Origin: Brevundimonas sp. Root1279
Lineage (GTDB): Bacteria; Pseudomonadota; Alphaproteobacteria; Caulobacterales; Caulobacteraceae
Assembly: GCF_001425945.1 (NCBI RefSeq)
Contig: NZ_LMEB01000001.1
Location: 1-64,000, forward strand
Direction: 5' to 3'
Length of the DNA stretch: 64,000 bases
Of this stretch, positions 1-64,000 are shown piece by piece. The notes under the pieces were generated by a model. It did not search any database, had not been told where the DNA came from, and saw nothing but the letters and a program-made list of their open reading frames with translations. Positions within the stretch are counted from its first letter, which is position 1. The number at the start of each line of letters is the position of its first letter. Position numbers and translations under genes: made by a program.

Positions 1-343
1 TGCCGGTGCCGACGAAGGTGCCGGTGCCGCCGACATAGAGCAGGTTCTCGATGTTGGCGCCCATGGTGTAGCTGCCGATGCGGGCCTCGACGGTGTCGAT
101 GCCTTCGCCGGCCAGCTCGACGCAGGTGTCGAAGGCGTCCAGCACGTAATAGTCGTTGCCCTGGCCGCCCTGCAGCTGGTTGTTGCCGCCGCCGGAGCCG
201 CCCCACAGGATGTCGTCGCCGCCGAAGCCCAGCAGGGTGTCGGTGCCGATGCCGCCGTGCAGGACGTTGTTCCCGGCGTTGCCGATCAGCAGGTCGTTGT
301 AGACCGAGCCGGTCAGGTTCTCGACGCCGGTGAAGGTGTCGGT
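1..343 (-). pseudogene. Displaced C-terminal part of the RTX protein, continuing past the window edge
   Basis: Read on the minus strand in the frame that matches the big upstream gene minus one copy of the 80-bp duplication, this stretch is uninterrupted RTX protein. It shows a nonapeptide-type repeat (LHGGIGTDTLLG), then a WGGSG...NQLQGG segment, then GEGIDTVEARIGSY and IENLLYVGGTG, matching the two preceding modules. The 80-bp duplication puts it out of frame, so the main ORF stops before reaching it. It has no start of its own and runs off position 1. Type I-secreted RTX proteins normally carry their secretion signal at the extreme C-terminus, which would lie beyond the window. Confidence 0.8.
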
Positions 344-423
344 ACGTTGTTCCCGGCGTTGCCGATCAGCAGGTCGTTGTAGACCGAGCCGGTCAGGTTC
401 TCGACGCCGGTGAAGGTGTCGGT
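264..423. repeat. Exact 80-bp tandem duplication that breaks the RTX gene
   Basis: Bases 264-343 and 344-423 are identical over all 80 positions, and the identity ends at both outer boundaries. Eighty is not a multiple of three, so the second copy shifts the frame and gives the short out-of-frame tail PTPSPASRT before the stop at 313. Removing one copy restores an open frame to the window edge and returns the module spacing to 516 bp, which is in frame with the 513-bp period plus one codon. It could be a real slippage event, a phase-variation switch, or an assembly error in repeated DNA. Confidence 0.95.
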
Positions 424-3400
424 GGCCCCGTCGCCGTCGTTGGTGGCGCGCATCAGGTCGAGGCGGGCGGTGACGCCCGCCGCGGCCAGGGTGTAGTCGA
501 CGGTGTCGACGCCGGCGCCGCCGTTGAGCAGGTCGATCCCGCCGCGGCCGCGCAGATTGTCGTCGCCGTTTCCGCCGGTGATGGTGTTGGCCTGGGCGTT
601 GCCGGTGGCCGCGAAGTTTCCGGTCCCGCCGAAGACGAGGGTCTCGACGTTCAGCGCCAGGACATAGGCGTTGATGCGGGCCTCGACGGTGTCATTGCCC
701 TCGCCGGCGACCTCGACGACGGAGTCGTTGGCCTCGAGGACGTAGCGGTCATCGCCCAGTCCGCCCTGCAGCTGGTTCACCACGCCCGATCCGCCCCAGA
801 TCACGTCATTGCCGGCCAGGCCCAGCAGGGTGTCGGCCCCGAGGCCGCCGCGCAGGATGTTGCCGGCGCCGTCGCCGATCAGGGTGTCGTTGAAGGCCGA
901 GCCGGTCAGGTTCTCGATCGAGCTGAACGAGTCCGTGCCGCCGTCGCCGTCATTCGATGACACGTTGGTGTTCAACTGGGCGCGCATGCCGGCGGCGGCC
1001 TGGGAGTAGTCCGCCGTGTCGTTGCCCGCCCCGCCGTTGAGGACGTCGACGCCGCCCCGTCCGCGCAGGGTGTCGTCGCCCCCGCCGCCGGTGATGGCGT
1101 TGTTCTGGGCGTTGCCCGTGCCAGAGAACGCGCCCGCGCCGGTGAAGATCAGGGTCTCTAGGTTCGCCGCCATGACGTAGGCGCCGATGCGGGCCTCCAC
1201 CGTGTCGACGCCCTCGCCCGACAGCTCCACGATGGAGTCGTTGGCCTCCAGCACGTACCAGTCATCGCCCTGCCCGCCCTGCAACTGGTTGAGAGCGCCG
1301 CTCCCGCCCCACAGGATGTCGGCCCCGGCGAGGCCCAGCAGGGTGTCCGCTCCGAGACCGCCGCGCAGCACATTGGCGGCGCCGTCGCCGGTCAAGGTGT
1401 CGTTGAACGCCGAGCCGGTCAGATTTTCGATCCCGATGAGGGTGTCAGCCCCGCCGTCGCCGTCGTCCGAGGCGGAGCCGGTGTTCAGCTGAGCGCGCAC
1501 GGCCGCGGCCGCCGTGGAGTAGTCCGCGGTGTCGAGTCCGGCGCCGCCGGTCAGCACGTCCGCTCCGGCGCCGCCCCGCAGGCTGTCTTCACCGTCCTCG
1601 CCGGAGAGCCTGTCGCCCCATTCAGTTCCGACAAGCAGGTCGCCGGCCGAGGTCCCGCTGCGGACGTCACCGAGGAGCCGCTCGGTGACGTCGGCGAACC
1701 GGGCGGACTCGACATCCGTCAGGGTATCGGCCCCCTCCGGTCCGGTGACGGTGAAGATCCCGTCCGCGTTCTGCCGTATCACGTAGCCGGCGCGGGCTCC
1801 GGCGAAGACGGCCGTGTCCTGACCCGCGCCGCCGTTCAACTGGTCGGCGCCCAGCCCGCCGTCGAGAAGGTCATCGCCCGCGAGGCCGGCAAGCACGTCG
1901 TCGCCCGCCAGGCCGGTCAGGGTGTCGGCGCCGCCGTCGCCCGTTAGCGCATCGGGACCTTCGGCGCCCGTCAGGACGACGGGCGCAGGGGCCGGCCGGA
2001 CCTGCACGGTCTGGTAGGCGACCGTGGTCACGCTGTCCGAGCCCTGGCGCGTGGTGACGGTGACGATCAGGTCGAAGCCGGTCCCCGCGTAGGTGGACGA
2101 TGTCGTCAACGTCAGGCCCTGAAGATCGGCCTGGTCGAGCAGCCAACGACCGTCCGCCTGTCGCTCGCCGGCGGAGAGAACGGCGCCGGCGGGCACGTTG
2201 GACACGATGATGTCCACGGTCTCCGCGGCATCATGGGGCGTCACCTCGATCTCGAGCCGGATCGCCTCGCCGACGCGGCCGACGAAGGGCGGCTCCGGGT
2301 CGACGGCGAACCGGCGGGAGTAGAGGTTGCCGTCCCGATAGTCCGTCCAGACGACCAGGAGGTCGCCGTTGTGATCGAGCGTCGCCATGGGATCGGCGTA
2401 GACCTCGACCGACCCCTGGTTGCCGTAATCCTCCGCGTTGATGCGGAAGGCGGCGCCGACCGGCCGGTCTTCGGCGTCATACCGGCGGGCGACCAGGTCG
2501 CTGGCGGCGTCGTCGTTCGTGTCCCAGTTCCACAGCACGATATAGCCGCCGTCCGGCAACGCCACGACGTCCGAGAACCTCAGATCATCCGTCGTCGTGG
2601 TGGTCTGGACCGCGAATTCGGCGCCGCCGGTCACGCCGTCCCGCGTGAGTTCGAACCGGCGCGCGTAGATGCCATGCACCGCGCCGGGCTGGTCGGCGAA
2701 GGTGGTCCAAGTCACCAGGAAGGACCCGTCCGCAAGGGTCGCGACCTTCGCCTCGGACTGGCTGCCGTTGGCGTACTGATTGACCCAGTAGACGGTGGCG
2801 TCGTTGCGGGCGTCATAGAGCCGCATGCTGACGCCGCCGCTCGAGCCGTCCGTCGCCATGTCCGACCAGACGGCGACGAAACCGCCGCCGTCCAGCGCGG
2901 CGACATCGGGCCACCGCTGGGCGCCGCCGTTGGTGACCGGCCGGACGAGAAACTCCGCACCGGAGACGGCGCCGTCCGCATTGAACCGCTGCCCGCGGAT
3001 CTCGAACTGACCGGCCGACGGCTGGCTCTCGAACAGGACGACGAAGCCGCCGTCGTCGAGAACGGCGACAGTCGGCGCTTCCTGGGTCAAAGCGGTCGTG
3101 GTGTTGACGCGAAACTCGGATCCGACGGAAGCCCCGACGGCGTCGAACCGCTGGCCGTAGATCCCCCATTCCGAACCGTCCTGCCCGGACGAGTGCCAGA
3201 CCACGAGGAAGCCGCCGTCCGGCAGGGCGACCGGGGACGGGTTGTCCTGGGCCCCTGTCGCGAAGGTGTTGACCGTGAAGTCCCCTGGTCCGCCCCAGAC
3301 CCGATCCTGGCTGACGACGGCGCCGGCGGCGTTCATGACGACGGCGCGCACGCCCCAGCCGTTGGAATCCCCAAACTGACCGGACCAGGTCACCACCCAG

Positions 3401-6400
3401 TTGCCGTTGGTCAGGGCGGCGACGCCGCCGTCGGTGTAGCTTCCGCCCGTCACCTGGGTGACGTTGAAGTCTGCGTTGGAGAAGGCGTCGGCCCCGGTGC
3501 GGAAGGCGATTCCCGCGCCGTCGGCGTCATTGTCCACGGGCAGGACCTGAACCGAGCGATAGGACACCGCCGTAGAGCGGCTGGGGCCGTCGACGGTCGT
3601 GATCTCGATCCGCAGCAGGATGTCGCCGGCATAACCCGGCGGCGGCGTCAGGGTCAGGTTGGCGGCCTGCGCCGCCGTCACCACCCAGGCGCCGTCGATA
3701 CGCTGGCTTCCTGCCGACAGGACCGAGCCCGGCGGCAGGTTGGAGATGGCCAGCTCGAACGTTTCGGACGCATCGACCAGGGTCACCGTCAGCGGGATGG
3801 CGATCGGCTGGCCCTGATAGGCGGTGAAGGCCGCTTCGGGCGGATCGAAGCGGCGATGATGCACCTCGCCGTCGCCCCACCATGTGGCGATGAGCGTGCC
3901 GTCCTCGAGCACCGCGAAGCTGGTGTCGGTGACGGCGCTGTCGGACAGCTGGTCGCCGGCCGTGGTCGCGTTCAGGCGGAACTCGGAGCCGAGGAAGAGC
4001 GTGCCGTCGGCGCTGACGCGCTGGCCGTAGACGCCGGCGCCGGAGCCGTCCGTGCCGGCCGAGGTCCACAGGATGATGAAGGTGCCATCGGCCAGGGCGA
4101 CAATGTCCGGCGAGGTCTGATTGCCCGGCGTGGTGCGATTGGCCCACCGCTCGCCCAGGATCGGTTCACCGTCCCTGTTCAGAACCCTGAAGACGATCCC
4201 CGTGCCGGAGGCGTCCGGCGACTGCCAGGCCGCAACCATGTTGCCGTTGGCGAGGACCGCGAGCGTTGGATGGGTCTGGACGCCGGCTATGGTGGTGTTC
4301 AGCTGCAGCGGGTCCCCGACCGCTCCGGTCAGGCTGTAGCGTTCGATCCAGATGCCGTAGTCCATGTCTTGGCCCGACGTCGGGCCGTTATAGAAGCCAC
4401 GGGAGTCCTGATAGACCCCGAACAGGCGGCCGTCCGACGTCTGCACGAGCTGCGGATGGTCGTCGAGGCTGGCGTCGGAGTCCATCCAGTGGCTGCCCAG
4501 CAGGGCGCCGTCCGGACCGTACTGTCGGTACCAGGCGTCGTTGTCGGAGGCCGAGAAGAAGGTGGTCCAGCCGATGGCGAAGCCGCCGTCCGCTCGCGGC
4601 GCGAGCGTCGGGGCGCCCTGGTTGTAGGCCGTTCCGGAATAGTACTGGGTGTTGAACGCGGCATCGGTCACCAGATGGGTCTGGGTCGCCGTCCCGTCGG
4701 CGGCGTAGCGTCGGGCATAGACGCCGGTCGTCGCCCCGCCCTCGATCGGACCGGCCCAGGCGACGACCCAGCCGCCGTCCGCCATGGAAAGCACGGCGGT
4801 CTGCTGCTGGTCCCCGGCCGTCAGGTGATTGACCAGTTGCTCGCCGCCGACCTTCTGGCCGAGACGGTCATAGCGCTGGCTGTAAACCCCGGTCCCCGAA
4901 CCGTCCTGCCCGGCCGAGACCCAGACGATCAGATAGCCGCCGTCCTCGAGCGCCGTTACGGAGGACTGGCTCTGCACCCCGACCGTGGTCGTGTTGACCC
5001 GCACGTCCGCCGCGTCGATGGCCACGGGCGTCCAGTTCGCCAGTTGGCCATAGCTGAAGGTCGCGCCGTCGGTGACGGCGGCAAGGCGAAGCACGCCGGA
5101 GCCCTGGCTGCTGGCGCCGGCGGGGTCGCGCACCGTGTAGGTGAAGGCCTGTGCGCCGTGCCAGTGCTGCCCCGGCGTGAAGGTGACGGTCCCGTCGGCG
5201 TTCAGTCTCAAGCTGCCGACGCCGGCGATGGCGACGCTCTGGCCTGCCGCTACCGCTTGGCCGTTGAGGTGGGTGATCGTCATGACCTCGCCCTCGACCT
5301 CCCGGTCATTGGCGAGGGGCGAGAAGGTGACGACCTGGTCTTCAGACGCCTCGATCAGGTCGCTGGCGGCGCGTGGCGCATCGTTGACGGCCGCGAAACT
5401 GACCCCGAACGAACGCGTCACGCCATTGGCCAGGTCGCCGTCGGTGAACGCCGTGGCCTGCAGGGACAGGACGCCGGTGAAATCCGGCGGCGGTCTCAGG
5501 GTCAGGCCGGGCAGATCCTGGCGGTCGATCAGCCAAGAGCCGTCCTGCTGACGCGCGCCCGCCGAGAAGGACCCGCCTTCGGGCAGGCCGACGATCCGCA
5601 CCTGGCCAGGCTCGCTGGGATCGACCTGAGTCATCGTCATCGTCAGGGCGATGGCCAGGTCTTCGGCCGTCTCCAGGGCGGACGGGACATCAACCCGTCG
5701 GAAGGTGATGTTTGGATCGGCTCCACCAGTGGTGGAGACTATGACCAGGTCTCCCGCGGCGTTCAGGGCGACCGCGTCGTAGCCGGCCAGGGATCCTGCG
5801 GTCGAGATGGGCGCGCCGATCGCGGCCCCACTGGAATTGTAGCGCTGCAGGGCGGTCCCGGAGGCGTTGGTGAAGGCGACCACATAGCCGCCGTCCTCGA
5901 GCGCGTGGACCATCGGCCGACCGATGATTGCGCCAGTGTCCTGAACCAGGATCGGCGCGCCGACGGGCGTCCCGGCTGCGTCGATCAATTGTGACATGAC
6001 CGAATAGCTGGAGCCTGACCACTTCTGCCAGACGACCACGGCCGTGCCGTCCTCAAGCACGGCGATACTGGGCTGTCTCTGATAACCGCTGCTGGCCTGT
6101 GGGGAAGCGACCACTTGCAGGTCACCCGTGCGAGGGACGCCGGCGGCGTCGAAGGCGCGCACGAACACGCCGGCGCTGCCGCTCCAGGCGACCAGGTAGC
6201 CTCCGTCAGGGAGGCTGGCGATGTCGGCCTCGATCGAGGTCGTGGTGGCCTCGTTGACCCGCTGCGCCGCCCCCGAGAGCGCGCCGTTGGCGTCGAGGCG
6301 CTGGGTCCAGACGGAGTAGCCGCCTTGCGCGCGGCTGTAGGAGATCAGGAACTCTCCCGATTCCAGCTGGGTGATGGCCGGACCGTCCGTGCCGCTCATG

Positions 6401-6990
6401 CCGCCGGGTCCGACGGTGATCTTGGCTCCGACCGCCGCGCCGGCGGCCGAATAGCGCTGGGCCATCAGGCCGTCGAGTTCCTGCCAGACGACCATGAAGC
6501 CGCCGTCCGGCAGACCGATCGTGGCCGTGTGGCCCGTGTAGCGCACCGTGCCGACTGCGATGTCGCCGCTCAAGGCGACGCCGCTGGCGTCAAAGCGCCG
6601 TGCGAAAAGCGAACCGGTGCCGCCGCTGGAAAAGCCGCTGGTCCAGACCACCACATGGCCGCCGCCCTCCAAGGCGCCGACGCTGGCGTAGTTCTGCGCG
6701 CCCGTCAGTGAGGCGTTGGCGGTCACCGCCGCGCCTATCCAGGTCGGCGGACCGGCCTGGTTCACGGTGAACGTCAAGCCGGCCGACAGGCCGTCCATTG
6801 GCTGGTCGACCCCTGTGTAGGCGGCATGCCGGCCGTCATCTGGCGAGGCCTGAGTGATCGCGCCGGCGAGCGGGGGCTCCAGCGGCTGATCCACGCCGGC
6901 GGGGGCGAGATTGTCTCCGCGGACCGCGCCTTCCGTCCCGATGCAGGCCCCGACAAATCCGTCCTGTGACCGACCCAAGCGCTTGACCAT
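313..6990 (-). CDS. Giant RTX calcium-binding repeat protein, C-terminally frameshifted
   Basis: A 2225-residue surface or secreted protein. Residues about 1-1660 hold many copies of a roughly 50-residue unit with the cores DGGxxVVW and GxxxxQRxDAxG, a repeat common in alphaproteobacterial extracellular proteins and probably beta-structured. A cadherin-like segment lies near residues 535-630. From about 1670 come RTX calcium-binding motifs (GGxGxDxLxG), followed by near-identical 171-residue modules. There is no N-terminal signal peptide, as expected for type I secretion, but no type I transporter genes are in the window. I chose the ATG at 6990 because GGAGGAGG stands just upstream; a GTG at 7020 has no ribosome site. 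The ORF ends abnormally at 313, in sequence created by an 80-bp duplication, so the product as written loses its C-terminus. Adhesin is a possible role, not shown. Confidence 0.85.
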   Translation of the reverse strand: MVKRLGRSQDGFVGACIGTEGAVRGDNLAPAGVDQPLEPPLAGAITQASPDDGRHAAYTGVDQPMDGLSAGLTFTVNQAGPPTWIGAAVTANASLTGAQNYASVGALEGGGHVVVWTSGFSSGGTGSLFARRFDASGVALSGDIAVGTVRYTGHTATIGLPDGGFMVVWQELDGLMAQRYSAAGAAVGAKITVGPGGMSGTDGPAITQLESGEFLISYSRAQGGYSVWTQRLDANGALSGAAQRVNEATTTSIEADIASLPDGGYLVAWSGSAGVFVRAFDAAGVPRTGDLQVVASPQASSGYQRQPSIAVLEDGTAVVVWQKWSGSSYSVMSQLIDAAGTPVGAPILVQDTGAIIGRPMVHALEDGGYVVAFTNASGTALQRYNSSGAAIGAPISTAGSLAGYDAVALNAAGDLVIVSTTGGADPNITFRRVDVPSALETAEDLAIALTMTMTQVDPSEPGQVRIVGLPEGGSFSAGARQQDGSWLIDRQDLPGLTLRPPPDFTGVLSLQATAFTDGDLANGVTRSFGVSFAAVNDAPRAASDLIEASEDQVVTFSPLANDREVEGEVMTITHLNGQAVAAGQSVAIAGVGSLRLNADGTVTFTPGQHWHGAQAFTYTVRDPAGASSQGSGVLRLAAVTDGATFSYGQLANWTPVAIDAADVRVNTTTVGVQSQSSVTALEDGGYLIVWVSAGQDGSGTGVYSQRYDRLGQKVGGEQLVNHLTAGDQQQTAVLSMADGGWVVAWAGPIEGGATTGVYARRYAADGTATQTHLVTDAAFNTQYYSGTAYNQGAPTLAPRADGGFAIGWTTFFSASDNDAWYRQYGPDGALLGSHWMDSDASLDDHPQLVQTSDGRLFGVYQDSRGFYNGPTSGQDMDYGIWIERYSLTGAVGDPLQLNTTIAGVQTHPTLAVLANGNMVAAWQSPDASGTGIVFRVLNRDGEPILGERWANRTTPGNQTSPDIVALADGTFIILWTSAGTDGSGAGVYGQRVSADGTLFLGSEFRLNATTAGDQLSDSAVTDTSFAVLEDGTLIATWWGDGEVHHRRFDPPEAAFTAYQGQPIAIPLTVTLVDASETFELAISNLPPGSVLSAGSQRIDGAWVVTAAQAANLTLTPPPGYAGDILLRIEITTVDGPSRSTAVSYRSVQVLPVDNDADGAGIAFRTGADAFSNADFNVTQVTGGSYTDGGVAALTNGNWVVTWSGQFGDSNGWGVRAVVMNAAGAVVSQDRVWGGPGDFTVNTFATGAQDNPSPVALPDGGFLVVWHSSGQDGSEWGIYGQRFDAVGASVGSEFRVNTTTALTQEAPTVAVLDDGGFVVLFESQPSAGQFEIRGQRFNADGAVSGAEFLVRPVTNGGAQRWPDVAALDGGGFVAVWSDMATDGSSGGVSMRLYDARNDATVYWVNQYANGSQSEAKVATLADGSFLVTWTTFADQPGAVHGIYARRFELTRDGVTGGAEFAVQTTTTTDDLRFSDVVALPDGGYIVLWNWDTNDDAASDLVARRYDAEDRPVGAAFRINAEDYGNQGSVEVYADPMATLDHNGDLLVVWTDYRDGNLYSRRFAVDPEPPFVGRVGEAIRLEIEVTPHDAAETVDIIVSNVPAGAVLSAGERQADGRWLLDQADLQGLTLTTSSTYAGTGFDLIVTVTTRQGSDSVTTVAYQTVQVRPAPAPVVLTGAEGPDALTGDGGADTLTGLAGDDVLAGLAGDDLLDGGLGADQLNGGAGQDTAVFAGARAGYVIRQNADGIFTVTGPEGADTLTDVESARFADVTERLLGDVRSGTSAGDLLVGTEWGDRLSGEDGEDSLRGGAGADVLTGGAGLDTADYSTAAAAVRAQLNTGSASDDGDGGADTLIGIENLTGSAFNDTLTGDGAANVLRGGLGADTLLGLAGADILWGGSGALNQLQGGQGDDWYVLEANDSIVELSGEGVDTVEARIGAYVMAANLETLIFTGAGAFSGTGNAQNNAITGGGGDDTLRGRGGVDVLNGGAGNDTADYSQAAAGMRAQLNTNVSSNDGDGGTDSFSSIENLTGSAFNDTLIGDGAGNILRGGLGADTLLGLAGNDVIWGGSGVVNQLQGGLGDDRYVLEANDSVVEVAGEGNDTVEARINAYVLALNVETLVFGGTGNFAATGNAQANTITGGNGDDNLRGRGGIDLLNGGAGVDTVDYTLAAAGVTARLDLMRATNDGDGATDTFTGVENLTGSVYNDLLIGNAGNNVPTPSPASRT

Positions 6991-7020
6991 CTGCCCCTCC
7001 TCCGCGACGGCCTCGCCCAC

Positions 7021-7280
7021 CCCGAGAGGATAAGCTGCTGGAACAGCGAAGTTTTCTTACTTCTCGGCCGTCATTACTTCCTAGCGCGCCCGGCGGGCGA
7101 CCCACACCCCCAAACGAGGACCGTCAGGCCGAACTTGCGAGACCCGTGTTCTCGATGACACGCGCGTCTCCCCTTGGCGTCCGGCCACCACCGCGCGGCA
7201 TCGCCAGGAAAGCTACCGAACGAAGCGGCCTCGGAAATCATCATTTCTTAGTAGAGACGCCGCCGCGCTGTCGGACATGA
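7021..7280. other. Gene-free region between the RTX gene and mdh, with a TTACTTC direct repeat
   Basis: No coding sequence is convincing here. The part nearest the RTX gene must hold its promoter and leader. The only striking feature is a direct repeat of TTACTTC (GAAGTAA on the coding strand) at 7057-7063 and 7074-7080, a 17-bp period ending 67 bp upstream of the RTX start codon at 6990. It could be a regulator site. The rest, up to the mdh terminator, shows nothing I can name. Confidence 0.4.
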
Positions 7281-7308
7281 GAAAAGGCCGCGGATCGCTC
7301 CGCGGCCT
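7281..7308 (-). terminator. Intrinsic terminator of mdh
   Basis: On the minus strand, downstream of mdh, a perfect 10-bp stem AGGCCGCGGA / TCCGCGGCCT with a 4-nt loop is followed directly by TTTTC. The plus-strand side is also pyrimidine-rich, so it may work in both directions. Confidence 0.85.
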
Positions 7309-7369
7309 CTTTCCTTTTCGTCCGCGGTCGGCGGCCCTGCGGGACCGCCCGTCCCGGGCCGGCTGTGGC

Positions 7370-9246
<1,877 letters not shown>

Positions 9247-9281
9247 CCTTGGCCTCCCGGGCGATGATGGAGGATGGGCTC

Positions 9282-9308
9282 CATCCCCGCTTCGCTTCGT
9301 CGGGGATG
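9282..9308. repeat. REP-like palindrome
   Basis: CATCCCCG and CGGGGATG pair across an 11-nt loop, followed by AC. The sequence and the GGGGATGAC ending match the short intergenic repeats common in alphaproteobacteria, and it resembles the copies at 46904-47026 and 49864-49893. It lies just after the EcsC-like gene and may end its transcript. Confidence 0.7.
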
Positions 9309-9331
9309 ACAAGGCAGAGTCTCGGCATAAG

Positions 9332-9345
9332 TGCAATCGATTGCA
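9332..9345. promoter_or_regulatory. Perfect 14-bp palindrome upstream of oxyR
   Basis: TGCAATCGATTGCA is a perfect palindrome 36 bp before the oxyR start codon and overlaps the upstream half of the possible OxyR site. It could be an operator, or chance. Confidence 0.4.
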
Positions 9346-9357
9346 TTTGAAGTTCGC

Positions 9358-9372
9358 ATAGCGACGGCCTAT
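9358..9372 (+). promoter_or_regulatory. Candidate OxyR autoregulatory box
   Basis: ATAG-N7-CTAT keeps both outer tetramers of the OxyR consensus (ATAGnTnnnAnCTAT) but not the inner T and A. The 15-mer starting 22 bp earlier (9336) matches six of the ten fixed positions, the spacing expected of a tandem OxyR site. It ends ten bases before the oxyR ATG, which suits autorepression. Confidence 0.5.
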
Positions 9373-9381
9373 TTCCGCCGC

Positions 9382-10269
9382 ATGCTCCCCACCCTGCGCC
9401 AGCTCCAGTACCTCAAGCTCCTCGCCGAGCACGCCTCGTTCAGCCGGGCGGCGGAGGCGGCGCATGTGAGCCAGCCGGCGCTGTCGGCGGGAGTGCAGGA
9501 GCTGGAGAAGATCCTCGGGGCGCCGGTGGTCGAGCGGACGCGTGGCCATGTGCAGCTGACCGCGGTGGGGGCCGAGGCGGTGAAGCGAGCCGAGGACGTG
9601 CTGGCGCGGACCGAGGACCTGGTCGAGGCGGCGAAGAACGCCGGCAAGCCGCTGTCCGGGCGGTTCCGGCTGGGCGTCATCCCGACCGTCGCCCCCTTCC
9701 TGCTGCCGACCAAGCTGCCGGGCCTGAAGACGGCCTATCCGGCGCTGCGCCTGTTCATCCGCGAGGACCTGACGCCGCGGCTGGTGGCGGCGCTGAAGAC
9801 CGGCCAGCTGGACGCGGCGGTGATCGCCCTGCCCTACACCGCCGCCGGCATCGACCACGCCCGCATCGGCGACGACGAGATCCTGGCCGCCGCCCCGGTC
9901 GGCCACGCCCTGGCCGCGGCCGGGCCGATCCCGCCCGGCTCGCTGAAGGCCGAGGACCTGATCCTGCTGGAGGACGGCCACTGCCTGCGCGACCAGGCCC
10001 TGGCCGCCTTCGACATCGAGCCGCCCAAGGGCGAGGACGTCTTCGCCGCCACCAGCCTGCACACGCTGGTGCAGATGGTCTCCTCGGGCCTGGGGGTCAG
10101 CTTCCTGCCGGAAATGGCGGTGCGCGCCGGCCTGGCCGACATGCCGGGGGTGGTGGTGCGGCACATCTCGGCCAAGGCCCCGCGGCGCGAGATCGTGGTG
10201 GCCTGGCGCGCCGGCTCGAGCCGGGCCGGCGAGGCGCGGCTGCTGGCCGAGGCGCTCAAGCTGGATTGA
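9382..10269 (+). CDS. oxyR: OxyR-type LysR-family peroxide regulator with a single cysteine
   Basis: A 295-residue LysR-type regulator. The N-terminus (LRQLQYLKLLAEHASFSRAA) is an OxyR-like helix-turn-helix, and the effector domain carries EDGHCLRDQA, the signature around the peroxidatic cysteine of OxyR (Cys199 in E. coli), here Cys201. The position of the resolving cysteine (E. coli Cys208) is Phe210, and the protein has no other cysteine, so the classical intramolecular disulfide cannot form. I started at the ATG at 9382, where LysR similarity begins; an upstream in-frame GTG has no support. No target gene adjoins it, but a good OxyR box precedes ahpC at 32.5 kb. Confidence 0.88.
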   Translation: MLPTLRQLQYLKLLAEHASFSRAAEAAHVSQPALSAGVQELEKILGAPVVERTRGHVQLTAVGAEAVKRAEDVLARTEDLVEAAKNAGKPLSGRFRLGVIPTVAPFLLPTKLPGLKTAYPALRLFIREDLTPRLVAALKTGQLDAAVIALPYTAAGIDHARIGDDEILAAAPVGHALAAAGPIPPGSLKAEDLILLEDGHCLRDQALAAFDIEPPKGEDVFAATSLHTLVQMVSSGLGVSFLPEMAVRAGLADMPGVVVRHISAKAPRREIVVAWRAGSSRAGEARLLAEALKLD

Positions 10270-10320
10270 CGCGGCGCCTGTCTACCGGTGTCATGCGCGC
10301 CGGGACAGGGAGACGTGCGC

Positions 10321-11922
10321 ATGGCGTGGACGCGGCGGAGCGCCTTCGGGCTGCTGGGAACGGCCGGAGCGGCGCCGCTGCTGGCCGGGGGCGGCGAGGC
10401 GCGGGCGGCGGACTGTGCGGCCCCTGAGGCGACCTGGGCGCGCGGCGTCGAGGGCCAGCGCAAGGCCGACCTGGGCGACGGCCTCTACCTGAATCCCATC
10501 ATGGCCGGGGACCATCCCGACCCGTCGATCCTGCGGGACGGCGACGTCTGGTACATGACCTTCTCGTCGTTCGAGTCCGTGCCGGGGCTGGTCATCTGGC
10601 GCTCGCACGACCTGGTCAACTGGAGCCCGGTGACCGCCGCCCTGACGCGCAACATCGGCTCTGTCTGGGCGCCCGAGCTGTGCAAGCACGCGGGCCGCTT
10701 CCACCTCTATATCCCCGCGCGGACGGCGCAGCGGCGGACCATCTGGGTGGCCTGGGCGGACCGGATCGAGGGACCGTGGAGCGATCCGGTCGACCTGAAC
10801 CTGCCCGACCACATCGACCCGGGCCACGCGGTCGGCGATGACGGCAAGCGCTATCTGTTTCTCAGCGGCGGCGACCTGATCGGATTGTCCGAGGACGGAC
10901 TGTCGACGGTCGGCGCGGTGCGGCATGTCTACGACCCGTGGCGCTATCCGGCCGACTGGGACGTCGAGAGCTTCTCGCCCGAGGGGCCCAAGATCACCCG
11001 GCGCGGCGACTGGTACTACATGATCACGGCGGTGGGCGGCACGGCCGGGCCGCCAACCAGCCACATGGTCATCGTCGCCCGTTCAAAGTCGGTGTTCGGG
11101 CCGTGGGAGGACCATCCGGACAATCCGCTGATCCGCACCAAGGACCGGTCCGAGCGCTGGTGGTCCAAGGGCCATGCGACCGTCGTCGAAGGGCCGGCCG
11201 GCGACTGGTGGATGGTCTATCACGCCTATGAGAACGGCTACTGGACCCTGGGCCGCCAGACCCTGCTGGAGCCGATCCGCTGGCGGGCCGACGGCTGGCC
11301 GGAGGCGGGCGCCGACCCGGCCGCGCCCATCACGGCGCCCCGCGGCGGGCGGCCCGTCGCGCACGGCGCGGCCCTGTCCGACAACTTTTCGAGCGAGCGG
11401 TTCGGGACGCAATGGAGCTTTCCCGATCCGGGTCCGGACGACCGCGCCCGCTTCGCCTGCCGCGACGGCGTGCTGCACCTGAAGGCCGCCGGCCGGTCGC
11501 CCAAGGACGGACCGCCGATCACCTTCGTCCAGGGGGAGCAGGCCTATCAGATCGAGGTCGACGTCGAGATCGATCCGGGGACCACCGCGGGGGTCGTGCT
11601 GTTCTACGACAGGGCCCTGTACGCCGGCCTCGGCTTCGACGGCGAGCGGTTCGTGACCCACCAGTACGGGCTGGAGCGGGGCCGGCCGGCCAATCCGCAC
11701 GGGCGGCGAATGCGCCTGCGGATGACCAACGACCGGCACGTGGTCACCTTCCACCACAGCGGCGACGACGGCGCGACCTGGACGAAGTTCGACCGCCAGA
11801 TGGAAGTCTCCGGCTATCACCACAACGTCCGCGGCGGCTTCATGATGCTGCGCCCGGGGCTCTATGCGGCGGGCGAGGGCGAGGCGCGGTTCCGGGATTT
11901 CCGGTTCCGGGCGTTGCCCTGA
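10321..11922 (+). CDS. Exported glycoside hydrolase family 43 protein
   Basis: A 533-residue enzyme, probably a beta-xylosidase or alpha-L-arabinofuranosidase acting on plant hemicellulose fragments in the periplasm. The N-terminus WTRRSAFGLLG is a Tat-type signal, followed by a hydrophobic stretch ending near AEARAAD-like residues. The five-bladed propeller of GH43 is seen from the general-base Asp in HPDPSILRDG (near residue 62), through GSVWAPEL, to the acid Glu in SFSPEGPK. Residues about 350-533 form a concanavalin-like beta-sandwich typical of GH43 C-termini. The ATG at 10321 follows AGGGAG. It stands alone, with no transporter or other glycosidase near it, so the substrate cannot be fixed. 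Confidence 0.88.
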   Translation: MAWTRRSAFGLLGTAGAAPLLAGGGEARAADCAAPEATWARGVEGQRKADLGDGLYLNPIMAGDHPDPSILRDGDVWYMTFSSFESVPGLVIWRSHDLVNWSPVTAALTRNIGSVWAPELCKHAGRFHLYIPARTAQRRTIWVAWADRIEGPWSDPVDLNLPDHIDPGHAVGDDGKRYLFLSGGDLIGLSEDGLSTVGAVRHVYDPWRYPADWDVESFSPEGPKITRRGDWYYMITAVGGTAGPPTSHMVIVARSKSVFGPWEDHPDNPLIRTKDRSERWWSKGHATVVEGPAGDWWMVYHAYENGYWTLGRQTLLEPIRWRADGWPEAGADPAAPITAPRGGRPVAHGAALSDNFSSERFGTQWSFPDPGPDDRARFACRDGVLHLKAAGRSPKDGPPITFVQGEQAYQIEVDVEIDPGTTAGVVLFYDRALYAGLGFDGERFVTHQYGLERGRPANPHGRRMRLRMTNDRHVVTFHHSGDDGATWTKFDRQMEVSGYHHNVRGGFMMLRPGLYAAGEGEARFRDFRFRALP

Positions 11923-12005
11923 GCCCCCACTGTGAGCTTGACGGTCGCGGCGGCATGTCCGCTCATGCGGCGACCCCGGCCCGGCCGGACTGCGGAGGAC
12001 GTTCG

Positions 12006-12158
12006 ATGAACAAGGCCGGCGCGATCGGATTTCCCATGGGCATCATCATCGGCGTGATCGTCGGCGCGCTGATCGACAACATGGCCATCGGCATCATCCT
12101 CGGCCTGGCCCTCGGGTTCGGGGTGCTGACCTTCGGGGGGCGCAAGCCGAAGGCTTAG
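12006..12158 (+). CDS. Small hydrophobic membrane protein, 50 residues
   Basis: A 50-residue protein made almost entirely of one or two glycine-rich transmembrane helices (GIIIGVIVGALIDNMAIGII), with a basic C-terminus GGRKPKA that probably faces the cytoplasm. A strong ribosome site GGAGGA lies seven bases upstream of the ATG. Glycine-zipper spacing suggests helix packing or oligomerisation. I do not recognise a family. It stands between the GH43 gene and another small gene on the same strand. Confidence 0.7.
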   Translation: MNKAGAIGFPMGIIIGVIVGALIDNMAIGIILGLALGFGVLTFGGRKPKA

Positions 12159-12230
12159 GACCGGAGTGAGGTCAGATTGATTCCAGGACGGGCCGCTTAC
12201 CGGCGAGGCCTCTCGCCAGGAGGACAGGAC

Positions 12231-12485
12231 ATGGCTGAGATAGTCTATCTCACCCCTGGCGAAGACGCGCCCAACCACGGCGACGACCAACCTTGGCTAC
12301 GGATCGAAGCGACCAGCGACGGGCTGTTCTACGGGACAGGCTGTTCCTGGAAGCCCAATGGCGAATTCGTCGGCTATTGCTCATTGCCGGAAGATGACGT
12401 CTCGCTTGAGACCGCGATGACGGCGGCCCAGGAATGGGCCGCAAAGTACGGCGTCCCGATCATCTGGGTCCAATTGACGCCATAG
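12231..12485 (+). CDS. Hypothetical small acidic protein, 84 residues
   Basis: An 84-residue soluble, acidic protein (MAEIVYLTPGED...) with two cysteines, at GTGCSW and GYCSL. The ATG at 12231 follows AGGAGGACAGGAC, a strong ribosome site; an in-frame start at 12177 has none. The residues have the look of a small beta-rich fold with a C-terminal helix (TAMTAAQEWAAKYGV). No family is recognised and the neighbours do not suggest a role. Confidence 0.7.
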   Translation: MAEIVYLTPGEDAPNHGDDQPWLRIEATSDGLFYGTGCSWKPNGEFVGYCSLPEDDVSLETAMTAAQEWAAKYGVPIIWVQLTP

Positions 12486-12610
12486 GCGGGGCGGGTTCAC
12501 CCCCACGCTAACTGGCCCGCCCTTCATTACAGCAACGTAAGGGACGGCCCCGCTCCGGCTTTGATAGGGTCGGCGCAGGCCCGCGCGGCGGGCGACCGGA
12601 GCCTATCCCC

Positions 12611-15523
12611 ATGAAATCCCGCCTGATCCTGACCGCCGCCGCCTCGGCCCTGCTGGCCGGCGTTTCGGCCTGCGCCACCGTCGATGCTCCGGCTCCGGTC
12701 GCGGCGACCACCACCACCGCTGCGAACGCCGACGCGCCGCAGCTGACGTGCAGGCCGACCCCGGTTCAGGCCCCGGTCGCGGCCGGCGAGGCCCCGGCGC
12801 TGGGCTTCCGCGAGTGCGTGCTGCCGAACGGGCTGCGGGTGTTCAGCGCGCAGGACCCCTCGACCGCCAACGTCACGGTGCAGGTCTGGTACCGCGTCGG
12901 CTCCAAAGACGATCCGGCCGGCCGCTCGGGCTTCGCCCACCTGTTCGAACACCTGATGTTCAAGTCGACCAAGAACATGCCGACCGAGACCTTCGACCGG
13001 CTGACCGAGGACGTGGGCGGCTTCAACAACGCCTCCACCTGGGACGACTTCACCAACTACTACGAGGTGGTGCCGGCCAACCACCTGGAGCGGCTGTTGT
13101 TCGCCGAGTCCGACCGGTTGGGGTCGCTGGTCGTCGACGCCGATGTCTTCGCCTCGGAGCGGGACGTGGTGAAGGAGGAGTACCGCCAGAGCTATCTGGC
13201 CAATCCGTACAACCGCTTCTTCGGCCTGCTGGCGCCGCAGACCATCTATGAGAACCACCCCTACCGCCGACCGGGCATCGGTTCGATCGAGGAGCTGAAC
13301 GCGGCGACCATCGACGACGTGCGCCGCTTCCACGCCACCTACTACCGGCCGGACAACGCCGTACTGATCGTGGCGGGCAATTTCGACCAGGCGAAGCTGG
13401 ACGGCTGGGTGGAGCAGTATTTCGGCGGCCTGACCAATCCGACCGCCGCCCTGCCCGCCAACAATGTCGTCGAGGCCGAGCCGACCGGACCGCGCGAGGC
13501 GACCTTCTACGGCGCGAACGTGCCGCTGCCGGCGGTGATGCTGGCCTGGCGCACCGTGCCCTACAGCCATGAGGACCGCGCCGCCCTGACCGTGCTGGAC
13601 GGCATCCTGTCGACCGGCGAGAGCAGCCGCCTGTACCGCTCGCTGGTCTATGAGAAGCAGATCGCCCAGCAGGCCAGCTCCACCCCGGACTTCGCCAATC
13701 AGGCCGGCAACCTGACCGCCTACGCCATCATGGCCGACGGCGAGTCGCCCGACGAAGGCGTCGCCGCCCTGCGCGCCGAGATCGCCCGCTTCCGCGACGC
13801 CCCGGTCACCGACGCCGAACTGGCCGAGGCCAAGAACGAGCTGGTCGCCGACCTCCTACGGGAGCGCGAAGGGGTCGACGACCGCGCCAACGCGCTCGGC
13901 TTCGCCCTGATGTGGGATGGCGATCCGGCCGCCGCCGATCGCGAGGTCGCCGCGCTCAAGGCCGTCACCGCCGCCGACATCCAGCGCGTCGCCAACCGCT
14001 ATCTGACCGAGCAGCGCATGATCACCATGCGCTACCTGCCGGCCGACGACGCCCACCCGCAGACCGAGCAGAACAAGAACGTCGACGCCCCGGTGCATGT
14101 GGCCGACCTGGCCGCCGCCGGCGTCCCGACCGTCCTGCTGCCCGAGGCCGAGCGCGCCCGCATCCCGTCGCCCGGCCCCGAGGTCGCCCCGGCGACGCCG
14201 GCCGTGGCCGACTTCAAACTGGCCAACGGCCTGCGCGTGCTGGTCGCCCCGACCGACGGCGTGCCTCTGGTTTCGGCGCGGTTGAGCTTCGACGCCGGGA
14301 CGCGCGATGACGGCCGCGTCCCCGGCCTGGCCAGCATGACCGCCGGCCTGCTGACCCAGGGCACCACCACCCGCTCGGCGACCCAGATCGCCACCGAGAT
14401 CGAGAGCCTGGGGGCCACCGTCGGCGCCGGCGCCGGGGTGGACTTCACCAATGTCTACGCCAACGCCCCGGCCGACGTCTTCCCGCAGACCCTGGCCCTG
14501 ATGGCCGACGTCGTGCGCAACCCGGCCTTCGCCCAGGAGGAGTTGGACCGCCAGCGCGACCAGACCCTGGACGGCCTTCGCGTGGCCCTGAGCCAGCCCG
14601 GCCAGATCGCCTCGCAGTCGGTCGGCCGGGTGGTCTACGGCGACGCCGCCTACGGCGCGCCGGGCTCGGGCACGGTGACCTCCCTGCCGAAGATCGACCG
14701 CAACGCCGTGGTCGCCTTCCATCGCGCTCACTTCGCCCCGAGCGACGCCACCCTGGTGTTTTCCGGCGCGATTACCGAGGCCCAGGCCCGCACCCTGGCC
14801 GAGCAGGCCTTCGGCGACTGGCGACCGGCGACCAGCGCCCAACCGCGGATGACCAATCCGGCCGGCGCCGTGCTGGCCCCGCGGGTGGTGGTGATCAACC
14901 AGCCGGGCGCCGGCCAGGCGGCGGTGGTGGCCGCCATTCGCGGCGTCTCGCGCACCGACGCCGACTACTTCCCGCTGTCGCTGGGCAACACCCTGCTGGG
15001 CGGGGGGTATTCCTCGCGCCTGAACCAGGAGGTGCGGATCAAGCGCGGCCTGAGCTACGGCGCCGGCTCCTCGCTGGGCGCGCGCGCCGATGAGGGCGTC
15101 TTCACCGCCAGCGCCCAGACGCGCAACGACGCGGTGCCGGCCGTCGCCGAGCTGATCCTCGAGGAGATCGGCCGCATGGGGACCGAGACCGTTTCGGAGA
15201 CCGAGTTGGCCCCGCGCCGGGCGGTCATGATCGGCGGTTTCGGCCGCTCGCTGGAGACCGTCGACGGCCTGGGCGGCTTCATCGCCAACCTGGCCCTCTA
15301 CGACCTGCCGATGAGCGAGCTGGCCGCCTATGCGGGCAACGTCCGCGCCGTCACGCCCGAGCAGGTCGAGGCGGCCTTCGCCCGTCACCTGCCGGGATCG
15401 GAAGCCAGCCTGGTGATCGTCGGCGACGCGGCCCAGTTCATCGACGCCCTGCGGGCCAAATATCCGAACGTGGAGGTGATCGCGCTGGACGACCTGGATC
15501 TGGATAGGGCGGCGCTTCGCTGA
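12611..15523 (+). CDS. M16-family zinc peptidase, lipoprotein
   Basis: A 970-residue insulinase/pitrilysin-like peptidase made of two tandem M16 halves. The first half carries the inverted zinc motif HLFEH near residue 112; the second half (from about 530) lacks it and is the usual structural partner. The N-terminus is a lipoprotein signal with lipobox LAGVSAC, so the mature protein is probably anchored in the envelope and degrades small peptides in the periplasm. The ATG at 12611 has only a weak ribosome site. The last base of the TGA stop is also the first base of a heptad-palindrome arm, and the next gene is convergent. Confidence 0.93.
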   Translation: MKSRLILTAAASALLAGVSACATVDAPAPVAATTTTAANADAPQLTCRPTPVQAPVAAGEAPALGFRECVLPNGLRVFSAQDPSTANVTVQVWYRVGSKDDPAGRSGFAHLFEHLMFKSTKNMPTETFDRLTEDVGGFNNASTWDDFTNYYEVVPANHLERLLFAESDRLGSLVVDADVFASERDVVKEEYRQSYLANPYNRFFGLLAPQTIYENHPYRRPGIGSIEELNAATIDDVRRFHATYYRPDNAVLIVAGNFDQAKLDGWVEQYFGGLTNPTAALPANNVVEAEPTGPREATFYGANVPLPAVMLAWRTVPYSHEDRAALTVLDGILSTGESSRLYRSLVYEKQIAQQASSTPDFANQAGNLTAYAIMADGESPDEGVAALRAEIARFRDAPVTDAELAEAKNELVADLLREREGVDDRANALGFALMWDGDPAAADREVAALKAVTAADIQRVANRYLTEQRMITMRYLPADDAHPQTEQNKNVDAPVHVADLAAAGVPTVLLPEAERARIPSPGPEVAPATPAVADFKLANGLRVLVAPTDGVPLVSARLSFDAGTRDDGRVPGLASMTAGLLTQGTTTRSATQIATEIESLGATVGAGAGVDFTNVYANAPADVFPQTLALMADVVRNPAFAQEELDRQRDQTLDGLRVALSQPGQIASQSVGRVVYGDAAYGAPGSGTVTSLPKIDRNAVVAFHRAHFAPSDATLVFSGAITEAQARTLAEQAFGDWRPATSAQPRMTNPAGAVLAPRVVVINQPGAGQAAVVAAIRGVSRTDADYFPLSLGNTLLGGGYSSRLNQEVRIKRGLSYGAGSSLGARADEGVFTASAQTRNDAVPAVAELILEEIGRMGTETVSETELAPRRAVMIGGFGRSLETVDGLGGFIANLALYDLPMSELAAYAGNVRAVTPEQVEAAFARHLPGSEASLVIVGDAAQFIDALRAKYPNVEVIALDDLDLDRAALR

Positions 15524-15609
15524 GGTTCTGGGTTCTAGGGGCTAGGTTCTAGGGAATTCCGGCATCGCCGGCGGTCTCCCTAGAACCTAGAACCTAACCC
15601 CTAGAACCT
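15523..15609. repeat. Heptad-palindrome element 1
   Basis: Two 33-nt arms (15523-15555 and 15577-15609) face each other across a 21-nt loop. Each arm is four heptamers (mainly AGGTTCT, plus one AGGGGCT or AGGGGTT) and an inner AGGGA. The odd heptamer is third in the left arm and second in the right arm, so units seem to have been shuffled rather than simply mutated. The element fills the space between two convergent genes and begins on the A of the M16 stop codon. Confidence 0.9.
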
Positions 15610-15612
15610 GAG

Positions 15613-16434
15613 TCAGGCCGACAGACACACCACCTGGGCCACGCGCAGGTCGCGGCGGAGTTCGTCGGCGACGATGCCGTAGTTCTCGATGTCGACGGTG
15701 CGGCCCATCAGCGGCTCGTCGGCGCGCTGAACGCCGCGCAGCGCCGGGGCGAAGGTGTCCGGGGCCGTGGTGTAGATGCGGCCCCGGCGCGGGCTCTCGG
15801 CGATGGTCACCCCGACGACGCGGCCCTGGCGGTCGAGCACCGGCGCGCCCGACAGACCCGACAGGGTGCCGTCCAGCTGGTCGGTGCGGCCGACCTCGGC
15901 CCAGGCCAGCACCGGCTCGTCGCGCTGGCCGCGACCGCGCACGCGCAGGGTCTCGCGGCCCAGCAGCCGGCTGGTGACCTCGCCGGCGCGACCCTGCGGG
16001 AAGCCGGGATGGAAGGCGCGCTGGCCCTTGTGCATCGGAGCGTCGGCGGCGACGGGCAGGGCCGGCGGCCCGCCCGCGGTCAGCAGCACCGCCATGTCGG
16101 CCTGGGGGGCTAGGCGCACGTCGGCGGCCACGGCGCGGTCGCCGCCGACCATGATGGCCGGGCGGCGGCAGCCCTCGACGACGTGACGGGCCGTCACCCA
16201 GACGCCTTCCTGGGCGATCGAGAAGGCCGTGCCCGAAGCGGGCTGGAAGGGGATGTCCGGCGCGTTGACCGTGACGGCCGGATCGAACGGGGTCACCGGG
16301 CCGAGCAGCGCCCCTTCTACCTCGTCCGGCGGCGGCGGGGCTGGCGGGGCGTCGGCGTTTTCGCGCTGAGCAAGCGAGAGCAGCACCAGGGCGGTGACGA
16401 CGGCGGCGTAAATTGCCCAGTCCGGAGGACGCAT
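15613..16434 (-). CDS. Membrane-anchored trypsin-like serine protease
   Basis: A 273-residue protein with one N-terminal transmembrane helix (IYAAVVTALVLLSLAQ), a proline-rich linker, and a trypsin-fold domain probably in the periplasm. The triad is visible: His in WVTARHVV, Asp in QADMAVL, and Ser in GLSGAPVL, a variant of the usual GNSGGP as in many HtrA-like bacterial proteases. Conserved cysteines near the His and the C-terminus could form a disulfide. No PDZ domain is present. The leader just upstream of the ATG at 16434 is a heptad-palindrome arm (one base away), and no Shine-Dalgarno sequence is visible. Confidence 0.85.
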   Translation of the reverse strand: MRPPDWAIYAAVVTALVLLSLAQRENADAPPAPPPPDEVEGALLGPVTPFDPAVTVNAPDIPFQPASGTAFSIAQEGVWVTARHVVEGCRRPAIMVGGDRAVAADVRLAPQADMAVLLTAGGPPALPVAADAPMHKGQRAFHPGFPQGRAGEVTSRLLGRETLRVRGRGQRDEPVLAWAEVGRTDQLDGTLSGLSGAPVLDRQGRVVGVTIAESPRRGRIYTTAPDTFAPALRGVQRADEPLMGRTVDIENYGIVADELRRDLRVAQVVCLSA

Positions 16435-16435
16435 G

Positions 16436-16884
16436 AGGTTCTAGGTTCTAGGTGCTAGGTTCTAGGGGAAGAAGAGACGACCAAACTGCCTCTCAGAGCG
16501 GTCAACATTCGCCCGACCTCCTCGGCCTGACGCAACACAACATCGGTGGCGTCCCGAGGGGCAAGCTCGAGGTCCCCGACGAGGAGCAAGAAGGTCTCCA
16601 GCTCGGCCAATGAGCCTTTGGCGATGCTCACAAACTGAGCGTAATCCCGACGCGTCCCACGGCCATGACCTTCAGCGATGTTGGCCGGCACTGAGGTGGC
16701 CGCACGTATCATCTGGCCGGAGATACGGTACTCCTCGTGCTTCGGCATCTCGCGGGTCAGCCTGTAGACCGCGGCAGCCAACCCCATGCCCTTCTGCCAG
16801 ACTGTCAGGTCCCTGTAAGATCGCACCGTCACGTCACCGCTCCCCGATTGATCCCTAGAACCTGATCCCTAGAACCTAGCACCT
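16436..16884. repeat. Heptad-palindrome element 2, enclosing a four-helix-bundle gene
   Basis: Arms of 33 nt lie at 16436-16468 and 16852-16884 in inverted orientation. Both are four heptamers (AGGTTCT, AGGTGCT, and one AGGGATC) plus AGGGR, the same design as element 1, whose loop is only 21 nt. Here the loop is 383 nt and holds a gene. The left arm contains that gene's TAG stop, and the outer edge of the right arm contributes the AG of the DUF350 gene's TAG stop. The left arm ends one base from the serine protease start codon. Confidence 0.9.
16455..16832 (-). CDS. Four-helix-bundle protein (S23/IVP, Avd-like family)
   Basis: A 125-residue all-helical protein of the four-helix-bundle family first known from 23S rRNA intervening sequences and related to Avd of diversity-generating retroelements. 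Family features seen: VRSYRDLTVWQKGMGLA at the start, ISGQMIRAATSVPANIAEGHGR, and SIAKGSLAELETFLLL. Function in the free-standing context is unknown; basic surfaces suggest nucleic-acid binding. The start is a GTG at 16832 with GGGGAG seven bases upstream. Its last codons (Pro-Arg-Thr-stop) are read from the palindrome arm. Lying between inverted arms of a repeated element, it looks like cargo. No reverse transcriptase or rRNA is nearby. Confidence 0.88.
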   Translation of the reverse strand: MTVRSYRDLTVWQKGMGLAAAVYRLTREMPKHEEYRISGQMIRAATSVPANIAEGHGRGTRRDYAQFVSIAKGSLAELETFLLLVGDLELAPRDATDVVLRQAEEVGRMLTALRGSLVVSSSPRT

Positions 16885-17326
16885 ATCCAGTCAGAGCGGC
16901 GGCGAGGATCAGGGCGGTCGCCAGCTTGGCGCCGACCAGCAGGACGGCGGCGGAGATCTCGCCGTCGCGGATGCGCTGGGGCAGGCCGGTCAGCAGCAGG
17001 TCGACGATGCGGAAGGCCAGCAGCTGGAGAACCACCGTCGCCACGCCCCAGATGGTGATGTCGCGCACCGAGGTGGAGACGCTGAGGCTGACCGCCAGCG
17101 GGATGGCCAGGCCGACCAGCACGCCGGCGAAGGCGACCGCGGCGGCGGAGTTGCCCTCGCGGATCAGGCTGATCTCTTTCCAGGGGGTCAGCAGGGCGTA
17201 GATGACGGCGCCGGCGACAAGCAGGGCGAGAGTCACGCCCAGGTGAGCGAGGGTCGTCGGGAAACCGGTCGCGAAGGCCTGGACCTCCGGACTTTCCAGA
17301 ATCTGAGCGAGGGACGAGGAGTCCAT
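16883..17326 (-). CDS. DUF350 membrane protein
   Basis: A 147-residue integral membrane protein with about four helices (LGVTLALLVAGAVIYAL, AGVLVGLAIPLAVSL, GVATVVLQLLAF, AAVLLVGAKLATALILAA), matching DUF350, a bacterial inner-membrane family of unknown function. The ATG at 17326 begins just before the family similarity but has no good ribosome site; an in-frame ATG at 17365 is possible. Its TAG stop overlaps the outer edge of element 2. It lies downstream of rlmN, separated by element 3. Confidence 0.75.
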   Translation of the reverse strand: MDSSSLAQILESPEVQAFATGFPTTLAHLGVTLALLVAGAVIYALLTPWKEISLIREGNSAAAVAFAGVLVGLAIPLAVSLSVSTSVRDITIWGVATVVLQLLAFRIVDLLLTGLPQRIRDGEISAAVLLVGAKLATALILAAALTG

Positions 17327-17434
17327 TGCTGACCGCGTGACTGACACAACTCCCGCTTGCCCCATTGAAGCCCCAATCCGCAAGCGCGGCGGCGCCACAG
17401 TCGGTCAAGATCTGTGTCGGTGTGTGTCGGGCGA

Positions 17435-17552
17435 AGTGATTAGTGGTTCGTGATTAGTGGTTGGCCGGCAGGGGTGAACGCCGCCGGCGCCCAGCTGCCC
17501 CCCGCAGGCGGTCCAGCACTGACCAATCACTAATCACGAACCACTAATCACT
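17435..17552. repeat. Heptad-palindrome element 3
   Basis: Arms of 30 nt at 17435-17464 and 17523-17552, separated by 58 nt. Heptamers AGTGATT and AGTGGTT alternate, with one CGTGATT in the third position of both arms, followed by GG. The arms differ at one base, which would be a G-U pair in plus-strand RNA. The outer edge is five bases after the rlmN stop codon. Confidence 0.9.
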
Positions 17553-17557
17553 CGCCC

Positions 17558-18730
17558 TCAGGCGGCGTCGGCCGCCGCGTCCTGGCCCGCCTTACGCAGC
17601 GCCGAAGCCCGGACCTTTTCGCTCTCGGACTTGAGCTGGCCGCAGGCGGCGAGGATGTCGCGGCCGCGGGGGGTGCGGATCGGGCTGGCGTAGCCGGCCT
17701 TGTTGAGGATGGCCGCGAAACGCTCGATCGTCTTCCAGTCCGAGCACTCGTAGTCCGTGCCGGGCCAGGGATTGAACGGGATCAGATTGACCTTGGCCGG
17801 GATGCCCTCGATCAGCTTGAGCAACGCCCTGGCTTCTTCCGGGCTGTCGTTGACGCCCTTCAGCATCACGTACTCGAAGGTCACGCGACGGGCGTTGGAC
17901 AGGCCCGGATAGGCGCGGATCGACGCCATCAGCTGTTCGAGATTGTACTTCTTGTTCAGCGGCACGAGCTGGTCGCGCAGCGGGTCGTTGGTGGCGTGCA
18001 GGCTGATCGCCAGCATGGCCTGGGTGCGGGTCCCCAGCGCATCGAGCTGCGGCGTCACGCCCGAGGTCGAGACCGTGATCCGACGGCGCGACAGGGCGAT
18101 GCCCTCGTTGTCCGAGATGATGTCGATGGCGTTGGCGACGTGGTCCAGATTGTAGAGCGGCTCGCCCATGCCCATGAACACGATGTTCGACAGGCGGCGG
18201 TCTTCCTTGGGCGACGGCCATTCGCCGAGGTCGTCGCGGGCGACCTGGACCTGGGCCACGATCTCGGCGGCGGTCAGGTTGCGGACCAGCTTCTGGGTGC
18301 CGGTGTGGCAGAAGGTGCAGTTCAGCGTGCAGCCGACCTGGGACGAGACGCACAGGGCGCCGGCGCGGCCGACGTCCGGGATGTAGACGGTTTCGATCTC
18401 GATGCCCGGCGCGGTGCGGATCAGCCATTTGCGGGTGCCGTCCTTGGACACCTGGCGCTCGACGATCTCGGGACGGGCGAGGGTGAAGCTCTCGGCCAGC
18501 TTGGCCTGCATGTCCTTGGCGACGTTGCTCATCGCCGCGAAGTCGGTGACGCCGTAGTGGTGGATCCAGCTCCACACCTGCGAGGCGCGCATCTTGGCCT
18601 TCTCGGGCGGGCACACGCCGGCGTCGATCAGCGCCTGTCGCAGCTCGGCGCGCGTCAGACCCGAGAGGTTGACGGGAGCGGCGGGCTGGGCGGCGCTGGA
18701 CGTGCGCGAAAGGTCGAGCGTGAGGCTCAA
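17558..18730 (-). CDS. rlmN: 23S rRNA (A2503-C2)/tRNA (A37-C2) methyltransferase RlmN
   Basis: A 390-residue radical-SAM enzyme that methylates C2 of A2503 in 23S rRNA and of A37 in some tRNAs, aiding translation accuracy. The cluster motif CTLNCTFC is near residue 134, with GMGEPL and the C-terminal AACGQL holding the second catalytic cysteine. The first codon in the frame is TTG at 18730, with GAAGGA seven bases before it; an overlapping ATG in another frame meets a stop at once. It is flanked on both sides by heptad palindromes. Confidence 0.95.
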
Positions 18731-18798
18731 GGCTGCATCCTTCGGTGGCGGGAGGCGGGGCTTATACCACAGATCGTGCGGGTTTTAAGGCGGGGGGG

Positions 18799-18946
<148 letters not shown>

Positions 18947-18949
18947 CAG

Positions 18950-19354
18950 TCAGTCCGCGTCCTCAATGTCGTGGATCTGGTCGTCGTCGAGGCCGAAGTG
19001 GTGGCCGATTTCGTGGATGAGGACGTGGGCGATGATCTCGGAGAGGCCGACGTCGCCGCGCTCGCACCATTCGTCGAGGATCGGGCGGCGGTAGAGGAAG
19101 ATGCGCGAGGGCTCGGCGGCCGGGCCCATGCTGTCGCGGCGGCCGATATCGACGCCGTGGTAGAGGCCGGTCAGCTCGAACGGGTCCTCCATGTCCATCG
19201 CCGCCAGGGTCTCGTCGTCGGCGAAGTCGTCGACGCGGATGACCACCTCGCCGGCCAGGCCCTTGAAGGGCTGCGGCAGGGCGTCGAAGGCTTCGCGCGC
19301 CAGACGGGCGAAGTCGTCGAGGGACGGGGCGAGCTGGTTGGTCCAGGTGGTCAT
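18950..19354 (-). CDS. Minimal zincin-type metallopeptidase family protein
   Basis: A 134-residue single-domain protein with the zincin motif HEIGHHFGLDDD near its C-terminus: two zinc-binding histidines, the catalytic glutamate, a third ligand position in HxxHxxGxxD, and an acidic tail. The family is common in alphaproteobacteria and actinobacteria and its substrates are unknown. No signal peptide is seen, so it is probably cytosolic. It begins 19 bases from element 5, which separates it from the divergent divL, and its stop is three bases from element 4. Confidence 0.85.
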   Translation of the reverse strand: MTTWTNQLAPSLDDFARLAREAFDALPQPFKGLAGEVVIRVDDFADDETLAAMDMEDPFELTGLYHGVDIGRRDSMGPAAEPSRIFLYRRPILDEWCERGDVGLSEIIAHVLIHEIGHHFGLDDDQIHDIEDAD

Positions 19355-19373
19355 GGATGCGGCGCCCGTGGCG

Positions 19374-19486
19374 AGTGATTAGTGGTTAGTGATTAGTGAT
19401 TGGCAGCGGCGTGTCCACGGCCGACGACGGGGCTACGACGACAGGGACCGCACAGGCCAACCATTAATCACTAACCACTAATCACT
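19374..19486. repeat. Heptad-palindrome element 5, in a divergent promoter region
   Basis: Arms of 30 nt at 19374-19403 and 19457-19486, each four AGTGATT/AGTGGTT heptamers plus GG, around a 53-nt loop. One unit in the right arm reads AATGGTT. Unlike its relatives it lies upstream of both neighbours, within the shared promoter region of the zincin gene and divL. Confidence 0.9.
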
Positions 19487-19563
19487 GCGCCGCCCCTCGT
19501 CCCTCGACCGCGCTCGCCCATGCGTTATGGTTACCGAATCGGAGCGGGAGCTGATCAGGACAC

Positions 19564-21888
19564 ATGGCTGAGGCGGACATCGCCTATGTCGCGACCGCGG
19601 GGGCTGCGGGGCTGGCGCTGGCGCTGAGCGCCTGGGCCGCGCGGCTGCGCGGTCAGCTGGCTCAGCGCACCGAGACCGCCGAGGCCGAGCTGGAGTCCGC
19701 CCACGCCGCCCTGGCCGACCGCGACGGGGCGCTGGCCGCCTTCGAGGACGTGCGCCTGGCCCTGACCCCCGACGGTCGCCCGCGGCGGCTGGGCTCGCCG
19801 GTGGCCTGGGACGCCATCACCGCCGAACTGGGCGGCGAGGGCGACGAGACCACCGACCCGGCCCTGCTGGTCATCGACGCGGTGCGCGCCGCCGCCGGGC
19901 CGCGGCTGGACGCCCTGCTGGATCACGGCGAGGCCTTCGACGCAGTGCTGGACGGCTCGGCCGGCGGCTGGGCGGTCGAGGGGCGCTCGTCGGCGGGGGC
20001 GGCCTGGCTGAGGCTGTCGCGGCTCGGCCTGGTCGGCACGGCGGCGGAGAGCGGGCTGGGCCTGCTGGCCGACGCCTATCCCAATCCGACCTGGATCACC
20101 GACGCGGCCGGACGGCTGGCCTGGGCCAATTCGGCCTGGCTGGCCGAGATGAAGACCGAGAGCGTCGAGGCGGCGCGCGAGAAGAAGCTGAGCTTCGACC
20201 GCGGCGCGGACGCCATCGTGGCGGAGGCCGGGCGGCTGCATCAGCGCCAGGAGGGCTTCCGCTGGACCACCGGCGGCGGTCGGCGGCGGGCCTGGCGGAT
20301 CGTGGCCGAGCCGGCGCCGGGGGGCGCGGGCGCAGTGCTGGCCTTCGCGCTCGACATGACCGAGGCGGAAGAGACGCGCGACACCCTGCGCCGCCACGTC
20401 GAGGCCCATGACGAGACCCTGAACCATCTGGCCGACGCCGTGGCCATCTTCGGTCCGTCGAAGCGGCTGGCCTTCCACAACACCGCCTTCCAGCAGCTGT
20501 TCAATCTCGATCCGGCCTGGCTGGACGAGCGGCCGACCCACGCCGAGCTGCTGGACCGGCTGCGCCAGCGCCGGCTGCTGCCCGAGGTGATCGACTACGC
20601 CGGCTGGAAGGCCAATGAGCTGGACTTCTACGGCGCCTCCGAGGCCGCGCCGGACGACAGCTGGTCCCTGCCCGACGGCCGGACGCTGCGGGTGGTGCGC
20701 CAACCGCACCCTCTGGGCGGGGTGCTGCTGCTGTTCTCGGACATCACCGACGAGCTGAAGTTGCGCAGCCGCTACAATGCGCAGATCCAGGTGCAGACGG
20801 CGACGCTGGACAAGCTGAACGACGCCGTCGCCGTGTTCGGCTCGGACGGGCGCATCCGCCTGCACAATGAGGCCTTCGACAGCTTCTGGGGCATCAGCGG
20901 CGAGGCGCTGGACGCGGCCGGCGACTTCGACGCCGTCGCCGCCCTGTGCCAGTCCACCATGCCCGACCCGGCCCTGTGGCTGGGACTGAAGGCGCGGGTC
21001 GCCGACCCCGATCCGGAGAGCCGAGTGCCCATTTCGGGCGAGGGGCGGACCACCGACGGCCGCATCGCGGCCTGGCAGACCCGACCGCTGCCTGACGGGG
21101 CCACCCTGGTGGCGTTTGTCGACATCACCGCCCGCCGCGGCCTGGAACAGGCCCTGGCCGCCAAGGCCCAGGCGCTGGAGGAGTCGACCGCCCTGAAGCG
21201 CGAGTTCGTGGGCAGCGTGTCCTATGAACTGCGCACGCCGCTGACGACCATCGTCGGCTATTCCGAGCTGCTCGAGACCCTGGGCGACCTGCCCGACCGG
21301 AGCCGCCAGCACGCCGGGGCGATCCGCGTCGCCGCCAGCCAGCTGGCCCGCTCGATCGACGACGTGCTGGACATGGCTCAGATCGACGCCGGCGAGATGG
21401 AGCTGACGCTCGGCGACGTGCGCGTCTGCGACCTGCTGGACCAGGCGGCGGAACGGGTGCGCGGGCGGATCGAGGGTCGCGGGGCCAGCCTCAACGTCGC
21501 CTGCCCGTCCGGCCTGCGCCCGATCCGGGCCGACTCCCAGCGGGTCGGCCAGGCCATCGAATATCTGCTCGACAACGCCGCTCGCGCCGTCACCGAGGGC
21601 GGGGCCGTCAGCCTGACCGCGGAGGCGTCTCCGACCGAGGTCCGCATCCGCGTCGAGGATACCGGGCGGGGCATCCCCTATCATCTGCAGGCCCACGTCT
21701 TCGACCGCTTCGTGCGCCGCGAGCGCGGCGGGCCGGGCGTGGGCCTGGCCCTGGTCAAGGCCCTGGTCGAGCTGCACGGCGGCTGGGCCGAGGTCGAGAG
21801 CGAGCCCGGCAAGGGCGCGACCTTCATCCTGCACCTGCCGATCGAGGCGGCGGTGGCGGCGGCCGCGCCGGAGCTGCGGCTGGGCTGA
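19564..21888 (+). CDS. divL: DivL-type cell-cycle pseudo-histidine kinase
   Basis: A 774-residue sensor-kinase-like protein with an N-terminal membrane segment, PAS-like domains (about 155-530), a dimerisation domain and a C-terminal ATPase-like domain. The phospho-acceptor box reads SVSYELRTPL, with Tyr554 where histidine kinases have His; this is the hallmark of Caulobacter DivL (Tyr550, 769 residues), which works with DivK and CckA to control CtrA activity and polarity. The nucleotide-binding boxes remain recognisable (YLLDNAARAV, VEDTGRGIP, GVGLALVKALVELHGG). The ATG at 19564 follows AGGA. Palindromes 5 and 6 bound the gene. Confidence 0.92.
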   Translation: MAEADIAYVATAGAAGLALALSAWAARLRGQLAQRTETAEAELESAHAALADRDGALAAFEDVRLALTPDGRPRRLGSPVAWDAITAELGGEGDETTDPALLVIDAVRAAAGPRLDALLDHGEAFDAVLDGSAGGWAVEGRSSAGAAWLRLSRLGLVGTAAESGLGLLADAYPNPTWITDAAGRLAWANSAWLAEMKTESVEAAREKKLSFDRGADAIVAEAGRLHQRQEGFRWTTGGGRRRAWRIVAEPAPGGAGAVLAFALDMTEAEETRDTLRRHVEAHDETLNHLADAVAIFGPSKRLAFHNTAFQQLFNLDPAWLDERPTHAELLDRLRQRRLLPEVIDYAGWKANELDFYGASEAAPDDSWSLPDGRTLRVVRQPHPLGGVLLLFSDITDELKLRSRYNAQIQVQTATLDKLNDAVAVFGSDGRIRLHNEAFDSFWGISGEALDAAGDFDAVAALCQSTMPDPALWLGLKARVADPDPESRVPISGEGRTTDGRIAAWQTRPLPDGATLVAFVDITARRGLEQALAAKAQALEESTALKREFVGSVSYELRTPLTTIVGYSELLETLGDLPDRSRQHAGAIRVAASQLARSIDDVLDMAQIDAGEMELTLGDVRVCDLLDQAAERVRGRIEGRGASLNVACPSGLRPIRADSQRVGQAIEYLLDNAARAVTEGGAVSLTAEASPTEVRIRVEDTGRGIPYHLQAHVFDRFVRRERGGPGVGLALVKALVELHGGWAEVESEPGKGATFILHLPIEAAVAAAAPELRLG

Positions 21889-21892
21889 AGTG

Positions 21893-21977
21893 AGTGATTA
21901 GTGGTTAGTGATTAGTGGTTGGCGGCCTCGGGCGCCGCTTTGACACCCCAATCACTAATCACTAGCCACTAATCACT
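21893..21977. repeat. Heptad-palindrome element 6
   Basis: Arms of 30 nt at 21893-21922 and 21948-21977 with a 25-nt loop. The units are AGTGATT and AGTGGTT in alternation, with one AGTGGCT on the right. The two differences between arms would both be G-U pairs in plus-strand RNA, so all 30 positions can pair. It starts four bases after the divL stop and ends 22 bases before the next gene. Confidence 0.9.
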
Positions 21978-21999
21978 TTTCGCGCCGGACCCCGCCCGC

Positions 22000-22854
22000 A
22001 TGGCCAAGCTCCTCAAGACCGCCCTGATCTACGACTTCGACGGCACGCTTGCGCGCGGGAACATGCAGGAGGTCACCTTCATCCCGTCGGTGGGGATGGG
22101 CATCGGCGACTTCTGGGGCGCGGCGGACAAGCTGACCCGCGAGGCCGACGCCGACAACATCCTGATGTACATGCAGCTGATGCTGCAGCGGGCGCGGGAG
22201 AACGACGCGCCGATCACCCGCAAGCTGCTGGCCGAGCACGGCCAGGACGTGAAGCTGTTCGACGGGCTGAAGACGGACCTGACCGGGCCGGGCTGGTTCG
22301 AGCGGATCAACGCCGTGGGCGCCAAATACGGCCTGGAGATCGAGCACTACATCATCTCGGCCGGGCTGGAGGAGATGATCGACGGCTGCCCGATCCGCGA
22401 GGAGTTCCGCCACGTGTTCGCGTCGAAATTCGTCTACGACGACGCCGGCGTGGCCATCTGGCCGGCGGTGGGCGTCAACTACACGACCAAGACCCAGTAT
22501 CTGTTCCGCATCAACAAGGGGGTGCTGAACCACTGGGAGCACGAGCGGATCAACAAATTCATGGCCGACGACGACCGGCCGGTGCCGTTCGAGCGGATGA
22601 TCTTCCTCGGCGACGGCGACACCGACGTGCCGACCATGAAGATGATGCACACCAAGGGCGGCTTCTCGATCGCCGTCTATGACCCGCGCAATTCCGAGCG
22701 CGACCAGCAGAAGATCTACGGCCTGATCTCCGAGGACCGGGTCAATTTCGTCGCCGCTGCGGACTATCGCGAGGGCTCGGCGCTGGACCTCATCGTGAAG
22801 GGGCTGATCGGACGGATCGCGATCAATGCGGGGACGATGCCGGAAGGGGTGTGA
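22000..22854 (+). CDS. HAD-superfamily phosphatase-like hydrolase
   Basis: A 284-residue HAD-fold protein. Motif I is YDFDGTLARGN near residue 11, with the nucleophile and acid aspartates; motif IV is GDGDTDVP near 207. A large helical cap lies between them. Substrate unknown. The ATG at 22000 has no clear ribosome site; element 6 ends 22 bases upstream. Its 3' end overlaps the convergent SseB-like gene by 32 bases. Confidence 0.85.
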   Translation: MAKLLKTALIYDFDGTLARGNMQEVTFIPSVGMGIGDFWGAADKLTREADADNILMYMQLMLQRARENDAPITRKLLAEHGQDVKLFDGLKTDLTGPGWFERINAVGAKYGLEIEHYIISAGLEEMIDGCPIREEFRHVFASKFVYDDAGVAIWPAVGVNYTTKTQYLFRINKGVLNHWEHERINKFMADDDRPVPFERMIFLGDGDTDVPTMKMMHTKGGFSIAVYDPRNSERDQQKIYGLISEDRVNFVAAADYREGSALDLIVKGLIGRIAINAGTMPEGV

Positions 22855-23344
22855 CGGGCGCCCGCTGGATCGACTGAAGCAGGATCGCGATTTCCTCCGG
22901 GGTGAAGATGACCACCGGCCCGTTGTTGTAGTTCAACACGAACCCCGCCTGGTTCTGCAGGCGCAGCACCTGTTCGCCGGTCATGCCCAGCAGGGGGACC
23001 TGTTGGCCGAAGGCCGCCGGCGCGAGCTCCTGTCGCGTGAACCCGAAGATCACCGACTTGCCGTTGATGTCGCTCGCGAACAACTGCATCGGCAGCGCCT
23101 CCAGCGTTCCGGCGCGCTCTCGAGCGGCCGCAGCGTCGTACGTCGACTGCTCGACCCGGACCCAGATCTTTCCATTGAGGAAGCTGGTGAGGAAGGCGTT
23201 CCGAGCCGCGGGGTTCTCGATCGCGGCGGCCAGATTGGCTTCGATCACCTCGGGGGACCATTGGGCCGCGACGGGCGACTGAGCCTGGGCTTGGGCGACA
23301 CCAAAACAGCACCAGACAAGAACGGACAGGACGAGCGATTTCAT
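22823..23344 (-). CDS. Exported SseB-like protein
   Basis: A 173-residue protein with a cleavable signal peptide (MKSLVLSVLVWCCFGVAQAQA). The mature part has the pattern of an SseB N-terminal domain: a helix with NPAARNAFLTSFLNGKIWV, then VIFGFTRQEL, and NYNNGPVVIFTPEEIAILL near the end. SseB-type domains are usually cytosolic, so an exported copy is unusual. Role unknown. The start is the ATG at 23344, with only a weak ribosome site. It overlaps the HAD gene tail to tail. Confidence 0.75.
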   Translation of the reverse strand: MKSLVLSVLVWCCFGVAQAQAQSPVAAQWSPEVIEANLAAAIENPAARNAFLTSFLNGKIWVRVEQSTYDAAAARERAGTLEALPMQLFASDINGKSVIFGFTRQELAPAAFGQQVPLLGMTGEQVLRLQNQAGFVLNYNNGPVVIFTPEEIAILLQSIQRAPVTPLPASSPH

Positions 23345-23473
23345 GCTCGTCTTGGAGCAAAGCGGAGCCGTTTCGACAAGCTCCGAAGACCGCCGTGCGT
23401 TCGGCTGCATCCAAACCGGCGGTCGGCGACGACTACCCTGTGAAAGGCGGATATTCCGCCGGAGGGAACGACC

Positions 23474-24469
23474 GTGAGCCTGACCCGACTGACTCGAGTA
23501 TTTCTCGGCGGCCTGTTCGGCCTGCTGGCCCTGATCTCGCTGCTGACCGCGGCCCCCGCCCAGGCCCAGGAGCGCGTGACCGAGACGCCGGTGCCTGGCT
23601 TCCCGCACGCGGTGCTCTACACGACGGACGATGCGCCCCGGCCGGTGGTGGTGATCCTGCACGGGGCCGACGGAAACGACGAGGCGAGCACGCGCTTCGG
23701 GCCGATCCTCGCGGAGCTGGGCTATGCGGCCGTGGGCCTGCCTTACTATTCGCCGAACTGGGGCGAATACGGTCCGCCGCCGAAATTCCCCGACCTGCCA
23801 GGCAGCTTCGTCGACATCCGCGTCGACCAGATCGGCGCGCTGCGCGAGGCGCTGAAGACCATGCCGGGTGTGGACGTCGAGCGCTTCGGCCTGTTCGGCG
23901 GCTCCAAGGGTTCGGAGTTCGCCCTGATCGCGGCCAGCCGCTATCCGTGGATCGACAGCGTCGTCGCCTACACCCCGTCGGACGTGGTGTGGGAGGGCTG
24001 GGGGCTGGAGACGGTCGAGGCCGAAGGAACGCGCTCGTCCTTCTCGTTCGGCGGACAGGCCCTGGCCTTCATGCCCTATCGCGGCTTCGTCGAGGGGCTG
24101 CTGGCCGGGCCGGGCAAGGCCGACCTGCGCGCCATCCACGAGAACGGTCGCGCCGACCATCCCGGGCGGGAGGCCGCGGCCCGTATCCCGGTCGAGCAGT
24201 ATCCGGGCGCCCTGATGCTGATCGCCGGCGGCAAGGACGCGCAGTGGAACAGCGAACGCCAGGCTCGCAATATCGAGGCGTCGCGGCGGACGGCTGGGCT
24301 GGAGACCGAGCTGCTCGTCTATGCGGACGCCGGCCACGACCTGATCGGCGGCGACGGCGACCTGCGCGGCGAAGGGCGCGGCGGCGGCGCGCCGGAGGCC
24401 GATGCCGCGGCGCGGCTGGACGCCTGGCCGAAGGTGGTCGCCTTCATGGCGCGGACCTTGGGGGACTAG
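23474..24469 (+). CDS. Exported alpha/beta hydrolase, BAAT-C/dienelactone-hydrolase-like
   Basis: A 331-residue secreted hydrolase with a signal peptide ending near APAQAQE. The alpha/beta core shows VVVILHGADG (oxyanion hole), the nucleophile elbow GGSKGSEF with Ser near residue 144, an acidic residue in IAGGKDAQWN, and the catalytic His in ADAGHDLIG. This layout matches acyl-CoA thioesterase/BAAT C-terminal and dienelactone hydrolase relatives; the real substrate is unknown. It starts with GTG at 23474 behind GGAGGGAA. The last base pairs of its TAG are shared with the convergent PilZ gene stop (CTAG). Confidence 0.82.
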   Translation: MSLTRLTRVFLGGLFGLLALISLLTAAPAQAQERVTETPVPGFPHAVLYTTDDAPRPVVVILHGADGNDEASTRFGPILAELGYAAVGLPYYSPNWGEYGPPPKFPDLPGSFVDIRVDQIGALREALKTMPGVDVERFGLFGGSKGSEFALIAASRYPWIDSVVAYTPSDVVWEGWGLETVEAEGTRSSFSFGGQALAFMPYRGFVEGLLAGPGKADLRAIHENGRADHPGREAAARIPVEQYPGALMLIAGGKDAQWNSERQARNIEASRRTAGLETELLVYADAGHDLIGGDGDLRGEGRGGGAPEADAAARLDAWPKVVAFMARTLGD

Positions 24470-24792
24470 CGCCCCCCGGCCCGCATATAGGCGTCGCGGG
24501 CGGCGGCGAGGCGCGAGGGGACGAGGCCGCCCAGGCCGGCGGAAGCGCCGCGCTTGACCCCGGCCTCGACACCCTTGCACCAGGCCACCTCGACCTCGAT
24601 GGCCAAGGCCTGGCCGACGTCGATGACGATCACCCGTGACGGCAGGGGGTAGGCGCGATCGAGGCGCAGCTTCATGCCGGCCGCCGATTGGTCGGCGATC
24701 AGGCAGGGCAGCTCCAGACCGGGCGCGACGATGACGCCGCGCGCATTGGCGGGCGATCGAGTCTCGAACCGGCGGTCCTGGCTGGGCTTCAT
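24466..24792 (-). CDS. PilZ-domain protein
   Basis: A 108-residue stand-alone PilZ domain, likely a cyclic-di-GMP receptor. The two ligand motifs are present: RRFETR near residue 7 and DQSAAGMKL near 34. Its ATG overlaps the stop of the upstream kinase gene (ATGA), so the two are probably translated together. Its stop shares the palindromic CTAG with the opposing hydrolase gene. Confidence 0.88.
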   Translation of the reverse strand: MKPSQDRRFETRSPANARGVIVAPGLELPCLIADQSAAGMKLRLDRAYPLPSRVIVIDVGQALAIEVEVAWCKGVEAGVKRGASAGLGGLVPSRLAAARDAYMRAGGR

Positions 24793-25589
24793 GCGGCGAT
24801 AGAGCCCGGAACGCGGTCCCGGTCCAGCGTCACCGTAAACGTCGCCGCGACGCCGCCCGAAAGCATGCGCCGGGTGAGCCGTTCGAAGTGGGCGATGAAG
24901 CCTTCGATCCGCACCCGGTCGGCGGCGGGCAAGGCGTCCGGCGCGAGACCGAGCAACTCCGCCTCCTGCTCGCAGCGCCAGTCCAGGACGACATCGAAGG
25001 ACGGGGCCTTGAGGAAGACCAGGGCGTCGAAGCGGGCGAAGAGGTCGGCATAGGGACCGGCGACGGCGGTGTTGATCGCGCTCCGCCAGCGGCCGTCGGC
25101 GTCATGGTCGCGCTCCAGGGCGTTGACCGGCTCGGCCAGGGCGGCGGCGTCCTCGGCCTGCACGCCGAGGCACCAGCCTTCCAGCAGGATGGCCGAGGGG
25201 CGGCCCCGGACGACGGGCCAGTCGGCCTCGGTCCGGCGATCGTCGGCGTGTTTGTCGAAGGCCGGCAACAGCGTCGCGGCGTCGGGGCCGGCGGCCGACA
25301 GGGCGTCGAGGGTGCGGCTCAGGAGGGCCAGGTCGTGGGTCCCCGGCGGCCCGCGCACGGCGAACAGAGGATGGATCGTGCGGGCCAGGGCCTCGCGCTC
25401 GGCCCGGGTCAGATAGACGTCGTCGAGCGAGAGGTGGGCGGCGCCGAAGCGGGCGGCGGCCTCTCGGGCCAGGGTGGTCTTGCCGCAGCCCTGCGCGCCC
25501 GCCAGGGCGATCAGCGGCGGGCGGTCGGTCGGCCCCTGCGCAATCAGGCGGCCGATCAGGTCGATCAGTCGCGGATCGGCCCGCCCCAT
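24789..25589 (-). CDS. P-loop kinase, D-glycerate 3-kinase-like
   Basis: A 266-residue P-loop kinase with Walker A GAQGCGKTTLAREA near residue 29 and features of the plant/yeast-type glycerate kinase family: LSLDDVYLTRAER, FAVRGPPGTHDLALL, PAFDKHADDR and ILLEGWCLG. It would phosphorylate D-glycerate to 3-phosphoglycerate in photorespiration-like or serine routes, though uncharacterised relatives exist. It lies four bases after the ferredoxin gene and overlaps the PilZ gene, forming a likely operon. Confidence 0.8.
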   Translation of the reverse strand: MGRADPRLIDLIGRLIAQGPTDRPPLIALAGAQGCGKTTLAREAAARFGAAHLSLDDVYLTRAEREALARTIHPLFAVRGPPGTHDLALLSRTLDALSAAGPDAATLLPAFDKHADDRRTEADWPVVRGRPSAILLEGWCLGVQAEDAAALAEPVNALERDHDADGRWRSAINTAVAGPYADLFARFDALVFLKAPSFDVVLDWRCEQEAELLGLAPDALPAADRVRIEGFIAHFERLTRRMLSGGVAATFTVTLDRDRVPGSIAA

Positions 25590-25593
25590 GGGA

Positions 25594-25914
25594 TCAGTGC
25601 TGGTTCTCGGGGAGGCGGACGATCAGGCCGTCCAAGTCGTCCGAGACGCGGATCTGGCACGACAGGCGGCTGTTCGGCTGGACGTTCTCGGCGAAGTCGA
25701 GCATCGACTCCTCCATGGCCGAGGCGCGGCCGGTCTCGGCCTGGAAATTCTCGTCCACATAGACGTGGCAGGTGGCGCAGGCGCAGGCGCCGCCGCAGTC
25801 GGCGTCGATGCCGGGCACATTGTTGCGGATCGCCCCCTCCATCACGGAGAGGCCGTTCTTGACCTCGACGGTGTGCTCGCGCCCGTCGTGTTCGATGTAG
25901 GTGATCTTCGCCAT
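25594..25914 (-). CDS. Adrenodoxin-type [2Fe-2S] ferredoxin
   Basis: A 106-residue ferredoxin with the vertebrate-type cluster ligands CGGACACATC and, further on, LSCQIRV. It passes single electrons to P450s or other oxygenases or to iron-sulfur assembly; the partner is not nearby. I used the ATG at 25914, where family similarity ([10 protein letters not shown]) begins; an ATG four codons earlier is possible. It leads an apparent operon with the kinase and PilZ genes. Confidence 0.9.
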
Positions 25915-25954
25915 GCTGCGGCTCATATCCCAGCCCGCGACGGACGCAAGGGGC

Positions 25955-26839
25955 TCAGGGCGCCTCGGGGCCCGCAAGAAGGCGGCGGACCAGGCCGAGA
26001 TGCTTTTCCGCTTCGTCCCGTTCCGGGCCAGCGGCCACCTGGGGCAGGGCGATCTCGAACCACCGGATCGACTTGCGAAGAGCCTCCGCATCGAGGTCAG
26101 CGGCGCTCCGCCCCCGGACGCCACTGACCATATAGGCCCGGGCCAACTCCAGGGCGGCGTCCTCGCGGCCGGCGTCATAGGCGACGAGCCACCAGCGGAC
26201 GGCCTCGTCGTTATCCTTCTCGACGGTATCGCCGTTCCAGTACATCTGGGCGAGGGTGAAGGAGGCGTTCCTCTGCCTCTGGGCGGCGGCGAGACTGTAC
26301 CAGCGGAAGGCCTCAGCGTGGTCTTCGGCGACTCCGGAGCCGAAAAGATAGAAATTGCCTGTGTCGGTCTGGGCGTCGGCATCGCCCATCTCGGCGGCTC
26401 GGCGGCACAGCTCGGCCGCGCGGACGGGATCGGCGGTCACGCCCTTGCCCGTCATCAGTATCAGGCCGAGCGCACACAGGGACTTGGCGTAGCCGCCTTC
26501 GCCGGCGGCGGTATAGAGGGCGACCGCGCGCGGGAGATCAGCCACGCCGCCATGGCCGTGCTCGTAGCACTCGGCCGTCATGTGCGCGGCCTCGGCCGAG
26601 ACTTCAGCGCCCGTTTCCCAGGCCCGGCAGGCGGCGGGAAAATCCGAACCGTTCCCCGCCAAGCCCAAGGCGCCGTAGCCGTCGTAGATGGCGCGGGCGC
26701 CTGGAACATCGGCTTCAGCGAGACGACCGATCTCGGCATAGGACTCGGCGATGGGCCGACGCGCCATGGCCGCGGTCAGCTCGGCATTCGCGGTCGGCCC
26801 GGCCGCTAGGGCGACCGACATGGAGAGGGTCGCCAGCAT
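25955..26839 (-). CDS. Exported Sel1-repeat protein
   Basis: A 294-residue protein with a short signal peptide ([14 protein letters not shown]) and about five Sel1-like (TPR-related) repeats from residue 65 onward, for example [22 protein letters not shown] and [22 protein letters not shown]. Sel1 repeats bind proteins or peptidoglycan-linked partners. GTG and ATG stand in tandem (26842 and 26839). The gene starts a few bases after sdhB, so it may be cotranscribed with the succinate dehydrogenase operon, but no link in function is evident. Confidence 0.82.
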
Positions 26840-26843
26840 CACG

Positions 26844-27647
26844 TCAGGCCGACGCCTTCTCTTTCTTCCGGCTCGGCGAGACCATCAGCTTCTTGGTCTC
26901 GGCGATGGCCTTGGCCGGGTTCAGGCCCTTCGGGCAGACCTGGGCGCAGTTCATGATCGTGTGGCAGCGGTAGAGCTTGAACGGGTCCTCGAGGTCGTCG
27001 AGGCGCTTGTCCGTTGCGTCGTCACGGCTGTCGGCGATCCAGCGGTAGGACTGCAGCAGGGCGGCCGGGCCGAGGTATTCGGTCTGGTTCCACCAGTAGC
27101 TTGGGCACGAGGTCGAGCAGCAGGCGCACAGGATGCACTCGTACAGGCCGTCCAGCTTGGCGCGGTCTTCCGGCGACTGCAGGCGCTCCTTCTCCGGATC
27201 CGGCTCGTCCGACTGGAGGTAGGGCTGGATGGAGTCGTACTGGGCGTAGAACAGCGACAGGTCGGTCACCAGGTCCTTGACCACCGGCTGGTGCGGCAGG
27301 GGCGCGATGGCGATGGTGTTGGACGAGCACTCGTCCATGCCCTTGGTGCAGGCCAGGGCGTTGCGGCCGTCGATGTTCATCGAGCACGAGCCGCAGATGC
27401 CCTCGCGGCACGAGCGCCGGAAGGTCAGGGTCGGGTCGATCTCGTTCTTGATGTGGATCAGGGCGTCCAGCAGCATCGGGCCGTGCTCGTCGGCCGAGAC
27501 CTCATAGACGTCCCAGCGCGGATCGGCATCGACCTCGGGGTCGTAGCGGTAGACCTTGTAGGTCTTGACGTTCTGGGCGCCGGCCGGGGCCTTGTGGACC
27601 TTGCCGGTGGTGGGCTTGGAGCCCCGCGGGAGAGTGAGCTGGACCAT
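26844..27647 (-). CDS. sdhB: Succinate dehydrogenase iron-sulfur subunit
   Basis: A 267-residue subunit of complex II that carries electrons from the flavin to quinone. Cluster ligands are visible: [2Fe-2S] in [12 protein letters not shown] plus a later Cys, [4Fe-4S] in [11 protein letters not shown], and [3Fe-4S] in [14 protein letters not shown]. Its ATG overlaps the sdhA stop by one base (TAATG). The lysine-rich C-terminus (SRKKEKASA) is typical of the order. Confidence 0.98.
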
Positions 27648-29431
27648 TAGTAAACCCGCGCCTTGGGTTCGATGTACGAGACCTCGTCCGACATCGTGTA
27701 ATTGTGGACCGGACGGTAGTCGATCTTCACCTGATCGCCGGGGGTCTTCCAGGCGAGGGTGTGCTTCATCCAGTTGACGTCGTCGCGATCCGGGAAGTCC
27801 TCGCGCGCATGGGCGCCGCGGCTCTCGGTGCGGTTCAGGGCCCCCTCGATGGTGACCAGGGCCTGATCGATCAGGTTGTCGTATTCTAGGGTCTCGACCA
27901 GATCGGTGTTCCAGATCAGGCCGCGGTCGGTGGTGCGGATGTCGTCGCCCTGGGCGTGGATGGCGCGCAGTTTGGAGACACCCTCTTCCAGGGTCTTGCC
28001 GGTGCGGAACACGGCGGCGTCGGACTGCATGGCGCGCTGCATGGCCGTGCGCAGCTTGGCCGTCGGGGTCGAGCCGTTGGCGTTGCGGAAGCGGTCGAGG
28101 CGAGCCAGGTGGCCGTCGGTGGCCGAGGCCGGGGCGTCCGGCACGGCCGAGGTCTTGTCGACGACCTCGCCGGTGCGCAGGCCGGCGGCGCGGCCGAACA
28201 CGACCAGGTCGGTCAGGGAGTTGGAGCCCAGGCGGTTGGCGCCGTGCACCGAGACGCAGGCGGCCTCGCCGACGGCCATCAAGCCGGGAACGACGCTGTC
28301 CGGGTTGCCGTCACGGAGGGTGAGCACCTCGCCGTGATAGTTCGTGGGGATGCCGCCCATGTTGTAGTGGACGGTCGGCAGCACCGGGATCGGCTCCTTG
28401 GTGACGTCGACGCCGGCGAAGATCTTGGCCGATTCCGAGATGCCAGGCAGACGCTCGTGCAGGATGGCCGGATCCAGGTGGTCCAGGTGCAGGAAGATGT
28501 GGTCCTTGTTCGGGCCCACGCCGCGGCCTTCGCGGATCTCGATGGTCATGGAGCGGCTGACCATGTCGCGCGGGGCCAGGTCCTTCACGGTCGGCGCATA
28601 GCGCTCCATGAAGCGCTCGCCTTCCGAGTTGGTCAGATAGCCGCCCTCGCCGCGGGCGCCCTCGGTGATCAGGCAGCCGGCGCCGTAGATGCCGGTCGGG
28701 TGGAACTGCACGAACTCCATGTCCTGCAGGGGCAGGCCGGCGCGCAGCACCATGGCGTTGCCGTCGCCGGTGCAGGTGTGGGCCGAGGTGGCCGAGAAAT
28801 AGGCGCGGCCGTAACCGCCGGTCGCCAGGACCACCATCTTGGCGCGGAAGCGGTGCAGGGTGCCGTCGTCCAGCTTCAGCGCGGTAACGCCGGTGCAGGC
28901 GCCGTCCTGCATGATCAGGTCGAGGGCGAAATATTCGACGAAGAACTCGACCTCGCGACGGACCGACTGGCCGTAGAGGGTGTGCAGGATGGCGTGGCCG
29001 GTGCGGTCGGCGGCGGCGCAGGTGCGCTGCACGGGGCCCTCGCCGTAGTTGCGGGTCATGCCGCCGAAGGCGCGCTGGTAGATGCGGCCGTCGTCGGTGC
29101 GCGAGAAGGGTACGCCCCAGTGCTCGAGCTCATAGACCGCCTTGGGCGCCTCGCGGACGAGGTATTCGATGGCGTCCTGATCGCCCAGCCAGTCCGACCC
29201 CTTGACGGTGTCGTACATGTGCCATTTCCAGCTGTCCTCGCCCATGTTGCCGAGCGAGGCGGAGATGCCGCCCTGGGCCGCGACGGTGTGCGAGCGGGTC
29301 GGGAAGACCTTGGTGACGCAGGCGACCTTCAGCCCCTGCTGGGCGGCGCCGAGGGCGGCGCGCAGGCCGGAGCCGCCGGCTCCCACCACCACGACGTCAT
29401 AGGCGTGATCGACGAATTCGTAGGCGGCCAA
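27647..29431 (-). CDS. sdhA: Succinate dehydrogenase flavoprotein subunit
   Basis: The 594-residue catalytic subunit of complex II; oxidises succinate to fumarate. The FAD fold [16 protein letters not shown] is near residue 14, the histidine that binds FAD covalently is in [10 protein letters not shown], and active-site segments [19 protein letters not shown] and RLGSNSLTD follow. The start codon is TTG at 29431 with GGAG nine bases upstream; it lies just after the sdhD stop. Part of sdhCDAB. Confidence 0.98.
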
Positions 29432-29434
29432 CGA

Positions 29435-29836
29435 TCAGGCTCCGAGACCGGCCGGGAGCGGGGCGGAGCCCAGCGCCAGGCGCACGAGGAAGAAGACGCC
29501 GGCGACGGCCAGCGCAAGACAGAGGACGCCGATCAGGCCCAGGAGGGCGGTGCGGCTCGACGGCTTGTGGATGTAGTCGTCGACGACGACCTTCAGGCCC
29601 ATCCACATGTGCCAGATGCTGATCAGCAGGGTGATGGCGAGGACGACGGCGTTGACCGGCGAACGGAACCACTCGGTCGCGCCGGCGTAGCCCGAACCCG
29701 ACACGGTCCAGGCGCTCCAGAAGCCCCACAGGGCCAGCGGGATGAGAATGAGGGAGGTGGCGCGTTCGGCCTTCCACTCGCCGGCGCCGTGGCGCTCGGA
29801 CACCTTCACATTGCGGATGAAGCGGGCGTTGCTCAC
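29435..29836 (-). CDS. sdhD: Succinate dehydrogenase membrane anchor subunit
   Basis: A 133-residue membrane anchor with three helices (SLILIPLALWGFWSAW, AVVLAITLLISIWHMWMGL, LLGLIGVLCLALAVAGVFFL). The heme/quinone region shows HMWMGLKVVVDDYIH. The start is GTG at 29836 behind AAAGGTGG, overlapping the sdhC stop (GTGA), which suggests translational coupling. Confidence 0.92.
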   Translation of the reverse strand: MSNARFIRNVKVSERHGAGEWKAERATSLILIPLALWGFWSAWTVSGSGYAGATEWFRSPVNAVVLAITLLISIWHMWMGLKVVVDDYIHKPSSRTALLGLIGVLCLALAVAGVFFLVRLALGSAPLPAGLGA

Positions 29837-30306
29837 AGGACCACCTTTCCGCTCAGGAACAGGGCGGCCCAGAAGCCGACGGTGATGACGACGGCGGCGA
29901 CCATGCTGATCACCGTCAGCTGGTCGGCGGGCTTGATCGCCAGGCCTTCGCCGGCGTCCCAGACCAGGTGCCGGATGCCGGCGGTCAGGTGATAGGCGGC
30001 GGCCAGGGTGACGCCGAACCAGATCAGCAGGCCGAGCGGCGAGCCCATGCAGCCGGTGTAGGCGGCGTAAGCGTCCGGCCCACAGGCGGCGGCGACCATC
30101 CAGCCGACCACGAACAGCAGGCCGAAGGACAGGCCGATGGCCGCGCCACGGTTCAGGATCGAGCCCCACATGGTGACGTGGAAGCGCCAGATCTGCAGGT
30201 GAGGCGACAGGGGCCGGATGCGGCCATTGGGCTGACGCACGAAGCGACCGGTCTGATCGGTCGTCGGATCGTTGGAGGCGTCGCCCGGCGGAGGGGTGCT
30301 CGACAT
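29833..30306 (-). CDS. sdhC: Succinate dehydrogenase cytochrome b556 subunit
   Basis: A 157-residue membrane subunit that binds heme b and ubiquinone with sdhD. The family signature RPLSPHLQIWRF is near residue 31, and the heme-ligand histidine is in YHLTAGIRHLVWD. Three transmembrane helices follow. It is the first gene of the sdhCDAB operon. The ATG at 30306 lacks a clear ribosome site. Confidence 0.93.
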   Translation of the reverse strand: MSSTPPPGDASNDPTTDQTGRFVRQPNGRIRPLSPHLQIWRFHVTMWGSILNRGAAIGLSFGLLFVVGWMVAAACGPDAYAAYTGCMGSPLGLLIWFGVTLAAAYHLTAGIRHLVWDAGEGLAIKPADQLTVISMVAAVVITVGFWAALFLSGKVVL

Positions 30307-30485
30307 ATGCGAATGGTTCTCAAAAACCGAGCGAAATCAGTCGCCCGAAATCGGTGATCAGGCTTTAGTCAGCGGGGGGGCGGGGGTCAACGAAGCGCGG
30401 ACCGATACCGCCACGCCGATCACGAATTCGCGGGTCGCCCGTTCGCCGCTTTGCCAGAACCGCGTGATCGCGGCAGAGTGCGCCC

Positions 30486-31040
30486 ATGTCGGGGTACATC
30501 GTGGCCATATTGGCGGGCGTGCTGGTTCAGCAGGCCGCGCCCCATCCATCGACGCTGGAGACCTATTCGGCTCCGGCGATCCGGCCGTTCGAGCCGGCCT
30601 CGGACTTCGGCCAGGAAGTCGCCCAGGGCGATGCGGCGCCGAACCCGAACCGCGAGCCGCTGGCCGAGCCGGTGCGGGTCGACGCCTACGCCCGCTCCTA
30701 TGAGTACGCCCCGACCGACGCCGAGACGGCTTATGACCAGGGCGTGGCCTCGGCCGAGGTGCGCACCGACCAGACGGCCGGGCCGCTGGACGGGGCCTGG
30801 CGCATCGCCGACGGCGAGGGCCGGACCCTCTATGAGGTGGTGCTGTTGGACGCCGGGGGCGCGATCGCCGAGGGCGGCTGGCGTCGGACCAGCGCTGAGG
30901 GCGGGGCCACGGCCAGCGCCGGAACGCTGACGCTGGAGGGCGTGGGGACCATCACGCTGACGCCTTCGGGCAAGGGCTGGACCGGGCGGCTGACCGCCGA
31001 CGGCCGGACGACGGCGGTGACGCTCACCCGTCCCGACTGA
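30486..31040 (+). CDS. Hypothetical exported protein
   Basis: A 184-residue protein with a hydrophobic N-terminus (YIVAILAGVLVQQAA) that could be a signal peptide, an acidic middle part, and a C-terminal beta-rich domain from residue 98 (GPLDGAWRIADGEGRTLYEV...) that repeats Gly-Thr-Leu-type strands, like a lipocalin or META-type barrel fragment. No family is certain. It is divergent from sdhC, and its 3' end overlaps the convergent HIT gene by 17 bases. Confidence 0.65.
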   Translation: MSGYIVAILAGVLVQQAAPHPSTLETYSAPAIRPFEPASDFGQEVAQGDAAPNPNREPLAEPVRVDAYARSYEYAPTDAETAYDQGVASAEVRTDQTAGPLDGAWRIADGEGRTLYEVVLLDAGGAIAEGGWRRTSAEGGATASAGTLTLEGVGTITLTPSGKGWTGRLTADGRTTAVTLTRPD

Positions 31041-31452
31041 GCCGGATCCGCGACACCGCGGCCTGCAGGGCCGAAGCCCCGTAGGGAACCGCGCCGCCGC
31101 GCCCCCAGATCGGATCAGGCCACAGTTCGTCGTCGTGGCGACGGCCGACCACATGCACATGCAGCTGGGCCGTGACATTGCCGAGGGCCGCCACGTTGAG
31201 CTTTTGCACCGGTCGACCGGCGGCGACGGCCAGGGCGCGCACCGCCTCGCCGGCGCGCACGATCTCCTCCATCAGCTCGGCCCGTTCCGCGGGCGTCAGG
31301 TCCTCGATCTCATGGAGCCCCGGCCGGCGGGGAATGAGGATCAGCCACGGGAAGCGGGCGTCGTCCTGCAGTCGCACCTGGCACAGGGGCCAGTCGCAGA
31401 CCACGACGGAACCGGCGTCAAAGGCGAGATCGGCCTGGAAGGCTGCGTTCAT
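31024..31452 (-). CDS. HIT-family nucleotide hydrolase
   Basis: A 142-residue histidine-triad protein. The triad is QLHVHVVGR (HxHxH) near residue 97, and the substrate region LILIPRRPGLHEI is typical of the family. These proteins hydrolyse AMP- or ADP-linked substrates such as diadenosine polyphosphates. The ATG at 31452 was preferred over an upstream TTG. Confidence 0.9.
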   Translation of the reverse strand: MNAAFQADLAFDAGSVVVCDWPLCQVRLQDDARFPWLILIPRRPGLHEIEDLTPAERAELMEEIVRAGEAVRALAVAAGRPVQKLNVAALGNVTAQLHVHVVGRRHDDELWPDPIWGRGGAVPYGASALQAAVSRIRLSRDG

Positions 31453-31483
31453 GCCCAATGGGTTACGCGGTCAGGCTTAGGCG

Positions 31484-32377
31484 TCAACCTGTACCAAGGG
31501 CATAGACCACGCAGGCGCGGTCGCTGAGCTCGCGCAGCGGCGGCTGGAGGGCCAGGCGGGCGGCCTCGATCTGCGCCTCGGTGGGCGCCGCGCCGCCCGG
31601 CGGCGGGGGCGGCGGCGGCGGCGGCGGGGCCGGAGCGAAGGCGCGGGCGCCCGTCACCACGACATCGGTCGGCATCTCTTCGCCGCCGTAAGCGGGCCAG
31701 CCGGCCAGGACGTCGGTCTCGCAGGCGCGGCCGGAGGGGTCGATGACCTTGACCCCGCCCAGCGAGGCCCCTGCGTTGGAGGCGGCGGCGCGAGCGCGGT
31801 TGGCGGCGTCCTTGACCGCCTCACCCTGCAGCCAGGTGTTCAGCGCATTGTCCGGCTCGAGGTTGAACCAGACCTGGCCGATCGAGGTCGGCTGGGAGGC
31901 GACGACGGTGGCGTAGACCCGCTCGAGCAGGCGCACATCTCGGACGGTGACGGTGATGGTGGCGTCGGCCTGGTAGCGCTCGATCTGGTCGGCGCGGGCG
32001 TTCTCGCGGACGACGCCCTGTTCGTCCCGGTACTGGTCATAGAGCGGGCGGGTGGAGACGGTGGTCTCGACGCGGACGACCTCGGGGCCGTAGGCGGCCA
32101 GGGCCTGGCTGAGGGCGCGGACGCGCTCCGCGGCCTTGCGCGAGGCCTCCGCGGCGCTGCGTTCGACCGCCTGATAGGAGCCGCTGAAGCCGGCGCGGTT
32201 GGCCGGAACCTGGGTGCGGACGTGGCCGACCGAGGCGATGACCGGTTCGCGCATCCACCACGGCGCGGGGACGTAGCGCTCGCCGATGGTGGCGGGCGGA
32301 GTCTGGGCGAGGGCCGGCGCCGGCCAAAGCGCGGCGGGGGCGGCGGCGATCAGCAGCGAGGTGACGACGATACGCAT
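31484..32377 (-). CDS. SIMPL (DUF541) domain exported protein
   Basis: A 297-residue periplasmic protein with a signal peptide (MRIVVTSLLIAAAPAAL...ALAQ) and a SIMPL/DUF541 domain recognisable by ASRKAAERVRALSQAL, DATITVTVRDV and DAANRARAAASNAG. A poly-proline stretch and a C-terminal helix follow, with two cysteines that may pair. Family members are linked loosely to stress and outer-membrane roles, without a defined reaction. The ATG at 32377 follows AAGGAG at six bases. Confidence 0.83.
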   Translation of the reverse strand: MRIVVTSLLIAAAPAALWPAPALAQTPPATIGERYVPAPWWMREPVIASVGHVRTQVPANRAGFSGSYQAVERSAAEASRKAAERVRALSQALAAYGPEVVRVETTVSTRPLYDQYRDEQGVVRENARADQIERYQADATITVTVRDVRLLERVYATVVASQPTSIGQVWFNLEPDNALNTWLQGEAVKDAANRARAAASNAGASLGGVKVIDPSGRACETDVLAGWPAYGGEEMPTDVVVTGARAFAPAPPPPPPPPPPGGAAPTEAQIEAARLALQPPLRELSDRACVVYALGTG

Positions 32378-32451
32378 GGCGGGCTCCTTGTTCGCCTGCA
32401 CGCTGGCCGATCGCATGGACCGCGAGAAGCCTCCAGGGCCCAATCGTCAGG

Positions 32452-32488
32452 AGCCGTCAGCCCTATGAGCTCCATAAGTATTATCTAT
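32452..32488 (+). promoter_or_regulatory. OxyR-type binding site upstream of ahpC
   Basis: The 15-mer ATAAGTATTATCTAT at 32474-32488 matches nine of the ten fixed positions of the OxyR consensus ATAGnTnnnAnCTAT. The 15-mer 22 bases earlier (32452-32466) matches six, including CTAT, and the spacing is that of a tandem OxyR site. It lies about 120 bp before the ahpC start. A TTGACT at 32510-32515 could be a -35 element. Confidence 0.7.
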
Positions 32489-32606
32489 GGAGAAAAGCAG
32501 TTTCCAATCATTGACTTTGTGCACCGCAACGGCCATTTCGCGGCTGCGGCGCCGGACGACGGCGCTCCAAGCTTCCTTTTTCCAGAACTGCCAGGAGAAC
32601 AGCCAT

Positions 32607-33161
32607 ATGCTGGGCGTCGGTCAAAAACTGCCGGAATTCAAAATCATCGGCGTGAAGCCGGGCTTCAACAGCCACGAAGAAGGCGGCGTTTCGGCGTTCG
32701 AGGCCGTCACCAACGAGAGCTTCGAAGGCAAGTGGAAGGTGATCTTCTTCTACCCGAAGGACTTCACCTTCGTGTGCCCGACCGAGATCGCCGAATTCGC
32801 CAAGCTCGGTAAGGACTTCGCCGACCGCGACACCGTTGTCCTCGGCGGCTCGACCGACAACGAATTCGTCAAGCTGGCCTGGCGCCGTGACCACGCCGAC
32901 CTGAACGCCCTGCCGATCTGGCAGTTCGCCGACAACGGCGGCAAGTTCGCCCGCGACCTGGGCGTCCTGAACGAAGAAGAGGGCGTCGCCCTGCGCGCCA
33001 CCTTCGTGGTCGACCCGCACAACGTCGTGCAGCACGTCTACGTCACCAACCTGAACGTGGGCCGCGCCCCGGCCGACACCCTGCGCGTCGTCGACGCCCT
33101 GCAGACCGACGAGCTGTGCGCCTGCAACCGCCCGGTGGGCGGCGAGACGCTCGCTGCTTAA
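32607..33161 (+). CDS. ahpC: Alkyl hydroperoxide reductase / peroxiredoxin AhpC
   Basis: A 184-residue 2-Cys peroxiredoxin that reduces peroxides. The peroxidatic cysteine is in DFTFVCPTEI near residue 47. The C-terminal ALQTDELCACNRP has two cysteines in the Cys-x-Cys layout of mycobacterial AhpC, which is recycled by AhpD, and ahpD is indeed the next gene. The ATG at 32607 with AGGAG upstream was chosen over a start at 32487, since family similarity begins here. An OxyR-type site precedes it and palindrome 7 follows five bases after the stop. Confidence 0.95.
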   Translation: MLGVGQKLPEFKIIGVKPGFNSHEEGGVSAFEAVTNESFEGKWKVIFFYPKDFTFVCPTEIAEFAKLGKDFADRDTVVLGGSTDNEFVKLAWRRDHADLNALPIWQFADNGGKFARDLGVLNEEEGVALRATFVVDPHNVVQHVYVTNLNVGRAPADTLRVVDALQTDELCACNRPVGGETLAA

Positions 33162-33166
33162 GTTGA

Positions 33167-33251
33167 AGTGACGAGTGGCGAGTGACGAGTGGCGAGGTTC
33201 GCCGCGCGTTGCTCGCCACCACTCGCCACTAACCACTCGTCACTCGCCACT
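33167..33251. repeat. Heptad-palindrome element 7, between ahpC and ahpD
   Basis: The left arm (33167-33194) is AGTGACG and AGTGGCG twice each. The right arm (33224-33251) read in reverse complement is AGTGGCG, AGTGACG, AGTGGTT, AGTGGCG, then a degenerate fifth unit. The arms are less alike than in the other elements. It begins five bases after the ahpC stop and ends 13 bases before the ahpD ATG, so it lies within a two-gene operon. Confidence 0.85.
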
Positions 33252-33264
33252 GCGGAGCCTCCCC

Positions 33265-33798
33265 ATGTCCATCGACGCCCTGCGCGACCTCATTCCGGCC
33301 TACGCCAAGGACATCTCCCTGAACCTTGGCTCGCTGGCCTCGGAGACGGTGCTGAACGACCAGCAGAAGTGGGGCTGCTTCCTGGCCTCGGCTCACGCCA
33401 TCGGCGTCGGCCCGGTCGTGAAGGCGATCGAGGCCCAGGCCGCGACCATCCTGTCGCCCGAGGCGATGAACGCGGCCAAGTCGGCCGCCGCCATCATGGG
33501 CATGAACAACATCTACTACCGGTCGCTGCACCTGATGAAGAACCAGGAGTACACGACCATTCCGGCGCGCCTCCGCATGAACGTGATTGCCAATCCGGGG
33601 GTCGAGAAGATGGACTTCGAGCTGTGGTCGACCGCGGTCTCGGGCATCAACGGCTGCGGCGCCTGCCTGGACGCCCACGAGGGCGAGCTGCGCAAGCACG
33701 GCGTGCCCGCGACCCAGATCCAGGCCGCCCTGCGCATCGGCGCCGTCGTCCACGCCGCCAGCCGCATCGTGGCCTCGGAAACGGCGCTGGCGAACTGA
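33265..33798 (+). CDS. ahpD: Alkyl hydroperoxidase AhpD
   Basis: A 177-residue all-helical AhpD/carboxymuconolactone-decarboxylase-fold protein. The redox motif is GCGACLDAHE near residue 130 (CxxC with the downstream His), as in mycobacterial AhpD, which passes electrons to AhpC. The ATG at 33265 follows GGAG. Close linkage to an AhpC of the mycobacterial type supports the pairing. Confidence 0.93.
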   Translation: MSIDALRDLIPAYAKDISLNLGSLASETVLNDQQKWGCFLASAHAIGVGPVVKAIEAQAATILSPEAMNAAKSAAAIMGMNNIYYRSLHLMKNQEYTTIPARLRMNVIANPGVEKMDFELWSTAVSGINGCGACLDAHEGELRKHGVPATQIQAALRIGAVVHAASRIVASETALAN

Positions 33799-33840
33799 TC
33801 GACTGAGCATCGAGGGGCGGCCCGCTCGCCCCTCGCTCCT

Positions 33841-34923
33841 TCACGGCGCAGGCGTCGCCAAGACCGCGCGGCTACCCCAGCGGTAGCCCGGCTCGAACGG
33901 CGCGCCAGGGATCTCAAGGGGGTAGATCCCGCTCCCATAGGCGCAAGGGACGGTGGACCCGTTCTGATAGGCGGCCACGCGCAGGCGACCGGCCAAGTCA
34001 GCGGTCAGCCGCCCAGGCACGTCCGCCGCGTTCAGGACCGGTCCAAGGGTCTCGCCGACCAGGTCAAAGGTTCCCGCGTAGACGACCTCGCCCGGCGCCA
34101 CGTCGAAGGCCGCCGAGCCGAGGCAGTGGTTCACCCAGCCCGTCCCGCTGATCCGCCAGCGCCCCGCGGGGACTTCAAAGGCCTGCCAAGCGCCCTCTCG
34201 ATTGCCGCTGATGAAGAAAACGGCATTGCCGCCCGTTTCCGGCGTCCGGGCAAAGCTCATGTGTCGCCCCACCGCTCGCACGATGATGATGGCGTTCCCC
34301 GCCGCCGGCGCCCCGATCCGGTCGAGGGCTACGCCGCGCTTGCCGGTCAACGGAGCGCCCGCCGCCTCGTCGTAGGTGCGCAACTGGAGCGGAAAATTCT
34401 TCAGTCCGAACGACCGGACGCTGAGCTGATGTCGGCTGGGCGCGCGCGGCCGGGACGGGGTGTGATAACGCGCCGGATGGGCCGCCTGATTATCCCACTG
34501 CCTGGCCATAAGCCCGGGCGGCGTCGCCGCGCCGACCATGGGCGCGAAGCGGGTCGTGAACTCTTCGTCGGACAGTCGCGACAGCGCGCGACCCTCCTCC
34601 TCGGGCAGCTGGAACACGCGCCAACCCTTGGCGATCATGCAGTTCTCGGCCGCTGAGGCCCCGATGGCCTGAAGCACGCCGCCCCAGATCACTGCAAACG
34701 CCAGCCCCTGCGAGGGAGCCGAGCCGTTGGGCCGGATATTGGTGGCGACGAAGCAATCCCGATACGCCTCGTCGTGCTCGTCGAGACTCGCGCCGGGCCG
34801 GTTGTAGAAGGCGTAGCCCTGAACGGGTTCGCTGATCATTAGGCGCGTGTCCCGCGACTGGGCTGACGCATCAAACGCCGCGGCTGCGAGCATCAGCCCC
34901 AACAGGCCGGTCTTCCAGGTCAT
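33841..34923 (-). CDS. Hypothetical exported protein
   Basis: A 360-residue protein with a signal peptide (TWKTGLLGLMLAAAAFDASAQ) and two regions. The N-terminal part has cysteines at YRDCFVA and AAENCMIAKGW, resembling the RDxC...C...MxxKGW pattern of small exported alphaproteobacterial proteins. The C-terminal part is beta-rich, with SGTGWVNHCLGSAAFDVAPGE. The ATG at 34923 follows GGGGGAAG. The function is unknown and the neighbours do not help. Confidence 0.7.
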   Translation of the reverse strand: MTWKTGLLGLMLAAAAFDASAQSRDTRLMISEPVQGYAFYNRPGASLDEHDEAYRDCFVATNIRPNGSAPSQGLAFAVIWGGVLQAIGASAAENCMIAKGWRVFQLPEEEGRALSRLSDEEFTTRFAPMVGAATPPGLMARQWDNQAAHPARYHTPSRPRAPSRHQLSVRSFGLKNFPLQLRTYDEAAGAPLTGKRGVALDRIGAPAAGNAIIIVRAVGRHMSFARTPETGGNAVFFISGNREGAWQAFEVPAGRWRISGTGWVNHCLGSAAFDVAPGEVVYAGTFDLVGETLGPVLNAADVPGRLTADLAGRLRVAAYQNGSTVPCAYGSGIYPLEIPGAPFEPGYRWGSRAVLATPAP

Positions 34924-34997
34924 CCGACTTCCCCCTACCGGCGGTGACAAACGACGCTTCCGCCGCCGCCAAGCTTGACGTTATCGCTCGCCGTTGA

Positions 34998-35789
34998 CTA
35001 GCCCGGGCCGACCGGCGCGGCCCAGTCCGTCCCCTTCAGGGCGGCGGCGTAGGTGCGGCTGACCGGCGCCGCCGATCCGTCTGACAGGATCAGCTCCCCC
35101 CGGCCGGCCTTCCAGCTGGCCGTCTGGACGGCGGTGCGCGCCACCCACCAGGAGCGGTGCGTCTGGAAGCCGTCGGCGGCGCCCAGCGCCTCTAGAGCAT
35201 CGCCGAAGCGCATCAGGACCAGCTCCGATCCCGCCTCGGTGCGGATCCGCAGGTAGTGGTCCTCGGCCTCGACGGCGACGAGCCGGGCCCGGGCCAGCCG
35301 TGGGGCGAGCTTGGCCCGGATGGCCGGCGGGGCGACCTCCGGCGAGGGCTGTGCTTCGGCGCGCGGGCGCAGAGCCGAGCGGGTCAGCCAGGCCAGGCCG
35401 ACCACCGCGACATTGATCGTCAGCACGCTGGGCATGGTCAGAAGGACCCGCTCGAAGCCGAAGCTCTGGCCGAACAGGATGGCCGGGATCAGCGCCACCC
35501 AGAGCGAGATCGGCGGAGTCATGGCGACGATCTGGGCGAGGGCGAACAGGCGCGGGCGTCCGGGGACAAGCCGCGCCACCCAGGGCTCGATCAGGGCGCC
35601 GATGGCGCCCCCGCCGACCAGGGCGAACTGCCAGTAAAGATGACGCGGGAGGGTCGGGACCTCCTCGGTGTTGAAGGCCGCGATGGCCGCCAGGAAGGCG
35701 CCGAACAGCGACAAGCCGACCAGCTCGACCACGCCGGTGCGCCCCAGCTTCAGACGGGCCAGGCCGCGCTTCACGCCTTCGATCGTCAC
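34998..35789 (-). CDS. Membrane-bound LytTR transcription regulator
   Basis: A 263-residue protein with about four transmembrane helices in the first 150 residues and a C-terminal LytTR DNA-binding domain (VAVEAEDHYLRIRTEAG...RFGDALEAL...THRSWWVARTAV). Membrane-LytTR proteins regulate transcription, often next to a small membrane partner; the neighbouring DUF2306 gene could be such a partner but is divergent. I used the GTG at 35789, which has GGAG six bases upstream, rather than the GTG at 35843 without one. Confidence 0.85.
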   Translation of the reverse strand: MTIEGVKRGLARLKLGRTGVVELVGLSLFGAFLAAIAAFNTEEVPTLPRHLYWQFALVGGGAIGALIEPWVARLVPGRPRLFALAQIVAMTPPISLWVALIPAILFGQSFGFERVLLTMPSVLTINVAVVGLAWLTRSALRPRAEAQPSPEVAPPAIRAKLAPRLARARLVAVEAEDHYLRIRTEAGSELVLMRFGDALEALGAADGFQTHRSWWVARTAVQTASWKAGRGELILSDGSAAPVSRTYAAALKGTDWAAPVGPG

Positions 35790-35893
35790 GCCCCGCTCCG
35801 TTGGCGAAGCGGTCGAACCCGTTCGCGAAATCAAGGCTGACACGCCCGGCGCAACCGTTTCAAGCGGCAGTCCTGTTTCGAAGGAGCGGACGG

Positions 35894-36535
35894 ATGAAGC
35901 GAGCGGCGGCGACGATGGTGTTTGGCCTCATGGCCCTGATGTGTCTGGGCGTGGCGTTGTTCAGCGCCCGGTATCTGCTGCCGACCCCCATCATGGTCGA
36001 GGGAATGCGTTTTCATCTGGACGCGCGGCCTCTGGTCTTTCTGACCCATGTGGCGGGCGGGGTGACGGCGCTGGCGCTCGGGATCTTCCAGCCGGTCACC
36101 CGCCGCGGCCCGCGCCGCGTGTGGCACCGCTGGGCCGGGCGGGTCTATGTGCTCGCCTGCCTCGTTGGGGCGGTCGCGGGCCTGGGGCTGGCGCTGACCA
36201 GCACGGCGGGGCCGATGGCGCACTGGGGCTTCGGCCTGCTGGCGATCGCCTGGTTCACGACCACCGTCCTGGGCTGGCGCAAGGCGGTGGCCGGCGAGTT
36301 CGGCCAGCACCGCCGCTGGATGATCCGCAGCCTGTCGCTGACCTTTGCGGCCGTGACCCTGAGGATCATGCTGCCGCTGATCCCGCTGACCGGTCTGGAC
36401 TTCGTCGAGGGCTACCGGTGGGTCGCCTTCCTGTGCTGGGTCCCCAACCTGCTGGTCGCCGAGCTGTGGATTCGGTTGAGTGGCTGGCCGGAGGCGTCCC
36501 CGATGGCGCTTCAGACGTCGCCGCGCTCCAGGTAG
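35894..36535 (+). CDS. DUF2306 membrane protein
   Basis: A 213-residue protein with about six transmembrane helices. The features FLTHVAGGVTALALGIFQ, WHRWAGRVYV and HRRWMIRSLSLTFA match DUF2306, whose conserved histidines suggest heme or metal binding. Function unknown. The ATG at 35894 follows AAGGAG. It is divergent from the LytTR gene, and its last 25 bases overlap the convergent SRPBCC gene. Confidence 0.8.
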   Translation: MKRAAATMVFGLMALMCLGVALFSARYLLPTPIMVEGMRFHLDARPLVFLTHVAGGVTALALGIFQPVTRRGPRRVWHRWAGRVYVLACLVGAVAGLGLALTSTAGPMAHWGFGLLAIAWFTTTVLGWRKAVAGEFGQHRRWMIRSLSLTFAAVTLRIMLPLIPLTGLDFVEGYRWVAFLCWVPNLLVAELWIRLSGWPEASPMALQTSPRSR

Positions 36536-37035
36536 CGCAGCCAGCGCTGGAAGCCGGCGCCCATGACGCCGTCGACCCCGTCGGCCATGGCCCCGAGGCC
36601 CGGGCCTTCGACCACCATCTCCCAGGTCGGGGTCCAGCCGGCGTTGGCCGGCGGCCAGGTGACGGTCAGGACGGCCTTGGTCGCCTTGCCCTTGAGCGGT
36701 CCGAAGGGGGCGTCGAAGACGATGCGGTCGGGCGCGATCGAGACGACCCTGCCATGCTCGAACTGCGTGCCATCGGCCAGTTTCTCGCACCAGCAACCGC
36801 CGGGCGTCAGGTCGACGGTGATGTTGGCGGCGTCGCCGCTGTAGGTGTGGTCGCTGTCCCACCAGCGGCCGACGTCGACGAGGGCGCCGGGGATGTCGCT
36901 CGGATCGATCTCGGCGCCGACCTCATAGCGCAGGGTGAAGCTGTCGGCGGTGCGCGCGACGACCTCGGCGGCGGCGGTCGAGGCCGAAGCCAACACGGCC
37001 AGGGCGGCGAGCGCGCCCCACACGGATTTCATCAT
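36511..37035 (-). CDS. Exported SRPBCC-fold protein
   Basis: A 174-residue protein with a signal peptide (MKSVWGALAALAVLASASTAAAE) and a START/SRPBCC-like domain seen in GRWWDSDHTYSG, GGCWCEKLADG, and YLERGDV at the end. Such domains bind hydrophobic ligands; the role here is unknown. Tandem ATG codons at 37035 follow GGGAGGA at seven bases. Confidence 0.78.
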   Translation of the reverse strand: MMKSVWGALAALAVLASASTAAAEVVARTADSFTLRYEVGAEIDPSDIPGALVDVGRWWDSDHTYSGDAANITVDLTPGGCWCEKLADGTQFEHGRVVSIAPDRIVFDAPFGPLKGKATKAVLTVTWPPANAGWTPTWEMVVEGPGLGAMADGVDGVMGAGFQRWLRYLERGDV

Positions 37036-37084
37036 GGTCGATCCTCCCGCCGCCATCGGGCGACGGAAGCCGCCGCAGGTCAAG

Positions 37085-37453
<369 letters not shown>

Positions 37454-37458
37454 CGACG

Positions 37459-38319
37459 TCAGGCGGGCTGGAAGGTCAGGGGCGCGCCCCAGAACTGTCC
37501 GACCAGTTCGGACTGCGGGCCCGGCTTGCCGGAGGTCAGGAAGTCGCGCCGGCCGGAGCCGCCGAGCAGATACTCCGGGTGGCGCTGGAAATAGCGGTCC
37601 AGGGCGTCGGCGACGGCGCTGGGCTGGTGGATCACCGGCGTGCCCTCCGGCAGGGCGGCGGCGAACAGGTCGGCGACGATCTCATAGTGGGTGCAGCCCA
37701 GGATGGCCTTGTCCGGGTGGCGGCCGATGCGCCGGCGCAGGGCGTCGACATGCTCGTCGACCACCACCTTCAGCTCGTCGGTCGTGGCGCCGAGCTCGAT
37801 CAGGCCGGCCAGGCCGGGGCAGGCTTCGGAGAAGACGGCCAGGTCCTCGCGACGCTTGTCGATCTCGATCTCATAGACCCGGCTCATCGCCGTTGCGGCG
37901 GTGCAGAAGACGCCGGTGATCTCGATCGCCTCCTTCTTCTCGCCCTCCTCGCGGGCCCGCTCGGCCTCATAGGTCCAGGGCAGGCCGGTGGCCGCCTCAA
38001 TGGTCGGAACGATGATGCCCAGCACGTTGATCGGCCGGCCGTGGCGGGCGCGGGCCTCGGGCACCCAGGTCTGCTGCAGGCGACGCAGGGCGATGGCCGA
38101 AGCGGTGTTGCAGGCCAGGACGATGACATTGGCCCCGGCCTCGAACAGGCGTTCGCAGCCGGCGCGGGTCAGATCGACGATCTCCTCGCCGCCGCGGCCG
38201 CCGTAGGGGGCGTTGGCCTGGTCGGCCAGATAGACGAAGTCCCGCTCGGGGAACCGCCGAGTGAGTTCGCGGTGGACCGTCAGTCCGCCCACGCCGGAGT
38301 CGAAAACGCCAATCGCCAT
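37459..38319 (-). CDS. murI: Glutamate racemase
   Basis: A 286-residue enzyme that makes D-glutamate for peptidoglycan. The two catalytic cysteines are in VLACNTAS (near residue 72) and ILGCTHYE (near 208), with the N-terminal IGVFDSGVGGLTV and APYGGRG motifs. The ATG at 38319 starts at the conserved N-terminus. Confidence 0.96.
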   Translation of the reverse strand: MAIGVFDSGVGGLTVHRELTRRFPERDFVYLADQANAPYGGRGGEEIVDLTRAGCERLFEAGANVIVLACNTASAIALRRLQQTWVPEARARHGRPINVLGIIVPTIEAATGLPWTYEAERAREEGEKKEAIEITGVFCTAATAMSRVYEIEIDKRREDLAVFSEACPGLAGLIELGATTDELKVVVDEHVDALRRRIGRHPDKAILGCTHYEIVADLFAAALPEGTPVIHQPSAVADALDRYFQRHPEYLLGGSGRRDFLTSGKPGPQSELVGQFWGAPLTFQPA

Positions 38320-38441
38320 GGCGGCGTGTTAGCGGGGCGGCTCCTCGCCGTCCATGTCCAAGATTACGGGCCTGTCATGTGACAGCGGGGCCGTAGAGGG
38401 CCTAGGTATCGGGGAACGATCTGAACCCCCGGAGTTTGTCC

Positions 38442-40631
38442 ATGCATCGTCGCCAGTTCTTCATCGCAGGAGGCAGCCTCGTGGCCCTCTCGGCTTGCGC
38501 CACCAACGGCGCCGACATGGGATCGGGCGGGGGTTCGGGCTCCGGCTCGACGGCGCCGTCGAGCCTGGCCGAAGACGCCCGCATCGCGCGCGCCGTCCTG
38601 CCGGTGCAGACCCCGCGCGCCGAACTGCTGCAGCCGTGGACCGGCCCGTACGAGGGCGTGCCCCCGTGGGACAAGGTGACCGCGCCCAAGCTGCGTGAAG
38701 CCCTGCTGGAAGGCATCGAGCTGCAGCGCGCCGAGATCGCCGCCATCGCCGACAATCCCGAGCCGCCGACCTTCGCCAACACCATCGTCGCCATGCAGAT
38801 GGCCGGCGAGCCGCTGGACCGCGCCAGCAACCTGTACGGCGTGATGACCCAGAACATCGGGTCGGACGACTACAACGCCGTCGACACCGAGCTGTCGCCC
38901 CTGCTGTCGGCCGCCGGCGACGAGATCACCTTCAATGAGAAGCTGTTCGCCCGCATCAAGGCGGTGGCCGACGGCGCCGAGGCCGCAGGCCTGAACGCCG
39001 AGCAGACCCGTCTGGCCGTGCGCAACCGCGACGCCTTCATCCGCAGCGGCGCCGCCCTGGACGCCGGCAAGAAGGCCGAGCTGGGTCGCATCAACACCGC
39101 CCTGTCGAACGCCTTCACCAGCTTCAGCCAGAAGGTGGTGGCCGACGAGAACACCTTCACCCACATCCCGAACGAAGCGGGCGTGCGCGGCCTCCCGGCC
39201 TCCAACAAGGCCGCCGCCGCCGCTGCGGCGCGGGCCCGCAACGTGCCGGGCTACGCCATCGTCAACACCCGCTCGAGCGTCGACCCCTATCTGTCCTTCG
39301 CCGACGATCGGGCCCTGCGCGAGCAGGTCTGGAACAAGTTCGTCAACCGCGGCGACAACAAGGACGCCAACGACACCAACGCCATCATCGCCGAGATCGT
39401 GAAGCTGCGCATGCAGCGCGCCAAGCTGCTCGGCTACAACAACCATGCCGAACTGCGCATGCAGGACACCATGGCCAAGACGCCGGCGGCGGCCTTCGAG
39501 CTGATGAACCGGGTGTGGGCGCCGGCCAAGGCCCGCGTCGCCGAGGAGGTCGCCGACATGCGCGCGATCGCCGGCTTCGACATCGAGCCGTGGGACTACC
39601 TGTACTATGCCGAGAAGGTCCGGAAGCAGAAGTACGACCTCGATCAGAACGAGCTGAAGCCCTATTTCGAGCTCAGCAACGTCCGCGCCGGCTCGTTCGA
39701 GATGGCCCGCCGTCTGTACGGGTTCACGTTCGAGAAGCTGGCTCCGGGCACGGTGCCGGTCTTCCATCCGGACGTGACGGTCTATGAGGTCAAGGACGGC
39801 GGCCGTCCGATCGGCCTGTACTACGCCGACGACTACGCCCGTCCGGGCAAGCGCTCGGGCGCCTGGATGACCTCGTACCGCGGCTACTCGACCTATGACG
39901 GGGTCAAGAACACCCTGGCCTCGAACAACAACAACTTCATCAAGGCCGAGGGCGACGAGCCGATCCTGATCTCGCTGGACGACGCCGCGACCCTGTTCCA
40001 CGAGTTCGGCCACGCCCTGCACTATCTGTCGTACAAGATCACCTACCCGGGCCTGGGCAACACGCCGCGCGACTACGTCGAATATCCGTCGCAGGTGCAC
40101 GAGCACTGGGTGCTGACGCGTCCGATCCTCGACGGCTACATGAAGCACGTCGAAACCGGCCAGCCGATGCCGCAGTCGCTGGTCGACAAGATCGACGCCT
40201 CGGGCACCTTCAACCAGGGCTATGACACGGTCAGCTATCTGTCGTCGGCCCTGGTCGACATGGACCTGCACACCCAGGCGACACCGCCGACCGACATCGA
40301 CGCCTTCGAGAAGGCGAGCCTGGCGCGCTACGGCATGCCCAAGGAGATCGTGATGCGGCACCGCCTGCCGCAGTTCAATCACCTGTTCACGTCGGACAGC
40401 TACTCGGCCGGGTACTATTCGTACATGTGGTCGGAAGTCATGGACGCCGACACCTGGGCCTATTTCGAAGAGTCGGGCGACGTGTTCAATCCGGACATCG
40501 CCAGCCGCTACAAGGCCATCATCCTGGCCGAGGGCAACAGTTCGGACCGCGGCGAAGCCTATCGCCGCTTCCGCGGCCGCAACCCGGACGTCGCGGCCCT
40601 GCTCAAGGTGCGCGGCTTCCCGACCTCCTAA
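38442..40631 (+). CDS. M3-family metallopeptidase, Dcp-like lipoprotein
   Basis: A 729-residue peptidyl-dipeptidase-type M3 enzyme. The zinc site is FHEFGHALHY near residue 522, with the third ligand glutamate further on in EYPSQVHEHW. The N-terminus MHRRQFFIAGGSLVALSAC combines a twin-arginine-like start with a lipobox, so it is probably an envelope lipoprotein. It degrades oligopeptides from their C-terminus. A good terminator follows. Confidence 0.93.
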   Translation: MHRRQFFIAGGSLVALSACATNGADMGSGGGSGSGSTAPSSLAEDARIARAVLPVQTPRAELLQPWTGPYEGVPPWDKVTAPKLREALLEGIELQRAEIAAIADNPEPPTFANTIVAMQMAGEPLDRASNLYGVMTQNIGSDDYNAVDTELSPLLSAAGDEITFNEKLFARIKAVADGAEAAGLNAEQTRLAVRNRDAFIRSGAALDAGKKAELGRINTALSNAFTSFSQKVVADENTFTHIPNEAGVRGLPASNKAAAAAAARARNVPGYAIVNTRSSVDPYLSFADDRALREQVWNKFVNRGDNKDANDTNAIIAEIVKLRMQRAKLLGYNNHAELRMQDTMAKTPAAAFELMNRVWAPAKARVAEEVADMRAIAGFDIEPWDYLYYAEKVRKQKYDLDQNELKPYFELSNVRAGSFEMARRLYGFTFEKLAPGTVPVFHPDVTVYEVKDGGRPIGLYYADDYARPGKRSGAWMTSYRGYSTYDGVKNTLASNNNNFIKAEGDEPILISLDDAATLFHEFGHALHYLSYKITYPGLGNTPRDYVEYPSQVHEHWVLTRPILDGYMKHVETGQPMPQSLVDKIDASGTFNQGYDTVSYLSSALVDMDLHTQATPPTDIDAFEKASLARYGMPKEIVMRHRLPQFNHLFTSDSYSAGYYSYMWSEVMDADTWAYFEESGDVFNPDIASRYKAIILAEGNSSDRGEAYRRFRGRNPDVAALLKVRGFPTS

Positions 40632-40656
40632 GGTCGAGCGCTACGCAGACGGACGA

Positions 40657-40689
40657 GGCCCGGCGGGAGGGAATTCCGCCGGGCCTTTT
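40657..40689 (+). terminator. Intrinsic terminator of the M3 peptidase gene
   Basis: A 10-bp stem GGCCCGGCGG / CCGCCGGGCC with a 9-nt loop is followed by TTTT, 26 bases after the stop codon. Confidence 0.88.
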
Positions 40690-40697
40690 CGCGTCGA

Positions 40698-41000
40698 TCA
40701 GATCTCCAACGCCGCCTTGCCCCGGGCGTAGTCGGCCTGGGCGTTGCGGGGGAGTTCATCGACCGCGACATTGCGCGTGGCCTCGCGACAGTAGGCGCGA
40801 TCACTGATCAGGCTGCCCGGCCGCCGGGAATGGCGGCACAGCCGCTCGGCGGCGGCGTCGACGCGGGCGTCAAACGTGGCGGCGCCACGTCCGGTGCCGA
40901 GGTCGAGGTCGCCGTAACGGATCCGCGCCTCCTGGGCGGAGGCGGAGCCGGCGGCGGCAAGCAGAAGGGCAGCGCCGGCCAGGGAGTAAAGCACCTTCAT
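40698..41000 (-). CDS. UrcA family protein
   Basis: A 100-residue exported protein with signal peptide MKVLYSLAGAALLLAAAGSASA, then the UrcA pattern: YGDLDLGTGRGAATFDARVDAAAERLC, a second cysteine in RAYCREA, and AVDEL. UrcA-family proteins are common in Caulobacterales and Sphingomonadales and their role is unknown. The ATG at 41000 follows AGGAG. Confidence 0.85.
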   Translation of the reverse strand: MKVLYSLAGAALLLAAAGSASAQEARIRYGDLDLGTGRGAATFDARVDAAAERLCRHSRRPGSLISDRAYCREATRNVAVDELPRNAQADYARGKAALEI

Positions 41001-41116
41001 GTCGATCTCCTGAGCGTTCGTCGCTCTTGTCGGCGACGCTCAAGTGGTGCGCGCGGCGTGTTTCAGCGCCGTGTGTCGACGGCGCCGAAATTAAGACGAA
41101 GATTATTTCGCGGACA

Positions 41117-41138
41117 TCTTTGGCCTCTAGACCAAAGA
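41117..41138. other. Palindrome between ppc and urcA
   Basis: TCTTTGG and CCAAAGA form a perfect 7-bp stem around an 8-nt loop just after the ppc stop codon. There is no U-run, so it may be a weak terminator, a stability element, or an operator for urcA. Confidence 0.4.
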
Positions 41139-41139
41139 C

Positions 41140-43833
41140 TTACCCACTATTGCGTAGACCGGCTGCAACGCCGTTCAAAGCCAGCAGAATACCGGCGCGG
41201 ACGCGGGGGTCGTCGTCGCCGGCGCGGCGGCGGCGGATCAGTTCGATCTGCACATGGTTGAGCGGCTCGACGTAGGGCATGCGCAGCCGGATCAACCGGT
41301 CGAGCTCGGGCTGGCCGCCGAGCAGGGCGTCCTGGCCGGTGATGGCCAGCACCGCCGCTTCAGTGCGATCCCACTCCGTACGGATGTCTGCGTAGATGCG
41401 CTCGGCCAGCGCCTGATCCGGGACCAGGGAGGCGTAGCGGCGGGCGATGGTCATGTCGGCCTTGGCCATGACCATCTCCATGTTCTGCAGCAGGGTGCGG
41501 AAGAAGGGCCAGTCGCGGTGCATGGCCCTGAGCTCGTCGGGGTCGACGCCCTCGACCGCCGAACCGAAGCCGAACCAGCCCGGCAGCATGACCCGGCTCT
41601 GGCTCCAGCTGAACACCCACGGGATGGCGCGCAGGTCTTCGATGGCGGTGGAGGACGAGCGGGAGGCGGGGCGCGAGCCGATCTTCAGGTCGGCGATCTC
41701 GGCGATCGGGGTGGCCGCGCGGAAATAGTCGACGAAGCCGTCTGTCTCATAGACCAGGGCCCGATAGGCCGACATCGAGGCCTGCGACAGGCGGGCCAGG
41801 GTCGCGCCGTGGCGGCGGGTCAGCTCCGCGTCCGGCGGCGGGGCCAGCGAGGCCAGCAGAACGCCGCAGGTCAGGGCGTCGAGGTTGCGGCGGGCGACTT
41901 CCGGCTCGCCGTATTTGTTGGCGATGACCTCGCCCTGCTCGGTCACCCGGATGCGGCCGGCGACCGTGCCCTGGGGTTGGCCCAGCACGGCGGCGAAGCT
42001 GGAGCCGCCGCCGCGGCCGACCGCCCCGCCTCGACCATGGAACAGCTGCAGTCGCAGGCCGGCGGCGTCGGTGACCTCCAGCAGGGCGCGCGAGGCCTCG
42101 TGCAGCTCCCAGGTCGAGGTCAGGTAGGAGCCGTCCTTGTTGGAGTCCGAATAGCCGATCATCACCTCCTGCACCCCGCGCGCACGCGCCACGGCGAGGG
42201 CCGACGGCTCCTTGAGCAGGCGTTCGAGCGTGGGACGAGCAGCGCGCAGGTCGCCGATGGTCTCGAACAGGGGGGCGGCCTGGATCGGACAGGCGGCCGG
42301 ATCCTCGGGCCGGTAGAGCCCGACCTCCTTGAGCAGCAGATAGACCTCCAGCAGGTCGGAGGCGGCGTCGGTCTTGGAGACGATGTGGGTGCGGATGGCC
42401 TGGGGGCCGAAGCGGGCCAGGGCCTCGGCCGCGGCCTGGAGGATGGCCCGCTCCTTGAGCGTCTCCTCGGCGTAGTCGGCGAAGGGGCTGAACAGCAGCC
42501 GCGCCGAGGCCAGCTCAGCGGCCAGCACGGCGAGGCGGCCTTCTTCGTCCAGGGCGGAATAGTCGGGGCAGACGCCGGCCACCTTGAGCAAATCCGCAAC
42601 GACGCGCTCGTGCACGTCCGAGTTCTGGCGCAGGTCCAGGGTGGCCATGTGGAAGCCGAACACATCGGCGGCGGTGATCAGCCGGGTCAGGCGGTCGTCG
42701 GCGAAGACGGCGCCGTGGTTGGCGATCAGGCTGTCACGCAGCACGGCCAGATCGGCGCGAAAGGCCTCCGGCCCGACGTAGGGCTCGGCCGCAAAGGCCG
42801 CGGCGCGCGGCGCGGGCTGGCCCGTCAGGATCGGGTGCACCGCGGCCAGCCGGGCGTAGATCTCGCTGAGCGCCCGACGGTAGGGCTCGTCGGCGCGGTG
42901 GGGCGAGCGGTCGCCGGACGCCCCGGCCAGGGCGGCCAGCTCAGGCGAGACCGAGCTCATCGAGCCCGACAGGCTGAGCTCGGCTCCAAGGGCGTTCACC
43001 TCGTCCAGATAGAAGCGCAGCACCGAGCGGGCGGCGGTGGCGAAGGCGGCCTTCAGGGCGGCGGCGTCGACGTTCGGATTGCCGTCGCGGTCGCCGCCGA
43101 CCCAGGTGCCCAGGCGGATGAAGGGCGGCAGGTCCGGGGCGTCGAGCCGCTTGCGCCAGTCGGCCAGCTGGGCCGGGGCGACGTGCAGGAAAACGCGTTC
43201 GAGGAAGGAGACGACGGTGTCGATCTCGTCCTGGACCACCAGCCCGGCCTGGCGCACCAGCCGGGTCGACCACAGGATGGTCGCCTGACGGCGCAGCCCG
43301 GCGTGCAGCACGTCCGGGCGGCAGAAGTCGTCGTCGTGGTCGCAGGCGTCGAGCAGGTCCGAGACCGAGGCGATGCGGTCGATGACGCTCTTGCGCCGGA
43401 CCTCGGACGGGTGGGCGGTCAATACCGGCGAGACCAGGGCCCCGGCCAGCAGGTCTCGCGCCTCGCCCGCCGAACGCCCCGCCTCCGCCAGGCGCTGCAG
43501 GGCGCCCTCGGGGGTGTCGGGGCGGGCCCCGGCTGCGGACTGCTCGCGCGCCCGGCGCTTGCCGGCCCGGTCCTCGGCGACATTGGCCAGCAGGGAGAAG
43601 ACGGCGAAGCCGTGGGCCAGGCCGACGGCGTCGTCGAGCGACAGGTCGGCCAGCAGGGCCTCGAGCCGGGCGGCGTCGCCCGCGGCGTCGCGGTGATAGG
43701 CGACCGAGGCCTGCCGCACCGCTTCGATGCGGTCGTAGAGCGCCTGGCCGCCCTCGGCGCGGATGACCTCGCCGAGCAGGCCGCCCAGCAGTCGGACCTC
43801 GTCGCGCAAACGGTCGTCGGCGGCCTGGATCAT
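41140..43833 (-). CDS. ppc: Phosphoenolpyruvate carboxylase
   Basis: An 897-residue anaplerotic enzyme that adds bicarbonate to PEP to give oxaloacetate. Signatures: [13 protein letters not shown] (catalytic His) near residue 130, [39 protein letters not shown], and the C-terminal [11 protein letters not shown]. The ATG at 43833 begins the family similarity, with GAGGGA upstream. The divergent neighbour is a carbonic anhydrase, which can supply the bicarbonate, so their pairing makes metabolic sense. Confidence 0.97.
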
Positions 43834-43924
43834 GGAGCGGCGTCCCTCTGGGGCGGCTGGGGAGAGAAGAGGCGACCTCCAGGCCGAGCGAGTCAACCGC
43901 GCGAACGGCGCTTTGCGGCCCAGC

Positions 43925-43964
43925 TTTGCTGCATTGCGTACAAATTGTGTTGCGGCGCAGCAAA
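43925..43964. promoter_or_regulatory. Inverted repeat in the ppc / carbonic anhydrase promoter region
   Basis: TTTGCTGC at 43925 and GCAGCAAA at 43957 form a perfect 8-bp inverted repeat spaced by 24 bases. The AT-richer interior (ACAAATTGTGTTGC) could hold a promoter. It lies between two divergent carbon-metabolism genes and may serve as a shared operator. Confidence 0.45.
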
Positions 43965-44011
43965 TCCGTGCGCCTACTGCCGGGGTCGGGGACCTCGCCA
44001 TGGAGAACGCC

Positions 44012-44572
44012 ATGTCCAAGAGTCCGATCTACAACGAAGTCACCGCGGCCAACGCCGCCTACGCCGAAAGCTTCGACAAGGGCGACTTGGCCCTGCCGCC
44101 CGCCCGGGGCTTCGCCATCCTCACCTGCATGGACGCCCGGCTCGACCCGGCCAAATACGCCGGCCTGGCCGAGGGCGACGCCCATGTGATCCGCAACGCC
44201 GGCGGCCGGGCCAGCGACGACGCCATCCGCTCGCTGGTCATTTCGCACAAGCTGCTGGGCACCAGGGAGTGGTTCGTCATCCATCACACCGACTGCGGCA
44301 TGGCGCTGTTCGACGGCGACATCATCGCGACCCTGCTGGAGACCAGCCGGGCGACGGCCAGCTACGACGGCAAGGCGTGGAGCAATAACGCCTCCGAGGG
44401 CGGCTCGACCGCGGGCCACTACGTCCAGTGGCTGGCCTTCAAGGACCTGTCCAAGAGCGTGGTCGACGACGTGAAGCGGATCCGCGAGCACCCGCTCACC
44501 CCCGATGACGTGCCGGTGCACGGCTTCATCTACGACGTGAAGACTGGGCGGCTGCTGCCGGTCGAGGCATGA
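44012..44572 (+). CDS. Beta-class carbonic anhydrase
   Basis: A 186-residue zinc enzyme interconverting carbon dioxide and bicarbonate. The zinc ligands and active-site dyad are seen in [10 protein letters not shown] (CxDxR) near residue 38 and HHTDCGM near residue 90. I chose the ATG at 44012, which has GGAG six bases upstream; an ATG at 44000 is an alternative. Divergent from ppc, a bicarbonate user. Confidence 0.93.
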
Positions 44573-44765
44573 GGGCTGCGCCGATTCGACAAACGGCCCA
44601 TTTTCCCTCATAAGCCGCCGCTTCCGACGCAAGTGAACCTCGCGTCTCCACCTGCACGACCCTGGTTTCGACCAGACGAGGCAGGCGAGAACCCCCTGCC
44701 GACGTGATCGTCGCCAGGGGCCGTTGTCGTATGGAGCCGTTTCACCCGTCGCAACGAGGTAGTGA
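44573..44765 (+). other. Leader region of ffh
   Basis: This 193-base gap precedes ffh and has no ORF. It contains a possible hairpin (GGCAGG...CCCCTGCC, 44680-44701 region) and further short complementary segments, so a structured leader is possible. I have an unverified recollection of a conserved RNA motif upstream of ffh in alphaproteobacteria. The 4.5S RNA tetraloop signature is absent, so this is not the SRP RNA gene. Confidence 0.35.
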
Positions 44766-46295
44766 ATGTTCGAGGCTCTGAACGAGCGGCTGACAGGCGT
44801 CTTCGACCGGATCACCGGCCGCGGCGCCCTGTCCGAAAAGGACGTGGCCGAGGCGATGCGCGAAGTGCGCGTGGCCCTGCTCGAGGCCGACGTCGCCCTG
44901 CCCGTCGTCAAGGACTTCATCGCCTTCGCCACCGAGCGCGCCACCGGCGAAGAGGTGATCCGCTCGGTCAAGCCGGCCGACCAGGTCATCAAGATCGTCT
45001 ACGACGGCCTCGTCGAGATGCTGGGCGGCGAAGAGCCGACCCCGATCAACCTGAACGCCACGCCGCCCGCCGTCATCCTGATGGCCGGCCTGCAGGGCTC
45101 GGGCAAGACGACGACCTCGGCCAAGCTGGCGCTGCGACTGACCAAGTTCGATCGCAAGAAGGTCATGATGGCCTCGCTCGACACCCGCCGTCCGGCGGCG
45201 ATGGAGCAGCTGGCCACCCTCGGCAAGCAGATCGAGGTCGCGACCCTGCCGATCGTGGCCGGCGAGAGCCCGGTCCAGATCACCAAGCGCGCGCTGCAGT
45301 CGGCCAAGCTGCAGGGCTTCGACGTCCTGATCCTCGACACCGCCGGCCGCATCACCCTGGACGAGGCCCTGATGGCCGAAGTGGCGGAAGTCGCCGCCGT
45401 GTCCAAGCCCGTCGAGACCCTGCTGGTCGCCGATAGCCTGACCGGTCAGGACGCCGTCCGCACCGCCAAGGCCTTCCACGAGCGCCTGCCGCTGACCGGC
45501 CTGGTGCTGACCCGCGCCGACGGCGACGGCCGCGGCGGCGCCATGCTGTCGATGCGGGCCGTCACCGGCCTGCCGATCAAATACCTGGGCGCCGGCGAGA
45601 AGGTCGACGCGCTCGACGTCTTCGACAGCCGTCGCGTCGCCGGCCGCATCCTGGGCCAGGGCGACATCGTCGCGCTGGTCGAGAAGGCCAGCCAGGAGCT
45701 GGACGCCTCCAAGGCCGAGGCCATGGCCCGCAAGCTGGCCAAGGGGCAGTTCGACCTGAACGACCTGGCGAACCAGCTGGCCCAGATGAAGAAGATGGGC
45801 GGTCTTCAGGGCATCATGGGCATGCTGCCCGGTGTCGCGAAGATGAAGGCCCAGATGGCCGACGCCAACATCGACGACCGCATGATCGCCCGCCAAGAAG
45901 CGATCATCAGCTCGATGACCAAGGCCGAGCGCAAGAAGCCCGATCTGCTCAACGCCAGCCGCAAGAAGCGCGTCGCCGCCGGCGCCGGCGTCGAGGTCCA
46001 GGACATCAACCGCCTGCTCAAGCAGCACCGGCAGATGGCCGACATGGTCAAGTCGCTGTCGCGCGGCGGGCCGAAGAAGATGCAGCAGATGGCCGCCATG
46101 CTCGGCGGCCTCGGCGGCGGCGGCGGCATGGGCGGCGGACCCGACATGGCCCGCCTCAAGGCGATGGGCGGCGGAAAGATGCCCGAGCCGACCGAAGAAG
46201 AGATGAAAGCCATCCAGGACCGGCTCGCCGGGCTGGGCGGCGGACAACTGCCGGGAGGGCTTCCGGGCCTTCCGGGCTTCCCCAAGAAGAACTGA
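44766..46295 (+). CDS. ffh: Signal recognition particle protein Ffh
   Basis: A 509-residue SRP54 GTPase that binds signal sequences of nascent membrane proteins. N domain first, then the G domain with GLQGSGKTTTSAKL (near residue 107), DTRRPAAMEQL, DTAGR and TRADGDGRGG, and a methionine-rich M domain from about residue 325. The Gly-Met-rich tail ends in LPGLPGFPKKN. It heads the ffh-rpsP-rimM cluster. Confidence 0.98.
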   Translation: MFEALNERLTGVFDRITGRGALSEKDVAEAMREVRVALLEADVALPVVKDFIAFATERATGEEVIRSVKPADQVIKIVYDGLVEMLGGEEPTPINLNATPPAVILMAGLQGSGKTTTSAKLALRLTKFDRKKVMMASLDTRRPAAMEQLATLGKQIEVATLPIVAGESPVQITKRALQSAKLQGFDVLILDTAGRITLDEALMAEVAEVAAVSKPVETLLVADSLTGQDAVRTAKAFHERLPLTGLVLTRADGDGRGGAMLSMRAVTGLPIKYLGAGEKVDALDVFDSRRVAGRILGQGDIVALVEKASQELDASKAEAMARKLAKGQFDLNDLANQLAQMKKMGGLQGIMGMLPGVAKMKAQMADANIDDRMIARQEAIISSMTKAERKKPDLLNASRKKRVAAGAGVEVQDINRLLKQHRQMADMVKSLSRGGPKKMQQMAAMLGGLGGGGGMGGGPDMARLKAMGGGKMPEPTEEEMKAIQDRLAGLGGGQLPGGLPGLPGFPKKN

Positions 46296-46315
46296 CTACC
46301 TGAAAGAGACTGAAA

Positions 46316-46891
46316 ATGCTGAAGATTCGTCTGGCCCGTGGTGGCGCCAAGAAGCGCCCCTACTACTACATCGTCGTCGCTGACTCGCACGCCCCGCGCG
46401 ACGGCAAATTCATCGAGCGCGTCGGCACCTACAACCCGATGCTGCCGCGCGACGGCGAGCAGAAGCGCGTCACCCTGAAGACCGACCGGATCTCGGACTG
46501 GCTCGCCAAGGGCGCCCAGCCGACCGACCGCGTCGCGCGTTTCCTGAGCCAGGACGAAGCCCTGGCCGGCAAGGTCAAGTGGACCCAGTCCAACAACCCG
46601 AACAAGGCCCAGCCGGGCAAGAAGGCGCAAGAGCGCGCCGCCGAGCGCGCCCAGCGCGAAGCCGACCGCGCCGAAGCCGAAGCCGCCGCCAAGGTCGAGG
46701 CTGCTGAAGCCGCCGCCCGCGCCAAGGAAGAAGCCGCCGCCGCCGCCGAAGCCGCCAAGAACGCCCCGGCGGTCGAAGAGGCCCCGGCTGCTGAAGAAGC
46801 CCCGGCCGCTGAAGCCGCTGCGGAAGAGGCTCCGGCCGAAGCCGCCGCCGAAGAAGCTCCGGCTGCTGAAGAAGAGAAGTCGGAAGGCTAA
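46316..46891 (+). CDS. rpsP: 30S ribosomal protein S16 with a long acidic C-terminal tail
   Basis: Residues 1-80 are a normal S16 ([43 protein letters not shown]). The protein is 191 residues long, against about 80-90 for most S16 proteins. After a basic linker come a charged helix rich in Ala, Glu and Arg (about 105-150) and a repetitive Ala-Glu-Pro tail ([20 protein letters not shown]). Similar tails occur in other alphaproteobacterial S16 proteins. It starts 20 bases after ffh. Confidence 0.97.
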
Positions 46892-46903
46892 CTTCCATCA
46901 TCC

Positions 46904-47026
46904 GATCACCCCGGCGACTGCCGGGGACCAGATGACAGAGAGCAGCACCTGGACCTCCAGGCGCTGCTCTTCTGCTATGGGACTGCAGCATTTGTGATCT
47001 GGATCCCGGCCTTCGCCGGGATGAGC
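46904..47026. repeat. Inverted pair of REP-like sequences between rpsP and rimM
   Basis: Two 33-nt REP-like units (46904-46936 and 46994-47026) lie in opposite orientation. Each holds its own small palindrome (CCCCGGCGACTGCCGGGG-like on the left, CCCGGCCTTCGCCGGG on the right) and a shared GATCTGG/ATGA context. Between them is a strong separate hairpin at 46939-46970. Units of this kind are widespread in alphaproteobacterial genomes. Confidence 0.75.
46939..46970 (+). other. Strong hairpin inside the REP pair, possible attenuator
   Basis: AGAGCAGC then CCTGGA, a 2-nt loop, TCCAGG then GCTGCTCT: fourteen pairs interrupted by one A-C mismatch. It is followed by TCTGCTATGG, so there is no U-run. 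It could trim or protect the rpsP 3' end or reduce transcription into rimM. Confidence 0.6.
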
Positions 47027-47036
47027 GGGATTAAAG

Positions 47037-47564
47037 ATGGCCGACAAAGACAAACTGATCCTCGTCGGCCAGGTGGCCGGCGGCTTCGGGGTCAAGGGCG
47101 AGGTGCGGGTGACCGCCTATACGGCCGAGCCGACGGCCCTGCTCGGCTACGGCGTGCTGCTGCGCGCCGACGGCTCGCCGGGCCTGACCCTGACCTCGGG
47201 ACGGCCCGACAAGAACGGCGTCGTCGGCCGGGCCAAGGAGATCGCCACCAAGGAACAGGCCGACGCCCTGCGCGGGCTGAAGCTGTTCATCCCCCGCGAC
47301 CGCCTGCCGGAACCGGACGAGGACGAGTTCTACCTCACCGACCTGGTCGGGCTGGAGGCGCGCGAGCCCGCAGGGACCGTGCTCGGCACGGTGAAGTCGG
47401 TGCAGAATTTCGGGGCCGGCGACATGCTCGAGATCGCTCCGGCGCTCGGCGGCCCGACCTGGTACCTGCCCTTCACCCGCGACGCCGTGCCGGAGCTGCA
47501 CCTCGCCGACGGATGGCTGGAGGCGGTGCGGCCGACCGAGGTCGGCGAGCGCGAGCCGGACTGA
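47037..47564 (+). CDS. rimM: Ribosome maturation factor RimM
   Basis: A 175-residue 16S rRNA processing factor that binds S19 and helps assemble the 30S head. Features: LVGQVAGGFGVKGEVRV at the N-terminus, FYLTDLVGLEA, and the PRC-barrel segment VQNFGAGDMLEI...WYLPFTRDAVPEL. The usual next genes trmD and rplS do not follow; a KTSC gene does. Confidence 0.95.
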   Translation: MADKDKLILVGQVAGGFGVKGEVRVTAYTAEPTALLGYGVLLRADGSPGLTLTSGRPDKNGVVGRAKEIATKEQADALRGLKLFIPRDRLPEPDEDEFYLTDLVGLEAREPAGTVLGTVKSVQNFGAGDMLEIAPALGGPTWYLPFTRDAVPELHLADGWLEAVRPTEVGEREPD

Positions 47565-47599
47565 CCGGAGCCGCCGGGCGCGGCGCGCGTTTCCCGGCC

Positions 47600-47809
47600 A
47601 TGCCCTCCAGCGTCATCGCCGCCTGGACCTATGACGAGCCGGCCCGCCGCCTGGTCATCACCTTCGTCTCGGGCGACGTCTACGCCTATCTGGAGGTGCC
47701 GCCGATGGAGGCCGAAGGCCTCCGGGTCGCGCGGTCCAAGGGCCGCTTCTTCTCGGAACGGATCCGCGATCGCTTCGCTTTCGAGCGGGTGAAGATCGCC
47801 CTGCCCTAG
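47600..47809 (+). CDS. KTSC-domain protein
   Basis: A 69-residue protein that is essentially one KTSC domain: SSVIAAWTYDEPARRLVITF, YAYLEVPP, and RSKGRFFSERIRDRF (the motif that names the family is KGxFF/S-type here). Small KTSC proteins are found alone or fused to lysyl-tRNA-synthetase-like proteins; role unknown. The ATG at 47600 has a weak ribosome site, 35 bases after rimM. Confidence 0.8.
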   Translation: MPSSVIAAWTYDEPARRLVITFVSGDVYAYLEVPPMEAEGLRVARSKGRFFSERIRDRFAFERVKIALP

Positions 47810-47835
47810 ACCTGGGCCCTGACCGGAGACCCGCC

Positions 47836-48246
47836 ATGCTCGATCACACCGGGATCGTCGTCACCGACCTGAAGGCTGCGCGCCGCTTCTACGACGCGGT
47901 CGCCGAGGCCCTGGGCCTGCAGACCAAGACCCTGCACCCCGAGTTCTTCATCCTCGGCAAGAGCCAGGAGGAGGCCATCCCCTATCTGTGGATCGGGACG
48001 CTGATCCCGTCCTACTGGGCCGAGGGCTCGAAGGCCGGGATCAACCAGATGCACGTCGCCTTCCGCGCCGACAGCAAGGCCATGGTGCAGGCCTTCTACG
48101 ACGCCGCGCTGGAAGCGGGCGGCACGGACAACGGCGCGCCGGGCCCGCGGGAAGGCGCGGACCAGTACTACGGAGCTTTCGTGCTGGATCCCGACGGCAA
48201 CAACATCGAGGCGGCGTATCGGGGCCCGGACGCGACGGACGGGTGA
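47836..48246 (+). CDS. VOC-family (glyoxalase/dioxygenase fold) protein
   Basis: A 136-residue single-domain VOC protein: MLDHTGIVVTDLKAARRFYD with the first metal-ligand His, a second in NQMHVAFRA, and a Glu in NNIEAAYRG. The chemistry is not predictable from sequence. The ATG at 47836 follows GGAG. Probably cotranscribed with the KTSC gene; convergent with fabI. Confidence 0.88.
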   Translation: MLDHTGIVVTDLKAARRFYDAVAEALGLQTKTLHPEFFILGKSQEEAIPYLWIGTLIPSYWAEGSKAGINQMHVAFRADSKAMVQAFYDAALEAGGTDNGAPGPREGADQYYGAFVLDPDGNNIEAAYRGPDATDG

Positions 48247-48249
48247 GGT

Positions 48250-49071
48250 TTAGCCCTCCTCGTCGCCCGCCAGGCCCATCATGTGGAAGCCGGCGTCGAC
48301 GTGGATGACTTCGCCCGTGGTCGAGAAGCCGAGGTCCGAGCAGAGCCAAAGGGCGCAGCCGGCGACGCCTTCCATCGAGGTGTCTTCCTTCATCGCCGAC
48401 ATGGCCCGGCCCTGGGCGATCATGCCGCGGCCGCCCGAGATGCCGGCCAGGGACAGGGTGCGCATGGCGCCGGCCGAGATGGCGTTGACGCGGATGCCCT
48501 TGGGACCCAGGTCACGGGCGATGTAGCGGGTCGCGGCCTCGAGCCCGGCCTTGGCCACGCCCATGGTGTTGTAGTTCGGGATGGCCCGCTCGGCGCCGAG
48601 GTAGGTCATGGTGATCATCGAGCCGCCGTTCGGCATCAGCTTGGCGGCGCGCTTGGCGACGTCGACGAAGCTGAACACCGAGATGTTCATGGCCAGCAGG
48701 AAGCTGTCGCGGGTGGTGTTGTCGACGAAGGAACCCTGCAGCTCGTTCTTGTTGGCGAAGGCCACCGAGTGGACGACGAAGTCGATCGTGCCGAAGGTCT
48801 TCTCCAGCTCGGCGAAGGCGGCGTCCATCGAGGCGTCGTCGGTGACGTCGGCCTGGATGATGGCCTTGGCGCCGACGCTCTCGGCCAGCGGACGCACGCG
48901 GCGCTCCAGGCCCTCGCCGAGGTAGGTGAAGGCCAGTTCGGCGCCCTGGGCGGCCAGCTGCTGGGCGATGCCCCAGGCGATGGAGTTGGCGTTCGCGACC
49001 CCCATGACCAGGCCCTTCTTGCCCTTCATGAGTTCGCCCGCGGGCATGTTCCAGCTGCTCTCAGCGGCCAT
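48250..49071 (-). CDS. fabI: Enoyl-ACP reductase (NADH)
   Basis: A 273-residue short-chain dehydrogenase that carries out the last reduction of each fatty-acid elongation cycle. The N-terminal GLVMGVANANSIAWGIAQ is the FabI nucleotide motif, and the active site YNTMGVAKAG has the Tyr-x6-Lys spacing of FabI. The ATG at 49071 follows GAGGAGA. fabA and fabB lie upstream on the same strand but are separated from it by a divergent gene and a REP. Confidence 0.96.
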   Translation of the reverse strand: MAAESSWNMPAGELMKGKKGLVMGVANANSIAWGIAQQLAAQGAELAFTYLGEGLERRVRPLAESVGAKAIIQADVTDDASMDAAFAELEKTFGTIDFVVHSVAFANKNELQGSFVDNTTRDSFLLAMNISVFSFVDVAKRAAKLMPNGGSMITMTYLGAERAIPNYNTMGVAKAGLEAATRYIARDLGPKGIRVNAISAGAMRTLSLAGISGGRGMIAQGRAMSAMKEDTSMEGVAGCALWLCSDLGFSTTGEVIHVDAGFHMMGLAGDEEG

Positions 49072-49242
49072 GGGAAGTCTCCTCGTCTTGGGTGGCCTAG
49101 CGCTCGCGACGCGGTCGCTCGCTGCTTGAGGCGATTTGCGAGAGGGTTAGCAGGGGCGATGACGCGGGGGAAGGCCGTCAGCTTTGGTGGAGTTGTGCGC
49201 TCGGCCTGTCCCGTCCTAGCTTGACCGTAAATGGAGGCGGTC

Positions 49243-49800
49243 ATGGCGACATGGGTCGGACTGGCGGCTGCGCTGGTGCTGCAGACGGCGCCCGAAGCGC
49301 AGGATCAGCGGCCCGAGGTCGCTGTAGTGGTGATTACGCTCGATAGCGTCCGTCACGGCCAGATCAAGCACGGGCGAGACGTTCTGGCCGCCCTGGGAGA
49401 CGAGCGGTTCGGACGCTACCGGCTGATCGATACGACCCTCCCGCTGGACGACTTCCGCTCCTGCGAGGACGACAGCCCGGCGTACGGCCTGGATTTCTGC
49501 GCGCGCTATTCCCTGCAGCACGGGCTGACGGCGGACTCGCCACGGCACGTCGTGGTGGCCTTCGACGACCGCAGCCCGGTTGCGGGAGGGTCCCTGTCAC
49601 GGGGCGGCGAGATGCGCGTGCTGTGCTTTGGGCGCGGCGCGGTGGCCGCTGACGCCAAGGTTCAGGACACCTGGCTGTGGCCCGGCTCAGCCCGGATACA
49701 CGGGGTCAACGACTGGAACCGTGACCAGGACGCCCTCGCCGCCTGCATCGAGGCCGCCCTGTCTGAAACCCCCGGCGTGCCGAGACCGCGGCCGCTGTGA
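49243..49800 (+). CDS. Hypothetical exported protein between fabI and fabB
   Basis: A 185-residue protein with a short hydrophobic N-terminus (MATWVGLAAALVLQTAPEAQ), likely a signal peptide, and a domain with four cysteines (RSCEDD, LDFCARYS, VLCFGRG, AACIEAA) that could form two disulfides in the periplasm. No family is recognised. GGAGG five bases before the ATG at 49243 decides the start over an ATG at 49231. It sits on the opposite strand between fabB and fabI. Confidence 0.7.
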   Translation: MATWVGLAAALVLQTAPEAQDQRPEVAVVVITLDSVRHGQIKHGRDVLAALGDERFGRYRLIDTTLPLDDFRSCEDDSPAYGLDFCARYSLQHGLTADSPRHVVVAFDDRSPVAGGSLSRGGEMRVLCFGRGAVAADAKVQDTWLWPGSARIHGVNDWNRDQDALAACIEAALSETPGVPRPRPL

Positions 49801-49863
49801 GGTCGCGCCTTGTCGGCTCAGTCCTTGCGACTGGCCGGGAGGACCGGTTTTGGGTGATGACCG

Positions 49864-49893
49864 TCCCGGATCGCCGCTGGGCGGCGTCCGGGA
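49864..49893. repeat. REP-like palindrome downstream of fabB
   Basis: TCCCGGA...TCCGGGA with an inner GCCGC/GCGGC stem, followed by TGAC, the same type as the REP-like units at 9282 and 46904. It lies between two convergent genes, ten bases after the fabB stop, and may act as a two-way terminator. Confidence 0.7.
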
Positions 49894-49902
49894 TGACAGC
49901 CG

Positions 49903-51132
49903 TCAGACCTTCGACAGGATCAGCGTGCCGTTGGTGCCGCCGAAGCCGAAGCTGTTCGACATGACGTGCTTCAGCGGGCCGTCGTGGCGTTTGCGCAGGA
50001 TCGGCATGCCCTCGAATTCGGGGTCGAGGTTCTCGATGTGGGCGCTCTCGGCGGCGAAGTCGTTGTCCATCATCAGCAGGCAGTAGATCGCCTCCTGGGC
50101 CCCGGCGGCGCCGAGCGAATGGCCGGTCAGCGACTTGGTCGAGGAGATCATCGGCAGGTCGTCGCCGAAGACGTTGCGCACCGCGCCCATCTCCTTGCTG
50201 TCGCCGACCGGCGTCGAGGTGCCGTGCGGGTTCAGGTAGTCGATCTTCGGATTGCCGGCCATTTCCAGCGCGATCTTCATGCAGCGCTCGGCGCCCTCGC
50301 CCGAGGGGGCGACCATGTCGTAGCCGTCCGAATTGGCGCCGTAGCCGGTGACCTCGGCGTAGATCTTGGCGCCGCGGGCCACGGCCCGCTCATACTCTTC
50401 CAGCACCACGATGCCGGCGCCGCCGGCGATGACGAAGCCGTCGCGGTCCTTGTCATAGGCGCGGCTGGCCTTGGCCGGGGTCTCGTTGAAGTTGGAGGAC
50501 ATGGCGCCCATGGCGTCGAACATGTTCGACATCGACCAGTCGATGTCCTCGACGCCGCCGGCGAAGACCACGTCCTGCTTGCCCCAGGCGATCTGCTCGG
50601 CGGCCGCGCCGATGCAGTGGGCGCTGGTCGCGCAGGCCGAGGAGATCGAATAGTTGATGCCCTTGAGCTCGAACCAGGTGGCGAGCACGGCCGAGGGGCC
50701 CGAGGCCATGGCCTTGGGCACGGCGAACGGGCCGATGCGCTTGGGCGAGCCCTTTTCCTTGGTGGTCTCGGCGGCCTGCAGGATGACCTGGGTGGAGGGA
50801 CCGCCCTCGCCGACGATGAGGCCGATGCGCTCGTCCTTGATCTCGTCCGGCGTCAGGCCGGAGTCCTTCAACGCCTCCTCGAAGGCGATGTGGCCCCAGG
50901 CGGTGCCGTTGGCGAGGAAGCGAGCGGCGCGGCGATCGACGTGCGGCGCCCAGTCCTCGGCCGTGTGGCCGAGCGCGGGCGGGGCCCAGACCTGCGAGCG
51001 GAAGCCGTAGGCGGCGTGGTCGGCGGCGTGCTGCACGCCGGACTTGGCGTCGCGCAGGGACGCGGTGACCTCTGCGGCCCCGGTGCCGATGGAAGAGACA
51101 ATGCCCAGACCGGTGACGACGACACGCCGCAT
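49903..51132 (-). CDS. fabB: 3-oxoacyl-ACP synthase I
   Basis: A 409-residue condensing enzyme of unsaturated fatty-acid synthesis. The catalytic triad is visible: Cys in [10 protein letters not shown] (near residue 164), His in [11 protein letters not shown], and His in [12 protein letters not shown]; the tail has [10 protein letters not shown]. The ATG at 51132 follows AAGGAAA. It lies directly downstream of fabA. Confidence 0.97.
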
Positions 51133-51198
51133 GGCAGTTTCCTTCTAAATCAACGCTCAGTCGCCGCGTTCGCCGCGGTCTGTCTGAATATAGGGGGT

Positions 51199-51747
51199 TT
51201 AGCCGCCGACCGCTTCCGTGGTTCCGCCGAACAGGCCCACGCGCATGTCGTTGCAGGTGTAGATCACCTCGCCGTCAGCCTCGAGCACGCCGTCGGCGAT
51301 GCCCATGACCAGCTTGCGATTGATCACCCGCTTCAGGTTGATCTTGTAGACGACCTTCTTGATGTCCGGGGTCACCTGGCCGGTGAACTTCACCTCGCCG
51401 ACGCCCAGGGCGCGGCCGCGGCCCGGGCCGCCGATCCAGCCGAGGTAGAAGCCGACCAGCTGCCACATGGCGTCCAGGCCCAGGCAGCCCGGCATCACCG
51501 GGTCGTTGATGAAATGGCACTGGAAGAACCAGAGGTCCGGATGGATATCCAGCTCGGCCTCGACATAGCCCTTGCCGTGCTCGCCGCCGTCGGCGCTGAT
51601 CTGGGTGATCCGGTCGAACATCAGCATCGGCGGGGCCGGCAGCTGGGCGTTGCCGGAGCCGAACAGCTCGCCACGGCCCGAGGCCAGCAGGGCCTGATAG
51701 TCGAACGACGACGGATATTGGGATTGGGTCAAAGGGACCGCTCGCAT
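51199..51747 (-). CDS. fabA: 3-hydroxydecanoyl-ACP dehydratase/isomerase
   Basis: A 182-residue bifunctional dehydratase/isomerase that introduces the cis double bond of unsaturated fatty acids. The hot-dog fold carries the active-site His in [14 protein letters not shown] and Asp in [11 protein letters not shown]-terminal [16 protein letters not shown] and PPMLMFDRI are typical. It is followed by fabB, the usual pairing. Confidence 0.97.
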
Positions 51748-51855
51748 CTCGAAGGCCGACGGCGCGGACGCCGCTTCAAGCCGGGTGTGGCGGCCGGGTT
51801 ACACGAGCCCGGGAGCGGGCTCAACTGTCGTGTGTAGAGGCGCGTCGGGCGCGGC

Positions 51856-52416
51856 TCAGCGCTCGCGCGGTCCGGCGGGGCGGGCGGCGTTGCAGAGCGG
51901 ACGTTCCTGGGTCCCGAAGACGGCGCTCTGACGCACCCAGCCGCGCATGCGACGGACCCGCACCTCGCACCAGCCGTCGACGCATTCGTCCATCGCCACC
52001 AGGGCGTGCGGCGACAGGCGGGCGCGCACCGGCGAGGTGTCCGAGCGGCCGACGTGGATAGGGACTTCCTGGTTCGTGGTGTTGAACACGCTGCGCCGGC
52101 TCGAGACGACGCTGCGGTGGACCCAGGCGACGGCGCCCTCGGGGTCGCAGATCTTTCGCCACTCGCGGGTCTCGGCGATGACCTGAACCGGCAGGCCCGA
52201 GGCGTGGTACTCCCACAGGATGCGGTGATCGAGGCCGGGGCCGAAGCGGGCGCGGACCTCGGACGACTTCAGCGACAGCCAGCGCGGCACCGGTTGGCCG
52301 CTCGGGGTCGGCCGGCCGTCGGGCATGGTGTTGCTGGCCGAGGCGAGGACGGCGACGCCCAGCATGGCCGTGACGGCGACGAGCCTTTGGATGCGGGGGC
52401 GTGCTTTGCTAGACAC
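51856..52416 (-). CDS. Exported SH3-like domain protein
   Basis: A 186-residue periplasmic protein with a signal peptide (RIQRLVAVTAMLGVAVLASAS) and two bacterial SH3-like repeats. The first holds PRWLSLKSSEVRARFGPG...VQVIAETREWRKICDPEGAVAWVHRS; the second is less conserved and contains two cysteines (DECVDGWCEVRV). Such domains bind cell-wall material. The start is GTG at 52416. It is divergent from the dehydrogenase gene. Confidence 0.83.
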   Translation of the reverse strand: MSSKARPRIQRLVAVTAMLGVAVLASASNTMPDGRPTPSGQPVPRWLSLKSSEVRARFGPGLDHRILWEYHASGLPVQVIAETREWRKICDPEGAVAWVHRSVVSSRRSVFNTTNQEVPIHVGRSDTSPVRARLSPHALVAMDECVDGWCEVRVRRMRGWVRQSAVFGTQERPLCNAARPAGPRER

Positions 52417-52445
52417 CGGGGTGCGCCGTGAAATGAAGGCTTCGA

Positions 52446-53432
52446 ATGTCCGCCCCCAAGCTTAAGGTCGTATTAACCAGACGGCTTCCGGACGCGGTCG
52501 AAACGCGCATGCGCGAGCTGTTCGACGCCGAACTGAACCTGACGGACCGGCCGATGACGCGGGACGATCTGCGCGCCGCCATGCAGCGCGCCGACGTGCT
52601 GTCGCCGACCATCACCGACACGATCGACGCCGAGCTGATCAGCGAAGCCGGCGAGCGGCTGAAGATGATCGCCAATTTCGGGGCCGGGGTGAACCACATC
52701 GACGTCGAGGCGGCGGTGGGTCGCGGCCTGATCGTGACCAACACCCCCGGCGTGCTGACGGAAGACACCGCCGACCTGGGCATGGCCCTGATCCTGGCGG
52801 TCAGCCGGCGCATCGTCGAAGGCGCCCAGGTGATGCAGGAGCAGCGCTTCGAGGGCTGGACCCCGACCTGGATGACCGGGCGCAAGCTGTGGGGCAAGCG
52901 GCTGGGCATCGTCGGCATGGGCCGCATCGGCCAGGCCCTGGCCCGTCGCGCCAAGGCCTTCGGCATGCAGGTGCACTACCACAACCGCAAACCGGTCCCG
53001 GAGATGATCGCCGAGGAGTTGGGCGCGACCTGGTGGGACGACCTGGACCAGATGCTGCAGCGGATGGACATCATCTCGCTGAACTGCCCGGCGACGAAGG
53101 AAACCCACCACGTGCTGTCGGCCGAGCGGCTGGCGAAGCTGCAGCCGCACGCCCTGCTGATCAACACCGCCCGCGGCGAACTGATCGACGAGGCGGCCCT
53201 GGCCGAGGCGGTGGCGCGGCGGGCGCTCGCGGGCGTCGGCCTGGACGTCTATGAGCACGAACCGGCGGTGCATCCGGGCCTGCTGGGCCATCCGAACGTG
53301 GTGCTGCTGCCCCACCTCGGCTCGGCGACGCTGGAGGCCCGGCAGGACATGGGCGACCGGGTGATCGCCAACATCATGACCTTCCAGAACGGCCACCGGC
53401 CGCCGGACCGCGTCATTCCGGCGATGCTCTGA
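52446..53432 (+). CDS. D-2-hydroxyacid dehydrogenase (glyoxylate/hydroxypyruvate reductase-like)
   Basis: A 328-residue NAD(P)-dependent dehydrogenase. The Rossmann motif is GIVGMGRIGQALA (near residue 154); the catalytic Arg, Glu and His are in NTARGELID, YEHEP and LLPHLGS. The closest class is glyoxylate/hydroxypyruvate or glycerate dehydrogenases. A glycerate-kinase-like gene lies far away at 25 kb, which is suggestive only. AAGG precedes the ATG at 52446. Confidence 0.92.
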   Translation: MSAPKLKVVLTRRLPDAVETRMRELFDAELNLTDRPMTRDDLRAAMQRADVLSPTITDTIDAELISEAGERLKMIANFGAGVNHIDVEAAVGRGLIVTNTPGVLTEDTADLGMALILAVSRRIVEGAQVMQEQRFEGWTPTWMTGRKLWGKRLGIVGMGRIGQALARRAKAFGMQVHYHNRKPVPEMIAEELGATWWDDLDQMLQRMDIISLNCPATKETHHVLSAERLAKLQPHALLINTARGELIDEAALAEAVARRALAGVGLDVYEHEPAVHPGLLGHPNVVLLPHLGSATLEARQDMGDRVIANIMTFQNGHRPPDRVIPAML

Positions 53433-53496
53433 TCTCCAAGCTTGACGGCGCCGGCTAGGTTTGGCTTGTCTCCCGCGCAAGTATCGGGGGATTATC

Positions 53497-55524
53497 GTGA
53501 AGTCTGGTTCGAGTAAGGCGGCGCTGGCGGCGCTGTCGCGACGTGGGTTGCTCGCCGCGGCGGGTGGAATTGCGGGCCTGGCGGCCCTGCCGCCGGGGAT
53601 GGCGCGAGCCCAGGTCGCGGCCTTTGCGTTGGCTGAATTCTTCGTCCCTCAGAAGAGCCTCGGCGCCGTGCTGTCGCCCTCAGGCGACCGCATCGCGGTG
53701 CTCGAGCAGAGCGGAACGCCAGGCGACCTGCGCGGCGACATCGACATCATCGACGCCCGCGATCCCGAGGGCCCGCGCCGCCGCCTCCCGCTGGGCGACG
53801 TCGAGATCGATTTCATGGAGTGGGCGAGCGACGACCGCCTGTTGATCCGAGCGGTGCTGACGGCCGAGACCGGACGCCAGATCCGGACCGGCTCCAGCAT
53901 TCCGGGCGCCTCCGTCGAGTACCGCATGCGCCGCGTGGCGTCGGTGAACGTGAACACGGGCGAGACCGTGGTCCTTTTCAGCGATCAGCGGCAGCGGATG
54001 CGCGAAACCTACGACATGGGTCGGATCATCGACCTGCTGCCGAACGAGCCCGACCATGTGCTGATGGCCGCATGGGAGCGGGACGGGGTCATGGCCCTGC
54101 ACCGTGTCGACCTGAGAGACGGGTCCGCGCAACTGATCGAGCGCGGAGGCTCCGGCACCTATCTCTGGCGGACCGTGAACGGCGTGCCCGTCATGCGCCA
54201 TGACATCAACAAGCGCCGCACCGTGGAATCCATCATGGTCCGCGCTCCGGGTGAGGCGGAGTGGAAATTGGCGCGCCAGTCGCGGATCCGCGAGGCGCCC
54301 GAATTCGCCTGGGTCGGCCCCACCGACAAGCCGGGCGTCGTCCTGGTCATCGCGCGGGCGGAGAACGAGGACGTCCAGAGCGTTCGCGAGATGGACCTGA
54401 CGACCACCGCCATCGGCGCCCCTCTGAACCAGCGGCCCGGCCGCGACGTGGTCTACGGACTGCGAGACTCGGCGGGCAGTTACCTCGGCGCCGCCTATTA
54501 TGGCGACCGGCTGGAGTACGAGTTCGCCGAGGCCGGCCTGGCCACGCACCACCGCGCCCTGAACCGCTTCTTCGACAACCAGTGCGACGTTCACCTGACC
54601 GACGTCGACATCGCCCGCAATCGCTTCATTGCCCGGGTGACCGGGCCGAACGAGCCCGGCGCCTGGTTCTTCTACGACCGCGCCGCCCGCAAGATCGTGG
54701 CCATCGGCCAGGCGCGGGTGCTGGACCCGGCGAGGCTGGGAGCCACGGACACCTTGAAGGTCCAGACCCGCGACGGAGCGACCATCGAGGCCTATCTGAC
54801 CGCCCCTCCTGGCGGCGCCCCGGGCCCCCTCGTGGTGCTACCGCACGGTGGCCCCGAGGTCCGCGACACTCCCGGCTGGGATCGACAAGTCCAGGTCCTG
54901 GCGGCGCAGGGCTGGTGGGTCCTGCGTCCGAACTTCCGCGGTTCGGGCGGCTACGGCATGAGCTTCGCCCGTGAGGGGTGGACCCGCTGGGGCACGCGGA
55001 TGCAGGAGGACGTCGAGGACGCCGTCGCCCACGCCATCACCCTGAAGGGCCTCGACGCCTCGAAGGTCGGCATCATCGGCACGAGCTACGGCGCCTATGC
55101 GGCCCTCATGGGGGCGGTCAAGCGGCCGGATCTCTACAAGGCGGCGATCGGTATCTGCGGCGTCTACGACCTGCCGGATGTCCTGGCCTGGGTGGAGCGC
55201 GACGACGACGCTCCCGGCAAGCCAATCTACGAGTTCTGGACCCGGCGCATCGGCGAACGCGCCACCATGGGGGCGGCTCTGGAGGCGGCCTCGCCGCGTC
55301 GCCATGTGGCCGCAGTGACCTGCCCGGTCCTGCTCGTCCACGGGGTGGAGGATCCGGTCCTGCCCGTCGCCCAATCGCGCCGCATGCGCGACGCGTTGCG
55401 CGGCGCAGGCAAGACGGTCGAACTGATCGAAGTCGAGGACGCGGGACACGCTGACTGGGACGACGCCAAGGAGCAGCAGCTCATGGGTCGCTACGTCGAC
55501 GTACTGCGCCGCGCCTTCGCCTGA
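53497..55524 (+). CDS. Exported S9-family peptidase (prolyl oligopeptidase type)
   Basis: A 675-residue peptidase. The N-terminus SRRGLLAAAGGIAGLAAL is a Tat-type signal, then a degenerate beta-propeller (about 60-410) and an alpha/beta-hydrolase domain. Triad: Ser in GTSYGAYAALMG (near residue 530), Asp in HGVEDPVLPV, His in AGHADWD. The start is GTG at 53497 behind GGGGGA; a longer frame from 53461 has no ribosome site. It ends one base from the convergent moeB. Confidence 0.92.
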   Translation: MKSGSSKAALAALSRRGLLAAAGGIAGLAALPPGMARAQVAAFALAEFFVPQKSLGAVLSPSGDRIAVLEQSGTPGDLRGDIDIIDARDPEGPRRRLPLGDVEIDFMEWASDDRLLIRAVLTAETGRQIRTGSSIPGASVEYRMRRVASVNVNTGETVVLFSDQRQRMRETYDMGRIIDLLPNEPDHVLMAAWERDGVMALHRVDLRDGSAQLIERGGSGTYLWRTVNGVPVMRHDINKRRTVESIMVRAPGEAEWKLARQSRIREAPEFAWVGPTDKPGVVLVIARAENEDVQSVREMDLTTTAIGAPLNQRPGRDVVYGLRDSAGSYLGAAYYGDRLEYEFAEAGLATHHRALNRFFDNQCDVHLTDVDIARNRFIARVTGPNEPGAWFFYDRAARKIVAIGQARVLDPARLGATDTLKVQTRDGATIEAYLTAPPGGAPGPLVVLPHGGPEVRDTPGWDRQVQVLAAQGWWVLRPNFRGSGGYGMSFAREGWTRWGTRMQEDVEDAVAHAITLKGLDASKVGIIGTSYGAYAALMGAVKRPDLYKAAIGICGVYDLPDVLAWVERDDDAPGKPIYEFWTRRIGERATMGAALEAASPRRHVAAVTCPVLLVHGVEDPVLPVAQSRRMRDALRGAGKTVELIEVEDAGHADWDDAKEQQLMGRYVDVLRRAFA

Positions 55525-56265
55525 TCAGGCCGGCGCGCAAGCCGGGCAGGTCGGGTCGGCGGCGACGCGCACCGTGCGCGCCGTCCCGGCTAGGCCGTCG
55601 TAGAGCAGCAGGCGGCCGGCCAGCGGCTCGCCGGCGCCGGTGATCAGCTTGATCGCCTCCAGCGCCGCCATCGCACCGACCACGCCCGCCAGGGCGCCGA
55701 CCACGCCGACGCGGGCGCAGGTCTCGGCGTCCGGCGGGGCCTCCGGCACCAGGCAGCGGTAGCAGGGGCGGCCGGAGAAGACGCCGACCTGGCCGCTCCA
55801 GCGACCCAGGGCGCCCGAGACCAGCGGCTTGCCCGCGGCGACGCAGGCGTCGCTGACGGCGAAGCGGGTGGCGAAGTCGTCCGTGCCGTCCAGCACCAGG
55901 TCGCAGCCCTCAAGCAGCCAGGCGGCGTTGTCGGCGGTGAGCCGTTCGGGGGCGTCCTCGATCTCGACATGCGGGTTGAGGGCGTCGAGCCGGTCGGCCG
56001 CCGCCTGGACCTTGCACCGGTCGAGATCGTCGCTGGTGAAGAGGATCTGGCGCTGCAGGTTCGACAGGGCGACGGCGTCGTCGTCGATCAGGCGCAGCGC
56101 TCCGACCCCCGCCGCCGCCAGATAGAGGGCCGCCGGCGAGCCGACGCCGCCCAGGCCGACAATGGCCACACGGGCGGCCTTCAGCCGCTGCTGGCCGGGC
56201 CCGCCGATCTCGGCGAGGACGAGGTGGCGCGCGTAGCGCTCGATTTCATCGTCGGAGAAGGTCAC
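55525..56265 (-). CDS. moeB: HesA/MoeB/ThiF-family adenylyltransferase
   Basis: A 246-residue E1-like enzyme that activates the C-terminus of a ubiquitin-like sulfur carrier (MoaD or ThiS) for molybdopterin or thiamine synthesis. Features: ARHLVLAEIGGPGQQRL, the ATP site VGLGGVGSP, NLQRQ, DGTDDFATR, and zinc-binding pairs CYRC and CPAC. It lacks the rhodanese domain of longer homologues. GTG start at 56265. I cannot separate the MoeB and ThiF roles from context. Confidence 0.88.
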   Translation of the reverse strand: MTFSDDEIERYARHLVLAEIGGPGQQRLKAARVAIVGLGGVGSPAALYLAAAGVGALRLIDDDAVALSNLQRQILFTSDDLDRCKVQAAADRLDALNPHVEIEDAPERLTADNAAWLLEGCDLVLDGTDDFATRFAVSDACVAAGKPLVSGALGRWSGQVGVFSGRPCYRCLVPEAPPDAETCARVGVVGALAGVVGAMAALEAIKLITGAGEPLAGRLLLYDGLAGTARTVRVAADPTCPACAPA

Positions 56266-56296
56266 CCGTCCCAGTTAGGGCCTTCGGGCGCTTTGG

Positions 56297-56686
56297 TCAC
56301 GCCGCCTGACGGAGATCCAGCAGGGCTTCGGCCTCGTTCGCTGTCACGCGGGACAGGCAGACGACCCCCACCTTGGCCAGCAAGGCCGCCGCGTCCGGGC
56401 ACAGGAAGATCGGGTCGTCGAGGCGACGCCGCGGGATCGGGCTGTCGCTGAGGATGCGCAGGCCCGTATGGCGCGGATCGGCGAGCAGGCGGCGCACCAG
56501 GCGGTCGATATCGACCCGCGCGCCCTCGATGGCCTGCAGGATGTGACCCTCGTGGAACATGACGCAGCTGGTCAGGTCGTCGCGACGATTGTTGCGCTCG
56601 GACTCACCCAGGATCTGAGCGACCGACAGGGTCGAGGCGCCGGTCACGCCGACCGCTTCGCTGGCGTAGATCACGCGGTGAAGCAA
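56297..56686 (-). CDS. BLUF-domain blue-light sensor, short form
   Basis: A 129-residue single BLUF domain, which binds FAD and senses blue light. The flavin-contacting Tyr (VIYAS), Asn (SERNN) and Gln (ILQAIEG) are present, as is the DPRH helix. At the end of the domain, where AppA has RRFAGWHM, this protein has RRRLDDPIF, so both the Trp and the Met used in signalling are missing. The start is TTG at 56686, with GAGGGA six bases upstream and the conserved LHR following. Divergent from hslV. Confidence 0.85.
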
Positions 56687-56720
56687 AGCGCTTCCCTCTT
56701 CAGGCCATTTTCGGGGTTGG

Positions 56721-56761
56721 AATGTGGCGATGTACCCCGGATGCTTGGTACAAATGTGGCG
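56721..56761. promoter_or_regulatory. Composite operator-like site between the BLUF gene and hslV
   Basis: An inverted repeat TGTACC-N10-GGTACA (56731-56752) lies between two copies of the direct repeat AATGTGGCG (56721-56729 and 56753-56761). The whole is about 41 bp, centred between the divergent BLUF (56686) and hslV (56829) starts. It does not match TGT-N12-ACA or another site I know. Confidence 0.5.
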
Positions 56762-56828
56762 CAGTCTAGCCTTTAGATTTCAGCGGTTTCCGCTTGCCGC
56801 GCCGCTTTTCGGTCTCCATCTGAAATGG

Positions 56829-57392
56829 ATGATGAACGCAAACGACACCCACTCCGGGCCCGGCTGGCACGGCACCACCATCCTCGCGGTCCGCAAGGGC
56901 GGCCGCACGGTCATCGCCGGCGACGGCCAGGTCTCCATGGGCCCGACCATCGTCAAGGGCGCGGCCCGCAAGGTGCGCGTGCTGGCCGGCGGCAAGGTGC
57001 TGGCGGGCTTCGCCGGGGCCACCGCCGACGCCTTCACCCTGATCGAGCGGCTGGAGGCCAAGCTGGAGCAGTATCCGGACCAGCTGGCCCGGGCCTGCGT
57101 CGACCTGGCCAAGGACTGGCGCACCGATCGCTACCTGCGCCGGCTGGAGGCCATGCTGCTGGTCGCCGACAGGAACTCGATCTTCACCGTCACCGGCGTC
57201 GGCGACGTGCTGGAGCCGGAGCATGGGGTGGCGGCGGTCGGGTCGGGCGGCAACTACGCCCTGGCCGCGGCCCGCGCCCTCATGGATCACACCGACCTGG
57301 ACGCCGAGACCATCGCCCGCCAGTCCATGGCCCTCGCGGCGGAGATCTGCGTCTACACCAACGGCAACCTGACGGTGGAGACGCTGGAGTAG
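56829..57392 (+). CDS. hslV: ATP-dependent protease peptidase subunit HslV
   Basis: A 187-residue proteasome-like peptidase that forms a double hexamer and degrades proteins unfolded by HslU. After a short propeptide ending at WHG the active-site threonine begins [10 protein letters not shown]; other landmarks are [20 protein letters not shown] and [14 protein letters not shown]. Tandem ATG codons at 56829/56832. Its partner hslU, usually adjacent, lies 1.6 kb downstream beyond two other genes. Confidence 0.97.
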
Positions 57393-57441
57393 GTTACGAG
57401 CGCCGGGCTGGCGACAGCGCGACAAGCTTGGCAGTGTGAAG

Positions 57442-57935
57442 GACGAACCGCTGGCTGGTTCGTCACAAAGAACACCAAGGATGCACGAAGGACACGACGA
57501 GACCGCGCCCATCCCCGCCGCCGCCGAGGTCGTGGGCCGCGGAGTCCTGGATGCCGCTTTCGTTGTCCACCGTGCGCTGGGACCCGGGCTTCTCGAAGCG
57601 GTCTACGAGGCCTGCCTTGCCGAAGAGCTGCGACAGGCCGGATTTCAGGTCGAGAGGCAAGTTGGAGTGCCCGTCGCCTATGGCGCCGTGCGAATGGATG
57701 TCGGCCTTCGCCTCGACTTGTTGATCGAAAAGTCCGTAGTGGTCGAAATCAAATCGATCGACGCCTTGGCGTCGATCCATTCGGCTCAAGTCCTCAGCTA
57801 TCTCCGGTTCTCGGGCACGCGACTCGGCTACCTGATCAACTTCAACACCGTCTTGCTCAAGAACGGCCTCCGTCGGCTCGTGCTCTAACCCCCGTGGTGT
57901 GCTTCGTGCATCCTTGGTGTCCTTTGTGACGAACC
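57442..57935. repeat. Inverted-repeat element carrying the GxxExxY gene
   Basis: Arms at 57457-57494 and 57898-57935 match over 38 bases with two mismatches. The core contains CACCAAGGATGCACGAAG, a phased CAC(N)AAG-type pattern rather than heptads. The left outer end also forms an 8-bp hairpin GACGAACC / GGTTCGTC (57442-57464), and GACGAACC recurs at the right end (57928-57935). The gene's ATG lies inside the left arm, and its TAA is nine bases before the right arm. Confidence 0.88.
57481..57888 (+). CDS. GxxExxY protein (PD-(D/E)XK nuclease-like)
   Basis: A 135-residue protein of the GxxExxY family. The naming motif is GLLEAVY in ALGPGLLEAVYEACLAEEL near residue 40, and the nuclease-like core follows with MDVGLRLDLLIEKSVVVEIKSID (Asp and ExK) and LSYLRFSGTRLGYLINFN. 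The PD-(D/E)XK fold is inferred from the family; activity is not established. The first codons, MHEGHDE, are encoded by the repeat arm, and AAGG abuts the ATG at 57481. It separates hslV from hslU with the next gene, and looks like cargo of an inverted-repeat element. Confidence 0.9.
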   Translation: MHEGHDETAPIPAAAEVVGRGVLDAAFVVHRALGPGLLEAVYEACLAEELRQAGFQVERQVGVPVAYGAVRMDVGLRLDLLIEKSVVVEIKSIDALASIHSAQVLSYLRFSGTRLGYLINFNTVLLKNGLRRLVL

Positions 57936-58055
57936 TCGGCCGCCCGCCCCAAGCGCCGCAGCTCAGGCATGCGCCATCACGAGCTTAGCCTTTCCCCGAT
58001 TTAACGCGACAAGCCGACGGATTGGGCGATCAATGTGAGGCGGAGGATCCCGCCC

Positions 58056-58943
58056 ATGCGTCTCGCCCTTTTCGCCTTGCCTGTGCTCCTGGCAGCCGCC
58101 CCTGTGGGCGCGCAGACGCCCGACGCCGCCGAGGTGGTCGCCGCCGAGCGGGCCTTTGCGGCCGACGGGGCCGCGATGGGCATAACCGCCAGCTTCACCA
58201 AATGGTCGCTGCCCGATGCGGTGATCATCGGAAACGGCCAGGTGCAGACCGTGCGGCAGGCCTATCCGCCCGAGGTCCCGCGCCCGGTCGACGAGCCGAT
58301 CCTGCAGTGGTGGCCGAATTTCGCCGGCATGGCCCGCTCGGGCGAGATGGGCTTCACCACCGGCGGGGTCTCCCTCAACGGCCAAAGGACCGGCCACTAC
58401 TTCACCATCTGGAAGCGTCAGGACGACGGCTCCTGGAAGTGGGTCTACGACGGCGGTTCGGGGGCCAGCGCGGCTGCCGTCCCGGGACCGGAGACCGAGC
58501 CGGTGATCCTGCCGGTCGCGGCGTCCGGCTCGGCCTCGCCGGAGGCGGCGATGGAGGAGGTCGAGGCCGCCGAGGCGGTGCTGGCCCTCGCCGCCGCCAC
58601 CAACCAGAAGGCCGCCCACCTGGAGGTCCTGGCCGCCAACGGCCGGCTCTACGTCGCGCCCCTGGCCCCGGCCATCGGCCGCGACCAGTTCGCCGCCGCC
58701 CTGGACGGCTGGCCGGCCAGCTTCACCTTCGGCCCGACACAGGGCGGCGGTTCGTCCGCGGCCGGCGACCTGGTCTGGACCTACGGGGAGGCCGGCTGGT
58801 CGCGCGCCGGCCAGGAACGCCGCGGCCACTATGTGCGGCTCTGGCAGAAACAGGCCGACGGCTGGCGCATCGTCCTCGCCCAGCTGATCCCGGCCCCTCC
58901 GCCGGCGCCGCCCGCGCCGGAGGCCCCTTCCGCCGGCGGCTAA
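58056..58943 (+). CDS. Exported protein with two NTF2/SnoaL-like (DUF4440-type) domains
   Basis: A 295-residue periplasmic protein with signal peptide MRLALFALPVLLAAAPVGAQ. Two similar halves each begin with an AAERAFAADG- or ALAAATNQKA-type helix and end in a strand pair such as GHYFTIWKRQDDGSWKWVYD and GHYVRLWQKQADGWRIVL, the mark of NTF2-like folds. A proline-rich tail follows. Role unknown. The ATG at 58056 follows GGAGGA. Confidence 0.8.
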   Translation: MRLALFALPVLLAAAPVGAQTPDAAEVVAAERAFAADGAAMGITASFTKWSLPDAVIIGNGQVQTVRQAYPPEVPRPVDEPILQWWPNFAGMARSGEMGFTTGGVSLNGQRTGHYFTIWKRQDDGSWKWVYDGGSGASAAAVPGPETEPVILPVAASGSASPEAAMEEVEAAEAVLALAAATNQKAAHLEVLAANGRLYVAPLAPAIGRDQFAAALDGWPASFTFGPTQGGGSSAAGDLVWTYGEAGWSRAGQERRGHYVRLWQKQADGWRIVLAQLIPAPPPAPPAPEAPSAGG

Positions 58944-59012
58944 AACGGGCAGCGCTGCTTTGGTGACGCACCACCCCTCCCCAAGTCCCGACCGCCGCCC
59001 CATGTGCGCAGA

Positions 59013-60310
<1,298 letters not shown>

Positions 60311-60314
<4 letters not shown>

Positions 60315-60562
60315 GGCGCTTCCTGGGGTCGCTTGGCCTCGTCCCGGGCGGCGTCCCGCACACGGTGGGCCCGCTCATCGGCGGCGACCCGCTCCTCCAT
60401 GGAGACGGCGGCGGCCTCAGGCTGCGGTTCGGGCGCAGAGACGGGGGCAGGCCGAAGCAGCACGACGACGACGAGCACCGCCCCGAACACGGCCAGGCCG
60501 AGCAGGATCCAGAGGCTGGCGCCTCCGCCCCGGTTTCGGCGGGCGACGGGGTCTTCTCTCAT
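60311..60562 (-). CDS. Small single-pass membrane protein
   Basis: An 83-residue protein: basic N-terminus (ARRNRGGG), one transmembrane helix ([20 protein letters not shown]), a proline-rich linker and a highly charged C-terminal helix ([21 protein letters not shown]). GAGGAG stands nine bases before the ATG. Family and function are unknown. Confidence 0.7.
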
Positions 60563-60647
60563 GATCGGCGGCTCCTCAAGGGTTCGAGGCTAACACGTCT
60601 GGAACGCTACAGTTGCGCTTGCCTGCAAAGGACCCCGGTTGAACCCG

Positions 60648-60662
60648 GAACGGAAACAGAAC
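60648..60662 (+). promoter_or_regulatory. LexA (SOS) box before mmcB
   Basis: GAAC-N7-GAAC, the exact reverse complement of the alphaproteobacterial SOS box GTTC-N7-GTTC, ends 11 bases upstream of the mmcB start codon. Such a position would block transcription until LexA is cleaved. Confidence 0.8.
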
Positions 60663-60673
60663 ATACAGACACA

Positions 60674-61132
60674 ATGAGCGCGTCCGCCGTCTCCATCGAA
60701 CTGGTCTTCAGCCGCCCGGCGACGACCCTGGCGGTCACCCGCGGGGCGGCCCGACTGATGATCGATCTGGGCTTCGCGCCCCTGCTCGAGGTCGGCCTGC
60801 CCAATGGCCGGCGGGCGGACGTCATGGCGCTGGGGCCGCGCGGCGAGATCGCCATCTGCGAGGTCAAGTCGGGGATCGAGGACTATCGCGTCGATCGCAA
60901 ATGGGGCGAGTACCGGCCCTACTGCGACCTTTTCTTCTTCGCCGTGGCGCCGGAGTTTCCGTCGGACATCCTGCCGGACGAGCCGGGCCTTATCGTCGCC
61001 GACGCCTTCGGCGGGGCGGTGGTGCGCGACGCCGTATCGATCCCGCTGGCCCCGGCGCGGCGAAAGGCGCTGACGATCGGCTTCGGCCGACTGGGGGCGC
61101 TCAGGACGCTGCGCGACCCGACCCTGCTTTAG
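60674..61132 (+). CDS. mmcB: MmcB-type DNA repair nuclease-like protein
   Basis: A 152-residue PD-(D/E)XK-fold protein of the MmcB family: RRADVMALGPRGEIAICEVKSG holds the Asp and the ExK pair, followed by DRKWGEYRPYCDLFFFAV. In Caulobacter, mmcB is described as an SOS gene acting in DNA repair. A perfect LexA box lies just upstream, which agrees. The stop overlaps that of the convergent lipoprotein gene (TTAG). Confidence 0.88.
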   Translation: MSASAVSIELVFSRPATTLAVTRGAARLMIDLGFAPLLEVGLPNGRRADVMALGPRGEIAICEVKSGIEDYRVDRKWGEYRPYCDLFFFAVAPEFPSDILPDEPGLIVADAFGGAVVRDAVSIPLAPARRKALTIGFGRLGALRTLRDPTLL

Positions 61133-61584
61133 CCGCCGACGCGGCCGCTCTCGCCCGCGCTGAGGATGGCGGCCTTCGACGCCGCGCAGCCGGACAGGCG
61201 GATGTCGTCACCGAAGGTCACCCGCGCGGTCAGCGGATAGGTCCGATCACTCATGCCGTCGGAACAGTCCTCCGCCTCCAGGGTGATGATCAGCTCGACG
61301 CCCGACTCGGTCAGGCCGCGATAGACTACCGAGTCCTCGAACAGCGTCCGGCGCGCAGGCGCGGCGCGGATCGTCGGCCGATCGGCGCCGGAGAAGGTCA
61401 TCTCGGGGCCGCTGACGTCGACGCTCCAGAAGGGCTCGGTCCCGAGGGCCCGTAGGGGTTGGCTAAGATCGACGCCGCCCAGACGGGCAGGGCCGCTCGG
61501 CCCTGGTCCGGACGGGGACGACGCGTCTGTGGCGCAGCCGGCCAGCAGCAGCAGGGGGATCAGCATCGGGCGGAGGTCACGCAT
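61129..61584 (-). CDS. COG3650-like lipoprotein, copy 1
   Basis: A 151-residue lipoprotein with lipobox LLLAGC. The mature domain contains RALGTEPFWSVDVSGPEMTF, ECSDGMSD-type (EDCSDGMSDRTYPLT) and GCAASKAA, and is about half identical to the next gene. The relatives are uncharacterised envelope proteins. The ATG at 61584 has AGGAAAGG nine bases upstream, which decides it over an ATG at 61593. Confidence 0.82.
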   Translation of the reverse strand: MRDLRPMLIPLLLLAGCATDASSPSGPGPSGPARLGGVDLSQPLRALGTEPFWSVDVSGPEMTFSGADRPTIRAAPARRTLFEDSVVYRGLTESGVELIITLEAEDCSDGMSDRTYPLTARVTFGDDIRLSGCAASKAAILSAGESGRVGG

Positions 61585-61599
61585 CGCCTGCATCCTTTC

Positions 61600-62085
61600 C
61601 TATGTCGCCGGCGGAGCCTCCGCCGACGCGGTCACCGGCCCCTGTTCGCCGGCCGTCATGATGGCCGCGGTCGAGGCCGCGCAACCGTTGAGGGTTTCCT
61701 CGCCCACCTTAACGATGGCGGTGAGCGGATAGATCCGCTCGCTCATGCCGTCCGAGCATTCGGTCGACGCCAGGGTGATGACGATGGGGGTCCCGGCCGT
61801 GGTCTGGCTCTCGAGGCGGACGACGGTGCCCTGCACGGAGGCCTTGGGCTGGGGCGCGCGCTGCTCGGGACGATCGACGCCGCGGAAGACGACCTCCTCG
61901 CCGGTCAGGTCGACCGACCAGAAGGGCTCGGTGCCCAGGGCCCGGACCGGCTCGGTCAGGTCGACCCCCGCGAGAACCGGCGGCGGGGCGGCGGGCTCGG
62001 GCGCAGCCTCCGGCTCCTCGGCGGACGGCCCGCAGGCGGCGGCCAGCAGGCACAGGGCGACGGCGGACAGGGGAAGCAGACGCAT
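61600..62085 (-). CDS. COG3650-like lipoprotein, copy 2
   Basis: A 161-residue lipoprotein with lipobox LLAAAC and a domain paralogous to that of copy 1: RALGTEPFWSVDLTGEEVVF, ECSDGMSERIYPLT and GCAASTAA. The two cysteines in the domain are conserved in both copies and probably form a disulfide. It lies 15 bases upstream of copy 1, so the two are a tandem duplication in one operon. Confidence 0.83.
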   Translation of the reverse strand: MRLLPLSAVALCLLAAACGPSAEEPEAAPEPAAPPPVLAGVDLTEPVRALGTEPFWSVDLTGEEVVFRGVDRPEQRAPQPKASVQGTVVRLESQTTAGTPIVITLASTECSDGMSERIYPLTAIVKVGEETLNGCAASTAAIMTAGEQGPVTASAEAPPAT

Positions 62086-62155
62086 GGGGATCTCCGAAAC
62101 CGGCCCCTAGGAACGCTCTGGCCCGGTCCGGGTCAAGTCCGCGGGGCCCAAGCCC

Positions 62156-63118
62156 TCAGAGCCAGCCCTTCTTCTTGAACCAGACCAGGGGGAGGATCGC
62201 CGAGATCACCATGGCCCCCACGGCGAGCGGATAGCCCCAGGCCTGCGAAAGCTCGGGCATGTGGGTGAAATTCATGCCGTAGATCGAGGCGATCAGGGTC
62301 GGCGGCAGGAAGGCGACCGCCGCCACCGAGAAGATCTTGATGATCGACGACTGCTCGATGTTGATCAGGCCCAGGGCGGCCGAGAGCTGGAAATTGATCG
62401 AGGCGGCGACCGCCTGGTTGTGGGAGATCAGGCTCTGGGCGTCGCGGGCCAGGGAGCGCAGGTGCTCGCGGTGCTCCTTGTTGTGCTCGAGACGGTCGTC
62501 CAGCGCGACGAAGGCGAAGATGCGGGACAGGCCGGACAGGCTCTGCTCGATGCGGGCGTTGGCGATGTGGGCGCGGCCCAGCTTGGTGATCAGCTTCTCG
62601 AAACGGACCGTCTTGCGCACGGCGAAGACATGGTTCGAGACCGCCTCGACCTTGAGGGCGTTGGTCGACAGCACGTCGGAGACGCGATCGATGATCGCCT
62701 CCATCAGGTGCAGGAACAGGTCCGGTCCCGAACCGCACACCGCCGGCTCGCGATCCAGCTTCTCCAGCGTCATGGCGAAGGGCTTGGGGTCGAAATAGCG
62801 GATGGTGACCAGCGGGCCCTTGGTCAGGACGAAGGTCACCGGGTCGACCTCCGGAATGAGCGCGTCGCCGTGGTGGATGATGTCGGCGGTGGCGTAGGTG
62901 GCGCCGTTCTCGCGGTACAGGCGGCTCGACGCCTCGAGCTCGGCCATCTCGGCGCGGGTCGGGATCGACAGGCCGAGCGCCCGTTCGACGACCCGATCCT
63001 CCTCGACCGTCGGCTCCAGCAGGTCGATCCAGACGGCGTCGGGCGGCAGGACCCAGGCTGCGGCCTCGCCGGCGTGCACCTCGCAGCTGCGCTGGCCGGA
63101 GCGGTAGACTCGGATCAT
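62156..63118 (-). CDS. corA: CorA-family magnesium transporter
   Basis: A 320-residue inner-membrane channel for magnesium and related ions. The two C-terminal helices flank the selectivity motif YGMNFTHMPE near residue 280, and the protein ends in a basic KKKGWL. The long N-terminal part is the cytosolic regulatory funnel. The ATG at 63118 matches the family start. Confidence 0.95.
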   Translation of the reverse strand: MIRVYRSGQRSCEVHAGEAAAWVLPPDAVWIDLLEPTVEEDRVVERALGLSIPTRAEMAELEASSRLYRENGATYATADIIHHGDALIPEVDPVTFVLTKGPLVTIRYFDPKPFAMTLEKLDREPAVCGSGPDLFLHLMEAIIDRVSDVLSTNALKVEAVSNHVFAVRKTVRFEKLITKLGRAHIANARIEQSLSGLSRIFAFVALDDRLEHNKEHREHLRSLARDAQSLISHNQAVAASINFQLSAALGLINIEQSSIIKIFSVAAVAFLPPTLIASIYGMNFTHMPELSQAWGYPLAVGAMVISAILPLVWFKKKGWL

Positions 63119-63148
63119 GGGCGGATTCCGGCGCGCCGGTTCAGCCGG

Positions 63149-63676
63149 TCAGGGCTGGCCGATGCTCGACGTCGGCGCGGCCGCCAGCAGGACGCCGCCG
63201 GTCGGCTGGAGAGCGGCTTTATGGATGAAGCCGTAGGTCGGGTAGACGGTCGTGCCGAGGTCATTGATCGGATCGTACCAGACCTTGACCGCGGTCCAAT
63301 CGCCGTTTGCAGAGACGTCGACGACAGTGACGTTCTCCTCGACCTTGCCGCGGCTGCCGCCCCAGTTGGCGTGGGTCACGCGGATGACGCGGTCGGTGAG
63401 GATTTCGGAGACGACGGCGACATGGCCCCGGCTCATGCGGCCGCTGGACTGGAAGGCGAGCACCGAGCCCATCTGCGGGCGGGCGCCGGTCCGGTAGCGG
63501 GACTGGGCCTGGGACCACCAGGTGTGGGCGTCGCCGAAGATCTCGATGCCCGAATACATTCGGGCGAAGGTGACGCACTGCCAGTACGGTTCCTGGGCCT
63601 TGGCGGAGGGAGCGAAGCCCAGGGCCATGAGGCCAAGGGACAGGGCGACCGCGGCGGCTTTGAACCGTTTCGTCAT
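63149..63676 (-). CDS. Exported CHAP-domain amidase
   Basis: A 175-residue protein with a signal peptide (KAAAVALSLGLMALGFAPSAKAQ) and a CHAP domain: catalytic Cys in YWQCVTFAR, His in RGHVAVVSEI, and a polar residue in THANWGG. CHAP enzymes cut peptidoglycan peptides; the domain here is close to the set common in Caulobacterales and Sphingomonadales. The start is the ATG at 63676. Confidence 0.9.
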   Translation of the reverse strand: MTKRFKAAAVALSLGLMALGFAPSAKAQEPYWQCVTFARMYSGIEIFGDAHTWWSQAQSRYRTGARPQMGSVLAFQSSGRMSRGHVAVVSEILTDRVIRVTHANWGGSRGKVEENVTVVDVSANGDWTAVKVWYDPINDLGTTVYPTYGFIHKAALQPTGGVLLAAAPTSSIGQP

Positions 63677-63711
63677 GCTGCGCGCTTTCCCGGTCTCACT
63701 TGAGCCAAGCT

Positions 63712-64000
63712 TTAGACGATAGTTTCCTGGGGTTGAAGAACCCTTTCGGGCGAGTCCGCCTGGGTTGCGGAGCCGGGTTGACCTGAGCCGTTGCGATCGG
63801 CGAATCGCCGCAAAGCCTGTCGGGCCGGGCGTTCGACGAGGTGGTAGGCGGCGGCCGCCACGAGCGGGATCAGGGTCACAACGGCAAGCCACACAATGAT
63901 GTGAAGCCGCTTGTCCGGGGCGTCCGTGAACCGCGCCGCGAGGTTCACCCCGACCAGCAGGACGGGCGCGCAGACCATGTAGACGGCATAGGAGATCTCG
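63712..64000 (-). CDS. Acyltransferase family 3 (OafA/YrhL type), C-terminal part, cut by the window edge
   Basis: Only the last 95 residues are inside the window. The frame is open to position 64000 and reads EISYAVYMVCAPVLL, like the LGEISYxLYLxH segment of membrane acyltransferases, then a transmembrane helix (IIVWLAVVTLIPLVAAAAYHLVERPARQ) ending in the family's YxxVERPxR motif and a charged tail. Where many members have His in this segment, this one has Cys. The product probably acylates a surface sugar. Confidence 0.82.
   Translation of the reverse strand, partial: EISYAVYMVCAPVLLVGVNLAARFTDAPDKRLHIIVWLAVVTLIPLVAAAAYHLVERPARQALRRFADRNGSGQPGSATQADSPERVLQPQETIV

Follow-up and report, generated by a model that had tools for sequence, protein, structure and literature searches.

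Inverted heptad arrays around PF05635 four-helix-bundle genes: an apparent, so far unnoticed family of mobile or formerly mobile elements

Several described systems come close to the element analysed here. In Coxiella, the 23S rRNA intervening sequence (IVS) has the heptamer GACAGAT repeated in tandem just before the S23p/IVP open reading frame; RNase III excises this IVS (PMC4990558). Xanthomonas and Nostoc have G-rich GGGNATC heptamers, which according to Rehm et al. 2015 prefer four units, form inverted pairs, and lie at stop codons; that study found no mobile element linked to them and named no partner gene (PMC4692102). In REPIN/RAYT systems, short palindromes across extragenic space are accompanied by a less common partner that bears a gene and has related repeats at its flanks (PMC3116915, PMC3733652). 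The 7-nt TAACTGA repeats of Beggiatoaceae are intergenic, stop all three reading frames, and sometimes overlap gene ends (PMC4679880).

Heptamer repeats and IVP are each already known. Among the papers searched, none connects PF05635 to heptamer arrays; bioRxiv preprints and the majority of subscription journals lay outside this search. To our knowledge, PF05635/S23p has solved structures (2gsc, 2rld) yet no assigned function, and the over-representation of heptameric repeats in bacterial genomes lacks an explanation: the linkage gives each of them a partner. Because each protein lineage has its own heptad, pairing proteins with matching or non-matching heptads allows direct tests of binding specificity, RNA processing, and mobility. 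The linkage also suggests a setting in which Avd, the cofactor of diversity-generating retroelements (DGRs), may have originated, and the elements may be an instance of spreading with neither a transposase nor a reverse transcriptase that can be recognised. Taken together, IVP and heptad arrays look like a single family of elements, mobile now or in the past, that has gone unnoticed.

The window element and PF05635 loci elsewhere

The window is a stretch of 64,000 nucleotides from Brevundimonas sp. Root1279 (the home genome; contig NZ_LMEB01000001.1, positions 1 to 64,000). Its IVP gene (PF05635/TIGR02436; 16455..16832, minus strand; 125 aa, GTG start) lies between two co-directional minus-strand genes: upstream, a DUF350 protein (PF03994; 16883..17398), and downstream, a trypsin-like peptidase (PF13365; 15613..16434). 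A preliminary description had proposed inverted arms around a four-helix-bundle gene of 125 residues, and both parts of this proposal hold. The arms form a 32-nt inverted repeat, 84% complementary, with 385 nt between them, and the flanks reach an inverted-repeat score of 19.5 against a maximum of 15.5 in 1000 dinucleotide shuffles. The protein matches PF05635 (E=1.5e-35; 122 bits, cut-off 33.8) and TIGR02436, "four helix bundle protein" (114.8 bits, cut-off 24). Its AlphaFold2 model has four helices (pLDDT 95.7) and superposes on chains of Xanthomonas XCC0516 (2gsc) with TM 0.84-0.95, as well as matching Bacteroides BT_0352 (2rld). Ranked after these structures is Avd of the Bordetella phage retroelement, at a TM of about 0.74, and the fold matches include Avd in DGR ribonucleoproteins. 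Sequence similarity to Avd is weak: the Avd model NF033474 scores 26.9 bits against IVP, below its cut-off of 80.

Read in gene sense (minus strand), the order is DUF350, 5' array, short spacer, IVP, CCCTAGAACCTAGCACCTAGAACCTAGAACCT, one base, and the peptidase ATG. The G-rich arm TAGGTGCTAGGTTCTAGGGATCAGGTTCTAGGG (16853..16885, minus strand) is the 5' side and starts at the stop codon of the upstream gene; the opening bases of its array, TAGGTGC-TAGGTTC-TAGGGATCAGG-TTCTAGGG, provide the TAG stop of DUF350. The C-rich 3' arm CCCTAGAACCTAGCACCTAGAACCTAGAACCT (16436..16467, minus strand) ends 1 nt short of the protease ATG. The overlaps with both stop codons claimed earlier were likewise found: the IVP stop TAG (plus-strand CTA, 16455-16457) is read from within the left, gene-sense 3' arm, and the right arm overlaps the DUF350 stop (16883-16885). 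The predicted RNA fold of the element pairs both arms (z -3.5). The window contains no rRNA and no Rfam match, and none of 15 IVP loci checked lies in rRNA. An insertion in 23S rRNA, or a known RNA family, was rejected as an identity for the window element, given its DUF350 and peptidase neighbors and the absence of an Rfam match. Elsewhere in the window, positions 264-423 hold a perfect 80-nt tandem duplication (two identical copies).

Two slightly overlapping sets of PF05635 loci were compared: 79 from Pseudomonadota (genus, order, and phylum), and 72, all with named hosts, from many bacterial phyla and ANME archaea, among them Cyanobacteria, Chloroflexota, Acidobacteriota, Planctomycetota, Spirochaetes, Firmicutes, and Fibrobacteres. 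The strongest flank period was 7 or 14 nt in 76/79 Pseudomonadota loci, compared with 25/310 off-target windows of the same loci, and in 64/72 loci of the broad set, compared with 38/270 control windows. Inverted-repeat scores of at least 15 were reached by 58/79 Pseudomonadota loci (0.3% off target; 4.6% with arms swapped between loci) and by 55/72 broad-set loci (0/270 controls). Across PF05635 loci, the G-rich arm is the upstream one in gene sense. All three PF05635 genes of the home genome have inverted heptad arrays, with one heptad each (GAGGGTT, AGGTTCT, and AGTGATT), and cyanobacterial plasmid copies also carry inverted heptad arms. The expectation that homologues would generally carry such flanks is thereby met far beyond alphaproteobacteria, and the inverted heptad flanks of the window element are confirmed as part of a general rule for PF05635 genes.

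The loci without a 7/14-nt period in either set are mostly 8-nt (an 8-nt flank period occurs in 7 of the 72 broad-set loci). Units of 8 nt such as TAGGGCAG or TAGGGGAG occur in four Rhizobiales loci (L204, L214, L248, and L257) and one of Chloroflexi (L191); units of 6 or 9 nt were not seen as a clear unit among IVP elements. TAG is enriched in the heptads (0.48, compared with 0.20 in shuffled ones). The idea that units of 7 and 8 nt are favored as non-multiples of 3, giving stops in all frames, can be at most a partial reason, since stop-free classes such as GAGTGGC exist. The GAGTGGC arms at the aguA-aguB site (L034, L036, L037, L039, and L043) contain no sense stop codon and are apparently translated as the IVP N-terminus (MSGEWRVASGE...). 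On the Anabaena sp. 90 plasmid pANA02 (L377, 1501-1869), an IVP element with ACAGGTG arms separates cas6 from cas4 in a type I-D CRISPR locus.

Heptad identity and genomic placement

The heptad behaves as a property of the element and its protein. The two arms of an element share one heptad, differing on average at 0.64 of 7 positions, compared with 2.82 between elements, and heptad similarity drops as IVP diverges (Mantel r=-0.305; 0/999 permutations). Where the flanking genes are the same and the IVPs are less than 60% identical, an element's own arms pair at 20.9 and swapped arms at 9.0, which is chance level, so both arms have changed completely and together. In a tree of 51 genus-level IVPs, heptad class tracks protein lineage, not site. 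The aguA-aguB operon, for instance, harbors AGTGAGT-, GAGTGGC-, and AGTGATT-type elements on separate IVP branches; nested within its AGTGATT lineage are elements at two other sites that keep AGTGATT, including the second copy of the home genome (L003). AGGCAGT elements at several different sites retain AGGCAGT, and even at 65-80% protein identity, IVP pairs from different contexts have heptads in common much more often than the baseline. The strongest indication that gene and arms travel as a unit is this persistence of heptad class within a lineage across sites. Among IVP pairs more than 80% identical, no recent transposition was seen: 34 share their context and 1 does not, implying that any movement is slow or rare.

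Placement is equally regular. The upstream gene is co-directional with IVP in 125/134 loci, and both neighbors are in 102/134, with open reading frames called by a simple composition score rather than by a trained gene finder. The 5' arm starts at a median of -2 nt from the upstream stop codon (between -33 and +20 in 90/105 loci), and that stop is TAG in 52/105, compared with a baseline of 23% in the home genome. Sites include nuoC-nuoD, aguA-aguB, accB-accC, and carA-carB. A rare exception to co-orientation is found on the Nostoc edaphicum plasmid pNe_5 (L378), where an IVP element lies in opposite orientation between ribonucleotide reductase genes. An RNA-level step could explain the sense orientation and the placement at stop codons, and so could selection for sites that are transcribed and tolerate insertion.

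Empty palindromes and empty sites

Six palindromes without a gene lie in the window, none assigned to a strand. The first (15520..15612), between two convergent stop codons, has the AGGTTCT heptad of the window IVP element, in agreement with the earlier report of an empty element of the same arm design 1 kb away. The others have related heptads and are of the AGTGATT/AGTGGTT class, abutting the rlmN stop codon (17429..17557); the AGTGGCT class, with a facing stop codon 2 nt away (18798..18947); the AGTGATT class, between divergent genes (19374..19486) and 4 nt past a stop codon (21893..21977); and the AGTGGCG/AGTGACG class, about 12 nt past a stop codon (33167..33251). The predicted folds of all six have z values of -4.9 to -11.

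Scanning an 864 kb sample of the home genome (464+200+200 kb) at period 7 returned 26 hits, of which three are IVP elements and at least one (C5 79147) is a GC-rich false positive; control periods gave 0 or 1 palindromes, and four IVP-free congeners gave 0 period-7 palindromes in 400 kb. The empty palindromes have the same design and stop-codon placement as IVP-bearing elements: where a gene ends towards them, 16/24 lie within 25 nt of its stop codon. Most in the home genome have mutually unrelated loops. Ordinary MITE copies were rejected as an account of them after a loop-versus-loop BLAST gave only one good homologous pair. This pair, the clearest copied one in the sampled genome, consists of 17429-17557 and G000:C1:275769-275883, with loops 86% identical in inverted orientation. 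The heptads of the empty palindromes fall within one base of the three resident IVP heptads in 68% of cases, which is not significant (null mean 48%, 95th percentile 77%).

Across 131 congeneric genomes, there are 1640 matches to the pattern (TAGNNNN)3TAG and 284 to its reversed control. IVP is present in 68 of these genomes and absent from 63, and 72/131 carry arrays. IVP-positive genomes average 21.3 array hits and IVP-negative genomes 3.1 (Mann-Whitney p=4e-9), and the number of arrays rises with IVP presence (Spearman 0.58, p=4e-13), both without phylogenetic correction. Among the 63 genomes lacking IVP, 12 have at least 5 array hits.

The window locus itself is found in several states. 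In most relatives, the DUF350-peptidase junction is a 4-nt gap (TGA GGCC ATG) with no element; L132, L139, and L135 have a complete element, L134 and L123 have arms with an internally deleted IVP gene, and L124 and L129 retain degenerate palindrome remnants of about 100-120 nt. The suggestion that empty palindromes derive from cargo-bearing ones is thus borne out directly at this site; for empties elsewhere, most of which have unrelated loops, origin by internal deletion has not been shown. At the rlmN site, several relatives lack the palindrome and others have palindromes of quite different heptads. The empty 4-nt junctions yielded no clear target-site duplication, and no recent copy was seen.

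Explanations and relation to known systems

We consider it probable, though well short of secure, that these are intercistronic IVS-like elements in which IVP recognises the hairpin of its own heptad and serves as trans-acting factor for cargo-bearing and empty copies. This model starts from observations: the architecture, the matching of heptads between arms and within lineages, orientation, stop-codon placement, empty sites, internally deleted copies, co-occurrence with empty arrays, and purifying selection. An IVP gene between inverted, element-specific 7-nt arrays would insert at an operon gene's stop codon, in the sense direction. Once transcribed, the arms would pair as a long stem with the IVP frame as its loop, and we infer that RNase III would cut this stem, as it does in 23S rRNA IVSs, allowing the neighboring cistrons to survive the insertion. 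IVP, presumed to be an Avd-like pentamer, may recognise the heptad hairpin of its lineage as RNA or single-stranded DNA, and would thereby allow both kinds of copy, with cargo and empty, to spread and to be maintained. RAYT plays a comparable part for REPINs, but here no transposase or reverse transcriptase can be recognised. On the model of Avd, which handles RNA as a cofactor, IVP may supply specificity while host enzymes do the cutting and joining. Hairpin binding, RNase III processing of these mRNAs, insertion chemistry, and mobility itself are all inferred. Against the model count the failure to see any recent transposition, the unrelated loops, and the non-significant match to resident heptads; the IVP-lacking genomes with at least 5 array hits and the missing phylogenetic correction also count against it. 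We know of no catalytic fold for IVP, which is a further point against. The preliminary description had inferred a role for the protein in spread or maintenance: co-occurrence, co-inheritance of heptad and protein, and purifying selection favor it, but movement has not been observed.

The protein evidently does something, as its median dN/dS of about 0.1 (0.098 over 98 pairs) implies. Such strong purifying selection, maintained over dS above 1, also suits host regulation, in which IVP would be an RNA-binding protein domesticated by the host and the palindromes, spread passively, would be its mRNA 3'-end or intercistronic sites for control of stability, processing, or operon coupling. Long retention at one site (aguA-aguB ctx0, nuoC-nuoD) and stop-codon positions within operons of stoichiometric enzymes point the same way, but the patchiness of IVP (68/131 congeneric genomes), the clean 4-nt empty junctions and internally deleted copies, the several heptad systems in one genome, and element-level moves with arms do not, and we regard host regulation as unlikely while keeping it in serious play. 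The enzymes that might drive movement can be judged by their distribution. Were IVP to act like Avd of DGRs and pass hairpin RNA to a reverse transcriptase in trans, with reinsertion of the cDNA, the fold match to Avd (including DGR ribonucleoproteins) would make sense, and the sense-strand bias and stop-codon placement would fit an RNA route. We nonetheless find a retroelement improbable: no RVT_1 (PF00078) reverse transcriptase was found in the home genome, despite some 26 arrayed palindromes per 864 kb, and reverse transcriptase presence is unrelated to that of IVP (18/68 IVP-positive and 17/63 IVP-negative genomes).

Mobilisation of REP-like palindromes by a RAYT (HUH) transposase, with IVP as passenger, draws on their hairpin form and 3'-end placement and on one RAYT-like Y1_Tnp gene in the home genome (L339; G000:C9:121022-121300). 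We give it the least credence of all, because Y1/HUH transposases occur in only 4/131 genomes while 72 carry arrays, no heptad arrays were noticed around the home Y1_Tnp gene, and the GTAG-tagged REP design is missing. On genome distribution, both reverse transcriptase and RAYT were rejected as drivers of the arrays; with IVP itself under selection, this favors IVP as a specificity factor. Hardly more credible is that the arms are ordinary slippage repeats made symmetrical by quasi-palindrome correction, linked to IVP only through shared intergenic space. Slippage plus template switching would be expected to give tandem units and concerted arm changes, but it does not account for the 7-nt period (8 nt in a few cases) of almost every IVP gene against 8-14% of control windows, for the 0-1 palindromes at control lags, or for the fixed G-rich 5' polarity and a heptad that tracks IVP lineage. 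Although these controls disfavor it, slippage may explain how arms stay matched. Returning to the element model, a bolder version is offered as a conjecture that we rate somewhat less likely than not: a very widespread new class of mobile element, in which a non-enzymatic Avd-like pentamer would read a lineage-specific hairpin-arm code of 7 (sometimes 8) nt and direct insertion at stop codons without a transposase or reverse transcriptase of its own, and of which many bacterial heptameric intergenic repeats, the Xanthomonas and Nostoc ones among them, would be non-autonomous offspring.

The window element shares with the 23S rRNA IVSs of Coxiella and Leptospira its protein family and an open reading frame within complementary ends. 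Unlike them, IVP elements here occupy stop codons in protein operons, not rRNA; both of their arms are inverted heptad arrays private to a lineage, and gene-less copies are numerous. The GGGNATC repeats differ in that the IVP-element heptad varies by lineage, a G-quadruplex is not required, and IVP is the linked gene. With DGRs, the common feature is the fold: Avd/bAvd resembles IVP (TM about 0.74) with weak sequence similarity, whereas the home genome has no reverse transcriptase and no template or variable repeat was recognised at the window element. The TAACTGA repeats of Beggiatoaceae are direct arrays with no reported link to IVP, in contrast to the inverted arrays of IVP elements. Like REPINs, the empty palindromes of the window are inverted doublets that form predicted hairpins in extragenic space; unlike REPIN/RAYT, the partner is IVP rather than a Y1/HUH transposase, and the arms are period-7 arrays rather than GTAG-tagged hairpins.
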